In this document: piece by piece, positions 1 through 43,784 of the stretch
How positions within the stretch are numbered: the stretch's first letter is position 1
How the letters are laid out: each line of letters begins with the position of its first letter
Source of the DNA: Thermoanaerobaculum aquaticum
Lineage (GTDB): Bacteria; Acidobacteriota; Thermoanaerobaculia; Thermoanaerobaculales; Thermoanaerobaculaceae
Assembly: GCF_000687145.1 (NCBI RefSeq)
Contig: NZ_JMFG01000009.1
Coordinates: 1 to 43,784 of the forward strand
Reading direction: 5' to 3'
DNA: 43,784 nucleotides
Program-made: the position numbers and the translations under genes
The notes under the pieces: generated by a model
What the model saw: the letters and a program-made list of their open reading frames with translations, nothing else
Database searches by the model: none
What the model was told of the DNA's origin: nothing

Positions 1-1952
1 CCCGCCTGCAAGCGGCGGGGCCGGTGGCTGCGGAAGGCTCGGTGTTGACCTTTCCCGGCGAGCTCCCCGATTCCTACTGGAGCTTAAGCCGGGAGGGAGT
101 CATCCGCATCCTGCCCCAGGACGATGCGGTCACGCTTCCCCAGGTGGTCCCGCCGGTAACCGTTGCCCTCACCGACCGGTGGGGGCGGTGGCTGGCGGTG
201 GGGGATGGGGAAGGGCTTAAGGTTTACCGTCTTTCCCTTCGCCCTACCTTTGTGGGCCAGGAGCGCAAGCTCAAGCTGCGCGTGGGTTCGCCGCAGGTCT
301 CTCAGGCCAGGGATGTCAGGTTGCTTTCGGTGGGCGGGGATGGGGCTCCGGCGGTGGTGGGGGTTCAGGGAGGCACGACTTTCCTTTGGCAGGGAACCGG
401 GGAGGCGCTGGAGGCTAAGACTTTGGCCCCCCGCGAAGGGCAAGCGGCGGCGGTAAGCGAAGCGGGGGACCGGGTGTGGTTAGCCACCGACCGGGAGCTT
501 TCCGTATGGGATGGCAACGGAACCCTTCTGGCCACCGCTCCGCTGCCGGCGGCGGTCACCGCCATGAGCTTGCTTTTGGGTGATAGCACCTGTCTCGTGG
601 GGGATGGGCAAGGGACTGTGCGGGCCTTTGGTCTCTATCAGGAAGCCAGCGGCTTTCTTTTGGAGCCCTTTGCTTTCTTCCCCGGCCCGGGGCCGGTGTT
701 GGGGCTTGCCCCTTCTCCCCGTACCAAGGCCTTTGCCGTGCTGCGTCCGGGTCTTATCCAGGTGGACTACCTCACCAGCGGCAAGGTGTTAGCGCAAAGG
801 GCGGTTCCGGAAGCGGCACGGGCTGGCCTGGCCTTTTCCCCCCGGGGGGAGCGGCTGTTTGTGGCCGAAACCTCCGGGCGCATCCACGTGTTAACCGCCG
901 ATCTTGGCCACCCCGAGGCCACCCTGGGGACGCTCTTTGGCAAGGTGCGCTACGAGGGCTACCGACACGCTTCCTGGACCTGGCAATCCACCGGTGGCAG
1001 CAACGCCTTTGAGCCCAAGCTCTCGCTGGTGCCTTTGATCTTTGGCTCCTTCAAAGGGGCCTTTTACGCCATGCTCTTTTCCGCACCCTTGGGTTTTTTG
1101 GCAGCGTTGTACACCAGCCAGTTTGCCCCGCTCCGGCTTCGCCAGTGGGTGAAGCCCATGGTGGAGCTCTTGGCGGGGGTGCCTTCGGTGGTGGTGGGGT
1201 TTGTGGCGGCCCTGGTGTTGGCCCCCTGGCTTTCCCGGCATTTGGCGTCGGTGATGCTGGCGCTTTTGGTCATTCCCGTGACCTTGCTGACCGCCGGCTG
1301 GCTGTGCGAGCTGCGCCCCCGCCCCTGGCAGCTACGCGTGCAACAGCGCTGGGAGCGCCTCTTCACCCTGGGGCTTTTGGCAGTGGCGCTGGTTCTCGTT
1401 TGGTTTTTGGCGCCGGCGGTGGAGCAGCTGCTGTTTCCGGGTGGGCTTCTGGAGTTCTTGCACAGCAAACTGGGGGTTTCCTACGACCAGAGGAACGCTT
1501 TGGTCACCGGCTTTGCCCTGGGCTTTGCGGTGCTGCCGGTGATCTTCACCCTGGCCGAGGACGCCTTGAGCAACGTACCGGAAAGCTTGGTGAACGCCGC
1601 CCTCAGCCTGGGGGCCTCCCGGGCGCGGGCGGCCTGGACCGTGGTGGTGCCGGCGGCGGCTCCCGGCCTGGTGGCCGCCTTGCTCCTGGGGTTTGGGCGG
1701 GCGGTGGGGGAAACCATGATCGTGCTCATGGCTTCGGGTAACGCGCCGGTGCTTTCCTTTTCGCCGTTTTCCGGCATGCGCACCATGGCAGCCTGCATTG
1801 CCGTGGAGCTGCCGGAAGCGGCGTACGGTGAAACCCTGTACCGCGTTTTGCTGCTGGTGGCGCTGCTGCTCTTTGCCTTTACCTTGGCCACCAACCTTTT
1901 GGGGCAACGGGTGGCGCGGAGCCTACGCCGCCGCTTTGGGGTGACGCCATGA
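1..1952 (+). CDS. pstC: PstC phosphate permease, long form (5' partial)
   Basis: This is a membrane subunit of the high-affinity phosphate ABC importer. The reading frame is open to the left window edge, so the start and probably a first membrane segment are missing; a GTG at 24 would leave the sensor-like domain without an anchor. About the first 310 visible residues look like repeated beta-strand blades (a WD40/propeller-like module, with recurring G-D-G and L-A-V-G-D-G turns), as in the long PstC of gammaproteobacteria. The permease part follows from about residue 335, with several membrane helices. A cytoplasmic EAA loop lies around residues 518-545 (ALSLGASRARAAW) and is followed by GRAVGETM, typical of PstC. 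The stop overlaps the pstA start as ATGA. Family assignment is secure; the propeller fold is inferred from residue pattern only. No pstS is visible and it may lie upstream of the window. Confidence 0.88.
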   Translation, partial: RLQAAGPVAAEGSVLTFPGELPDSYWSLSREGVIRILPQDDAVTLPQVVPPVTVALTDRWGRWLAVGDGEGLKVYRLSLRPTFVGQERKLKLRVGSPQVSQARDVRLLSVGGDGAPAVVGVQGGTTFLWQGTGEALEAKTLAPREGQAAAVSEAGDRVWLATDRELSVWDGNGTLLATAPLPAAVTAMSLLLGDSTCLVGDGQGTVRAFGLYQEASGFLLEPFAFFPGPGPVLGLAPSPRTKAFAVLRPGLIQVDYLTSGKVLAQRAVPEAARAGLAFSPRGERLFVAETSGRIHVLTADLGHPEATLGTLFGKVRYEGYRHASWTWQSTGGSNAFEPKLSLVPLIFGSFKGAFYAMLFSAPLGFLAALYTSQFAPLRLRQWVKPMVELLAGVPSVVVGFVAALVLAPWLSRHLASVMLALLVIPVTLLTAGWLCELRPRPWQLRVQQRWERLFTLGLLAVALVLVWFLAPAVEQLLFPGGLLEFLHSKLGVSYDQRNALVTGFALGFAVLPVIFTLAEDALSNVPESLVNAALSLGASRARAAWTVVVPAAAPGLVAALLLGFGRAVGETMIVLMASGNAPVLSFSPFSGMRTMAACIAVELPEAAYGETLYRVLLLVALLLFAFTLATNLLGQRVARSLRRRFGVTP

Positions 1953-3451
1953 AGGCGCCGCGTCTGGTGGTGGGGGAGGACCTTCCCGGGCGTTTCCTCT
2001 CCGCGGCCGCCCTGGTCCTGTCGCTGGGGCTCATGCTTGGTCTGGCGCTGCTGGTGGCGTGGGGAGCTGGCTGGGGCTTCTGGCCTAAGCCCCTGGAGCT
2101 TTTCACTCTGGCCGATGGCAGCAAGCTCCTGGGGGAGCGGTGGGATCGGGAACCGGACCCTGCGGGGGGAGGTTTCCGCTTTCGGCTGAAGGTGGGCAAC
2201 CGGGACCTCTGGGGCAGCGATTTTCGCGTGGTGCGGAAAGCCCAGGTGGTGAAGGTGGAAAAACCGGCGGACGCCTGGGCATTGGAGCGCTGGGAGTACG
2301 GGGACTTTTACGGCTTTTTGCTGGGTCTGGAGGTGGACGGCAAGACCTTGGATGCCCAGGATCCAGGCCTGGAGCGGGAGCTGCACGCGAAGCTCCGGGA
2401 GGTAGCAGCCCTCAAAAAGCAAGCCGACCGCTTAGCCGCCAGGCTGGCAAGGCAAGCCCAGGCTTCCGAGGAGGAGCTTTTGAGGCTTTCCCGCCTTCAG
2501 GAGGCGCAGCAGGGATGTAGCCTGCTTTTGGCTGCCGCCAGCGGTGAGCGCAAGCACATCCCCTGCGCCCAGGTGGTGCACGCCCGAGCCGTCAACCGCC
2601 TGGGCTTTTGGGGGAGGCTGAAGGTTTTTGCCGGGCGGTGGCTGGAGTTTGTGAGCGCCGAGCCCCGGGAGTCCAACACCGAGGGGGGGATCTTCCCGGC
2701 CCTCTTTGGCACCTCGCTTTTGGTTTTGCTCATGACCGTGGGGGTGGTGCCCCTGGGGGTTCTCACCGCCATTTACCTGCGGGAGTACGCCCGGGACAAC
2801 CGCTTCACCCGCGCCGTGAGGCTGGCCGTTTCTACCCTGGCCGGCGTTCCCTCCATCGTCTTTGGCGCCTTTGGGCTGGCGTTTTTCGTTTACACGGTGG
2901 GGGGCACCGTGGACAAGCTGTTCTTCGCCGGCTCCCTGCCCACCCCAACCTTTGGCACTGGGGGCATCCTCTGGGCTTCCGCCACCCTGGCTTTGCTCAC
3001 GCTGCCGGTGGTGGTGGTGGCCACCGAGGAGGGCCTGGCCGCCGCGCCGGTGGAGGTGCGGGAGGGGGCCCAGGCGTTGGGGGCCACCCGCTGGGAAACC
3101 CTGTGGCACGTGGTCCTGCCTTACGCCAAGCCGGGGATTTACACGGGGATGATTTTGGCAGTGGCCCGGGCCGCCGGGGAGGTGGCGCCGCTCATGCTCA
3201 CCGGCGTGGTCAAGCTGGCTCCCGCCCTGCCCCTGGATAGCTCCCCGCCGTTTTTCCACTTGGAGCGCAAGTTCATGCACTTGGGCTTCCACATTTACGA
3301 CGTGGGCTTCCAGTCCCCCAACGTGGAGGCAGCCCGTCCGGTGGTTTTTGCCACCACCTTGGTGCTTTTGCTGCTGGTGGTTTTGCTTAACCTCCTGGCG
3401 TTGATCCTGCGCAACCGGGCGCGGACCCGGGTCATGAGCCAAACCTTATGA
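1949..3451 (+). CDS. pstA: PstA phosphate permease, long form
   Basis: This is the second membrane subunit of the phosphate importer, pairing with PstC in the inner membrane. The protein has 500 residues, longer than the roughly 290-residue E. coli PstA. The extra length is a hydrophilic insert between membrane helix 1 (about residues 15-40) and the permease core, which begins near residue 245; it includes a charged, coiled-coil-like stretch around 145-185. The EAA loop lies around residues 365-395 (AQALGATRWETLWHVVLP) and is followed by VARAAGEVAPLM, the PstA counterpart of the PstC GRAVGET motif. The start ATG overlaps the pstC stop and the stop overlaps the next ATG, both as ATGA, which suggests translational coupling. 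Long PstC and long PstA usually occur together, as here. Confidence 0.9.
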   Translation: MKAPRLVVGEDLPGRFLSAAALVLSLGLMLGLALLVAWGAGWGFWPKPLELFTLADGSKLLGERWDREPDPAGGGFRFRLKVGNRDLWGSDFRVVRKAQVVKVEKPADAWALERWEYGDFYGFLLGLEVDGKTLDAQDPGLERELHAKLREVAALKKQADRLAARLARQAQASEEELLRLSRLQEAQQGCSLLLAAASGERKHIPCAQVVHARAVNRLGFWGRLKVFAGRWLEFVSAEPRESNTEGGIFPALFGTSLLVLLMTVGVVPLGVLTAIYLREYARDNRFTRAVRLAVSTLAGVPSIVFGAFGLAFFVYTVGGTVDKLFFAGSLPTPTFGTGGILWASATLALLTLPVVVVATEEGLAAAPVEVREGAQALGATRWETLWHVVLPYAKPGIYTGMILAVARAAGEVAPLMLTGVVKLAPALPLDSSPPFFHLERKFMHLGFHIYDVGFQSPNVEAARPVVFATTLVLLLLVVLLNLLALILRNRARTRVMSQTL

Positions 3452-4203
3452 GCGCCGCCCTGGAGTGTCGGGACCTGCGGGCCGGGTTTGGCGAGCATAC
3501 GGTGCTGCGGGGGGTCACGCTTTCGGTTCCCAGCGGCGGGGTGACCGCTGTTATGGGTCCTTCCGGTTGCGGTAAGTCCACCCTTTTGCGCTGCTTTAAC
3601 CGCATGAACGACCACCTGCCGGGGTTTTTCCATCAAGGGGAGGTGCGGGCCCTGGGCCGGGACGTTTACGACCCTTCCTGGCCGGTGGACAGCTTGCGCT
3701 TTGCCGTGGGGATGGTGTTCCAAAAACCCAACCCCTTCCCCATGAGCATTGCCGACAACGTGCTCTTTGGCCCCCGGCTTTTGGGCATTCGCCAGCGTCA
3801 GGAGCTTTCGGAGATCCTGGAAAGCTCGTTGCGGGCTGCGCACCTCTGGGACGAGGTGAAGGATGCCCTCCACGCATCGGCGCTTAAGCTTTCGGGAGGG
3901 CAGCAGCAGCGCTTGTGCATTGCCCGGGCGCTGGCCTGCAAGCCGCAGGTCTTGCTTTTGGACGAGCCTTCCTCAGCTTTGGACCCCATTGCCACCGCCC
4001 GTTTGGAAGAAACGGTTCTGGACCTTGCCTCCCGCATCACCGTGCTGTGGGTGACCCACGACCTCCAGCAGGCGGCGCGGGTTTCGCAACACGTGGCATT
4101 CTTGTACATGGGCGAGCTGGTGGAGGAGGGGCCTACCGCAGAGGTTTTTGCCAACCCCCGAAACGAGCTCACCGAGCGTTACCTCACCGGGAGGTTCGGC
4201 TAG
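3448..4203 (+). CDS. pstB: PstB phosphate transporter ATPase (first copy)
   Basis: This is the ATP-hydrolysing subunit that powers phosphate import through PstCA. It has 251 residues, normal for PstB. The Walker A motif GPSGCGKS lies at residues 37-44, the ABC signature LSGGQQQR near 148-155, the Walker B LLLDEPSSALD near 168-178, and the switch histidine is in VTHD near 200. The block CFNRMND after Walker A and the sequence FPMSIADNV after the Q-loop are typical of PstB rather than of other ABC ATPases. It overlaps pstA by ATGA and is followed after nine bases by phoU. A second, clearly different PstB lies just past phoU. Confidence 0.93.
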   Translation: MSAALECRDLRAGFGEHTVLRGVTLSVPSGGVTAVMGPSGCGKSTLLRCFNRMNDHLPGFFHQGEVRALGRDVYDPSWPVDSLRFAVGMVFQKPNPFPMSIADNVLFGPRLLGIRQRQELSEILESSLRAAHLWDEVKDALHASALKLSGGQQQRLCIARALACKPQVLLLDEPSSALDPIATARLEETVLDLASRITVLWVTHDLQQAARVSQHVAFLYMGELVEEGPTAEVFANPRNELTERYLTGRFG

Positions 4204-4212
4204 GAGGTAGTG

Positions 4213-4887
4213 ATGGAGCGGCCCATTGACCTGGAACTCAAAAAGCTCAAAGAGCAGCTGCTCACCATGGCGGGGGAAGTGGAGCAGCAGCTTTCTCTTG
4301 CGGTGCGCTCGCTGGTGGAGAGGGACTCACCAGCGGCGCAGGAGGTGATTGCTGCCGACGAACGGGTGGACCGGCGGGAAAAGGAGGTGGACCGCACGGC
4401 GGTGGAAATCATCGTGCGGGAAAGGCCGCTGGCCTCGGACCTGCGGCTCGTCATCACCGCCACCAAGATTGCCCCCGATTTGGAGCGGGTGGGGGACCAT
4501 GCGGTGAACATTGCCGAGCAAGCGCTGGTGTTGAACCGCATGCCTCCCCTGAAGCCCTTTGTGACCTTGCCGCGCATGGCCGACATTGCCAAGGAAATGC
4601 TGCGGCAGGCGCTCACCGCTTACGTGGAGCACGACGCTTCTCTGGCCCGTCAGGTCATCGCCCGCGACGATGTGGTGGATGCCCTCCACGAGGAGGTTTT
4701 CCGCGAGCTTTTAACTTACATGCTGGGGGATCCGCAAACCATCCCCCGTGCCCTGGCTTTGATCCTGATCACCCGTTCCTTGGAGCGCATTGCCGACCAA
4801 GCCACCAACATTGCCGAGCAAGTGGTGTACCTGGTGGAGGGGCAGGACATCCGCCACGTTCATGGAGGTGAGGGGGCCGGTGCCTGA
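4213..4887 (+). CDS. phoU: PhoU phosphate signalling regulator
   Basis: PhoU is a peripheral cytoplasmic protein that links the Pst transporter to the PhoR kinase and holds phosphate-starvation signalling off when phosphate is plentiful. The 224-residue protein shows the family's internal duplication, two three-helix halves each carrying an acidic metal-binding signature: [15 protein letters not shown] in the first and [15 protein letters not shown] in the second. A GTG at 4210 lies in frame just before the ATG at 4213. The AGGAGG at 4202-4207 sits five bases before the ATG but only two before the GTG, so the ATG is preferred. The position between two pstB genes and directly before phoB-phoR fits its signalling role. 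Confidence 0.93.
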
Positions 4888-5641
4888 GGCGGTGCGCTTT
4901 TCGCTGCAAAACCTCACCTGTGCCTACAGCGGGAAGGTGGTGGTGCGGGGGGTCAGCCTGGACATTCCCGCTTCCGGGGTAACGGCGTTTATTGGCCCTT
5001 CCGGGTGCGGCAAATCCACGATCCTGCGCTGCCTCAACCGCATGAACGATGTGGTTCCTGGCTTTTCCTTAAGCGGCCGGGTGCTCCTGGATGGGGAGGA
5101 CCTCTACGGCGACTCCCAGGACCCGGTGCTCATACGCCGGCGGGTGGGGATGGTGTTCCAGCGCTCCAACCCTTTTCCCACTTCCATCTTCAACAACGTG
5201 GCCTACGGCCTAAAGCTGCACTTCAAGCTCACCCGCGCGGAGCTGGAGCTGGAGGTGGAGCAGGCTCTGCGGGCAGCAGCGCTTTGGGACGAGGTGAAGG
5301 ACCGCCTGCACACCCCGGCCATGAGGCTTTCCGGGGGGCAACAGCAGCGCCTCTGCCTGGCCCGGGCCCTGGCGGTGAAACCCGAGGTCATGCTCTTCGA
5401 TGAGCCGGCCTCCGCCTTGGATCCGGTGGCCACCGCCAAGGTGGAGGAGTTGGTGATGGAGCTGGGGCGCCAAATGACGGTGGTGATCGTGACCCACAAC
5501 CTGGCCCAGGCCAGCCGGGTGGCGGACCGTACCGCGTTTTTCCTGCGCGGGGAGCTTATCGAGTTCAACCGCACCGTGGATCTCTTCACCAACCCCCAAC
5601 GCCCGGAAACCGAGGCGTACCTCTTGGGGAGGGTTTCGTGA
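4880..5641 (+). CDS. pstB: PstB phosphate transporter ATPase (second copy)
   Basis: This is a second PstB-type ATPase in the same operon. Walker A GPSGCGKS lies near residues 39-46, and LRCLNRMND follows it. The signature LSGGQQQR, a Walker B variant [12 protein letters not shown] and VTHN as the switch region are all present, so it should be catalytically competent. I chose the GTG at 4880, which overlaps the phoU stop by eight bases and has GGAGG at 4864-4868 upstream. An ATG at 4862 is in frame and possible but lacks a good ribosome site. The two PstB copies share most motifs but differ across their length (for example FGPRLLGIRQRQ against [12 protein letters not shown]), so this is not a recent duplication. 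It ends with a GTGA overlap into phoB. Confidence 0.9.
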
Positions 5642-6324
5642 GCAAAAGGGTTTTCCTGGTGGAAGACGACCCGGACATTGCCCAGCTGGTGCGCTCCCGC
5701 CTGGAAAAAAGCGGGGAGTTTTCGGTGCGGGTTTTTGCCCGCGGCAGCGAGTTCCTGCAGGCCTTTGAGGAGGAGCTTCCCGATGTGGTGATCCTGGATT
5801 TGGCCCTGCCCGACACCGACGGCCTCACCCTCTGCCGGGAGCTGCGCAGTTGGGACACCACCCGCACCTTGCCCATCCTCATGCTCACCGCCCGCTCCGG
5901 GGAGGCGGATCGGGTGACGGGCCTGTCCTTGGGGGCCGATGACTACCTGGTGAAGCCCTTTTCCTTGGCGGAGCTGGAGGCGCGGGTGAAGGCCCTCTTG
6001 CGGCGGGTGGGCTGGGAGCGGGGGACCGCCGAGGAGCGCTACCAGGATCGGCGCTTGGCGGTGGATGCCGGCAGCTTCCAGGTGCTCTTGGACGGCCAGC
6101 CGGTGCACCTCACCCGCCGGGAGTTTTCGCTTCTCTGGTACCTCATCAACTTGAAGGGGAGGGTGGCCAGCCGGGAGCACATCCTGGATGCGGTTTGGGG
6201 GTTGGCCTCCTCGGTGGATGCCCGCACCGTGGACGCCCACATCCGCACCTTGCGGAAAAAGCTGGGGGATGAGGTCATCGAAACGGTGCTGGGCGTGGGC
6301 TACCGTTTCCGAGGGTGGCCGTGA
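5638..6324 (+). CDS. phoB: PhoB-like response regulator
   Basis: This is a DNA-binding response regulator of the OmpR/PhoB class that should activate phosphate-starvation genes when phosphorylated by the kinase encoded next to it. It has 228 residues. The receiver domain carries the acidic pair in VEDD (residues 9-11), the phospho-acceptor D54 in [12 protein letters not shown], the threonine in MLTAR and the lysine in DDYLVKPF. A winged-helix output domain follows from about residue 130, with the recognisable [10 protein letters not shown] and [13 protein letters not shown] segments. The GTG start overlaps the pstB stop as GTGA. The PhoB call rests on the class plus the pst-phoU context. Confidence 0.9.
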
Positions 6325-8009
6325 GCTTTCGCTTCCGGCTGGCCCTTTCCGTGGCGGTTTTGGCCTTTGGCGTGGGCCTTGTGGTGCTGTTTGGCGCTTC
6401 TTCCCAATGGGAGAGGGCGCACCGCAGGGAAAAGGAAGCTCATCTTCGCAGCGCGGCCCGGCAGCTGGTGGCGCAGCTGCCGGAGCTTTTGCGTGTGCCA
6501 CCGGAAACCCGCCACCGGCGGGCGGGGGAGCTGGGGGCGCTCATGGGGCTGCGGGTGACGCTGGTGGCCGCCGACGGCACGGTGGTGGCCGACTCCCGGG
6601 TGCCTTACGCCCACCTCCCGCTTTTGGAAAACCACGGGCAGCGTCCGGAGGTGCGCCGGGCGCTGGAGCTGGGGGAGGGTTCCGCCCACCGCCGTTCCGC
6701 GACCACTGGCGTTTTCACGTGGTACCTGGCTTTACGGACGGAGGAGCAGGGTCAGGCCTGGGTGGTTCGGGTGGCGGAGGAAGAAGGCGCGCCTTCCTTT
6801 CCGTGGTTGTGGCTTCTTCCCTTGGCCGCGGCTTCAGCAGGGGTGGGGTGGTTGGCCCAGCGGCTCTTGGCCTCCTGGCAGCGGGAGATTTACCAGCACC
6901 TCGCCCCTTGGTGTGAGCTCCCCGCCAGCGCCGAAACCCCAGCGGTGGCCTACGAAGCCGACCGTCGTTTTCGCAAGCTCAAAGAAGAGGCCACCCGGGA
7001 GCTGGAGGCGTGCCGCCAAGCTCTTTCCCGGGTGGTGGAAGGGGTGGTGCTTTTGGACCGGGAGCAGGTGGTGCGCTTTGCCAACCCCGCTGCCCTGGAG
7101 CTTTTGGGCAAGCTCCCCGAAGGCGAGCCCCTTTGGGAGCACTGCCAAAACCCTCAGCTTTTGGCGCTGGTGGGCGAGGGCCTGGCGGGAGCGGAAAGCC
7201 GGCACGGCGAGGTCACCCACCAGGGGCGAACCCTGGCGGTGACGCTCACCTCCCTGCAGCACCCGGTGCTGGCCCTGGGGCTTTTGGTGCGGGACATTTC
7301 GCCGCAAGCCCGGTTTGAAGCGGCGCGGCGGGCCTTCGTGGCGGACCTCGCCCACGAGCTGCGCACGCCGGTGACGGTTTTGGGCGGCGTGCTGGAGGAG
7401 CTGAAGGACCGGGGGGTCGCTCCGGAGCTTGCCGACATGCTGGGCCGCCAGGTGAAGCGGCTCTCCCGCTTTGCCGCCGACCTGGAAGAGCTGGTGCGCA
7501 TCGAAACCGGCCGCCTGCAGCTGGAGCTGGCGCCGGTGGAGCTTTTGGCCCTGGCCCGGGAGGTGGCGGCGGACTTTGCCCCGCACGCCCAGGCCCGGGG
7601 GGTGAGCCTGGCGGTGGGAGGGGAGCCGGTGACGATCACCACCGACCGCCTGCGCTTGGCCCAGGTGGTCTCCAACCTGGTGGACAACGCCATCCGCTAC
7701 AACCGCCCAGGGGGGTCCGCCACCGTCCGGGTTGCCCCCCACCAGGAAGGGGCCCAGCTGGTGGTGGAGGACACCGGTTTAGGCATTCCGGAAAGCGAAA
7801 TCCCCTTGGTGTTCCAGAGGTTTTACCGGGTTCGCCGGGGGGAAGCCGAAGCCACCGGCTCTGGGCTGGGGCTTGCCATCGTCAAGCACCTGGTGGCCCG
7901 CCTTGGGGGCCGGGTGCACCTGGCTTCCAAGCTGGGGGAGGGAACCCGGGTGACGGTGGAGCTGCCGGCCAAAGCTTCTAGCGAGCTTCCCGCTCCTTCA
8001 AGGCCTTAA
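6321..8009 (+). CDS. phoR: PhoR-like sensor histidine kinase
   Basis: This is a membrane sensor kinase, partner of the PhoB-like regulator. The protein has 562 residues from the GTG at 6321, which overlaps the phoB stop as GTGA and has GAGG six bases upstream; a GTG at 6315 is also in frame. One membrane helix lies near residues 7-25 and a second near 160-180, flanking an extracytoplasmic region of about 130 residues that is longer than in E. coli PhoR. A PAS-like segment (GVVLLDREQVVRFANPAALELLG) precedes the phospho-acceptor H345 in ADLAHELRTPV. The ATP-binding domain shows the N box LVDNAIRYN, the G1 box VEDTGLGIP, the F box VFQRFYR and the G2 box GSGLGLAI. Its 3' end overlaps the 3' end of the S1 gene on the other strand by 32 bases. 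Confidence 0.9.
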   Translation: MSFRFRLALSVAVLAFGVGLVVLFGASSQWERAHRREKEAHLRSAARQLVAQLPELLRVPPETRHRRAGELGALMGLRVTLVAADGTVVADSRVPYAHLPLLENHGQRPEVRRALELGEGSAHRRSATTGVFTWYLALRTEEQGQAWVVRVAEEEGAPSFPWLWLLPLAAASAGVGWLAQRLLASWQREIYQHLAPWCELPASAETPAVAYEADRRFRKLKEEATRELEACRQALSRVVEGVVLLDREQVVRFANPAALELLGKLPEGEPLWEHCQNPQLLALVGEGLAGAESRHGEVTHQGRTLAVTLTSLQHPVLALGLLVRDISPQARFEAARRAFVADLAHELRTPVTVLGGVLEELKDRGVAPELADMLGRQVKRLSRFAADLEELVRIETGRLQLELAPVELLALAREVAADFAPHAQARGVSLAVGGEPVTITTDRLRLAQVVSNLVDNAIRYNRPGGSATVRVAPHQEGAQLVVEDTGLGIPESEIPLVFQRFYRVRRGEAEATGSGLGLAIVKHLVARLGGRVHLASKLGEGTRVTVELPAKASSELPAPSRP

Positions 8010-9402
8010 GCAGGGCCATGCCGAAGGCGGTGACCTGCGGCTCGGGCTTGGCCTTCTTTTCCTCCGCCCACTGCCGGAACTCCTTGGAGGCTTTCTTTTC
8101 CTTGGCCTTCTTGACCGAAAGCGAAAGCCGCCGCTGGGAGGGGTCCACGCTTAGCACCACCGCGGCTACCCGCGTACCCGGGAGGAAGGTCTCGGCCAGC
8201 GACTTGCCCTTGGGGACGTCGCTTTCGGAAGCGGGGATGAGGGCTTCCAGGCCGGGCTCCAGCTCCACGAACACCCCGAAGGGCGCAATGCGGTCCACGG
8301 TGCCTTCCACCAGGGTTCCCTCGGGGTAGCGCTCCCGGGCGTCGGCCCAGGGGTCGGAGGTGGCCACCGGACGCAAGCTCAAGCCAATACGCCGGCGCTC
8401 CACATCCACTTCCCGCACAAAGCCTTTGATTTCTTGCCCCACAGCCAAGGAGGGGTCGTCCAAGCTCATCCCCGGCGGCAGCTGGGTTACGTGCAAAAGC
8501 CCATCCACCCCCTCAGGGAGCTCCACGAACACGCCAAACTCGGTCTTGCGGGCCACCCGGCCGCTAAACTCGCCGCCCACCTGGTAACGGCCGGCCACCT
8601 GCTCCCAGGGATCCGGTTGAAGGGCCTTGAGGGACAGGGCAATCCTCTCCTTTTCGCGATCGGCCTCGATGACCTTGACCTGGATCTTTTCCCCCACCTT
8701 GACCACCTGGGAAGGCTTTACCGGCTGCTTGTGGGAAAGCTCGGTGAGGTGAATCATGCCATCCACGCCACCCAAGTCCACGAACACCCCAAAGTCGCGG
8801 ATGGTTTTGACGGTGCCCTCGAGAACCGCCCCCACCTGGATCTTCTCCCAAGCCTGGCGCTTGGCTTCTTCCTTTTCTTCCAAAAGTACGGCCGCCCGGG
8901 AGACCACCATGGTGGAGAGGTCATCGGCCATTTCGGTGATCAAGAACATGAAGTTCTTGCCCAAATAGGCGTCCACGTTTTTGGGATAGCCCAGCTCCAT
9001 TTGCGAGTAAGGGCAAAAGGCGCGGATGCCGGCAATGGAAACGTCATAGCCGCCCTTGTTGCGGCCGGTGACCTTGCCCTGCACCGGGATGCGGTTGGCA
9101 AAGGGTCCTTTGAGCGCTTCCCGCTCCCGCCGTTCAATGGCCAGGCGGTGAGAAACCCTGAGCTCGGGGGCGGTGGCCACCACGATGGCCTCAAGGTTGT
9201 CGCCGGGGCGCAGCTCGCCCAACTCCGCCCGGTCCATGAGGGCCTCGGTCTTGCCACCCACGGCAATGAGAGCCACATCGCCGGAAACCGCCACAATTTG
9301 CCCCGAAACCAGTTGGCCGACCTGCAGTTCCTCGCTGGAAAAGCTCTCCGCCAAGGCCTCGAGGAAGCTTCCGTTTTGTTCTTGGTGATCCTGTTGCGTC
9401 AT
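7978..9402 (-). CDS. rpsA: 30S ribosomal protein S1, five-domain form
   Basis: S1 binds mRNA on the small ribosomal subunit and helps translation initiation. The 474-residue protein contains five S1 (OB-fold) repeats, recognisable by repeated G-x-V-x-x-I/x-x-F-G-V-F-V-x-L cores: IVAVSGDVALIAVGG, NKGGYDVSIAGIRAF, IRDFGVFVDLGGVDGMIH, KTEFGVFVELPEGVDGLLH and IAPFGVFVELEPGLEALIP. E. coli S1 has six, so this is a shorter type. The start was set at the ATG at 9402 because GAGGG lies seven bases upstream; the reading frame extends eight codons further without a ribosome site. The gene is monocistronic and runs convergently into phoR with no terminator between them. Confidence 0.88.
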   Translation of the reverse strand: MTQQDHQEQNGSFLEALAESFSSEELQVGQLVSGQIVAVSGDVALIAVGGKTEALMDRAELGELRPGDNLEAIVVATAPELRVSHRLAIERREREALKGPFANRIPVQGKVTGRNKGGYDVSIAGIRAFCPYSQMELGYPKNVDAYLGKNFMFLITEMADDLSTMVVSRAAVLLEEKEEAKRQAWEKIQVGAVLEGTVKTIRDFGVFVDLGGVDGMIHLTELSHKQPVKPSQVVKVGEKIQVKVIEADREKERIALSLKALQPDPWEQVAGRYQVGGEFSGRVARKTEFGVFVELPEGVDGLLHVTQLPPGMSLDDPSLAVGQEIKGFVREVDVERRRIGLSLRPVATSDPWADARERYPEGTLVEGTVDRIAPFGVFVELEPGLEALIPASESDVPKGKSLAETFLPGTRVAAVVLSVDPSQRRLSLSVKKAKEKKASKEFRQWAEEKKAKPEPQVTAFGMALLKALKEREAR

Positions 9403-9417
9403 GGGCTTTCCCTCATT

Positions 9418-9432
9418 CCGCCCCACGGGCGG
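9418..9432 (-). promoter_or_regulatory. Hairpin in the S1 mRNA leader
   Basis: CCGCCC and GGGCGG form a six-pair stem with a three-base loop close to the predicted 5' end of the S1 transcript, just ahead of the ribosome-binding site. It could influence initiation or mRNA stability; that role is inference. Confidence 0.4.
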
Positions 9433-9439
9433 GGTAGGT

Positions 9440-9445
9440 ATTCTA
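9440..9445 (-). promoter_or_regulatory. Candidate -10 element for rpsA (TAGAAT)
   Basis: On the minus strand TAGAAT matches the sigma-70 -10 hexamer at five of six positions and would give a leader of about 30 bases for S1. No convincing -35 hexamer is seen. The same TAGAAT word occurs ahead of two other genes here (30516-30521 minus, 39858-39863 plus). Confidence 0.4.
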
Positions 9446-9514
9446 CACCATCCTTCTGGCCTTCGCCGAGGGCGGCTGGCATTTTCCGCCTGGATTGCGG
9501 GTTACACTTCCCGG

Positions 9515-10072
9515 GTGCAGGTGAAGGGCCCTACGGACCAGGAGCTGGAAGCGCTCATGGAGGCCTACCAGCAAGGCCAGCTGGAGGCCTTTGAGAAGCT
9601 CTACAGTTGCCTGGCCGGCGAAGTGGGGGGCTACCTCCGTAACCTGGTGCGGGACCACCACCGGGCCGAGGACCTCTTGCAGGAAACGTTCCTGCAGATC
9701 CATCGGGCGCGGCATACCTATTTGCCGGGCAAGCCGGTGCGCCCCTGGGTTTACGCCATTGCCCGCAACGTTTTCTTGATGAGCGAGCGGGCCCGCCGTC
9801 GCCGGCAAGCCCACGAGCAGCTAGCCGACGAGGCGCTACCGGAGCTGCCGGTGGCCTCCGAGGTAACCGCCTGGGAAGGGCAAAAGGACCTCCGTCACTT
9901 GCTCTCGGGGCTGCCGGAAAAGACCCGGGAGGTGCTGATGCTCCACCATGTGGCGGGCTTAAGCTTCAAGGAGGTGGGCGAGGTGCTGGGGCTTTCGGAA
10001 GGAGCGGCCAAGGTGCGAGCCCATCGGGCCATGGAACAGCTACGGCGGGTCGTTCGCGGGGAGGGGGGATGA
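9515..10072 (+). CDS. ECF-family RNA polymerase sigma factor
   Basis: This is an alternative sigma factor of the extracytoplasmic-function type, with only regions 2 and 4. Region 2 covers about residues 20-95 and contains the core-binding AEDLLQETFLQIHRA and the -10 recognition helix ending in WVYAIARNVFLMSERARRRR. Region 4 lies near 130-180 and contains the helix-turn-helix LSFKEVGEVLGLSEGAAKVRAHRA. The GTG at 9515 (or 9521) gives a normal length of about 185 residues; the frame stays open further upstream but that segment does not resemble a sigma factor. It overlaps the next gene by ATGA, and that gene encodes an NrsF-like membrane protein, so the pair is probably a sigma/anti-sigma module. 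Confidence 0.85.
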   Translation: MQVKGPTDQELEALMEAYQQGQLEAFEKLYSCLAGEVGGYLRNLVRDHHRAEDLLQETFLQIHRARHTYLPGKPVRPWVYAIARNVFLMSERARRRRQAHEQLADEALPELPVASEVTAWEGQKDLRHLLSGLPEKTREVLMLHHVAGLSFKEVGEVLGLSEGAAKVRAHRAMEQLRRVVRGEGG

Positions 10073-10749
10073 GCCAGCAGCTTCCGGAGAAGCTCCGCAC
10101 CAAAGTGGCGCAGGACCTGCGCCCGGTGAAGCCGGTGGCTGCGCCATCGGTGCGCCTGTTGCTGATCGTGCTTTGGACGTGTGCGGCGTTGGTGGCGGTG
10201 CCCGCTTTGGTGGGGTTGCGCTTCAACGCCCCGGACCTGGGGTTTTGGCTGCTTTGGGGCGCTACCGGTGCCGAAGCGGTGGCGGGGCTTGCCCTGGTGT
10301 TTCTGGCGCTGCGGGAGGGCATCCCTGCTCTGGGGGCCCCCCGGGGGACGCTCGTTTCTGCGCTTTTGGGGGCCTGGGTGTTGCAGCTGGGGGTGGCGCT
10401 TTTTACCCATGCCCGCTGCCCCTGTCCGGCCAGCGGCGCCATGGACCACATGGCCTGCTTTGCTTCCGAAACGCTTTTGGGAATTCCCGCGCTGCTGTTG
10501 ACGCTTTTTCTGGTGGTGCGGGCGTACCCGCTCTCGCCCCCGCGGGCCGGGCTTTTGGGCGGGGTAGGCTCGGGGGTGATGGCCGATGCGGTGCAGCATT
10601 TGATTTGCCCGGTTTCTGACCTCCGCCACGTGTTGCTCTGGCACTTTGGGGCGGTGGCTGCGCTGGGGCTTTTGGGCCTGGTGTTTGGCTTTGTGTGGGA
10701 GGGTATGCGGCTGCGGCGGTTCCGTCGGGACCTAGAGGAGGGGCCTTGA
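10069..10749 (+). CDS. NrsF-like (DUF1109) membrane anti-sigma factor
   Basis: This 226-residue inner-membrane protein has about six hydrophobic helices after a charged cytoplasmic N-terminus of some 30 residues. It resembles the DUF1109/NrsF family, which negatively regulates an adjacent ECF sigma factor. Cysteines cluster in CPCPASGAMDHMACF after helix 3 and again in LICPVSDLRHVLLWH near the last helices; paired cysteines and an H-x-L-x-WH block are a feature of that family and may sense redox or metal stress. It is coupled to the sigma gene upstream (ATGA) and to ferrochelatase downstream (TTGA). The assignment rests on topology, cysteine pattern and context. Confidence 0.68.
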   Translation: MSQQLPEKLRTKVAQDLRPVKPVAAPSVRLLLIVLWTCAALVAVPALVGLRFNAPDLGFWLLWGATGAEAVAGLALVFLALREGIPALGAPRGTLVSALLGAWVLQLGVALFTHARCPCPASGAMDHMACFASETLLGIPALLLTLFLVVRAYPLSPPRAGLLGGVGSGVMADAVQHLICPVSDLRHVLLWHFGAVAALGLLGLVFGFVWEGMRLRRFRRDLEEGP

Positions 10750-11846
10750 GTAACGGCCCTGGGGGTTTTACCCATAGCCAGCCTGAAGGGCTCGGTGTGC
10801 TCCTCATCAACCTGGGTACCCCCGAGGCTCCCACCCCTTCGGCCCTCCGTCGTTACCTCCGGGAGTTCCTTTCCGATCGTCGGGTGGTGGAGCTGCCCCG
10901 CTGGAGGTGGTGGCCGATCCTCCACCTCTTCGTTTTGACCACCCGCCCCCGTCGCTCGGCGGCGCTTTACCGCCGCATTTGGTGGGAGGAGGGTTCCCCC
11001 CTGCTGGTCATTGGCCGCAGGCAAGCCCAGGGGCTTCAAGCCCTCCTGCGGGAGCGCTGGGGCCCCCAGGTTTGGGTGCGCCTGGCCATGAGGTACGGCA
11101 ACCCCTCCATCCGCCAGGGCCTGCGGGAGCTTTCCTCTTTGGGGTGCCGCCGGGTGCTGCTTTTTCCCCTGTACCCGCAGTACGCCTCGGCCACCACCGG
11201 TTCCAGCCTGGAGGTGGCCTTCCGGGAGCTCGCGCGCTGGCGGTGGGTGCCGGAAGTGAGGGTGGTGGCCTCCTACCACGATCACCCGGCGTACGTTAAG
11301 GCTCTGGCCAATTCGGTACGGGAAAGCTGGCAGCGGGAAGCACCCGGAGAGAAGCTACTGTTTTCCTTTCACGGCATCCCGCTGGCCGCTTTTTTAGCCG
11401 GCGATCCCTACTTCTGCCACTGTCAAAAGACGGCCCGCTTGGTGGCCGAGGAGCTGGAGCTTCCCAGGGACCGTTGGGAGGTGGCGTTTCAGTCCAAGTT
11501 TGGCCGGGACCCCTGGCTGGAGCCTGCCACCATCGAGTTGGTCAGCCAATGGGGGCGACAGGGCCTTTCCAGCCTGGACGTGCTCTGTCCGGGCTTTGCC
11601 GCCGATTGCCTGGAGACCCTGGAGGAAATCGCCATGACCAACCGGGAGGCCTTCCTCCACGCTGGCGGCGGTCGCTTTCGCTACATCCCCGCCCTCAACG
11701 ATCGGCCGGATCACCTGCAGGCCCTGAGCGAGATTGCCAGCGGCCATATGGCGGGTTGGGGTGAGGCTGCCGATGTGAGCGAGCGGGAGCGTCGTTTCCG
11801 GGAGTTTGTGGCCGCCAACCCCTTTCCGGGGGCCGAACGGTTTTAG
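10746..11846 (+). CDS. hemH: Ferrochelatase
   Basis: Ferrochelatase inserts ferrous iron into protoporphyrin IX (or into coproporphyrin III in some lineages) as a last step of haem synthesis, matching the heavy demand for c-type cytochromes in this window. The N-terminus reads GVLLINLGTPEAPT, typical of the family. The metal-binding histidine is H209 in FSFHGIP, followed by QSKFGRDPWLEP and CPGFAADCLETLEE. The length is 366 residues from the TTG at 10746, which overlaps the upstream stop as TTGA and has AGGAGGGG at 10736-10743. An earlier in-frame start at 10695 would add an unconserved tail. Its last four bases overlap the end of the convergent deacetylase gene. Confidence 0.92.
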   Translation: MSNGPGGFTHSQPEGLGVLLINLGTPEAPTPSALRRYLREFLSDRRVVELPRWRWWPILHLFVLTTRPRRSAALYRRIWWEEGSPLLVIGRRQAQGLQALLRERWGPQVWVRLAMRYGNPSIRQGLRELSSLGCRRVLLFPLYPQYASATTGSSLEVAFRELARWRWVPEVRVVASYHDHPAYVKALANSVRESWQREAPGEKLLFSFHGIPLAAFLAGDPYFCHCQKTARLVAEELELPRDRWEVAFQSKFGRDPWLEPATIELVSQWGRQGLSSLDVLCPGFAADCLETLEEIAMTNREAFLHAGGGRFRYIPALNDRPDHLQALSEIASGHMAGWGEAADVSERERRFREFVAANPFPGAERF

Positions 11847-13675
11847 CGAGGTTCTGATCTCAAGGCCAGGCGGAGAGCGGCCTTGGCGGCCTGAGCCTGG
11901 CGCTGGTAGCTTTCCCCTTCGACCTGCTCCCGCAGGCGCTGGGAGACCGGAACCACCATGGGGAAGGCCTCCCAAACCACAGGCTGTCCGGTTTCTCGGT
12001 GAACCACGTGCCCTTCGTGCACCAGGTGGGAAGCCTCGGGCAACGAAAAGGGGGCCAAAAGCTCGCTTACTGCGGAAAACAGCGCAGCGTGCTCGGGGTA
12101 AAGGAAAGTGGCGTGGCGACGGGCCAAGGCCGCCAGGTGGTAGTGGGAGGGGCGGAAGGCAAGCCCGTCCAAGGCCAGCTCCTCGCACAGCACCACCAGC
12201 CAGGCGAAGACGTCGGCGAGAAGCCCCAGTCCGGGGTGCTGCTGCCCCGGGAGACGGGGGCGTTCGGGGGTGAACTGGGCACGGGGGTTTTGCAGCAGGA
12301 GCCACTCCACCGAGAGCACCTCAAAGCCCGGTAACACCCGGGAGGAGCGGGCCAGGCGCAGCTCCAAGAGCAGCTCGCTCTTTTGCGGATCGCCAAAGAT
12401 GCGCAGGGTGTGGCCCAGGGGGTGGTCAAGCTCCAGGGTCACGGTGGGGCAGGGGAAGCCCTTGGCGCGGATTTGCTGGAGCAAGCCCATGCGCTCGAGC
12501 ATGAGCTCCACCCGTACTGGCGAAAAGCTCCCCAAAAACCGGGTTTGCACCGGCAGGCTCGGAAGGGCGCCGAACAGGTCCTCCTCCGTAAGCCCCCAGT
12601 CGGCTTCGTCTTCCGCTGCTTCTCCGAAAATGTGGGCCATTTGCCGCATGCGGGCGAGAGCCACCACCTCGTCGGAGGGTGGCTCCAGAGGCTCGCCCGT
12701 GAGGTACCAGGCCAGGGTGCGGGCGGGATAGCGCCAGGCGCGATCACCGTACCCACCCGCCAGCACCATCACCACCGGGACCCCAAGCTCCCGCAGCCGG
12801 GAAAGCACCAGGCGGTCGCGCTGCAAGACCCCTTGTGGGCTCACGTTCCAGTTTCCCAGCGGATCGTCGGCGGCTACGTCGGCACCGGCGAGGAAAAAGG
12901 CAAGGCTGGGGGAAAAGGTGGACAAAACCTTGTTCAAGGCGTCCTCTACCGCCTGCAAATAGGCCTCATCGCTGACCCCATCCCCCAGGGCTACCGAAAG
13001 GGAGGCTTGTGCTTCAGTCTCGCCCCAGTGGCGGTTGTGAATGGAGAGCGTGAACACCGTGGGGTCATGGGCAAAGATCTCGCGGGTGCCGTTGCCGTCG
13101 TGGAGGTCCAGGTCCACCACCAAAACGTTGCCGGTAAAACCCCGCTGGCGCAAGCGCAGGATGGCCACCGCCACATCGTTGAGAACGCAAAAACCGGCGC
13201 CGCGGTTACGACCGGCGTGGTGGAACCCCCCTCCCAGATGCACCGCAAAGGGGGCTCCCGCCATGACCAGGCGGGTGGCTTGAATGGTGCCGCCAACCAT
13301 GAGGCGTTGGAGCTGCAGGATGGCTTCCTCTTGCCCTGGAGCCACCGGAGTCCCCAGGATTTGGGTGAGCACCTCGTTTTGCTGGATGGACTCCAGGTAC
13401 GCGGGATCGTGGGCCAGGAGCAGGTTCTTCATGGCTGCCGGCAGCGGGCGGGTGAGCTGTTCGCCGGCCAGCAGGTGCTCCATGCTCAAAAAGGCCAGGA
13501 TCTTTTCTCCCCGCAGGGGATCCAGGGGCGCGCCTCGCAGCTGCTCCCGGTAGCTGGGGTCAAAAACCACAAACGGGGGGCGACGACCCAGCGCCAAGGC
13601 CAGGGCCCGGAGGGCCCGCTTGAGGCGCTGGCGGGTTCGGAAGAAGCGGGAGCCGGCGGCCGGCGGGTGGTTCAA
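11843..13675 (-). CDS. Histone-deacetylase-family hydrolase with extra C-terminal domain
   Basis: This is a zinc-dependent amidohydrolase of the arginase/deacetylase fold (acetoin-utilisation/HDAC superfamily). The catalytic pair appears in GGGFHHAGRNRG, the zinc ligands in DLDLHDGNGT and in AGADVAADDPLG, and a glycine-rich loop in LAGGYGDRAWRYP. The deacetylase part occupies about residues 35-340. A further 270 residues, rich in leucine and histidine, match no family I recognise and make the protein far longer than the usual 300-380 residues. The start is uncertain. The TTG at 13675 overlaps the stop of the zinc-ribbon gene as TTGA, suggesting coupling; an ATG at 13771 is in frame but would overlap that gene by 100 bases. 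The substrate is unknown. Confidence 0.78.
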   Translation of the reverse strand: MNHPPAAGSRFFRTRQRLKRALRALALALGRRPPFVVFDPSYREQLRGAPLDPLRGEKILAFLSMEHLLAGEQLTRPLPAAMKNLLLAHDPAYLESIQQNEVLTQILGTPVAPGQEEAILQLQRLMVGGTIQATRLVMAGAPFAVHLGGGFHHAGRNRGAGFCVLNDVAVAILRLRQRGFTGNVLVVDLDLHDGNGTREIFAHDPTVFTLSIHNRHWGETEAQASLSVALGDGVSDEAYLQAVEDALNKVLSTFSPSLAFFLAGADVAADDPLGNWNVSPQGVLQRDRLVLSRLRELGVPVVMVLAGGYGDRAWRYPARTLAWYLTGEPLEPPSDEVVALARMRQMAHIFGEAAEDEADWGLTEEDLFGALPSLPVQTRFLGSFSPVRVELMLERMGLLQQIRAKGFPCPTVTLELDHPLGHTLRIFGDPQKSELLLELRLARSSRVLPGFEVLSVEWLLLQNPRAQFTPERPRLPGQQHPGLGLLADVFAWLVVLCEELALDGLAFRPSHYHLAALARRHATFLYPEHAALFSAVSELLAPFSLPEASHLVHEGHVVHRETGQPVVWEAFPMVVPVSQRLREQVEGESYQRQAQAAKAALRLALRSEPR

Positions 13676-13827
13676 GGCAGGTCCGAGCAGGAAATGAAGA
13701 AGCCGCACTGGCGGTTGGGACAAAGCAGCTTGCAGGAGCGGTATTGCAACAGGAAGCCGCAGTTGGGGCAAACACGGGAACTGTCAGCCGGGGGTTGAGG
13801 CTTTGGTGGGGGCAACGGCTTTTTCAT
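13672..13827 (-). CDS. Small zinc-ribbon protein ahead of the deacetylase
   Basis: This is a 51-residue protein with a proline- and lysine-rich start and six cysteines in CPNCG, a single C, CPNRQCG and ISCSDL, a pattern suited to binding zinc. It sits directly upstream of the deacetylase with a TTGA stop/start overlap. A sigma-70 type promoter ends about ten bases before its ATG, so the transcript has almost no leader. No Shine-Dalgarno sequence is visible, consistent with near-leaderless translation. Function is unknown; a structural or substrate-recruiting partner of the deacetylase is a reasonable guess. Confidence 0.62.
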   Translation of the reverse strand: MKKPLPPPKPQPPADSSRVCPNCGFLLQYRSCKLLCPNRQCGFFISCSDLP

Positions 13828-13837
13828 CCCAAGCTTG

Positions 13838-13866
13838 AGGGTAGCAGGTGGCGTTTTTGTTGGCAA
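13838..13866 (-). promoter_or_regulatory. Sigma-70 type promoter for the zinc-ribbon/deacetylase pair
   Basis: On the minus strand TTGCCA (13866-13861) and TACCCT (13843-13838) are separated by 17 bases. A perfect palindrome with arms TTGTTG and CAACAA (13857-13869) covers the -35 hexamer and could be an operator. Confidence 0.45.
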
Positions 13867-13867
13867 C

Positions 13868-13901
13868 AAAAAAAGCGGGCCGCAGCCCGGCCCGCTTTTT
13901 T
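13868..13901 (-). terminator. Bidirectional terminator after the tetrahaem cytochrome gene
   Basis: GCGGGCC (13875-13881) pairs with GGCCCGC (13889-13895), with seven A's on one side and six T's on the other, so it can act on either strand. It lies just past the stop of the minus-strand cytochrome gene. Confidence 0.85.
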
Positions 13902-13916
13902 CGCTTTCCTTCCTTG

Positions 13917-14291
13917 TTACTTCTTGTGGCACTCGGCGCACTTGGTGGGGCCTTTGGCTTCTTTCTTGTGGCAGTCAATGCACAGCTTGTGGAACGGGTT
14001 CTTGCTGAGGCTCATTTCGCGCATGGACGGGGTTTCCGGCTTTTCCGGGTCCAGGTGGCACGAAGCGCACGGCTTCACCTCGGTGGCTTCCGCAGTCAGG
14101 CCCTTTTGGGTGTGGTGGCAGGTGTCGCAGGCGTATTTGTCGGCGTGGACCTTGTGCGGCATGACCACCGGAGCTTGCTTGTTCTTGGCCTTGTCCAAAG
14201 TTACGGTCTCCGGGACCTGCACGGCGGCCACGGCCACAGCAGCCAGGATCGTTACGGCCCAAAGCCAAAGGTGACGGTGGGAACCTTTCAT
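13917..14291 (-). CDS. Periplasmic tetrahaem cytochrome c (class III-like)
   Basis: This is a small periplasmic electron carrier. The 124-residue precursor has an N-terminal signal peptide (hydrophobic stretch about residues 8-23). Four haem-attachment motifs follow: CDTCH, CASCH, CIDCH and CAECH. Preceding histidines in MPHKVHADKYAC can serve as distal ligands, as in cytochrome c3/c7 proteins. The start ATG at 14291 has GGGAGGG six bases upstream. The gene is single, with its own promoter and terminator, so it is probably a general periplasmic shuttle rather than a subunit of a particular complex. Confidence 0.85.
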   Translation of the reverse strand: MKGSHRHLWLWAVTILAAVAVAAVQVPETVTLDKAKNKQAPVVMPHKVHADKYACDTCHHTQKGLTAEATEVKPCASCHLDPEKPETPSMREMSLSKNPFHKLCIDCHKKEAKGPTKCAECHKK

Positions 14292-14313
14292 CGCAAACCC
14301 TCCCTTCGTGCCT

Positions 14314-14341
14314 ATGCTAGCATGACACAGCGCAACTGCAA
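14314..14341 (-). promoter_or_regulatory. Sigma-70 type promoter for the tetrahaem cytochrome
   Basis: On the minus strand TTGCAG (14341-14336) and TAGCAT (14319-14314) are separated by 16 bases and would give a leader of about 15 bases including the ribosome-binding site. Confidence 0.5.
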
Positions 14342-14350
14342 GTGAGAGCC

Positions 14351-15049
14351 ATGTCACACCTCCGGTGGGGTACTTGTGGTGAGGAAATTTTGGCCGGCAC
14401 CATGGCGAGAGGGGAAGCTGAAGCGTTTCTTCGCAGCGTGGCCCAGCGAGTTCGGGAGGTGCCGCTGCCATTTGTGCCGAGCTTGCTGGTAGGGGCGGAT
14501 GTGGCGTACGGGGAAAGGCAGGCGGTGGCGGCGGTGGTAGTTTGGGACCTTCGGGAAGGCAAGGTGGTTTGGGAAGAGACCCGGGAGGGCCCTGTGGCCG
14601 CCGAGTACCGGCCGGGGCTTTTCTTCCTGCGGGAAGCGCCGTTGGTCCTCCCGCTTCTTTCTAGGGTGCCCTTGGATGGTTGGGTTGCGTTACTCCATGG
14701 GCACGGGATGGCCCACCCATTGGGTGCGGGTTTGGCTTCGGTGGTGGGGGTGCTTTTGGGACGCCCCACAGTGGGCTGTGCGGGCTCGCTTCTCTGCGGC
14801 CGCGGGGGCGAGCCGGGGGAAGAAAAGGGGAGCTGGAGCCCGGTGTGGTGGCAGGGAAAGCGAGTGGGGGCCTTTCTCCGCACGAGGGCTGGAGTAAAGC
14901 CGTTGGTGGTTTCGGTGGGACACGGGTTGACGTTAGAGGAAGCGGTGGGCCTGGTGCACGCGGCAAGCGTTTACCGTTTCCCCGAGCCGTTGCGGCTGGC
15001 GGATGCTCTGGCCCGGAAGAGCTTAAGGGCTGCCGCGGGAGGCGTTTAA
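14351..15049 (+). CDS. nfi: Endonuclease V homologue lacking a catalytic aspartate
   Basis: Endonuclease V cuts DNA near deaminated bases such as inosine. The 232-residue protein aligns along its length by eye. D50 in VGADVAYG corresponds to the first catalytic aspartate, E95 in YRPGLFFLREAPL to the catalytic glutamate, and the histidine in VVSVGHG is kept. The third catalytic acid, normally in F-D-G-x-G-x-A-H-P-R, reads LLHGHGMAHPL here: the aspartate is H116, and the arginine after HP is leucine. The conserved lysine in VAKSRL is G145. Spacing between these positions matches Thermotoga EndoV, so the alignment is sound. The protein may be inactive, altered, or a nucleic-acid binder. The start could also be the GTG at 14342 or the ATG at 14402. 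Confidence 0.8.
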   Translation: MSHLRWGTCGEEILAGTMARGEAEAFLRSVAQRVREVPLPFVPSLLVGADVAYGERQAVAAVVVWDLREGKVVWEETREGPVAAEYRPGLFFLREAPLVLPLLSRVPLDGWVALLHGHGMAHPLGAGLASVVGVLLGRPTVGCAGSLLCGRGGEPGEEKGSWSPVWWQGKRVGAFLRTRAGVKPLVVSVGHGLTLEEAVGLVHAASVYRFPEPLRLADALARKSLRAAAGGV

Positions 15050-15073
15050 AGGGGTTTGCCCGCCGCGTGTCTG

Positions 15074-16141
15074 ATGTCTAAGATGGGCTTGATGAGGAAG
15101 AACGACGCGGTGGTGCCGGTGGACGAGGAAGCACTTCAGCTCCTTTACGACGCGGTGCGTTGCCTTCCCGCGGGTCTTATCGTGGTGAGCGAGGACGGGC
15201 GCATTGCCTTTTGCAATCCCCTGGCGGATGCCATCCGCGGGGTGGGCGAGCGGGTGGGTCACCCGGTGGCCGAGTGCCATCCCCCCCGCGCTTTGCCGGC
15301 TTTGGACAGGCTTTTGGAGCGTTTCCGCCACGCTCCCGCTGACCGTGACCACCCGCTAGTGGTGGAACGGGGTGGTAAGTGGGAGGTGCTTTACCAGCGC
15401 ATTACCGGCGAGGACGGCCGCTTCCGCGGGGTGGTTTGGCTGGCCCACGACATTTCCCGGCACAAGCTTTTACAGCAACAACTTTTGCACCACGAGCGCA
15501 TGGCAGGGCTGGGGAGCATGGCGGCCCGGCTGGCCCACGACATCAAAAACCCCTTAAACATCATCGCCGGCGCGGCCCACAACCTCAAGGAGCTGGTGAG
15601 CGATTCGGTGGCTCGGGAAATGGTAGGGCTCGTTGAGGATCAGGTGCGGCGGGTGGAGGATCTTCTGGCGCAACTGCGGGAGTTGACCCGCCCCCTCAAA
15701 CCCCGTTTTGGGCAAGTGGCGGTCAACGAGCTCTTCAGCGAGTACCTTGGCAAGCAACCGCCGGAGGTGCGGGAGCGGGTGGAGCTGATTCCCCTGGCCG
15801 AGGAACTGCAGGCGCGTTTGGACCCCGACCTTCTGGTGCGCTTCCTCGACAACGCCCTGGCCAACGCCCTCCACCACAGCCCCACGGTTGTGCTTTCCCT
15901 CGGGGTAGCCACGGAACCGGAGGGGGAGTGGCTTTCGGTGACGGTGCGGGACTTTGGGCCGGGCTTCCCCCAGGAGGTTTTGGACCGTCTCTTTGAGCCT
16001 TTCGTTTCCACCCGTCCGGATGGGCTGGGTTTGGGCCTCACGATCATGCGGGAGGTTTGCGTGCTGCACGGTGGGGACCTGCAGGTGGCAAACCACCCCG
16101 AAGGCGGGGCGCTGGTCACCGGGCGGTTGGCCACCCGATGA
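15074..16141 (+). CDS. Cytosolic PAS sensor histidine kinase (NtrB class)
   Basis: This is a soluble kinase of about 355 residues without a membrane helix, so it senses an internal signal. A PAS domain occupies roughly residues 20-130 ([20 protein letters not shown], then [13 protein letters not shown]). The phospho-acceptor H155 lies in [11 protein letters not shown], the hallmark of NtrB-type kinases. The ATP-binding domain has the N box [19 protein letters not shown] and GLGLGLTIM. The ATG at 15074 is preferred; ATGs at 15083 and 15092 are also possible and none has a strong ribosome site. Its stop overlaps the ATG of the NtrC-class regulator, so the two form a pair. Their target is probably the sigma-54 promoter 190 bp further on. 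Confidence 0.85.
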
Positions 16142-17478
16142 GCCACCAAGGCCGGGTTTTCCTGGTGGAAGACGAGCCCGCTGCCGTGCGGGTCACGCAG
16201 TTGGCTTTGGAACGGGCCGGTTTTGAGGTGGTGGCGTGCGAAGATGCCTCCTCCGCCCTGCGCCGCTTTGACGAAGTGCACCCGGACGTGGTGCTGGCCG
16301 ACTACCTGCTGCCCGGGCTTTCCGGGCTTGAGCTTTTGCGGTACGTGATCCGCCGAGCTCCCGATGTGCCGGTGGTGCTCATCACCGGCCACGGAAGCGA
16401 GAAGCTGGCGGTGGAGGCGCTTAAGCTGGGGGCCTACTCCTACCTCCCCAAGCCCTTGGATTTCGAGGAGCTGGCCTTGGTCCTCCGCCGGGCGGTGGAG
16501 CTCAAGAGGCTGCGGGAGGAAAGCCGCCAGGCGCGGCTTGCCAGCGTCACCGAAGAGCTGGTGGGTCGCTCCCAGGCTTTGGCGCAGGTGCGCCAGCTCA
16601 TCGCCGACATCGCACCCACGGAGGTCACGGTGCTCATCCTGGGGGAAACCGGCACCGGGAAGGAGCTGGTGGCCCGGGCCATCCATCGCGCCTCTCGCCG
16701 TGCCCGGGGCCGTTTTGTGGCCGTCAACTGCGCGGCCATTCCCGAAACCCTGCTGGAAGCGGAGCTTTTCGGCTACGTGAAGGGAGCCTTCACAGGCGCC
16801 GAGGCGCGGCGGGAGGGGAAGTTTGTGGCCGCCTCCGGGGGAACGCTGTTTTTGGATGAGGTGGGGGAGCTTCCCCTTTCGCTGCAACCCAAGCTGTTGC
16901 GGGCCTTAGAAGAGAAGGAAGTTACGCCGCTGGGTTCCGATCGGCCGGTGGCGGTGGATGTGCGCCTGGTGGCGGCCACCAATCGGGACCTTGAGGCTCT
17001 GGTCAAAGAGGGCAGGTTTCGCCCTGACCTTTACTTCCGCCTCAACGTGGTGCCCATCCACCTTCCCCCGCTGCGGGAAAGGCGGGAGGACATTGAACCC
17101 CTGGTGCAGTACCTCCTGCCCCGCATTGCTGCCCGCCATGGCAAGCCCATCCGCGATGTCCAGCCGGAGCTTTACGCGTGGCTTTCGGCCCAGGACTGGC
17201 CGGGCAACGTGCGGGAGCTGGAAAACACCCTGGAGCGGCTGGTGGTGTTGTCCTCCGATGGTGTGTTGCGGGTCCCCGCCGGAGGTGGGGGGCTTCTCCA
17301 TCCGTTTTATGAGGAAAAAGAGCGGGTACTGGCGGCTTTTGAAAAGGAGTACCTGCGCCAGGCGCTGCAGATGGTCCAGGGTAACCTGGCCGAGCTTTCC
17401 CGCCGCTCGGGGATCTCCCCCAGGCACCTTTACAACCTCTTGAGGAAGCACGGCTTACATCAGGAGAAAAGCGAGTAG
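16138..17478 (+). CDS. NtrC-class sigma-54 activator
   Basis: This response regulator activates sigma-54 RNA polymerase. The 446-residue protein has a receiver domain with phospho-acceptor D55 in [10 protein letters not shown] and lysine in YLPKPL. An AAA+ domain follows with Walker A GETGTGKE near residue 168, the sigma-54 contact loop GAFTGA near 216, Walker [10 protein letters not shown] and the arginine-containing [12 protein letters not shown]-terminal Fis-type helix-turn-helix reads [23 protein letters not shown]. All elements needed for activity are present. It is coupled to the kinase gene by ATGA and lies 195 bp before a strong sigma-54 promoter, its likely target. Confidence 0.92.
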
Positions 17479-17505
17479 GCCAAAACCCGGCCTTAGAGTG
17501 GAACC

Positions 17506-17595
17506 CGGCACGGTTTTGCCGCTGCTTGCTGTCGCTAACCCACTGACCTCCAACTAGTTACTATGAGTTACAAAATCCTCGGCAATGTAATGCCG
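17506..17595. promoter_or_regulatory. Pair of palindromic activator sites upstream of the Rieske operon
   Basis: CGGCA-N6-TGCCG occurs twice, at 17506-17521 and 17580-17595, with identical arms and different centres. The copies are 74 bp apart, close to seven helical turns, so they face the same side of DNA. Their centres lie about 185 and 110 bp before the expected start, the usual range for sigma-54 enhancers. They are probably bound by the NtrC-class protein encoded just upstream. Confidence 0.6.
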
Positions 17596-17672
17596 AATCT
17601 CGGGCGTCGGTCGTCCTTTTGAAAATCGGCTAAAGTCTTGCCATAGCTTGACAAAGCTTTTGCGTCTGCAGT

Positions 17673-17688
17673 TGGCACGCAACTTGCT
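17673..17688 (+). promoter_or_regulatory. Sigma-54 promoter of the Rieske-octahaem-Nap operon
   Basis: TGGCAC-N5-TTGCT matches the -24/-12 consensus with the GG and GC dinucleotides at the required 12-base offset. Transcription would begin near 17699, right at the ribosome-binding site GGGGAGG, leaving a leader of only about 12 bases before the ATG at 17711. Confidence 0.85.
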
Positions 17689-17710
17689 CTGCCTTCCCCG
17701 GGGAGGTGGT

Positions 17711-18154
17711 ATGGCCGAGAGCAACCGCCGGGAGTTTTTGGTCAACCTCATTTTGGGCCTTTCGGTAATCCCCGGTTTTGCCTGGGCAGCGCGGCACGTG
17801 CTGCGGTACCTGGTGCCACCCAAGAGCCAACGCACCACCGAGGTGCTCCTCACGCGCCTTTCGGATTTGCCGGTAGGCAGCGGCCGGGAGTTCAAGGGGG
17901 TGTTGGGCAACGACCTAATTGCCGCACGCCTGCCCTCCGGGGACGTCAGGGTCTTTTCCTCCATTTGCACGCACCTGGGGTGCCACATCCAGTGGGATCA
18001 GGTGGCGGGGAACTTCTTGTGTCCGTGCCATCTGGGGCGGTTTGACACAGAGGGCAAGGTGCTCGCCGGTCCTCCTCCCACTCCCTTGCCTTCGTTCGCG
18101 GTGCGAGTCAGCGGCAATGACGTGTACGTGACGGTTCCGGTAAAGGAGGGGTAG
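17711..18154 (+). CDS. Rieske iron-sulfur protein
   Basis: This is the high-potential [2Fe-2S] subunit of a cytochrome bc-type quinol oxidase. It has 147 residues, with an N-terminal NRREFLVN motif and a hydrophobic segment at about 10-26 that form a TAT-type signal anchor. Cluster ligands are C86 and H88 in CTHLGC and C104 and H107 in CPCHLGRFD, with C91 and C106 placed for the structural disulfide. It is the first gene after the sigma-54 promoter and lies three bases before cytochrome b. No cytochrome c1 or f follows; instead an octahaem cytochrome does, which suggests that electrons from the Rieske centre pass to dedicated multihaem proteins. Confidence 0.93.
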   Translation: MAESNRREFLVNLILGLSVIPGFAWAARHVLRYLVPPKSQRTTEVLLTRLSDLPVGSGREFKGVLGNDLIAARLPSGDVRVFSSICTHLGCHIQWDQVAGNFLCPCHLGRFDTEGKVLAGPPPTPLPSFAVRVSGNDVYVTVPVKEG

Positions 18155-18157
18155 GGC

Positions 18158-19273
18158 ATGGCAAGCCGTCCGGAAATCCCGAAGTGGCTACGCTTTTTGC
18201 GGGAGAGGGTCCCGGTCAACATCGAGGTTTTTGAGGAGCTTTCCAAGGAGCCCATCCCCCACCACATGAAGAACTGGTGGTACTGCCTGGGTGGAACGCC
18301 CCTCATGCTGCTGGCCGTACAGGTGGTGACCGGCATCCTTTTGACCTTTTACTACCGCCCGTCCCCCGAAGACGCTTACAACTCGGTGCGCATGATTACC
18401 GAGGAAATCCCCTTTGGCTGGTGGATCCGCTCGGTGCATCACTGGGCCGCCAATCTCATGGTGCTGGCGGTGGGCCTGCACATGATTCGTGTGTTTTTCA
18501 CCGGAGCTTACCGCAAGCCGCGAGAGCTCAATTGGGTGGTGGGCACGGGTTTGCTGTTTACCACGCTGGGTTTTGCCTTTACCGGCTATGCCCTGGTTTA
18601 TGACCAGCTCTCCTACTGGGCAGCCACCGTGGGCACCAACGTGGCGGAGCAGTTCCCGGTCATCGGTCCGTGGATCGCCAGACTTCTTCGTGGCGGCGAA
18701 GCCGTCAACCCCACCACCCTCACGCGGTTTTTCGTGTTTCACGTGGGGGCGATGCCCACGCTGATGGTGATTCTCCTGGGCATGCACATTTTCCTCTTGC
18801 GGGTGCACGGCGTTATGGAGCTGGAAGCCCCGGAGGAGGTGCAGCAAACCCCATTGACCGTGGAAGAAGACCGGGAAGGCAAGAGGCGCTTCGATCCCAA
18901 CCGTTTCTTTGCCTTTTTCCCCGATCACGTGACCACCGAGCTTCTGGTGGGGATGTTCCTGTTGACGCTCCTGACCATGCTAGCTATTGTCTTTCCAGCC
19001 CACTTGGGGCCACCGGCCAACCCCGACGAGACCCCGCTCCACATCAAGCCCGAGTGGTACTTCTACCCGGTGTTTCGCTGGTTGAAGCTGGTGCCACTGT
19101 GGCTGGCCATGGGTGGCCTGCTGGTTGGCGGCTTGGCCTTCGTGCTGTGGCCTTTTATTGACGGCTGGATCCGCAGGGTCAAACCGCGCAGTGAATTGGG
19201 AACTGCCGTTGGCGCGGTGGCGGCTTTGCTGTTGGTGACTTTCTTGCTTTGGGAAGCATTAGCCACGCACTAA
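18158..19273 (+). CDS. Cytochrome b of a Rieske/cytochrome b complex
   Basis: This is the integral membrane subunit that oxidises quinol and splits its electrons between the Rieske centre and two b haems. The 371-residue protein carries the b6-like four-helix half with haem-ligand histidines in VHHWAANLM and GLHMIRVF, and in FHVGAMPTLM and LGMHIFLL. The subunit IV-like half follows with the quinol-site motif PEWYFYP near residue 300. Both halves are fused in one chain but the C-terminus is shorter than in mitochondrial-type cytochrome b. The N-terminal block HHMKNWWYCLGG is typical of Gram-negative anaerobes with multihaem partners. It is separated from the Rieske gene by three bases. Confidence 0.92.
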   Translation: MASRPEIPKWLRFLRERVPVNIEVFEELSKEPIPHHMKNWWYCLGGTPLMLLAVQVVTGILLTFYYRPSPEDAYNSVRMITEEIPFGWWIRSVHHWAANLMVLAVGLHMIRVFFTGAYRKPRELNWVVGTGLLFTTLGFAFTGYALVYDQLSYWAATVGTNVAEQFPVIGPWIARLLRGGEAVNPTTLTRFFVFHVGAMPTLMVILLGMHIFLLRVHGVMELEAPEEVQQTPLTVEEDREGKRRFDPNRFFAFFPDHVTTELLVGMFLLTLLTMLAIVFPAHLGPPANPDETPLHIKPEWYFYPVFRWLKLVPLWLAMGGLLVGGLAFVLWPFIDGWIRRVKPRSELGTAVGAVAALLLVTFLLWEALATH

Positions 19274-19289
19274 CACGAGGGGAGGGTTT

Positions 19290-20663
19290 ATGAGCCTTCA
19301 GTTCAAGAAGATCATCGTCGCGATATTTGCCGTGGCCTTTACGGCTGCCGTAATCATCGTTGGGCTTATCGAAAAGGAGCGGGCCAAGCCGGAAAAAGCC
19401 GCCGCGGCGTACGCCGATGAGGCCACCAAGGCGTGCATTACCTGCCATGACGAGAAGCACGTGGCGGTGGACTGGAGCCGGCAGTGGGAGCAGTCCCGCC
19501 ACGCGCAGAAGGGTATTGGCTGCATGGCCTGCCATGAGGCCAAGGACGGTGACAAAGACCTGTGGCTGCACGAGGGCTACAAGATTGCTACGGTCCCGTC
19601 GCCTCTGGATTGCAAGTCCTGCCACGAGCAGCAGTTCAAGGAGTTCACCGAGTCCCACCACGCCAAGGCGGCGCAGTTTATCGGTTCTCTCGACAACATC
19701 CTGGGTGAAATTGCTGAAGGAACACCGGCGGCCAACCTGGGGTGCAAGCAGTGCCACGGTTCCACGGTGCAAATCCAGCGCACCGGTGATCCCAAAACCG
19801 ACGGTCTTCCCTTACCCGGGTCCTGGCCCAACACCGGCATTGGCCGGGTGAACCCCGATGGTTCCCTGGGCACCTGCACGGCATGCCACACCAGGCATAT
19901 GTTCTCCAAACAGCAGGCGCGCGAACCCCGCACCTGCGGTCGTTGCCACATGGGCCCCGACCACCCGCAAATCGAGATTTACGAGGAGTCCAAACACGGG
20001 ATCATGTTTGCCGCCTGGCGCGACAAGATGCGTTTGGATGCCGACGAGTGGATCGTGGGCAAGACCTACACCGCCGCACCCACCTGCGCCACCTGCCATA
20101 TGGGCGCCACACCCACCATGAAAGGCACCCACGACGTGGGCGCCCGCATTTCCTGGACCTTGCGGCCGCTTTTCTCCAAGCGACTGGAAAACTGGCAGGA
20201 AAAGCGTGATCGCATGAAGAAGGTTTGCCTGGAATGCCACGGCAAGAACTGGGTGGACAACTACTTCGTGATGTTTGATGACGCCGTGGAGCTCTGGAAC
20301 AACAAGTTCGCCAAGCCCGCCAACGACATCATGGAAAAGCTCAAGGCCGCCGGCAAGGTTACGCCTACGCCTTTTGACGATCCCATCGAGTGGACCTTCT
20401 ACGAGCTGTGGCACCACGAAGGCCGTCGCGCCCGCCACGGTGCTTCCATGATGGGGCCCGACTTCACCCAGTGGCATGGCTTCTACGAGGTGGCCAAGCA
20501 CTTCTACACCAAGTTCTTACCGGAAGCGGAGCACCTCTTGCCTGGGGTCACCGCTGGCATCAACCAGCTCCCCGAGCATGCCTGGCGGCAGGGGCTTACC
20601 AAGGAGCAAATTCAGCAGATGCTGGACTTCTACCAAAAGAGGTACCAACAACGGGTGCAGTAA
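19290..20663 (+). CDS. hao: Octahaem cytochrome c, hydroxylamine oxidoreductase family
   Basis: This 457-residue protein has a hydrophobic N-terminus (about 8-27) that could be a signal or a membrane anchor. It has eight haem motifs: CITCH (49-53), CMACH (78-82), CKSCH, CKQCH, CTACH, CGRCH, CATCH and CLECH. The block CGRCHMGPDHPQIEIYEESKHG, then THDVGARISW and WHHEGRRARHGASMMGPDF, marks it as a HAO relative rather than NrfA; no CxxCK haem is present. HAO-family proteins oxidise hydroxylamine or hydrazine, or run in reverse to reduce nitrite. The position I would align with the cross-linking tyrosine of catabolic HAO is phenylalanine (GPDF), favouring the reductive direction. With NapA in the same operon, nitrite reduction is the likely role. 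Confidence 0.87.
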   Translation: MSLQFKKIIVAIFAVAFTAAVIIVGLIEKERAKPEKAAAAYADEATKACITCHDEKHVAVDWSRQWEQSRHAQKGIGCMACHEAKDGDKDLWLHEGYKIATVPSPLDCKSCHEQQFKEFTESHHAKAAQFIGSLDNILGEIAEGTPAANLGCKQCHGSTVQIQRTGDPKTDGLPLPGSWPNTGIGRVNPDGSLGTCTACHTRHMFSKQQAREPRTCGRCHMGPDHPQIEIYEESKHGIMFAAWRDKMRLDADEWIVGKTYTAAPTCATCHMGATPTMKGTHDVGARISWTLRPLFSKRLENWQEKRDRMKKVCLECHGKNWVDNYFVMFDDAVELWNNKFAKPANDIMEKLKAAGKVTPTPFDDPIEWTFYELWHHEGRRARHGASMMGPDFTQWHGFYEVAKHFYTKFLPEAEHLLPGVTAGINQLPEHAWRQGLTKEQIQQMLDFYQKRYQQRVQ

Positions 20664-20668
20664 ACGGC

Positions 20669-20692
20669 GGGGCCCCTCCGGGGGCCCCCTTT
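20669..20692 (+). terminator. Hairpin with short T run after the octahaem gene
   Basis: GGGGCCCC (20669-20676) pairs with GGGGCCCC (20681-20688) and is followed by C-TTT. The T run is short, so partial termination inside the operon, lowering expression of the porin and nap genes, is more likely than a full stop. Confidence 0.55.
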
Positions 20693-20700
20693 AACCCCCC

Positions 20701-20720
20701 GGCCTTGTGAAAACAAGGCC
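20701..20720 (+). repeat. Second intercistronic hairpin before the porin gene
   Basis: GGCCTTG and CAAGGCC form a perfect seven-pair stem with a six-base loop, directly ahead of the porin ribosome-binding site AAAGGAGGA. It lacks a T run. It could protect the 5' end of a processed porin-nap message. Confidence 0.5.
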
Positions 20721-20740
20721 AAAGAAAGGAGGAGACGGTG

Positions 20741-22252
20741 ATGAAACGGTGGATGGTTATTGTGATGGTCATGGTGGTCGTGGGCTTTGCCTGGGCGCAA
20801 AACCCACAAGCCCAAGCTTCCCCGGAAAAGCCCAAGCTTTCCTTGAGTTTGTCGGGGTTTTACGAGTTCAACGGGTACACCCAGAACAACTTCTTCTTCG
20901 GTGCCCGTCCATCTGGCCTGGTCACCGACCACGACGATTACGCCATTCAGCTCTTGCGCTTGCAAAGCGAGCTGGCTTACGGCCCCAACGTGAAAGCGGT
21001 GATGCGGGTGGACTACGCCCAGGGTATCTGGGGCATTGACGACCAGTACCGGGATAACTTCCGTCCGGGATTTTCCAACCTCTACAACAACAAGGACACC
21101 AACTCCACGGTGCACGTGGACTGGGCTTACGTCGAATTCAACGCGGCTAAGCTCGGGAACACCACCTTCCGCATCGGTCGCATGAAAAACGCCCTGGGTA
21201 ACCTGCTGGTGTTGGATCAGGACGGCGACAGCGTGCAGGTGTCGAAAAAGCTGGGGAACTGGGCTGCCACCCTTAACTGGACCAAGATGTACGAAGGTGC
21301 CGATAGCCTCACCGACAACGCTGTGGGCGCCACCAACGGCAAAGACGCCGATCTCTTTTACGTGAACTTTGCAGGTAAAGTGGGCAACTTTGACCTCCAG
21401 CCCTACCTGGCGTACTACACCGATCGCGGTTATCGCGACAACACCACGTACCTCCCCAACGAGCTGCAGTACTTCAACGCTCGCTTCCGCCCCAACATCA
21501 CCACCGCGCAAGTGGCGGGCTTGGCGTTCAACGGAAAGGTGGGGAACCTGAGCCTCAAAGGCGAGGTGGACTACCTCTGGGGCAAAGACAAGGTGCGCAA
21601 CACCAACTCCGGGCCCAACCAGCTTTTGGATGTGAACAACGGCGATCTGGAGGGCTACAACCTCTACCTGGATGCCAAGCTGCCGGTGGGCAAGACCACG
21701 CTGGGGGCGGTGTTTGGCATGGGTTCCGGTGACGACGATCCCATGTCCGGCAAGGGCAACATCAACAAGATCCGCACCAACGGCTTCTTCTACGTAACGG
21801 AAATTTGGGAAGATTCCATCATGCCCGATGAGGAAGGCATTACCCCCCAGGGCCTGGGTTCTCCCGCCTCCCGTGGCTACAGGGAATTTGAAAACACCAC
21901 GCTCCTGCAGCTCAACGCTACCTTCCCGCTGCGCCAAGACCTCAAGCTTTTCCTCTCTGGCACCTACATCCGCGCCACCGAAGCCCTGCACCCCTGGGCC
22001 GATGCCAACGGCAACAACGCCATTGATCCCGGCGAGTTTGGTGCGGCCTCTTCCCGCGACCTGGGCAAGGAAATTGACTTCAAGCTCGACTGGACGGTGA
22101 TGGACAACCTGGTGTGGACGCTCAGGGGAGGCTACTTCTGGCCGGGTGATGCGGCGCTGTACCTGGTGAACGGCAACGCCCGCCACGACAAGGAAGCTTG
22201 GGAGCTGCGGACCCAGCTTACCTTTACCTTTGGTGGGCTGAAGGTCATGTAA
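20741..22252 (+). CDS. Outer-membrane porin-like beta-barrel
   Basis: This 503-residue protein has a cleavable signal peptide (residues 1-20, ending FAWAQ). Its long alternating, aromatic-rich strands (LSLSLSGFYEFNGYTQNNF, TTFRIGRMKNALGN, LTFTFGGLKVM) indicate an outer-membrane barrel. Segments such as RIGRMKNALGNLLVLDQDGDSVQVSK resemble anion-selective or alginate-export-type porins. It sits between the octahaem and tetrahaem cytochrome genes of the same operon, so it may let nitrate or nitrite into the periplasm, or form part of an electron conduit; the sequence alone does not decide. The start is the ATG at 20741, eight bases after AAAGGAGG; a GTG at 20738 is in frame. Confidence 0.72.
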   Translation: MKRWMVIVMVMVVVGFAWAQNPQAQASPEKPKLSLSLSGFYEFNGYTQNNFFFGARPSGLVTDHDDYAIQLLRLQSELAYGPNVKAVMRVDYAQGIWGIDDQYRDNFRPGFSNLYNNKDTNSTVHVDWAYVEFNAAKLGNTTFRIGRMKNALGNLLVLDQDGDSVQVSKKLGNWAATLNWTKMYEGADSLTDNAVGATNGKDADLFYVNFAGKVGNFDLQPYLAYYTDRGYRDNTTYLPNELQYFNARFRPNITTAQVAGLAFNGKVGNLSLKGEVDYLWGKDKVRNTNSGPNQLLDVNNGDLEGYNLYLDAKLPVGKTTLGAVFGMGSGDDDPMSGKGNINKIRTNGFFYVTEIWEDSIMPDEEGITPQGLGSPASRGYREFENTTLLQLNATFPLRQDLKLFLSGTYIRATEALHPWADANGNNAIDPGEFGAASSRDLGKEIDFKLDWTVMDNLVWTLRGGYFWPGDAALYLVNGNARHDKEAWELRTQLTFTFGGLKVM

Positions 22253-22263
22253 AGGAGGCGGTT

Positions 22264-22638
22264 ATGAAAGGAAGGCTGCTGATAGGCCTTTTGGTGCTGT
22301 TGCCCTTTGTCCTAGGAGCAGCACCGGCCAAGAAGAGCAAGGTGGTCCACCCGGACGTGGACACCGAGGAAGCCTGCGACGTTTGCCACCGCGAGGTGAC
22401 CCCGGAACTGGTGGATGCCTGGTACAAGAGCCGCCATGGGCTGATGAACGTCAAGTGCTTCGTGTGCCACGGCACCATTGGCCCTGAGTTTATGCGGCGG
22501 GCCCCGGTATCCCGCTGCGTGGGTTGCCACAAGGACAAGGTGGAATCGCTTTCCAACCCCTTTTTCAAGGGGAAGGATTGCTTTTCCTGCCATGCGGGGC
22601 ATGAGCTCAACCCCCATAAGATTGGAGGTGGGCAATGA
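22264..22638 (+). CDS. Periplasmic tetrahaem cytochrome c next to NapA
   Basis: This is a 124-residue precursor with a signal peptide (about 1-20, ending LGAAPA) and four haem motifs: CDVCH, CFVCH, CVGCH and CFSCH. The pattern WYKSRHGLMNVKCFVCH (W-x-x-S-x-H before a haem) is common in NrfB/c554/HAO-type multihaem chains. It overlaps napA by four bases (ATGA). No napB or napC is seen, so this protein is the best candidate for delivering electrons to NapA, to the octahaem enzyme, or to both. AAGGAGG precedes the start. Confidence 0.85.
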   Translation: MKGRLLIGLLVLLPFVLGAAPAKKSKVVHPDVDTEEACDVCHREVTPELVDAWYKSRHGLMNVKCFVCHGTIGPEFMRRAPVSRCVGCHKDKVESLSNPFFKGKDCFSCHAGHELNPHKIGGGQ

Positions 22639-24884
22639 GCATTTCTCGAAGGGAGTTTCTGGAATCAGCAGCTGCCGCTTCGGCGCTGGCCGCCCTCTCG
22701 GGTTTGCCGCGCCCGGCGCAAGCGGCGGGTGGCGAGAAGTGGGTTAAATCGGTGTGCCGGTACTGCGGCACCGGCTGCGGGCTTTACATTGGGGTCCGGG
22801 ACGGCAAGGTCTTTGCGGTAAAGGGCGACAAAGAAAACCACAACCAGGGCTTTTTGTGCTTGAAGGGCTTCCTTTTGCCGCAAATCCTCACCGCGCCCAC
22901 CCGCTGCCTGTACCCCATGATCCGCAAGGACGGCAAGCTCGTTCGCGCCACCTGGGACGAAGCCATGAGCCTGGTGGCCGCCAGGTTCAAGGAGGCTATC
23001 GAAAAGTACGGGCCTGATTCTGTGGCGTTTTACGGCTCCGGCCAGGGCTTGACCGAAGAAACCTACGTAGCCAACAAGCTCTTCAAGGCCGGCATCCGCA
23101 CCAACAACGTGGATGGCAACCCCCGGCTGTGCATGGCTTCGGCGGTGGGGGGCTACGTCACCACCTACGGCAAAGACGAACCCATGGGCTGCTACGAGGA
23201 CATTGACCACGCCGATGTGTTCCTGCTGGTAGGTTCCAACACCGCGGAGTGCCACCCTATCCTTTTCCAGCGCATCGTACGCCGTAAGGAAAAGGCCCCG
23301 GGGACTAAGGTCATCGTTTTGGACCCGCGCCGCACCCCCACCGCCCGTATTGCCGATTTGCACATTTCTTTCAAACCCGGCACCGACTTGGCCATCCTCA
23401 ACGCCATGGCGTACGTGTTGGTGCAGGAAGGCCTCATTGACGAGGAGTTCATCAAAAACCACGTGACCTTTGGGGAAGGTACTGAAGCCAACAAGAGCTT
23501 CGAGGACTACAAGGCTTTCCTTGCCCAATACACCCCGGAAAAAGCCGCGGAAATTGCTGGTTGCAAAGCGGAAGACATTGTCACGGCGGCGCGCTGGTTT
23601 GGGGAAAAAGGAAAAGCATCCATGTCCATGTGGACCATGGGCTTAAACCAGCGCACCAAGGGTGTTTGGGCCAACAACCTGGTGCACAACCTCCACCTCA
23701 TTACCGGCAAAATCGGCACACCTGGTTCCACCCCCTTCTCCCTCACCGGCCAACCTAACGCCTGCGGCGGCGTTCGCGACGGTGGCGCCCTCTCACACCT
23801 CTTGCCCTACGGTCGCCTCATTGCCAACGAAGCCCATCGCAAGGAAATGGAAAAGCTTTGGGGCGTCCCTGAGGGGACCCTCAAGCCCAAACCGGGCCCT
23901 TCTACCGTGGAAATGTTCCAAAAGATCGAAGCTGGCGAAATCAAGTGCGTTTACATCATGTGCACCAACCCTGGCCAATCCCTGCCCAACGTGGGCCGCT
24001 ACCGCAAGGCCCTCCAGCGGGAAGACGTGTTCGTGGTGGTGGCGGAAGCCTTCCACCCCACCCGCACCACGGAGCTGGCGGATGTGGTGCTCCCCGCTGC
24101 CGCTTGGGCGGAAAAAGAAGGTGTTTACGGCTGCTCGGAGCGACGCTATCAGCTTTTGGAGCAAGCCATCCCGCCTTCCGGCGAGTCTCGCCCTGACTTC
24201 GAGATCCTCTGTGATTTGGGCCGTCGTTTGGGCTTGGGTCACCTGGTGCCGTTTAAGACTCCAACCGACGTTTGGAACGAAATCCTCACCATTTGCAAGG
24301 GCACCGTTTATGACTTTTCTGGCATGACCCGGGAACGGTTGCGGCAAGCCCACGGCATCCTTTGGCCAGCGCCCACTGCCGATCACCCGGGAACTAAGCG
24401 CCGCTACGTGAAAGGCGAGGATCCTTTCGTGCCCGCTGACTGGCCCCACCGCATCAAGTTTTACGGGCGCCCGGATAGCAGGGCAGTGGTGTGGATGCGT
24501 CCGTTTAAGGGGCCGGAAGAGGCTCCCGACGCCGACTACCCCATGTACTACACCACGGGCCGGGTTATCGAACACTGGCACACCGGCACCATGACCCGTA
24601 CCTGCAAGGAGTTGGTGCACGCCAACGCTGAAGCGGTGGCGGAAATGCACCCCGCCGATGCCGCCAAGCTGGGGGTCAAGACCGGGGACAAGGTCAAGAT
24701 CAGCTCCCGTCGCGGCAGCGAGGTGTTTAAGGTGAAGGTCACAGACACCTCCAGGGAAAACCTGGTGTTCGTCCACATGCATGACGACCAGCACCTGTGC
24801 AACCTCATCACCATTGATGCCTTGGACCCCATTTCCAAACAGCCAGAGTTCAAGATTTGCGGCGTCAAAGTGGACAAGGCTTAA
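22635..24884 (+). CDS. napA: Periplasmic nitrate reductase catalytic subunit
   Basis: NapA reduces nitrate to nitrite at a molybdenum bis-MGD centre in the periplasm. The 749-residue precursor starts with a TAT signal (SRREFLESAAAASALAAL). [4Fe-4S] ligands C41, C44 and C48 are in CRYCGTGCG and C75 is in GFLCLKG. The molybdenum ligand is C166 in NPRLCMASAV, a NapA-type context; a formate dehydrogenase would have Sec or Cys in a different setting. CTNPGQSLPN and the C-terminal cofactor segment (YYTTGRVIEHWHTGTMTR) are also typical. The length is near that of the monomeric Desulfovibrio-type Nap. An assimilatory NasA is less likely because of the TAT signal and the neighbouring napD, napG and napH. 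Confidence 0.9.
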   Translation: MSISRREFLESAAAASALAALSGLPRPAQAAGGEKWVKSVCRYCGTGCGLYIGVRDGKVFAVKGDKENHNQGFLCLKGFLLPQILTAPTRCLYPMIRKDGKLVRATWDEAMSLVAARFKEAIEKYGPDSVAFYGSGQGLTEETYVANKLFKAGIRTNNVDGNPRLCMASAVGGYVTTYGKDEPMGCYEDIDHADVFLLVGSNTAECHPILFQRIVRRKEKAPGTKVIVLDPRRTPTARIADLHISFKPGTDLAILNAMAYVLVQEGLIDEEFIKNHVTFGEGTEANKSFEDYKAFLAQYTPEKAAEIAGCKAEDIVTAARWFGEKGKASMSMWTMGLNQRTKGVWANNLVHNLHLITGKIGTPGSTPFSLTGQPNACGGVRDGGALSHLLPYGRLIANEAHRKEMEKLWGVPEGTLKPKPGPSTVEMFQKIEAGEIKCVYIMCTNPGQSLPNVGRYRKALQREDVFVVVAEAFHPTRTTELADVVLPAAAWAEKEGVYGCSERRYQLLEQAIPPSGESRPDFEILCDLGRRLGLGHLVPFKTPTDVWNEILTICKGTVYDFSGMTRERLRQAHGILWPAPTADHPGTKRRYVKGEDPFVPADWPHRIKFYGRPDSRAVVWMRPFKGPEEAPDADYPMYYTTGRVIEHWHTGTMTRTCKELVHANAEAVAEMHPADAAKLGVKTGDKVKISSRRGSEVFKVKVTDTSRENLVFVHMHDDQHLCNLITIDALDPISKQPEFKICGVKVDKA

Positions 24885-24896
24885 CCTGCAAACATC

Positions 24897-24930
24897 GGGC
24901 CCCGGCGGAGGCCACCCCTCCCCGGGGCCC
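24897..24930 (+). repeat. Intercistronic hairpin between napA and napD
   Basis: GGGCCCCGG (24897-24905) and CCGGGGCCC (24922-24930) form a perfect nine-pair stem. There is no T run, so RNA processing or stabilisation of the napA message is more likely than termination. Confidence 0.5.
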
Positions 24931-24943
24931 CAAGGAGGTAGCC

Positions 24944-25180
24944 ATGGTCATTGCCGGAGTGCTCATTACCACCAAGCCTGGGCAAGCACCTTTGGTGGCC
25001 GCAGCTTTGGCCGCCTCGCCAAACCTGAAGCTGGTAGGTGGGGATGGTCACGAAAAAATTGCCGCGGTAGTAAGCGGAGAAACTGGAGAAGCCCTGGAAA
25101 CTTGGGCTGAAGAGCTTTTAGCCGAAGACGAGCGCATCCTGGGGGTCTACCCCACCTTTGTAGGCGACGATCGGGCATGA
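24944..25180 (+). CDS. napD: NapD-like nitrate reductase maturation chaperone
   Basis: NapD binds the TAT signal of NapA in the cytoplasm and holds export until the cofactor is inserted. The protein is 78 residues, small as expected, and begins MVIAGVLITTKPGQ, the ferredoxin-like first strand common to NapD. A later segment ILGVYPTFVGDD matches the family's ending strand. CAAGGAGG precedes the ATG. Its stop overlaps the next ATG as ATGA. Identification rests on size, opening motif and position after napA. Confidence 0.8.
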   Translation: MVIAGVLITTKPGQAPLVAAALAASPNLKLVGGDGHEKIAAVVSGETGEALETWAEELLAEDERILGVYPTFVGDDRA

Positions 25181-25692
25181 GGCGCAGCCGTCGGGGTCTT
25201 ATTGCCTTCGTCTTCGCTCGCCCACCGCTTCGCCCCCCCGGCGCCAGGCCCGAGGAAGAGTTTGCGGCGCTTTGCATCCGCTGTAACCGCTGCGTGGCGG
25301 CCTGCCCCTACAAGACCCTCAAGCCAGCCGGCTGGATTTACGGAGAGCGGGCTGGCACGCCGTTGGTAGTGGCGCGGGAGGTCCCCTGCTACCTGTGCAT
25401 GGCCTGCCCGCCGGTTTGTCCCACCGGCGCCTTAGAGCCCATAACCGACAAACGCGCCGTGCGCATGGGCGTGGCCGTGGTAGACCCGCAAACCTGCTTT
25501 GCCCACCAGGGTATCCTCTGCCGCACCTGCGTTGACGAATGCCCCCTGGAAGGCGAGGCCATTTACCAAAACGGCGAGCTCAAGCCGGTGGTGACCGACA
25601 AATGCGTGGGGTGCGGGGTTTGCGAAAAGGTCTGTCCAGCTCCCGAGGTGGCCATCGTGGTGCGGCCGCGAGGTGAGGGAGAGGGGGCATGA
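25177..25692 (+). CDS. napG: NapG-like four-cluster ferredoxin
   Basis: This 171-residue iron-sulfur protein has cysteine groups for four [4Fe-4S] clusters: CIRCNRCVAACP, CYLCMACPPVCP, CRTCVDECP and CVGCGVCEKVCP. The segment LRPPGARPEEEFAALCIRCNRC is typical of NapG/MauM proteins, which take electrons from the membrane quinol dehydrogenase NapH toward NapA. The N-terminus MRRSRRGL has arginines but no clear TAT motif or long hydrophobic stretch, so its location is uncertain: it may be cytoplasmic, or exported with a partner. It overlaps both neighbours by ATGA, tying it tightly to napD and napH. Confidence 0.8.
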   Translation: MRRSRRGLIAFVFARPPLRPPGARPEEEFAALCIRCNRCVAACPYKTLKPAGWIYGERAGTPLVVAREVPCYLCMACPPVCPTGALEPITDKRAVRMGVAVVDPQTCFAHQGILCRTCVDECPLEGEAIYQNGELKPVVTDKCVGCGVCEKVCPAPEVAIVVRPRGEGEGA

Positions 25693-26531
25693 AAAGGCCC
25701 TACCGGTGGACCCCTCTGCGGCGCACCGTTCAAGCTCTCGTAGCCCTCTTTTACTTTGCCTTGCCCTGGCTGAACCGCTGGGGCTTTCGGGGCTTGATGG
25801 GCAACCTGGCTTCCCTCAAGGTAGGGCCGGTGGATTTGGCCGAGCCCGCCAGTGCCCTTTCGGTGGTCCTGGCTGCCGGGAAGGTCACCGGACAAATCCT
25901 GCTGGCGGCGCTTCCGGTGTTGGCCCTGGCGCTGGTGATGGGCCCGGTGTTTTGCTCCTGGGTGTGCCCCTGGGGCTTCCTGTCGGAAGGGTTGGACAAC
26001 CTGAAGATCCGCACGCTCCACCTGCACCGAACCTGGACCGCCGAGGGTTACCGCAAGCTGCGGCCGCTGCGGGTGGTAGGGCTATTTGTCTTTCTGCTGG
26101 CTTCCTTCCTTTTGGCCAGCCCCCTCGTTGCGTTGCTGGCACCCCCCCGCTTGCTCACCGCGCTACCGCAGGAGCTTTTTTACCTGGGCGTACGGCCGTG
26201 GGTGACCGGCAGCCTGCTGGTGCTCTGGCTGGTCGCCGAGCTTTTGTTGCCCCGGCGCTGGGTTTGCCGGGCCCTCTGCCCGGTGGGGACGCTGTGGAAC
26301 TTCCTGCGCACACCCTGGACACTAGCAGTGCGGTTTGACCCTTCCCTGTGCGTGGACCCCAAGGTCGCTCCCTGTCACCTCCACTGCCCCTGGGGCATCG
26401 ATCCCCGCTCCATGGGCCGTTTTGACGGCTGCACCAACTGTTTGCGCTGCGTGGAGGGCTGCCCCTCCCACGCCCTGGAGGTCGGCTTTCGCCCCTCTGC
26501 CGGTCGCCCGCCGGGCAAGTCTGGAGAGTGA
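25689..26531 (+). CDS. napH: NapH-like membrane quinol dehydrogenase subunit
   Basis: NapH oxidises menaquinol in the membrane and passes electrons to NapG. The 280-residue protein has about four membrane helices. The two conserved CxxxCP loops are CSWVCPWG and CRALCPVG, and two [4Fe-4S] binding sites near the C-terminus include CTNCLRCVEGCP and a preceding set beginning CVDPKVAPCHLHCP. It is the last gene of the sigma-54 operon, and its stop abuts the stop of the convergent DUF2339 gene with no space for a terminator. Confidence 0.85.
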   Translation: MKRPYRWTPLRRTVQALVALFYFALPWLNRWGFRGLMGNLASLKVGPVDLAEPASALSVVLAAGKVTGQILLAALPVLALALVMGPVFCSWVCPWGFLSEGLDNLKIRTLHLHRTWTAEGYRKLRPLRVVGLFVFLLASFLLASPLVALLAPPRLLTALPQELFYLGVRPWVTGSLLVLWLVAELLLPRRWVCRALCPVGTLWNFLRTPWTLAVRFDPSLCVDPKVAPCHLHCPWGIDPRSMGRFDGCTNCLRCVEGCPSHALEVGFRPSAGRPPGKSGE

Positions 26532-29500
26532 CTATCTCTCTTGCGCGTCAGGCCGGACCTGGCGGAGGAGGCGCCAGGCCCAAAAGGCCAGGCCAGCCAA
26601 CAGCAGCAGCAAGGCACCGGCATTCACCATCCGGTACCGCTCGCTGAAAGGCCGGAAAGGCAGGGGAGCCTCAGGAGCAAAGGCCGGGTTGGGCAATACC
26701 GGCCCCAGGGGCGCTTCGTGGGAGTCCACCGTTGGCATTCGGGACAGGCTGGCGGCAAGGTCGTAGCTGGGCGCTTGCAGGTCGGGGGCGCCCAGGTACA
26801 GGGCATAAGAGCCCGGGGTCTTGGCTTCAAAGAGCAGCTGCTGGAGGCGGTATTCCCCCCACGCCGCCTGCAGGGTCAAAGGTGGGTTGTCCCCGTTTTC
26901 CACCATTAGCCGCAGGTAGCGCTTGGAGGTGGTCACGGGCAACTGGAGCCCCTCGGCTCCTCCCGCCCGGTACAAAACCCCGCCCCCCACCGGCACCCAG
27001 AGGGAGCCTCCCTCGGAGCCCTGCACCGTGACCCGGCGCTCAAAGCGGGCGTCGGCCACCTCCAGGGTGAGCTGGTGGAGCGGTACGCCGCTTGCCCCGG
27101 CGTCCAGGTAAAAAGCGGTGAGCCGGGAAGAGGGGTTTTCCTCCCTTCGCACCAAAACCAGCGGGATGCGCCCCAAAGGCTCGGAGCTTTCCGGGGGGCG
27201 GAAATGGAGTGCGCCGCCGGTTACCGGAACCGGCGGTTTGCCGGCTTCGCCTTTCAGGGTTACCCGCAGGTAGCGGGCTGCAGAACGGGGGTATGCGACC
27301 TCCACCCGCTGGGAAACCACACCATCGCTGGTCACCCGGAACACCACGCCTTCCGAAAGCTTTCCCCACTGGCGGCGGTCCTCGCTGACCTCCACCACCC
27401 AGTGGCGGAGAAACTCGTTACCCTCCAGCTGCAGGGTCAACTGGTTGTGGGGGGCGGGGCTTTCGCCCACATCAAAGGTGGCCTGGCTGCTTCCATCGGG
27501 GAAGACCACGGGGTCCAAAAGCTCCACCGGCAGGTCAGTGGCAGCCTGGGGTGCCGGAATGTTCCGCAGGACCCAGGGCACCTCTTGCCCACCGGCCCCC
27601 AGGATGCGCAGGTCTGCAAAGTCCCCCGGGGAACGGCTGGCCCGGTATAGCTCCGGAGGCACCGGAACGGTGGCGAGACCCGGTGCCGCCACCACGGCGG
27701 TGGCCTTAAAGGCGAACTGCCTGACCTCCACCGCGCCCCCGGGGTCGGCCGGCCACGCTAAAAGCACCCAAAGCCCGGCCCCGGTACGCAAAAAGCCAAA
27801 GAGGCGTGGGCCAAACCGAGCGTACAAAAAGCCCGCTCCCAGAAGCAGCACCCCCACCGCCACCAGCACAAGAACCTGGGAAAGGCGGGGCAGCCGCCAG
27901 ATGTCCCAGAAAACCAGCTTGCCCAGGGTCAAGCTCAGCACGGTCAGGCCCAACCAGCGGTGGAGCAGCTCCCGCAGGGCAAAGCCTAAACCCAGGAGCA
28001 CCGCCCCATACCCACCCATGGCCAGGGTGGCGGTCACCGCCAACTTGGTGCGTTGGGCAGCCAGGCTTTTCTGGGCCTGCGCCCAGAAAACCCCGAACTC
28101 GTCGCGAGTCACGTCTTTGGCCGGCAAGCGGGGCAGCTGGGTCACCAAACGCTGGCTTTCGCGGATGACCAGCCCCAAAAGCAACCCGTGGGCAATCACC
28201 AAACAGATCCCGGCGCTCAAGCGCCAGGGACCGCTCGCTTCCTCTCGTCCCAGGCTGCGGGCAGCCACCAGCAGCGCCACAGCCACCCCGGCCAGGGCCA
28301 AAGCTTTCGGGTTCAAAAGCGGCGTGGGCTGCAGCGCTCCTTCGCGGCCGGCTGTGGCCAGAAAACGAGCCAGCTCCCGGCGGGGGGCCTGAGCGTCCAC
28401 GAACACCACTCGGCCCAAGCTTAAAAGGAACAGCACCCCCGCCCCCAAAAGCCAGCGTCGGTCGCGGGCGCGGGCTGCCAGCACCGCCACCGCTGCCGCC
28501 AGCAGGGCCCACAGCAGCGTCACCGTGACCCCGCTAAAGGCCAGCACCACCGCCAAGGCGGCCAGGGCCACCCCTTCCCCCAAAAGCGCGCTGGCAGCGC
28601 CCCGGGCCTCGGGATGACGGCGCAGGGTGAAAACGCCAACTGCAAACACCGCCAGGGCAGCAGCGGCGCTCACCAGGGCCCGGGTTGTTCCCGCTTCCGC
28701 CGGGGTAGCCCGCAGCAGCACCGCCACAAAGGCCGCCGGGGCAGCTACGGCCGCAACAACAACCCCCCGTGCCGCTTCCTCTCCCCGGCGCAGCAGCTCC
28801 CGGCCGGCAGCGGCCAGGTAAACGCCGGCCCAGAGGGCAGCCAAAGCCAGAAACACCGGCTCCGGCGGCTTGGTCTTGGGCGCTCCCAAAAACCACCCGA
28901 AAGCGGCCACTAGACCTGCGGGCCAAGCCAACCACGTTTTTTCTGCCCACTCCCCCAAAAGCACCAGAGCAAGACAGGTGAGCACCGCGGCCCCCGCCAG
29001 CAATTCTGGGTGGTGCGGCAAGCTCACCAGGACCATGACCGCCAGCGCAAGCCCCCCCGCCACAGCCAGGATCTTCCACGCCACCCCGACGGTGGCGCTC
29101 CCAGCGGTGCGGCGTGCCGCAAGGACGAGGTTTACGGCGTAAACCGAAAGCCAGGCACCGGCCAGCACCAGCATGATGAGGGGCTCCTTGCGGGCGCCGC
29201 TGGTGCGAACCGCGAGGATCAGGAAAGAAACGGCCAAAGGGAGCCCTAAGAGAGGCAAGTTTTCGCCGCCGCGCAGCACGCTCACCGCCACACCCGCCGC
29301 CACCACCATGGCCGCCGCTAGCGCCGGTGGCCGGTCCGCCAAAAGCGCCCCCCATCCCCAGTGGAGGTAAACCACGCCGGCCAACAGCAGGGCCTGCGGC
29401 GCCAAAGACGTCCACTCCCGCCGGCGAGCGGCGCCCGCCACCATCACCCACTGGGCACAAAAGGCCGCCACCGCCAAAAGCGGCACTGCGCGGGCGGAAA

Positions 29501-30485
29501 GCGTCCAGTACGCCCCGGCGGAACCGGGGACAGGCATTCCGGTTACCGCATCCAGGGCTGGTGGGGAAACGTCAAAAAACCGGGCAAACCACGCCACACC
29601 CAGAACCACGCTCCCGAAGACCGCAAGCCAAACGGCCCAGCGAAAGCGCAAGGGCACCGCCACAAAGAACGCCGCGGTGGTGACCAGCAGAAGGTACGCC
29701 GCCAGCCCCAGGGGCCGGTCCTCACCGGTGGAGAGCAAAACCGGGTTGGCCAAGGCCGCCAAAAGCGCCATCACCAGGGTGACCTGGGAGCGGTACCGGT
29801 AGGCCAAAAGCCCACCCAAGCCGGCCACCACCGTCAGCGCCACGAACGCCACCAGCACCGGGACCAACCGGTAAAAGCCGTACGCTGCAAAAGAGGACAC
29901 GTAAAGCAGGGAAAGCCCAACCCCCAAGAGGCCCTGGAGGTAGCCACGATGGACGCGGTCAGAGAGCTTTTCCGCAAAAATCAGAACGGCCGCGCCCAGC
30001 CCTGCCCCCAGGGCCACCCGGCCCCAGGGGCCAATCCAGTTGTTGTCCACCGCGTACTTGAAGAAGTACATGGCCCCCAAGATTAAAACCGCCGCCCCTA
30101 AGCGGGTAAACCAGGTCACGCCGATGCGCTCCTCCAAGCTGGGCTTAGGTCCCGGCGTTTCCGGTGGCGCCGGTAGTGGCGACGATGGGGTGACCGGGGT
30201 TGCCGGGGTGACCGTGGGCGCCGATGGGGTGGTCGGGGAAACCGCCGGCGCGGGAGCTGGGGGCTGGGAGGGAGCCGGCGCTTCTTCCGGCTTGGGGGTT
30301 GGTTTTGGCTTTTCCGCCGGAAGCCCCATTTGCTGCAACCGGGCCAGCTGCTCGCTGAGCTGTTGCACGTGCTGGATGGCTTGGCGGGCCCGGCCAGCAG
30401 CCTGCAAGGCCACAATGAGCGCCGTTACCGGTATACCGAGGATCAACACTGCAAAGAAAAGGAAAACAAGCCCTTCCCACCCCAT
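26532..30485 (-). CDS. DUF2339-DUF3999 fusion membrane protein
   Basis: This is a 1317-residue protein. After a first membrane helix and a coiled-coil segment (about 30-55) comes a proline-, alanine- and threonine-rich linker (about 60-120). A DUF2339 block begins at SLEERIGVTWFTRLGAAVLIL, with roughly 25 or more membrane helices to about residue 935. The last 380 residues look like DUF3999: an extracytoplasmic, beta-rich region with repeats resembling carbohydrate-binding folds (PVPPELYRAS, LRILGAGGQEVPWVLRN, YLRVTLKG, YLRLMVEN), then a final membrane helix. DUF2339 and DUF3999 proteins are usually separate neighbouring genes; here they are one frame. The function is unknown; cell-envelope or polysaccharide work is a guess. 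GGAAGGAG lies before the ATG. Confidence 0.75.
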   Translation of the reverse strand: MGWEGLVFLFFAVLILGIPVTALIVALQAAGRARQAIQHVQQLSEQLARLQQMGLPAEKPKPTPKPEEAPAPSQPPAPAPAVSPTTPSAPTVTPATPVTPSSPLPAPPETPGPKPSLEERIGVTWFTRLGAAVLILGAMYFFKYAVDNNWIGPWGRVALGAGLGAAVLIFAEKLSDRVHRGYLQGLLGVGLSLLYVSSFAAYGFYRLVPVLVAFVALTVVAGLGGLLAYRYRSQVTLVMALLAALANPVLLSTGEDRPLGLAAYLLLVTTAAFFVAVPLRFRWAVWLAVFGSVVLGVAWFARFFDVSPPALDAVTGMPVPGSAGAYWTLSARAVPLLAVAAFCAQWVMVAGAARRREWTSLAPQALLLAGVVYLHWGWGALLADRPPALAAAMVVAAGVAVSVLRGGENLPLLGLPLAVSFLILAVRTSGARKEPLIMLVLAGAWLSVYAVNLVLAARRTAGSATVGVAWKILAVAGGLALAVMVLVSLPHHPELLAGAAVLTCLALVLLGEWAEKTWLAWPAGLVAAFGWFLGAPKTKPPEPVFLALAALWAGVYLAAAGRELLRRGEEAARGVVVAAVAAPAAFVAVLLRATPAEAGTTRALVSAAAALAVFAVGVFTLRRHPEARGAASALLGEGVALAALAVVLAFSGVTVTLLWALLAAAVAVLAARARDRRWLLGAGVLFLLSLGRVVFVDAQAPRRELARFLATAGREGALQPTPLLNPKALALAGVAVALLVAARSLGREEASGPWRLSAGICLVIAHGLLLGLVIRESQRLVTQLPRLPAKDVTRDEFGVFWAQAQKSLAAQRTKLAVTATLAMGGYGAVLLGLGFALRELLHRWLGLTVLSLTLGKLVFWDIWRLPRLSQVLVLVAVGVLLLGAGFLYARFGPRLFGFLRTGAGLWVLLAWPADPGGAVEVRQFAFKATAVVAAPGLATVPVPPELYRASRSPGDFADLRILGAGGQEVPWVLRNIPAPQAATDLPVELLDPVVFPDGSSQATFDVGESPAPHNQLTLQLEGNEFLRHWVVEVSEDRRQWGKLSEGVVFRVTSDGVVSQRVEVAYPRSAARYLRVTLKGEAGKPPVPVTGGALHFRPPESSEPLGRIPLVLVRREENPSSRLTAFYLDAGASGVPLHQLTLEVADARFERRVTVQGSEGGSLWVPVGGGVLYRAGGAEGLQLPVTTSKRYLRLMVENGDNPPLTLQAAWGEYRLQQLLFEAKTPGSYALYLGAPDLQAPSYDLAASLSRMPTVDSHEAPLGPVLPNPAFAPEAPLPFRPFSERYRMVNAGALLLLLAGLAFWAWRLLRQVRPDAQER

Positions 30486-30515
30486 GGTTTTTTCTCCTTC
30501 CTTATCCGCAGGTGC

Positions 30516-30524
30516 ATTCTACCA
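30516..30524 (-). promoter_or_regulatory. Extended -10 promoter for the DUF2339 gene
   Basis: On the minus strand TGG-TAGAAT is an extended -10 element about 30 bases before the ATG. No clear -35 box is seen, as expected for extended -10 promoters. Confidence 0.45.
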
Positions 30525-30588
30525 AGATGGTCGGGATTTGCTCCGCGGACTCCTACGCCCCGTTTGATCCCACAGGTTAGTTTGGCCG

Positions 30589-30617
30589 TTGACACGAGAG
30601 AGCTATGTGTCTATATT
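30589..30617 (+). promoter_or_regulatory. acr3: Consensus sigma-70 promoter with built-in operator for acr3
   Basis: TTGACA (30589-30594) and TATATT (30612-30617) are separated by exactly 17 bases. An inverted repeat GACAC-N11-GTGTC (30591-30595 and 30607-30611) spans the -35 box and the spacer, where a bound repressor would block polymerase. Transcription would start near 30624. Confidence 0.75.
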
Positions 30618-30623
30618 TCGCGC

Positions 30624-30824
30624 GGGGACAAAACGTGCAAGTGGCCTTTTTTTGCTGTTTCATTCCCTCACTGCTTCGCCGCTAGCGCTTTTAACCGGGC
30701 TCCCGAGTGTTTGCCCAAAGGGGGTCTAGACCCGGGGAAATCGCTGGAGCGGTTCACGGGGAACTCGCGAAGAGCATGGGTGGAGCCGACGCGGATTGCA
30801 GGGTCAGGAGGTGCTGGGGGGCTT
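30624..30824 (+). other. 200-base leader of the acr3 message
   Basis: The stretch between the promoter and the ATG is unusually long for this compact genome and holds no convincing ORF. GACCC near 30730 and GGGTC near 30801 could close a long stem, and the palindrome GGTCTAGACC lies at the left arm. I do not recognise any known riboswitch class here. Confidence 0.3.
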
Positions 30825-31919
30825 ATGAGCCAGGAAACCAAAACGATGAACGTATTCGAACGGTATTTGACCCTTTGGGTGGCCCTGTGCATGGTGGTGG
30901 GGGTTGCCCTGGGCAAGTTGTTCCCGGGCTTGACGTCTTCGCTGCGGGGGTTGGAATTCGGCGAGGGATCGCAAATTAACGTGCCCATTGCTGTGCTGAT
31001 TTGGCTCATGATTTACCCGATGATGTTGAAGATTGATTTCGGCTCCATAGCTCGGGTAAGCCGCAAGCCCAGGGGCCTTTTGATCACAATGGTGGTGAAT
31101 TGGTTGGTGAAGCCTTTTTCCATGGCGGTCATTGGCTGGCTGTTCTTCAAAAAGGTGTTTTTACCACTTATTGGCCCCGAATTGGCGAGCCAGTACATCG
31201 CCGGGGTCATTATCCTGGCGGCCGCGCCGTGCACTGCCATGGTTTTTGTGTGGTCCTACCTTTCCGATGGAGATCCTGCATACACGCTGGTCCAGGTGTC
31301 GGTCAACGACCTCATCATGCTGGTTGCCTTTGCGCCCATTGTGAAGCTGTTGGTATCGGGAGCTACAGACCTGCAGGTTCCCTTTAAGGTGTTGCTCTAT
31401 TCGGTTTTGGTTTTTGTGGTGATTCCCCTGGCTGCCGGCTCGCTTACCCGCTGGTGGTTCATTCGCAGCAAAGGGCCGGAATGGTTTGCCGAAAAGTTTG
31501 TGGCGTTTTTCCATCCCATCACGGTTTTAGCGCTGTTGGCTACCTTGGTGCTGATTTTTGCGTTTCAGGCCGAGAACATCACGACCCGCTGGTTTCACGT
31601 GCTGCTTATTGCGGTGCCCTTGATCATCCAGGTGTACTTCAACTCGTCTCTGACCTACGGTCTTATGAAGCTCTTTCGGGTGCAGTACCCGGTAGCAGCT
31701 CCGGGGGCGCTGATTGGCGCGTCCAATTTCTTTGAGCTAGCGGTGGCTACCGCCATTGCCCTCTACGGGCCTGGCTCGGGTGCGGCGTTGGCCACGGTGG
31801 TGGGGGTGCTGGTGGAGGTACCGGTGATGCTCTCGGTGTGCCGGTTCTGTCTGGCAACCAGGCATTGGTTTCCCATCGCCCCGGTGGTTGCCCTGGAAAG
31901 AACGCCCCAGCTTCGCTAG
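30825..31919 (+). CDS. acr3: ACR3-family arsenite efflux transporter
   Basis: This inner-membrane carrier of 364 residues has about ten hydrophobic helices and should export arsenite. Typical ACR3 features are the opening ERYLTLWVALCMVVGVALG, the segment IWLMIYPMMLKIDF, the essential cysteine C136 in APCTAMVFVWSYL, and VQVSVNDLIML and APGALIGASNFFELAVATAI further on. The ATG at 30825 follows GGAGG at 30806-30810 with GGGGGG in between. A longer in-frame start at 30330 is rejected because it lies upstream of the promoter. No arsR or arsC is nearby, so the regulator is unknown. Arsenic-bearing anoxic or geothermal water would fit. Confidence 0.9.
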   Translation: MSQETKTMNVFERYLTLWVALCMVVGVALGKLFPGLTSSLRGLEFGEGSQINVPIAVLIWLMIYPMMLKIDFGSIARVSRKPRGLLITMVVNWLVKPFSMAVIGWLFFKKVFLPLIGPELASQYIAGVIILAAAPCTAMVFVWSYLSDGDPAYTLVQVSVNDLIMLVAFAPIVKLLVSGATDLQVPFKVLLYSVLVFVVIPLAAGSLTRWWFIRSKGPEWFAEKFVAFFHPITVLALLATLVLIFAFQAENITTRWFHVLLIAVPLIIQVYFNSSLTYGLMKLFRVQYPVAAPGALIGASNFFELAVATAIALYGPGSGAALATVVGVLVEVPVMLSVCRFCLATRHWFPIAPVVALERTPQLR

Positions 31920-31959
31920 CTGCAAACTGGGAAGATCGCCAGCGACAACGGCGCTGAAA

Positions 31960-31975
31960 CCCCCGTTTGCGGGGG
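31960..31975 (+). terminator. Hairpin after acr3
   Basis: CCCCCG and CGGGGG form a six-pair stem with a four-base loop about 40 bases past the stop. The downstream run is only moderately T-rich (CTGCTTTT), so this is a likely but imperfect terminator. Confidence 0.55.
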
Positions 31976-32046
31976 GCATCTGCTTTTGCCGGTGTATAAC
32001 CCCTCAGCGGAGATGGCGGCTTTGGCGACGCTGGATGTTGTGGTTT

Positions 32047-32202
32047 TCAACGGGGGCCGTTGAGGCCTTCAACGGCGCCCCGGTCAGCCCATAACGTCTG
32101 GTAAGACCCTCAGCTTTTGAACGTTGGATCGGGCTTTGGGGCTTCCCCCTTTTTCCCCCTTGTGTTACCGTTGAATTATGCAACAGAGCCTTTGGTTGTT
32201 GC
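32047..32202. promoter_or_regulatory. Cluster of TCAACGG/CCGTTGA sites upstream of the second sigma-54 operon
   Basis: TCAACGG at 32047 and CCGTTGA at 32057 form a palindrome with a three-base centre. Another TCAACGG lies at 32069 and another CCGTTGA at 32168. A separate inverted repeat GCAACA-N11-TGTTGC lies at 32180-32202. The first palindrome is about 195 bp before the expected start, a normal enhancer distance. I see no gene in the 394 bases between acr3 and the kinase. Confidence 0.5.
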
Positions 32203-32224
32203 TTTGTACTACAGGCGTGCTTTA

Positions 32225-32240
32225 TGGCACAACCTCTGCA
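32225..32240 (+). promoter_or_regulatory. Sigma-54 promoter of the haem-kinase operon
   Basis: TGGCAC-N5-CTGCA keeps the GG and GC pairs at the same 12-base offset as the promoter at 17673. Transcription would start near 32250, giving a leader of about 64 bases. This also argues against the ATG at 32224, which would lie inside the promoter. Confidence 0.68.
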
Positions 32241-32313
32241 GCGGACGGGTCGGGGGAACGGGTATGGGCGGGTTAGGGGCGGTGGGCGGGAGCGACCCAA
32301 GGAGGAGCAACAG

Positions 32314-33903
32314 GTGAGGCTGGCGGCAAAGCTTACAGCCATTGTGGCGGTGGGGTTAATCGTGGTCTTTGGAACCATGACGGCCTTAAACCTGTGGCTG
32401 CAGGAACGTGCCACTTTGAAGATCTTGCAGCTCAATGGCATGCAGTTGGGCGACATGGTGGTGGCGGCAACGCGGGACGGGATGCTCCATAACGATCGCG
32501 AACGGATTCAAGCAACGGTGGAGGCACTCGCCCACCGCGGGGAAATGGGCGTCATCCGCATCATGCGGAAAGACGGCACGATCATGTACTCCAGCCTCCC
32601 CGGGGAAATTGGGCAGCGGCTGAGCCTCAACGACGAGCAGTGCGTGGTTTGCCATACCGGCTCGGTCCCGCCGCGGGAACTGCCGCCGGAGCAGCGAACC
32701 CGCATGCTCCATGGAAGCGGTGGAAGGGCTCTTGGGGTAATCCAAACCATCCTCAACGAAAAGGAGTGCGCCCAGGCCGCTTGTCACGTCCACCAGGAAA
32801 CCGAAACGCTCTTGGGAATTCTGGATGTGAACGTGTGGCTGACGCCCCATGAGGAAATCCGCACCAAAAGCGCGGCGGGGATGACGCTGGTGAGCATCCT
32901 CGGCATCGTTTTGGGCATTGGGGCTACGGCCTTGGCGGTGCGCCGGCTGGTGCACCTCCGGGTGCGCAAGCTCATTGACCACACGCAAAAGATTGCCTCT
33001 GGGGATCTTTCCGCTCGGGTTCCGGAGGTGGGAAACGACGAGCTAACGGATTTGGCAAGGCATTTTAACCGCATGGCCCGGGATTTGGAGGCCGCCCGGG
33101 AAGAGCTTTTGGAATGGGGCAGAACGCTAGAAATGCGGGTGGAGGAAAAAGCCCGGGAGCTGGAAAAGGCCAAGGATCACATCTTGCAGGTGGAAAAAAT
33201 GGCCTCGCTGGGCAAGCTGGCAGCGGTGGTGGCTCACGAAATCAACAACCCTCTTTCCAGCGTGGTGACCTACGCCAAGGTTCTCATCCGCAGGCTGCAA
33301 ACCCATCAGCTCAGCGAAGAGTGCAAGGAAAACTTGCGCTATTTGGATGCCATTGTTTCTGAGGCAAGTCGCTGTGGGCGCATTGTCAACCAGCTCCTTT
33401 CCTTTGCCCGCAAAAAGGATGGCGATTTTAGCCCCACAAACCTCAACGAAGTGGCGGAAAAGGCAGTTTTTCTGGTTCAGCACAAGCTCGACTTGAGCAA
33501 CGTGAAGGCCGTCATGGAGCTGGCGCCGGACCTTCCATCGGTGATCGCCGATGCCGGGCAGATCCAGCAAGCCCTTATGGCTTTGCTTATCAACGCCGCC
33601 GAGGCCATGGCCAGCACGGGCGGGCAAGTGAAGGTCATAACCGCCCGAGCTGACGGAGGGGTTCTCGTTACCGTGGAAGATACCGGACCCGGGATGACCC
33701 CCGAGGTGGCCGCCCGCGCTTTCGAGCCGTTTTTTACCACCAAGTCCCAAGGTGGTGTGGGCCTTGGGCTTTCGGTGGTGTACGGGATTGTGGAACGGCA
33801 CGGCGGGCGCATTGATTTGCAAACCGCCCCGGGCCAGGGGTGCCGGGTCACCATGTTCTTCCCGCTGGTGCCGGCCTCCCACGAGGGAAAGGAGGGGTCA
33901 TGA
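32314..33903 (+). CDS. Haem-c-binding sensor histidine kinase
   Basis: This is a membrane sensor kinase of 529 residues. One membrane helix lies near residues 9-27 and another near 187-210. The periplasmic region between them carries two c-type haem attachment sites, CVVCH at 110-114 and the spaced variant C-x4-CH at 152-158, followed by LLGILDVNVWL, a PAS/Cache-like strand. A HAMP linker follows (LRVRKLIDHTQKIASGDLSARVPE), then a coiled coil, the phospho-acceptor H308 in VVAHEINNPLSS, and an ATP-binding domain with VEDTGPGM and GVGLGLSVV. It probably senses redox state, NO or another haem ligand. The GTG at 32314 is chosen because AAGGAGG lies eight bases upstream. Its stop overlaps the regulator gene by ATGA. 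Confidence 0.87.
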   Translation: MRLAAKLTAIVAVGLIVVFGTMTALNLWLQERATLKILQLNGMQLGDMVVAATRDGMLHNDRERIQATVEALAHRGEMGVIRIMRKDGTIMYSSLPGEIGQRLSLNDEQCVVCHTGSVPPRELPPEQRTRMLHGSGGRALGVIQTILNEKECAQAACHVHQETETLLGILDVNVWLTPHEEIRTKSAAGMTLVSILGIVLGIGATALAVRRLVHLRVRKLIDHTQKIASGDLSARVPEVGNDELTDLARHFNRMARDLEAAREELLEWGRTLEMRVEEKARELEKAKDHILQVEKMASLGKLAAVVAHEINNPLSSVVTYAKVLIRRLQTHQLSEECKENLRYLDAIVSEASRCGRIVNQLLSFARKKDGDFSPTNLNEVAEKAVFLVQHKLDLSNVKAVMELAPDLPSVIADAGQIQQALMALLINAAEAMASTGGQVKVITARADGGVLVTVEDTGPGMTPEVAARAFEPFFTTKSQGGVGLGLSVVYGIVERHGGRIDLQTAPGQGCRVTMFFPLVPASHEGKEGS

Positions 33904-35261
33904 ACACGAGAAATGCGCGTTTGCTCATCGTGGATGACGAGCTCCACATGCGGGAGTCGTTGGCCCGCTGGTTTCTAGAAGACGGCTACGAGGTGGAAAC
34001 CGCCGGCGACGCCAAAGCAGCTCTCGCGTTGCTGGGGCGGCAAACCTTTGATGCCATCATCACCGACATTCGCATGCCGGGGATGGATGGCTTGGAGCTT
34101 TTGAAGCAAATTAAGGAGGTAAACCCCCACGCCACCATCATCCTCATCACCGCTTACGCTTCGGTGGCTTCCGCGGTGGAAGCGCTTAAGGCCGGCGCTT
34201 ACGACTACTTGGTGAAGCCCTTCGACCCGGAGGAGCTTTCGCGGGTGGTGGAGCGGGCCTGCGAGCGGGCCCGCTTACAGCAGGAAAACATTGCCTTGAA
34301 AGAGCGCCTGGCCGCCGCCGGCCGGGAGCTGGTGGTGGGCGAAAGCGAAGCCATGAAGCGGGTCATGAGCCTCGTGGAAACGGTGGCGCCCACAGAAACC
34401 ACGGTCATGATTCGCGGCGAATCCGGTACCGGCAAGGAGCTTATTGCCCGCCTCATCCACGCCAACAGCCCCCGGGCCTTTGGCCCCCTGGTGGCGGTGA
34501 ACTGCGGGGCGCTTCCCGAGGGGGTTTTGGAGTCGGAGCTCTTTGGCCACGAAAGGGGCGCCTTTACCGGCGCTGTGGCCCGGCGAAAGGGCAAGCTGGA
34601 GCTGGCAGACGGCGGCACGCTTTTCCTGGACGAAGTGGGGGAAATTTCTCCCAAAGTCCAAGTGGAGCTCCTTCGGGTTCTGGAGGAAAAACAGCTGGTG
34701 CGGGTGGGCGGCACCCAGCCAGTGCGGGTGGATTTTCGCGTGGTGTGCGCCACCAACCGCGATCTCGAGCAAGCGGTGCGGGAAGGCACGTTCCGGGAGG
34801 ACCTCTACTACCGGCTTGCGGTTTTCCGAATTGACCTGCCGCCGCTGCGCGAGCGCAAGGAAGATATCTTGCCCATTGCCAACCACTACCTTAAGAAGTT
34901 TGCCGACGCCATGGGCCGTAAGGTCACCGGCTTCTCGCCCAAGGCGCAGGAGCTGTTGCTTTCCTATCCCTGGCCGGGAAATATTCGCGAGCTCATCAAC
35001 GCTGTGGAGCGGGCGTTGGTGGTTTGCCGGGAAGGCCCTGTGCTCCCCGAGCATTTGCCGATTACCCCGAGTAAGCCGGTTTCTCTCCCCAAAGACGATG
35101 ACCTTTCCCTGGAGGCGGTGGAGCGTCGCCATATCGAGTACGTGCTGGAGCGCTGCTCCTACAACATCACCCAGGCGGCCAAGCTTTTAGGCATTGACCG
35201 GGTGACCCTTTACAACCGCATGCGGCGGTACGGCATCAACTGGCATCAGCGGGAGCGGTAG
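33900..35261 (+). CDS. NtrC-class sigma-54 activator (second)
   Basis: This 453-residue response regulator is paired with the haem-binding kinase. The receiver domain has phospho-acceptor D56 in IITDIRMPGMDG and YDYLVKPF. The AAA+ domain shows GESGTGKE, the sigma-54 contact loop GAFTGA in HERGAFTGAVAR, Walker [10 protein letters not shown] and FREDLYYRLAVF. The Fis-type helix-turn-helix is YNITQAAKLLGIDRVTLYNRMRRYG, with LEAVERRHI before it. All catalytic elements look intact. It should act on the sigma-54 promoter at the head of its own operon and perhaps on the one at 38873, both flanked by GTTGA-type sites. It is followed after two bases by the archaemetzincin gene. Confidence 0.92.
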   Translation: MNTRNARLLIVDDELHMRESLARWFLEDGYEVETAGDAKAALALLGRQTFDAIITDIRMPGMDGLELLKQIKEVNPHATIILITAYASVASAVEALKAGAYDYLVKPFDPEELSRVVERACERARLQQENIALKERLAAAGRELVVGESEAMKRVMSLVETVAPTETTVMIRGESGTGKELIARLIHANSPRAFGPLVAVNCGALPEGVLESELFGHERGAFTGAVARRKGKLELADGGTLFLDEVGEISPKVQVELLRVLEEKQLVRVGGTQPVRVDFRVVCATNRDLEQAVREGTFREDLYYRLAVFRIDLPPLRERKEDILPIANHYLKKFADAMGRKVTGFSPKAQELLLSYPWPGNIRELINAVERALVVCREGPVLPEHLPITPSKPVSLPKDDDLSLEAVERRHIEYVLERCSYNITQAAKLLGIDRVTLYNRMRRYGINWHQRER

Positions 35262-35263
35262 CG

Positions 35264-35836
35264 GTGGCCAGGTCTTGGGCCTTAGAGCTGGTGCTCGTGG
35301 GTGCGGTGCCGCTAAGCGTTGTGCGAACCCTCCGTGAGGACTTACATCGGCTGCTGCATCATTCGGTTTCTATCGTGCCCCGCAGGCTCGACCCTAGCCC
35401 GGCCTTTAACCCCGCTCGCCGCCAGTACGATGCCCTGGCCTTGCTGGATTTGCTCCAGCCCCCTCCCGCGGAAGAGCCGCTTTTGTATTTGGGCATCACC
35501 GATGTGGACATCTTTCTTCCGGTCTTTACGTACCTTTTTGGCTTGGCTTCGGCTTCCGGAGGTGCCGGGATCGTTTCCATGTACCGCTTGCTTCCCGAAA
35601 ACAACGGCAGCCGTCCGGATCCCCAGCTTCTACGGTTGCGCCTGGCCAAAGAAGCACTCCACGAGCTGGGGCACCTGTTTGGTTTGACGCATTGTCCCGT
35701 GCCTTGGTGCGTTATGGCTTCGTCCCGCAACGCTGAAGAGGTGGACCTCAAGGACGCCTGGTTTTGTCCCACCTGTGCAAAGCAGCTGGGGGTAATACCG
35801 GTTCCCCGAGATCTGGTGATGGAGCTGCTTTCGTGA
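35264..35836 (+). CDS. amzA: Archaemetzincin zinc protease
   Basis: This is a cytoplasmic metallopeptidase of 190 residues without a signal peptide. The extended zinc motif HELGHLFGLTHC begins at H133 (ligands H133, H137, H143; catalytic E134) and is followed by the archaemetzincin-specific cysteine set C144, C149 in WCVM, and CPTC near the C-terminus that binds a second zinc. The methionine in CVM is the Met-turn. AmzA proteins are known mainly from archaea and scattered bacteria, and their substrates are poorly known. The GTG start lies two bases after the regulator stop, so the protease is part of a sigma-54 redox operon, an unusual setting. Confidence 0.87.
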   Translation: MARSWALELVLVGAVPLSVVRTLREDLHRLLHHSVSIVPRRLDPSPAFNPARRQYDALALLDLLQPPPAEEPLLYLGITDVDIFLPVFTYLFGLASASGGAGIVSMYRLLPENNGSRPDPQLLRLRLAKEALHELGHLFGLTHCPVPWCVMASSRNAEEVDLKDAWFCPTCAKQLGVIPVPRDLVMELLS

Positions 35837-35873
35837 GCGCTTCGTGAGGATGTGGGCGGAAAGGAGGGAGGTT

Positions 35874-36371
35874 ATGAGCGAAAGAACACACAATCGCTTG
35901 GTGAAACTGTTAGAGGCCGCGCTTTTGCTCTTGCTTGGGCTAAGCCCTGGCTGGAGCCTGGCGCAAGGCCAGACCCAGCAGCCCAACCACGCACCCCCCG
36001 AGGAGTTGCTGTTTCGCTCCCCTGTTGGGACCGTCAGCTTTCCGCATGCCCTGCATGTGAGTGACCTGGGAGCGGCCTGCACGGACTGCCACCACCCTGC
36101 GGCTGCTCCGGCGCTCAACACTCCCCACCCGCAGTGGCTTCCCAAGGCAGGCCATCAGTGCCTGGCGTGCCACGGAAAAAAGGAAACCTTGGGCAAAAGT
36201 TACGGGTGCGGTGGCTGTCACAGCCAAACGCTGCCTGCCGGCCACACGGTGATCCCCAGCCGCAAGGTGGCGATCCACCTGGCCTGTGGCCTCTGCCACG
36301 AGATGGGCCAAGGGAAGGATGCCAGCAAGGCCTGTGTGAGCTGCCACGCCGGGGAAAAGGCGCCCTGGTGA
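35874..36371 (+). CDS. Periplasmic five-haem cytochrome c
   Basis: This is a 165-residue precursor with a signal peptide (hydrophobic stretch about 10-28, ending SLAQG) and five haem motifs: CTDCH, CLACH, CGGCH, CGLCH and CVSCH. The segment TVSFPHALHVSDLGAACTDCHH is typical of cytochrome c3/c7-type domains, with H-x-x-H before the first haem. The ATG at 35874 has AAAGGAGGG upstream. It precedes a TAT ferredoxin and an NrfD-type membrane subunit and most likely is the periplasmic electron-transfer head of that complex, taking the place of HmcA, OhcA, NhcA or QrcA in known complexes. Confidence 0.85.
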   Translation: MSERTHNRLVKLLEAALLLLLGLSPGWSLAQGQTQQPNHAPPEELLFRSPVGTVSFPHALHVSDLGAACTDCHHPAAAPALNTPHPQWLPKAGHQCLACHGKKETLGKSYGCGGCHSQTLPAGHTVIPSRKVAIHLACGLCHEMGQGKDASKACVSCHAGEKAPW

Positions 36372-36385
36372 CCAAGGGAGGGAGC

Positions 36386-37240
36386 ATGAACCGAAGAACG
36401 TTTCTGACGCTTGCTGCTTCTGCTGCGGCCGCAGCGGCCAGCAGGACTGCCGGAGCGGTGACCTTTCAACGGGAAGAAAGGGAAGAGCAAGAATTCGTCG
36501 GGGTTTTGATGGACACCACGCGCTGCATTGGCTGCCGGCAGTGCGAGGTTGCGTGCGCCGAGGTCAACGATTTGCCGGTCCCCAAGCCAGCGGAAGACAA
36601 CGGCCTGGCTGAGCGCCGCGACACAACACCCGATCGGTTTACGGTGGTCAACGCTTACGAAACTGAAAAGGGCAAGGTGTTCGTTAAGAAGCAATGCCTC
36701 CACTGTTGGCAGCCCGCCTGTGCGGCGGCCTGTCCCACCAACGCCATGGAAAAAACCCCGCAGGGGCCGGTCATTTGGCACCCCGATCGCTGCTTGGGTT
36801 GCCGCTACTGCATGTTGGCTTGCCCGTTTGAAATCCCAAGGTTTGAGTACTTCAGCGCCAACCCGCGAATTCGCAAGTGCACCATGTGCTTTTCGCGATT
36901 GGAGGAAGGCAAAATTCCCGCCTGCGTGGCCGCTTGTCCCATGGATGCGCTGCAGTTCGGCAAGAAGCGCGAGCTCATGGAGATTGCCCGCAGCCGCATT
37001 TATCAAAACCCCGACAGCTATGTGCACCACATTTACGGGGAGTTTGAAGCGGGCGGAACGGGCTGGCTTTACCTTTCCAGCGTTCCCTTTGAGCAACTGG
37101 GCTTTCGCACCGATTTAGGCACCATGACCTTCCCGGACTACACCCGCGAGTTCCTTTACGCCGTCCCGTTGGTCCTTTTGGGCCTTCCCACGTTGCTTTA
37201 CGGCCTTTCGGAAATGACCAAAAAGAAGGGAGGGGAGTGA
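36386..37240 (+). CDS. TAT-exported HmcB/NrfC-like iron-sulfur subunit with membrane anchor
   Basis: This 284-residue protein has a TAT signal (NRRTFLTLAASAAAAAA). Four [4Fe-4S] sites come from CIGCRQCEVAC, CLHCWQPACAAACP, CLGCRYCMLACP and CTMCFSRLEEGKIPACVAACP. A C-terminal membrane helix (FLYAVPLVLLGLPTLLYGL) anchors it, as in HmcB and HybA. It should wire the NrfD-type subunit to the five-haem cytochrome. The ATG at 36386 follows GGGAGGGAGC; the much longer in-frame start upstream runs through the cytochrome gene and is rejected. Confidence 0.9.
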   Translation: MNRRTFLTLAASAAAAAASRTAGAVTFQREEREEQEFVGVLMDTTRCIGCRQCEVACAEVNDLPVPKPAEDNGLAERRDTTPDRFTVVNAYETEKGKVFVKKQCLHCWQPACAAACPTNAMEKTPQGPVIWHPDRCLGCRYCMLACPFEIPRFEYFSANPRIRKCTMCFSRLEEGKIPACVAACPMDALQFGKKRELMEIARSRIYQNPDSYVHHIYGEFEAGGTGWLYLSSVPFEQLGFRTDLGTMTFPDYTREFLYAVPLVLLGLPTLLYGLSEMTKKKGGE

Positions 37241-37241
37241 C

Positions 37242-38438
37242 ATGCTGGGGGCGCAAACGTGGTCGGCACCATCGCGGTGGCAGTTCATAAAGCAAGAGCT
37301 TAAGCCCAAAGGTCCGTTGTGGACCCCGTTTAACATGCTGGCCGCCTTTGTGATTGTTGGTGGCCTCATCATCACCGCCATCCGCTTTGCCAAAGGTTTG
37401 GGGGCGGTCACCAACCTCAACCAAACCTACCCTTGGGGCTTGTGGATTGGGTTTGACGTCATCACCGGCGTTGCTTTTGCTGGCGGCGCTTACCTGGTGA
37501 CGCTTTCGGTTTACGTGCTCCACGCCGAAAAATTCCATCCCATTGTCCGGCCCACGGTGCTCAACGGCTTTCTAAGCTACGTCTTTTATGCCGGTGCTTT
37601 GGTCTTGGACTTGGGGCGTCCCTGGCATATCGCCAACCCCATCATTGGCAACAAGTTTGGCTACAACTCGGTGCTGTTCTTGGTTTCTTGGCACTTTTTG
37701 CTTTACATGTTGGCCGAGCTTTTGGAGTTTTCCCCGGTGGTGGCGGAATGGCTCAACGCCGAAAAAGCCAAGCGATGGCTTTCCCGGCTGACCCTGGGCG
37801 CGGTTATCTTTGGGGTAACCTTGTCCACGTTACATCAGTCGGGTTTAGGTGCTTTGTACCTTTTTGCCAAGCCCAAATTACATCCTCTTTGGTACTCGGA
37901 GTTCCTTCCGGTGTTGTTTTTGGCTTCCAGTGTGTTTGCCGGCATTGCCATGATCATCTTTGAGGGCACCATCAGCCACCGGGTCTTTCGCGACAGGATT
38001 GACCCCCAACACCACGCTTCTTTTGAGGACATTGTTTTTTCCCTCTCCAAAGGGGCTGCGGTGAGCATGTACGTGTACTTGTTCATGAAGTTCTTGATCT
38101 TCGTTCACGGTCAACATTGGAACTACGTGGCCACAAAATGGGGGGCGTGGTTTTTGGTGGAGGTGGTGGTATTTACCCTGATCCCCTGCGCCCTGTTTAC
38201 CCACGGGTACCGGCAGCAGCGTTTGGACCTGGTGCGCATTGCCGCGGGGATGACGCTGGTGGGCATTCTTCTCAACCGCCTTAACGTGTCGGTCATTGCC
38301 TTTAACTGGAACAGCCCCGCCACCTACTACCCCACGGTTTGGGAGGTGTGGGTTTCGCTCATGGTGGTGTTTATGGAAATCCTGGTGTTCCGTTGGGTGG
38401 TGAACCGTATGCCGGTGTTGTCATCGGCGACCCACTGA
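37242..38438 (+). CDS. NrfD/HmcC/HybB-type quinol-interacting membrane subunit
   Basis: This is a 398-residue integral membrane protein with about ten helices, of the NrfD/PsrC superfamily, which binds quinone. The N-terminal segment KGPLWTPFNMLAAFVIVGG and NQTYPWGLWIGFDVITGVAFAGGAY are characteristic of the HybB/HmcC branch. Later segments include GRPWHIANPIIGN and STLHQSGLGALYL. It lies one base after the ferredoxin gene and, with it, forms the membrane core of a Hmc-like quinone reductase or quinol oxidase. The direction of electron flow cannot be read from sequence. Confidence 0.9.
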   Translation: MLGAQTWSAPSRWQFIKQELKPKGPLWTPFNMLAAFVIVGGLIITAIRFAKGLGAVTNLNQTYPWGLWIGFDVITGVAFAGGAYLVTLSVYVLHAEKFHPIVRPTVLNGFLSYVFYAGALVLDLGRPWHIANPIIGNKFGYNSVLFLVSWHFLLYMLAELLEFSPVVAEWLNAEKAKRWLSRLTLGAVIFGVTLSTLHQSGLGALYLFAKPKLHPLWYSEFLPVLFLASSVFAGIAMIIFEGTISHRVFRDRIDPQHHASFEDIVFSLSKGAAVSMYVYLFMKFLIFVHGQHWNYVATKWGAWFLVEVVVFTLIPCALFTHGYRQQRLDLVRIAAGMTLVGILLNRLNVSVIAFNWNSPATYYPTVWEVWVSLMVVFMEILVFRWVVNRMPVLSSATH

Positions 38439-38451
38439 GGAGGAAAGGGCC

Positions 38452-38595
38452 ATGGAGTACTACCACTACGTCAATATCTTTGAAACCAAGGGGCTGGAGT
38501 ACATCCTGGTTATTTGCTTTCTCATTACCTTGGTTTTGTTCGTGAGCAAGCTGCAAAGGCCTGGAAACAGCAACGGAAAAAAGCAGTTCCCCTGA
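38452..38595 (+). CDS. 47-residue single-helix HmcD-like peptide
   Basis: This small gene encodes a peptide with a polar start (MEYYHYVNIFETKGLEY), one membrane helix (about residues 17-33) and a basic tail. GAGGAGG lies upstream. Size, single helix and position directly after the NrfD-type gene match HmcD, the tiny subunit of the Hmc complex. It closes the operon, 33 bases before a strong terminator. I could not align it to HmcD, so the identification is by position and character. Confidence 0.68.
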   Translation: MEYYHYVNIFETKGLEYILVICFLITLVLFVSKLQRPGNSNGKKQFP

Positions 38596-38627
38596 GCTGC
38601 CAACGCCGGCTAGGTGGCTCCTGGGAG

Positions 38628-38655
38628 GCAACCCCTTGGGGTTGCTTCTTTTTTC
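38628..38655 (+). terminator. Strong terminator closing the second sigma-54 operon
   Basis: GCAACCC (38628-38634) pairs with GGGTTGC (38639-38645) and is followed by TTCTTTTTT, a canonical intrinsic terminator. Confidence 0.9.
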
Positions 38656-38677
38656 AATGGCAGAGGCCCGCGGGTAG

Positions 38678-38860
38678 TGTTGAAGGTTTGGTCTGCTGTT
38701 GAGGTTTACAGCAGTGAGCCGCAAAGCCAACTGTTTTAAGCATGTTTTCGGCGAGTTAGCCGGCCGTTAGGTGTGGAACCTGTTGAGCCTTTTTACATGC
38801 GCTTTTAGTGTGCGTTATGAAGCGTATACCTATCTCATTATTAATCAGTCAGTTACGCAC
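38678..38860. promoter_or_regulatory. Palindromes and TGTTGA repeats upstream of the third sigma-54 promoter
   Basis: CTGCTGT-N8-ACAGCAG lies at 38693-38714, about 195 bp before the expected start. TGTTGA occurs three times (38678, 38697, 38781) and resembles the CCGTTGA words ahead of the second operon. GTGCGTTA (38810) and TTACGCAC (38853) form a nearly matched inverted pair nearer the promoter. No gene is seen between the terminator and the promoter. Confidence 0.4.
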
Positions 38861-38872
38861 TTTTTAACTGCT

Positions 38873-38889
38873 TGGCACGAACGATGCAA
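38873..38889 (+). promoter_or_regulatory. Sigma-54 promoter of the GcvH-like gene
   Basis: TGGCAC-N5-ATGCA has the GG and GC pairs in the correct register. The distance from the GC pair to the next ATG (38911) is the same 24 bases as at the Rieske promoter, with GGAGG in between. Confidence 0.75.
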
Positions 38890-38910
38890 GTGCGAAAGGC
38901 GGAGGCGAAG

Positions 38911-39054
38911 ATGAAGCAGCAAACGGCGGCAGGAGCAGCAAAAAAGGCCGTAAGCGAAAAGGCCCGTTGCTGCACAAACCCTCTCCGCCTCCAGGGAGGA
39001 AGCCATGACCGTCATCATCGTTGCCATTTCGATCCTCTTGTTTGTCTCCATTGA
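38911..39054 (+). CDS. Possible 47-residue leader ORF after the third sigma-54 promoter
   Basis: A short frame starts MKQQTAAGAAKKAVSEKARC with GGAGG five bases before its ATG, at exactly the spot expected for the first gene after the sigma-54 promoter. It runs 50 bases into the following gene in another frame, so it could couple or tune translation of the GcvH-like protein. The part inside that gene is cysteine- and histidine-rich, probably as a by-product of the other frame. I recognise no family. Confidence 0.35.
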   Translation: MKQQTAAGAAKKAVSEKARCCTNPLRLQGGSHDRHHRCHFDPLVCLH

Positions 39055-39673
39055 GGCCATCGGTGTGCTGCTGCGCCGTCGTCGGGTGGAAACGGCAACC
39101 GAGAAAATCCGGGCTTTTGCACCGGTGCATGCACCCAAGGGTGTGTTCTTGAGTCCAGGGCACAGCTGGGCGTTCCTTACGCAAACCGGAGAGCTACGGC
39201 TGGGAGTGGACGAGCTGCTGGCCCAAGCGTTGGGCGGGGCCGACCGGGTCGAGCTGCCCAAGCCGGGAACGACCCTGCGGAAAGGGGAGCCCATGGCCAA
39301 AATCCACCGCCTGTCCCGCACCCTTACTGTACCTTCCCCGGTGGACGGCACGGTGGTCGCGGTCAATGAGACCGTGGCCCGCGGTCCTGTCCCGCTGGAT
39401 GCCGACCCGTACGGGGCTTTTTGGTTCGTAACCGCTGTGCCCATGGAGCACACCGAGGCCCTGGCGTCCCTGAAGGTTGGGGACCGCGCAGTGCAGTGGC
39501 TGAAAGGAGAAATGCAGAGGTTCAGCGAGTTCCTGGCGGCCCGCTTGACACCGAAGGCTTTAGGTGTGGCGTTGGCCGACGGTGCCCGGCCGGTGGTGGG
39601 TGCAGCCCTGGCCCTGGACGAAGCGGCCTTCAGCCAGTTCCAGCGGGAGTTTGCGGGCGTCAACCCGTCGTAA
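39005..39673 (+). CDS. Membrane-anchored GcvH-fold protein without the lipoyl lysine
   Basis: This 222-residue protein begins with a membrane helix (about 2-22) and a basic stop (LRRRRVE). It then shows a glycine-cleavage H-protein domain from about 48 to 140: PGHSWAFL, LGVDELLAQALGG, VELPKPGTTLRKGEPMAKI, PSPVDGTVVAVNETV and DPYGAFWF all fit the barrel-sandwich pattern. The lysine that carries lipoate in true GcvH (E-S-V-K-A) aligns with S104, followed by R105, so it is probably not lipoylated. A further 70 residues are unassigned. GGGAGG precedes the ATG. No glycine cleavage genes are nearby; its own sigma-54 promoter and position after the Hmc-like operon suggest a role tied to that complex. 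Confidence 0.72.
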   Translation: MTVIIVAISILLFVSIEAIGVLLRRRRVETATEKIRAFAPVHAPKGVFLSPGHSWAFLTQTGELRLGVDELLAQALGGADRVELPKPGTTLRKGEPMAKIHRLSRTLTVPSPVDGTVVAVNETVARGPVPLDADPYGAFWFVTAVPMEHTEALASLKVGDRAVQWLKGEMQRFSEFLAARLTPKALGVALADGARPVVGAALALDEAAFSQFQREFAGVNPS

Positions 39674-39798
39674 GTCGCGTTGGCCTTCAGCGGGAAAGCA
39701 CCCTTCCTGGTGGGCTAGTTTTTTAAAGACGCTACGACCCGCTGCCCTGCAAGACCTGCTTGTCGGCTGAATTAACCAAAACGAGCCAGTGACAGCCC

Positions 39799-39828
39799 CC
39801 AGCTCGAGGCCCCTCGGGGTTTAGCTGG
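39799..39828. repeat. Nested hairpin between the GcvH-like and hybrid kinase genes
   Basis: CCAGCT (39799-39804) pairs with AGCTGG (39823-39828), and inside it CGAGG pairs with CCTCG. There is no T run; it may be a weak terminator or an RNA end-protecting structure. Confidence 0.4.
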
Positions 39829-39857
39829 ACCGGAAAGGGGGGCCGCAGGCGCGGCTG

Positions 39858-39863
39858 TAGAAT
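39858..39863 (+). promoter_or_regulatory. -10 element giving a leaderless hybrid kinase message
   Basis: TAGAAT ends seven bases before the GTG at 39871, so transcription should begin at or next to the start codon. No -35 box or Shine-Dalgarno sequence is visible. Confidence 0.4.
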
Positions 39864-39870
39864 AGGTTCG

Positions 39871-42486
39871 GTGAACGTCGAGAACCGGGGCGTACCAACG
39901 TTGTTAACGCGCATCCTCCTGCGAAAAAGGGGCGCTTTTTTGCTTGCCGTCGTTTACCTGGTGTTAGCGGGCGCGTACATATGGGTTTCCGGGCATGCGG
40001 TCAAGGCGATTTCGGGGCAGGATGCGGCCCTTCTCCACCGCCTGGAAATCCTCAAGGGTTGGGTTTTTGTCTTGCTTACGGCGGTGGCCCTGTACGCCAT
40101 CTTGCGGATGGTGGTCCGTGCAACCGGAAAAGAGAGGCAGGTTTCTGAGGAACTCCTCCGTGTCCATGAGCGCTTGAAGCTGCTGGTGGAGGCAAACCCG
40201 CACTTTTTCTTCTACACCCAAGACCGGGAGGGTAACGTCACCTACGTGTCCCCAAGTGTGGAGGCCATTACCGGTCGGCCGGTTTCCGAGTGGCTCAAGC
40301 ACACTCATTGGTGGACCACCGATAACCCCATCAACGAGGAGGCTCGGCGGAAAACCCGCAAGCATCTGGCGGGAGAGTTCGATGGCAAGCCGATCCTGGT
40401 GGAGATCCTGCACCCCTCGGGTCGGCGGGTCTTGCTGGAGGCGTTTGAAGCCCCTCTCCACGGGCCGAGAGGTTTTGAAGGGATCCAGGGTGTTGCTCAC
40501 GACGTGACCACCCGCCGGCGGGGGGAGCTCCTCCAGCAGTTTTTTGTGCGCGTGACCCAGGCCGTGGGAGAAGCGGAAAGCGTGGAAGCGCTGCTGGCTC
40601 AGGTCCACCGCGAGCTCCGGGTTCTGCTGCCGGCAGAAAACTTTTACGTGGCGCTTTGGGATGGCATCGGGCCGGTGGTTCGGTTTCCTTATTTCGCAGA
40701 TCAAAAGGATGCGCCGCCCGCACCTGGACCTCCCGGGCGGGGGCTTACCGAATACGTGATCCGCACTGGAAAGCCGTTGCTTTTGGGGCCGGAAGAGGAC
40801 TCCCAGCTGGTGGCCGCCGGTGAGGTGGAGCTCATTGGCAGCCCGGCAGTTTCGTGGATGGGGGCGCCGTTGCAGGTGGCCGGAAAGACCCTGGGTTGCA
40901 TGGTGGTGCAGTCCTACGACCCGAACGTGCGGTACTTTCCGGAGGACCTGGAGGTGCTTTCCTTGGCCGCCAGGGAGGTGGCGCAGGTGCTTCATCGCTT
41001 CGAGCTTCAGCAACAGCTGGCAGAAACCGCGGCCAAGTTCCAAACGCTGGTGGATCTTTCCCCCGATGCCATCCTCATTCACCAGGATGGTGTCATTAAG
41101 TTTGCCAACCGGGCGGCCGCTCGGCTGTGGGGTGCCAAGGACCCTGCTGACCTTGTGGGGCGTCCCGCGTTGGATCTGGTGGCGCCCAGCTTTCGGGAAA
41201 CCGTCAAGGAAAGAGTGCGGAGGAGCCTTGAGAGCGGCCAAATGGCCCCGCCGTTGGTGGAGGAGTTTCTGCGGGTTGACGGCACCACTTTTCGGGGTGA
41301 GGCATCGGCCACCCCCATCACATTCCAAGGTCGGCCGGCCATCGAAGTGGTAATTCGCGATGTTTCCGAACGGGAAAAAACCGAGGCTCTCTTGCGGGAA
41401 GCTCAAAAGATGGAGGCCATCGGCGCCCTGGCCGGGGGCATTGCCCACGATTTTAATAACCTGCTCCAAGCGTTTTCCGCACTGCTTTTTTCGCTGAAAG
41501 GCAAGCTAGCTGGCGCTTCCGTGGGTCAAGAGCTGCAGACCCTAGAAGGCCTGGTGCAGCGGGGTGCTTCCCTGGCCCGCCAACTCCTGTTGTTTGCCCG
41601 CAGGGAAATTTCCCGGCGCGAAGCACTCGACCTCAACGAGCTCGTAAAACAAATGGAGGAGCTGCTCCGCCGCCTCTTGCCCGCCAACATTTCCCTGGAA
41701 CTCAAACTTGCTGCGGATCCGGTGGTGGTGGAAGCCGACCCCAACCAGTTGAACCAGGTGCTCCTGAACTTGGTGGTGAACGCCAAAGACGCCATGCCGG
41801 AGGGCGGCAAGCTGGAGCTTCGCGTCGAGCAGCGGGGGGATGAGGCTCTTTTGGCTGTCAGCGACAACGGCTGCGGCATTCCCGAAGACGTTCTTCCCCG
41901 GATTTTTGAGCCGTTTTTCTCCACCAAAGGCCCCGAAAAGGGCACCGGTTTGGGCTTGGCGGTGGTACACGGCATCGTCACCCAGCACGGGGGCCGCGTG
42001 GAGGTGACAAGCACCGTGGGCAGGGGAAGCACGTTTACGGTGGTTCTACCTACCGCTTCAGCGCCGTTAGCTCCCCAAACAAAGGTCATTTCCGGTTCGG
42101 TTCCGCCGGTGGGGAGCGGTCAGCGGGTGCTGGTGGTGGAAGATGAAGAGGCCGCCCGCCAAACCCTGGCAGATGTACTACAGGCTTTGGGCTACCAGGT
42201 GGTGGCAGTGGGAAGCGCGGAAGAAGCGGGGAAGCTACCCGCAGATCCAGCTTTTGATGTGCTGCTTACGGATTTCCTGCTCCCCGGCGCCAGCGGCGCG
42301 CAACTGGCGGCGGGCCTGGTGGAGCGCTGGCCAAACCTGAAGGTAATCGTTATGTCCGGCTATGCCGAAGATCAAGCGTTCAAAGAGCAGGTGAGCCGGG
42401 GACAGGTTCATTTCTTGCAAAAGCCCTTTACCATGGAAAAGCTGGCTCGCGTTTTGGCCGCGGCTTTGGCGGACCAAAAGAGCTAG
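39871..42486 (+). CDS. Hybrid sensor histidine kinase
   Basis: This 871-residue protein has two membrane helices near residues 22-40 and 65-85 with a short external loop. Then come a PAS domain (about 105-220; PHFFFYTQDREGNVTYVSPS), a GAF domain (about 225-380), a second PAS (about 390-510; LSPDAILIHQDGVIKFANRA), the phospho-acceptor H526 in GGIAHDFNNLLQ, an ATP-binding domain (VSDNGCGIP, GTGLGLAVV) and a C-terminal receiver with D801 in VLLTDFLLPG. There is no output domain and no cognate regulator next to it, so it must signal through a partner elsewhere. Its signal is unknown. Confidence 0.87.
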   Translation: MNVENRGVPTLLTRILLRKRGAFLLAVVYLVLAGAYIWVSGHAVKAISGQDAALLHRLEILKGWVFVLLTAVALYAILRMVVRATGKERQVSEELLRVHERLKLLVEANPHFFFYTQDREGNVTYVSPSVEAITGRPVSEWLKHTHWWTTDNPINEEARRKTRKHLAGEFDGKPILVEILHPSGRRVLLEAFEAPLHGPRGFEGIQGVAHDVTTRRRGELLQQFFVRVTQAVGEAESVEALLAQVHRELRVLLPAENFYVALWDGIGPVVRFPYFADQKDAPPAPGPPGRGLTEYVIRTGKPLLLGPEEDSQLVAAGEVELIGSPAVSWMGAPLQVAGKTLGCMVVQSYDPNVRYFPEDLEVLSLAAREVAQVLHRFELQQQLAETAAKFQTLVDLSPDAILIHQDGVIKFANRAAARLWGAKDPADLVGRPALDLVAPSFRETVKERVRRSLESGQMAPPLVEEFLRVDGTTFRGEASATPITFQGRPAIEVVIRDVSEREKTEALLREAQKMEAIGALAGGIAHDFNNLLQAFSALLFSLKGKLAGASVGQELQTLEGLVQRGASLARQLLLFARREISRREALDLNELVKQMEELLRRLLPANISLELKLAADPVVVEADPNQLNQVLLNLVVNAKDAMPEGGKLELRVEQRGDEALLAVSDNGCGIPEDVLPRIFEPFFSTKGPEKGTGLGLAVVHGIVTQHGGRVEVTSTVGRGSTFTVVLPTASAPLAPQTKVISGSVPPVGSGQRVLVVEDEEAARQTLADVLQALGYQVVAVGSAEEAGKLPADPAFDVLLTDFLLPGASGAQLAAGLVERWPNLKVIVMSGYAEDQAFKEQVSRGQVHFLQKPFTMEKLARVLAAALADQKS

Positions 42487-42509
42487 CCTTTCCGCGTGCG
42501 GAGGTGCCC

Positions 42510-43382
42510 ATGGAACTAAGCCCAAGCCTTCGTGAGCGCCTGTTGACCTTTCAGCAGTTGGAGCTCACCGAGCACGAAATTTACGCCCGTTTGGCCCAAG
42601 GTCTTCCCGAAGGGGAGAACCGCCGCATTTTGGAGCGCATTGCCGCCGATGAGCTGCGCCACGCCCGCGATTGGCAAGCTTTAACCGGCCAGGAGGTAAA
42701 ACCCAAACGGCTGTGGGTGGTCCTGTACACCTGGGTTGCCCGCATCTTTGGCCTTACCTTTGGCTTAAAGCTCATGGAGCGAGGCGAGGAACGGGCGCAA
42801 GGGGGTTACAAAGAGCTCTTGGGGGTGATCCCCAACGTGGAAGCTTGGCTGCAGGACGAAGAAGACCACGAACACCAGCTCTTGGGCATGCTGGAAGAGG
42901 AACGGCTGCACTACGCCGGCTCGGTGGTCCTGGGGCTCAACGACGCTTTGGTGGAACTGACCGGTGCCCTGGCCGGTCTCACTCTCGCCCTGCAGAACAC
43001 CAAGCTCATTGCCCTTTCTGGCCTTATCACCGGCATTGCCGCTTCCCTTTCCATGGCGGCCTCTGAGTACCTGTCCACCCGTTCGGAGGGCACCGAGAAA
43101 CACCCGCTTCGGGCCGCCGTGTACACCGGCATCGCTTATATCGTGACGGTGCTTTTGCTGGTTCTGCCGTACTTGCTTTTTGCCAACTACTACCTGGATT
43201 TGGCCTTGACCCTTTCGGTGGCGGTGCTCATCATTGCGGTTTTCAACTTTTACATTTCGGTGGCCAAGGACGAGCCCTTTGGCCGCCGCTTTGCGGAAAT
43301 GGCGCTGCTTTCCTTTTCGGTGGCGGCCATATCTTTCGGCATCGGCTTTGTGGCCCGAAAGCTCCTGGGCGTGGAGGTTTAA
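42510..43382 (+). CDS. Ferritin-like/VIT1-CCC1 fusion, probable iron exporter (MbfA type)
   Basis: This is a 290-residue protein with two parts. The N-terminal 135 residues form a ferritin-like four-helix domain with metal-binding E-x-x-H type residues (LELTEHEIYARL, ADELRHARDW, DEEDHEHQLL). The C-terminal 150 residues are a VIT1/CCC1 transporter with about five helices (VLGLNDALVELTGALAGLTLAL, GIAASLSMAASEYLS). This arrangement is that of MbfA, which exports iron and protects against oxidative stress. Iron handling fits a cell rich in haem and Fe-S proteins. The ATG at 42510 follows GCGGAGG; an in-frame GTG/ATG two codons earlier is less well placed. Confidence 0.85.
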   Translation: MELSPSLRERLLTFQQLELTEHEIYARLAQGLPEGENRRILERIAADELRHARDWQALTGQEVKPKRLWVVLYTWVARIFGLTFGLKLMERGEERAQGGYKELLGVIPNVEAWLQDEEDHEHQLLGMLEEERLHYAGSVVLGLNDALVELTGALAGLTLALQNTKLIALSGLITGIAASLSMAASEYLSTRSEGTEKHPLRAAVYTGIAYIVTVLLLVLPYLLFANYYLDLALTLSVAVLIIAVFNFYISVAKDEPFGRRFAEMALLSFSVAAISFGIGFVARKLLGVEV

Positions 43383-43465
43383 CCAGCCGCGAGCGTGTTC
43401 TTTCCTGGCCTGTTCTTCTAACGCAGGCGTACCGGGCTAAGCACTTCCTCTTTTTTTGAATGTGG

Positions 43466-43493
43466 GACCCGCGCTCCTGCGCGGGTCTTTTTT
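43466..43493 (+). terminator. Terminator after the ferritin-VIT gene
   Basis: GACCCGCGC (43466-43474) pairs with GCGCGGGTC (43479-43487), followed by six T's. About 85 bases lie between the gene and this hairpin, in which I see nothing else. Confidence 0.92.
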
Positions 43494-43494
43494 C

Positions 43495-43514
43495 GCCGGC
43501 GCGGGAGCGCCGGC
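43495..43514. repeat. Perfect hairpin with GGGA tetraloop at the edge of the repeat array
   Basis: GCCGGCGC and GCGCCGGC form an eight-pair stem closed by a GNRA-type loop, immediately after the terminator and at the left margin of the tandem repeats. Confidence 0.55.
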
Positions 43515-43784
43515 CCCACATCCCACGCGGGGGGCCGCTCGCACTCCGCCCACAGCTCCGCTCGCTTGGCCCCCCGCAACCCCCACCGCTCGCACCGGCA
43601 AAGCCGGATACTCGCTTTTCTTGCCCACCCCCGCCGCCGCGGAGCGGCGGCCCAATATCTCACGCGGGGGGCCGCTCGCGCTCCGCCCACAGCTCCGCTC
43701 GCTTGGCCCCCCGCAACCCCCACCGCTCGCACCAGCAAAGCCGGATGCTCGCTTTTCTTGCCCACCCCCGCCGCCGCAGGAGCG
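43504..43784. repeat. 137-bp tandem repeat array, two copies and the start of a third
   Basis: Copies begin near 43504 and 43641 and are nearly identical beyond the first 20 bases, with a period of 137 bp. A third starts near 43778 and is cut by the window. Each copy contains a long inverted repeat, GCGGGGGGCC and GGCCCCCCGC 31 bases apart (43527-43577; 43664-43714), and a smaller hairpin, CCGGC-AAA-GCCGG, intact in copy 1 and broken by one change in copy 2. Open frames on the minus strand run through but have repetitive, low-complexity translations, so I regard the array as non-coding. Confidence 0.85.

Follow-up and report, generated by a model that had tools for sequence, protein, structure and literature searches.

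Twin palindromes as candidate activator sites of a predicted sigma-54-controlled nitrate/nitrite respiration operon in Thermoanaerobaculum aquaticum and related genomes

Activators of the NtrC/NR(I) type combine a receiver, an AAA+ domain with the GAFTGA motif and a Fis-type helix-turn-helix (HTH), are paired with a kinase, and serve -24/-12 promoters from two palindromic sites, one near -110 and one further upstream. At glnA the NtrC sites are about three helical turns apart. The locus described here is alike in all of these general features, but its palindromes are seven turns apart, they differ in sequence, and the predicted target is nitrate/nitrite respiration. NorR, another sigma-54 activator, senses NO directly and is not known to have a partner kinase. 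It resembles the present system in having repeated upstream palindromes and nitrogen-oxide genes as targets, but its tandem sites are GT-N7-AC, and both site and target enzymes differ from those found here (PMC1274295). Palindromes with GGCA half-sites are used by the sigma-54-dependent flagellar activators FlbD of Caulobacter (CCCGGCA-N5-TGCCGGG) and DVU1063 of Desulfovibrio (GGCA-N4-TGCC), with spacers of 5 or 4 bp as opposed to 6 bp here (PMC3333781). In contrast to these flagellar systems, the regulator considered here has an intact phospho-acceptor, a partner kinase and a predicted respiratory target, and the T. aquaticum strain has been described as nonmotile (PMC4056298).

On the side of the target, the closest described gene clusters are those of Caldithrix abyssi and Deferribacter autotrophicus, which also carry NapM, NapA, NapG and NapH together with an octaheme epsilon-Hao-type cytochrome (PMC5317091, PMC6896113), with Rieske/cytochrome b, as here, in the Caldithrix cluster (PMC5317091). 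Unlike those clusters, as far as the excerpted text of the two reports describes them, the operon here includes a porin gene; the same excerpts make no mention of sigma-54 or two-component control. What is known, then, is that two-component sigma-54 activators use palindromic upstream sites; what appears to be new is a predicted nap-operon regulon with an unusually constant enhancer geometry, of which a limited literature search returned no prior description.

We analysed a stretch of 43,784 nucleotides from T. aquaticum (genome G000; the whole stretch is referred to as the window). The features relevant to the argument are as follows.

15056..16141, plus strand: sensor histidine kinase (Pfam: PAS, HisKA with HDIKNP, HATPase)
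16138..17478, plus strand: NtrC-family response regulator (Pfam: receiver, AAA+ with GAFTGA, Fis-type HTH)
17506-17521, no strand: distal candidate activator site CGGCACGGTTTTGCCG, exact CGGCA-N6-TGCCG, centre at about -185
17580-17595, no strand: proximal candidate activator site CGGCAATGTAATGCCG, exact CGGCA-N6-TGCCG, centre at about -111
17673-17688, plus strand: sigma-54 promoter -24/-12 element TGGCACGcaacTTGCT, the sole zero-mismatch match in the window
17711..18154, plus strand: Rieske 2Fe-2S protein, first gene of the operon (Pfam)
18158..19273, plus strand: cytochrome b of the bc/b6 type (Pfam)
19290..20663, plus strand: octaheme cytochrome c of the HAO / epsilon-Hao group (eight CXXCH; 4qo5, E 8e-45)
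20738..22252, plus strand: outer-membrane porin-like protein (Pfam Alginate_exp match)
22264..22638 (start position approximate), plus strand: NapM-like tetraheme cytochrome c (four CXXCH)
22635..24884, plus strand: NapA-type periplasmic nitrate reductase catalytic subunit with Tat signal (2jio/2nap, E 3e-284)
24944..26531, plus strand: NapD-, NapG- and NapH-like genes (NapG by family match, NapD and NapH by position and by gene order conserved among orthologous operons)

The first-pass annotation had placed an NtrC-class activator and its kinase directly upstream of the palindromes, and the domain searches bear this out. The stop codon of the kinase gene overlaps the start of the regulator gene (ATGA), and the kinase PAS domain contains a CLP and a CHP that are invariant in the orthologue alignment. 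The regulator (PDB match 4l4u, E 2e-101) has the receiver, the sigma-54 interaction AAA+ domain with GAFTGA and the Fis-type HTH of the NtrC family, and palindromic sites upstream of a -24/-12 promoter are likewise as found for that family. Its phospho-acceptor Asp is conserved and intact, and with the adjacent candidate cognate kinase this is the composition of a two-component system. It is neither NtrC/NR(I) itself (413.1 bits against an equivalog cut-off of 558.6) nor FlbD (321.4 bits against a curated cut-off of 750), and the palindromes lack the spacer of the FlbD type. Orthologues elsewhere in the phylum, Acidobacteriota, are 55-90% identical and set apart from paralogues; they have in common, with small changes, the recognition helix RxLYNLxxKHGL, which is absent from the other activators listed. 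A second sigma-54 two-component pair is present in the window; the N-terminal sensor region of its kinase (32224-33903) contains one CXXCH and one CX4CH motif, and the protein may for this reason bind heme.

The catalytic subunit NapA, together with genes for NapD and NapGH, identifies a Nap cluster. Among solved structures, those closest to NapA are 2jio/2nap, which are periplasmic nitrate reductases of the short type, and the NCBIfam NapA model is the best match of the subunit, although it scores under the cut-off of that model. The octaheme protein has eight CXXCH motifs and is related to HAO, with an alignment that spans the central part only. The operon would serve nitrate/nitrite reduction, probably towards ammonium. 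For T. aquaticum MP-01, likely the strain sequenced here, a nap operon has been recorded and growth on nitrate was not observed (PMC5900883, PMC4056298), and the description of the strain found no evidence for nitrate reduction (PMC4056298).

As had been proposed from the letters alone, a sigma-54 promoter follows the palindromes: a perfect -24/-12 element (17673-17688) stands between them and the Rieske ATG at 17711. In addition, rpoN, the sigma-54 gene, is found in the genome. Since the GC of the -12 box is at 17686-17687, the start site is predicted near 17699, just upstream of the ribosome-binding site. This puts the centres of the palindromes near -185 and -111, in agreement with the positions of about -185 and -110 first suggested. 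Both palindromes, starting at 17506 and 17580, are exact with identical arms, again as first read, and their start-to-start spacing of 74 bp corresponds to 7.05 turns at 10.5 bp per turn. The distal one starts 27 bp past the regulator stop codon, and 93 bp separate the start of the proximal one from the -24 element. Another conserved block, TTGCCATAGCTTGACA, is seen at 17638-17653, 35 bp before the -24 element, with the counterpart TTGCCAAAGCGTGACA at 34 bp in the congener G002; the block, an imperfect inverted repeat, could be bound by another factor.

Exact CGGCA-N6-TGCCG occurs twice in the window against an expectation of 0.14, a count reached in 1 of 100 window shuffles. The 232 bp intergenic region from the regulator stop to the Rieske ATG contains both copies, and none of 4000 dinucleotide shuffles of that region had two. 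Pattern searches of the whole genome (68 contigs, 2,660,928 bases) returned 26 copies of the 16-mer, 24 of which sit within ORFs of 150 codons or more; the two promoter copies are therefore the sole intergenic ones. The first-pass annotation had held that random scatter in coding DNA would count against the motif; such scatter is indeed seen for the other 24 copies, and it does not apply to the two at the promoter. In relatives without the system, the extended 18-mer TCGGCA-N6-TGCCGA is found just as often. Neither the bare nor the extended palindrome was therefore retained as a stand-alone regulon finder, and because the 16-mer is non-specific the case rests on position and conservation and not on the word.

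The genome scan that had been proposed, for palindromes upstream of -24/-12 promoters, singles out this locus: among 20 close -24/-12 matches, an exact palindrome is found within 400 bp upstream only here, and the scan thus returned no further targets among them. One other match has a single-mismatch palindrome 356 bp upstream. The composite of palindrome and promoter occurs once in the genome, at the Rieske promoter. In a search of 396 genomes, an exact palindrome followed by a -24/-12 element within 64-94 bp was found once each in T. aquaticum, G002 and G005, at the Rieske promoter in each case, and also in four unrelated genomes (G167, G344, G352 and G362), which were taken as background. 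Exact twin palindromes are found in 6 of 392 genomes, at the nap-operon promoter in three of these; the matches in the other three (G021, G167 and G276) look coding or repeat-like. In G167, pairs of CGGCAC-N4-GTGCCG recur with equal spacing at two places (L269, L274) and are possibly a dispersed repeat.

Of the 40 closest genomes, 8 encode a cytochrome b of the cassette type, with 53% identity or more, and all eight have the orthologous regulator. Ten orthologous promoter regions could be read, and with searches that used the 6-bp spacer only, the exact palindrome was found in nine and a single-mismatch version in the tenth (G031). Beyond T. aquaticum and G002, the exact form recurs in G005, G028, G029, G142, G150, G299 and G313. 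The ten regions are not all independent, as G000/G002, G028/G029 and G142/G313 are congeneric pairs. Outside this set are G026 and G034, the contigs of which end too early, and G027, which shows the regulator only. The consensus drawn from twelve exact sites is TCGGCAAT-NN-ATTGCCGA, and the GG and GC cores of the -24/-12 element are retained in the orthologous promoters. Between T. aquaticum and G002, the arm bases are identical at 20 of 20 positions, with both palindromes at 74 bp spacing, as compared with 72 of 189 positions (38%) in the remaining intergenic alignment; arm identity of this degree would arise by chance with a probability of about 4e-9.

The spacing is also conserved. The proximal site is 93, 92, 93, 92, 93 and 91 bp from the -24 element in G000, G002, G005, G313, G142 and G299, respectively. 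A second exact site follows further upstream at 74, 74 and 76 bp in G000, G002 and G313 (in the last with CGGTATaagcgTTGCA as the promoter element), and a degenerate one at 77, 77 and 78 bp in G005, G142 and G299. The degenerate copies have one mismatch in G005 (like T. aquaticum and G002 of family f1), where the site overlaps the 3' end of the regulator ORF and is contained in its final codons, two in G142 and one in G299 (both, like G313, of family f18). In G150 (family f45), an exact site precedes a -24/-12-like element by 89 bp ahead of a porin-NapMADGH operon, and the kinase gene is itself preceded by another exact site, at 78 bp from TGGCGCagcctTTGCT (L261, 13470 and 13407). This combination of exact palindrome and sigma-54-like promoter upstream of the kinase-regulator genes suggests that they are autoregulated in this genome. 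A pair of sites at fixed spacing is not found everywhere: family f2 (G028, G029 and G031), in which the Rieske and porin operons diverge, shows a single site, at 329 bp from the -24 element (exact, G028 and G029) or 368 bp (one mismatch, G031). In G028 the locus is rearranged, with regulator and site kilobases apart. The link first predicted between regulator, site and target held in this comparison, with orthologues, nap-type operon and palindrome found together across families.

Outside this orthologous group, the best of the regulator matches listed, which are mostly paralogues, is encoded on a Schekmanbacteria contig (L084, 3735-5078; 51% identity). It has the same recognition helix and a Glu at the receiver position, and two exact palindromes (5375 and 6594) are located inside ORFs by a radical-SAM/leader-peptide-like cluster, apparently for peptide maturation. 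Given the palindromes in ORFs and the lack of a clear -24/-12 element, it was not counted as evidence.

The regulators of family f18 (G142, G299 and G313; loci L263 9738-11057, L264 11542-12873 and L262 3-1304) have the phospho-acceptor Asp replaced by Ser or another residue. In the two genomes with a readable flank (G142 and G299), a search next to the regulator gave no kinase gene, and orthologues with an adjacent kinase retain the Asp. The loss of the Asp and the lack of an adjacent kinase together mean that phosphorylation cannot be required in f18, and the DNA palindromes persist in all three genomes. The G299 regulator (L264 copy) may be broken or mis-assembled, as indicated by an in-frame TAG before the HTH.

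We consider it very probable, from gene content, motif and comparative evidence, that the palindromes are upstream activator sites of the regulator encoded at 16138-17478, driving the Rieske-to-NapH operon via sigma-54. The PAS domain of the kinase would sense a signal, for which nitrate, nitrite or redox state are candidates, and the kinase would phosphorylate the receiver of the regulator. One dimer would bind each palindrome, and phosphorylated dimers on the two sites, being on the same face of the helix, would assemble an AAA+ ring. By looping, the ring would reach the sigma-54 RNA polymerase at 17673-17688, and the remodelled polymerase would open the promoter for transcription of the Rieske, cytochrome b, octaheme cytochrome, porin and NapMADGH genes.

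The best surviving alternative is that a different protein, either another sigma-54 activator or a repressor, binds the palindromes and that the neighbouring regulator acts elsewhere. The genome has 14 activator-family matches at E <= 1e-60, and similar GGCA half-sites are used by other activators (FlbD, DVU1063; PMC3333781). Nevertheless we judge this improbable, as the site tracks the regulator orthologues across distant genomes, including the one in which the locus is rearranged, as a copy precedes the kinase-regulator genes themselves in G150, and as the orthologues share a distinctive recognition helix. Very unlikely, and less likely still than binding by another protein, is that the hairpin-capable palindromes work at the RNA level, for instance by terminating transcripts of the kinase-regulator genes. 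The short distance of the distal copy from the regulator stop, the TTTT that follows it in G002 and a terminator-like scan match, confined to the minus strand, at the proximal site would fit such a role. However, the plus strand in T. aquaticum lacks a T run, an Rfam search gave no match, and the site is in a divergent promoter region in G028, G029 and G031 and ahead of the kinase gene in G150; we regard a terminator or other RNA role as unsupported. That a common G+C-rich word occurs here by chance, as its many ORF copies and similar counts in genomes without the system might suggest, is strongly disfavoured by the intergenic shuffles, the 20 of 20 arm identity against a background of 38% and the recurrence in ten orthologous promoter regions.

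Activation by the adjacent regulator, the reading we favour, would give a regulator, motif and target for a nitrate/nitrite respiration operon in a phylum with little-studied regulation. It also bears on a recorded puzzle, that of a nap operon in a strain, likely the one sequenced here, for which growth on nitrate was not seen; one explanation would be that sigma-54 control keeps the operon silent as long as its signal is absent. Nature also provides, in the constant spacing and in the orphan regulators that cannot be phosphorylated, a comparison from which the roles of enhancer geometry and phosphorylation may be judged. We give an even chance to the broader proposition that this is an undescribed sigma-54 nitrate/nitrite regulon of this phylum with a rigid enhancer layout, in which seven turns separate the two dimer sites and the distance to the promoter is fixed at 91-93 bp, and with an orphan activator in one lineage. 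If true, that lineage dropped the adjacent kinase gene and the phospho-acceptor and kept the sites, and a two-component switch would thereby have become an orphan activator.
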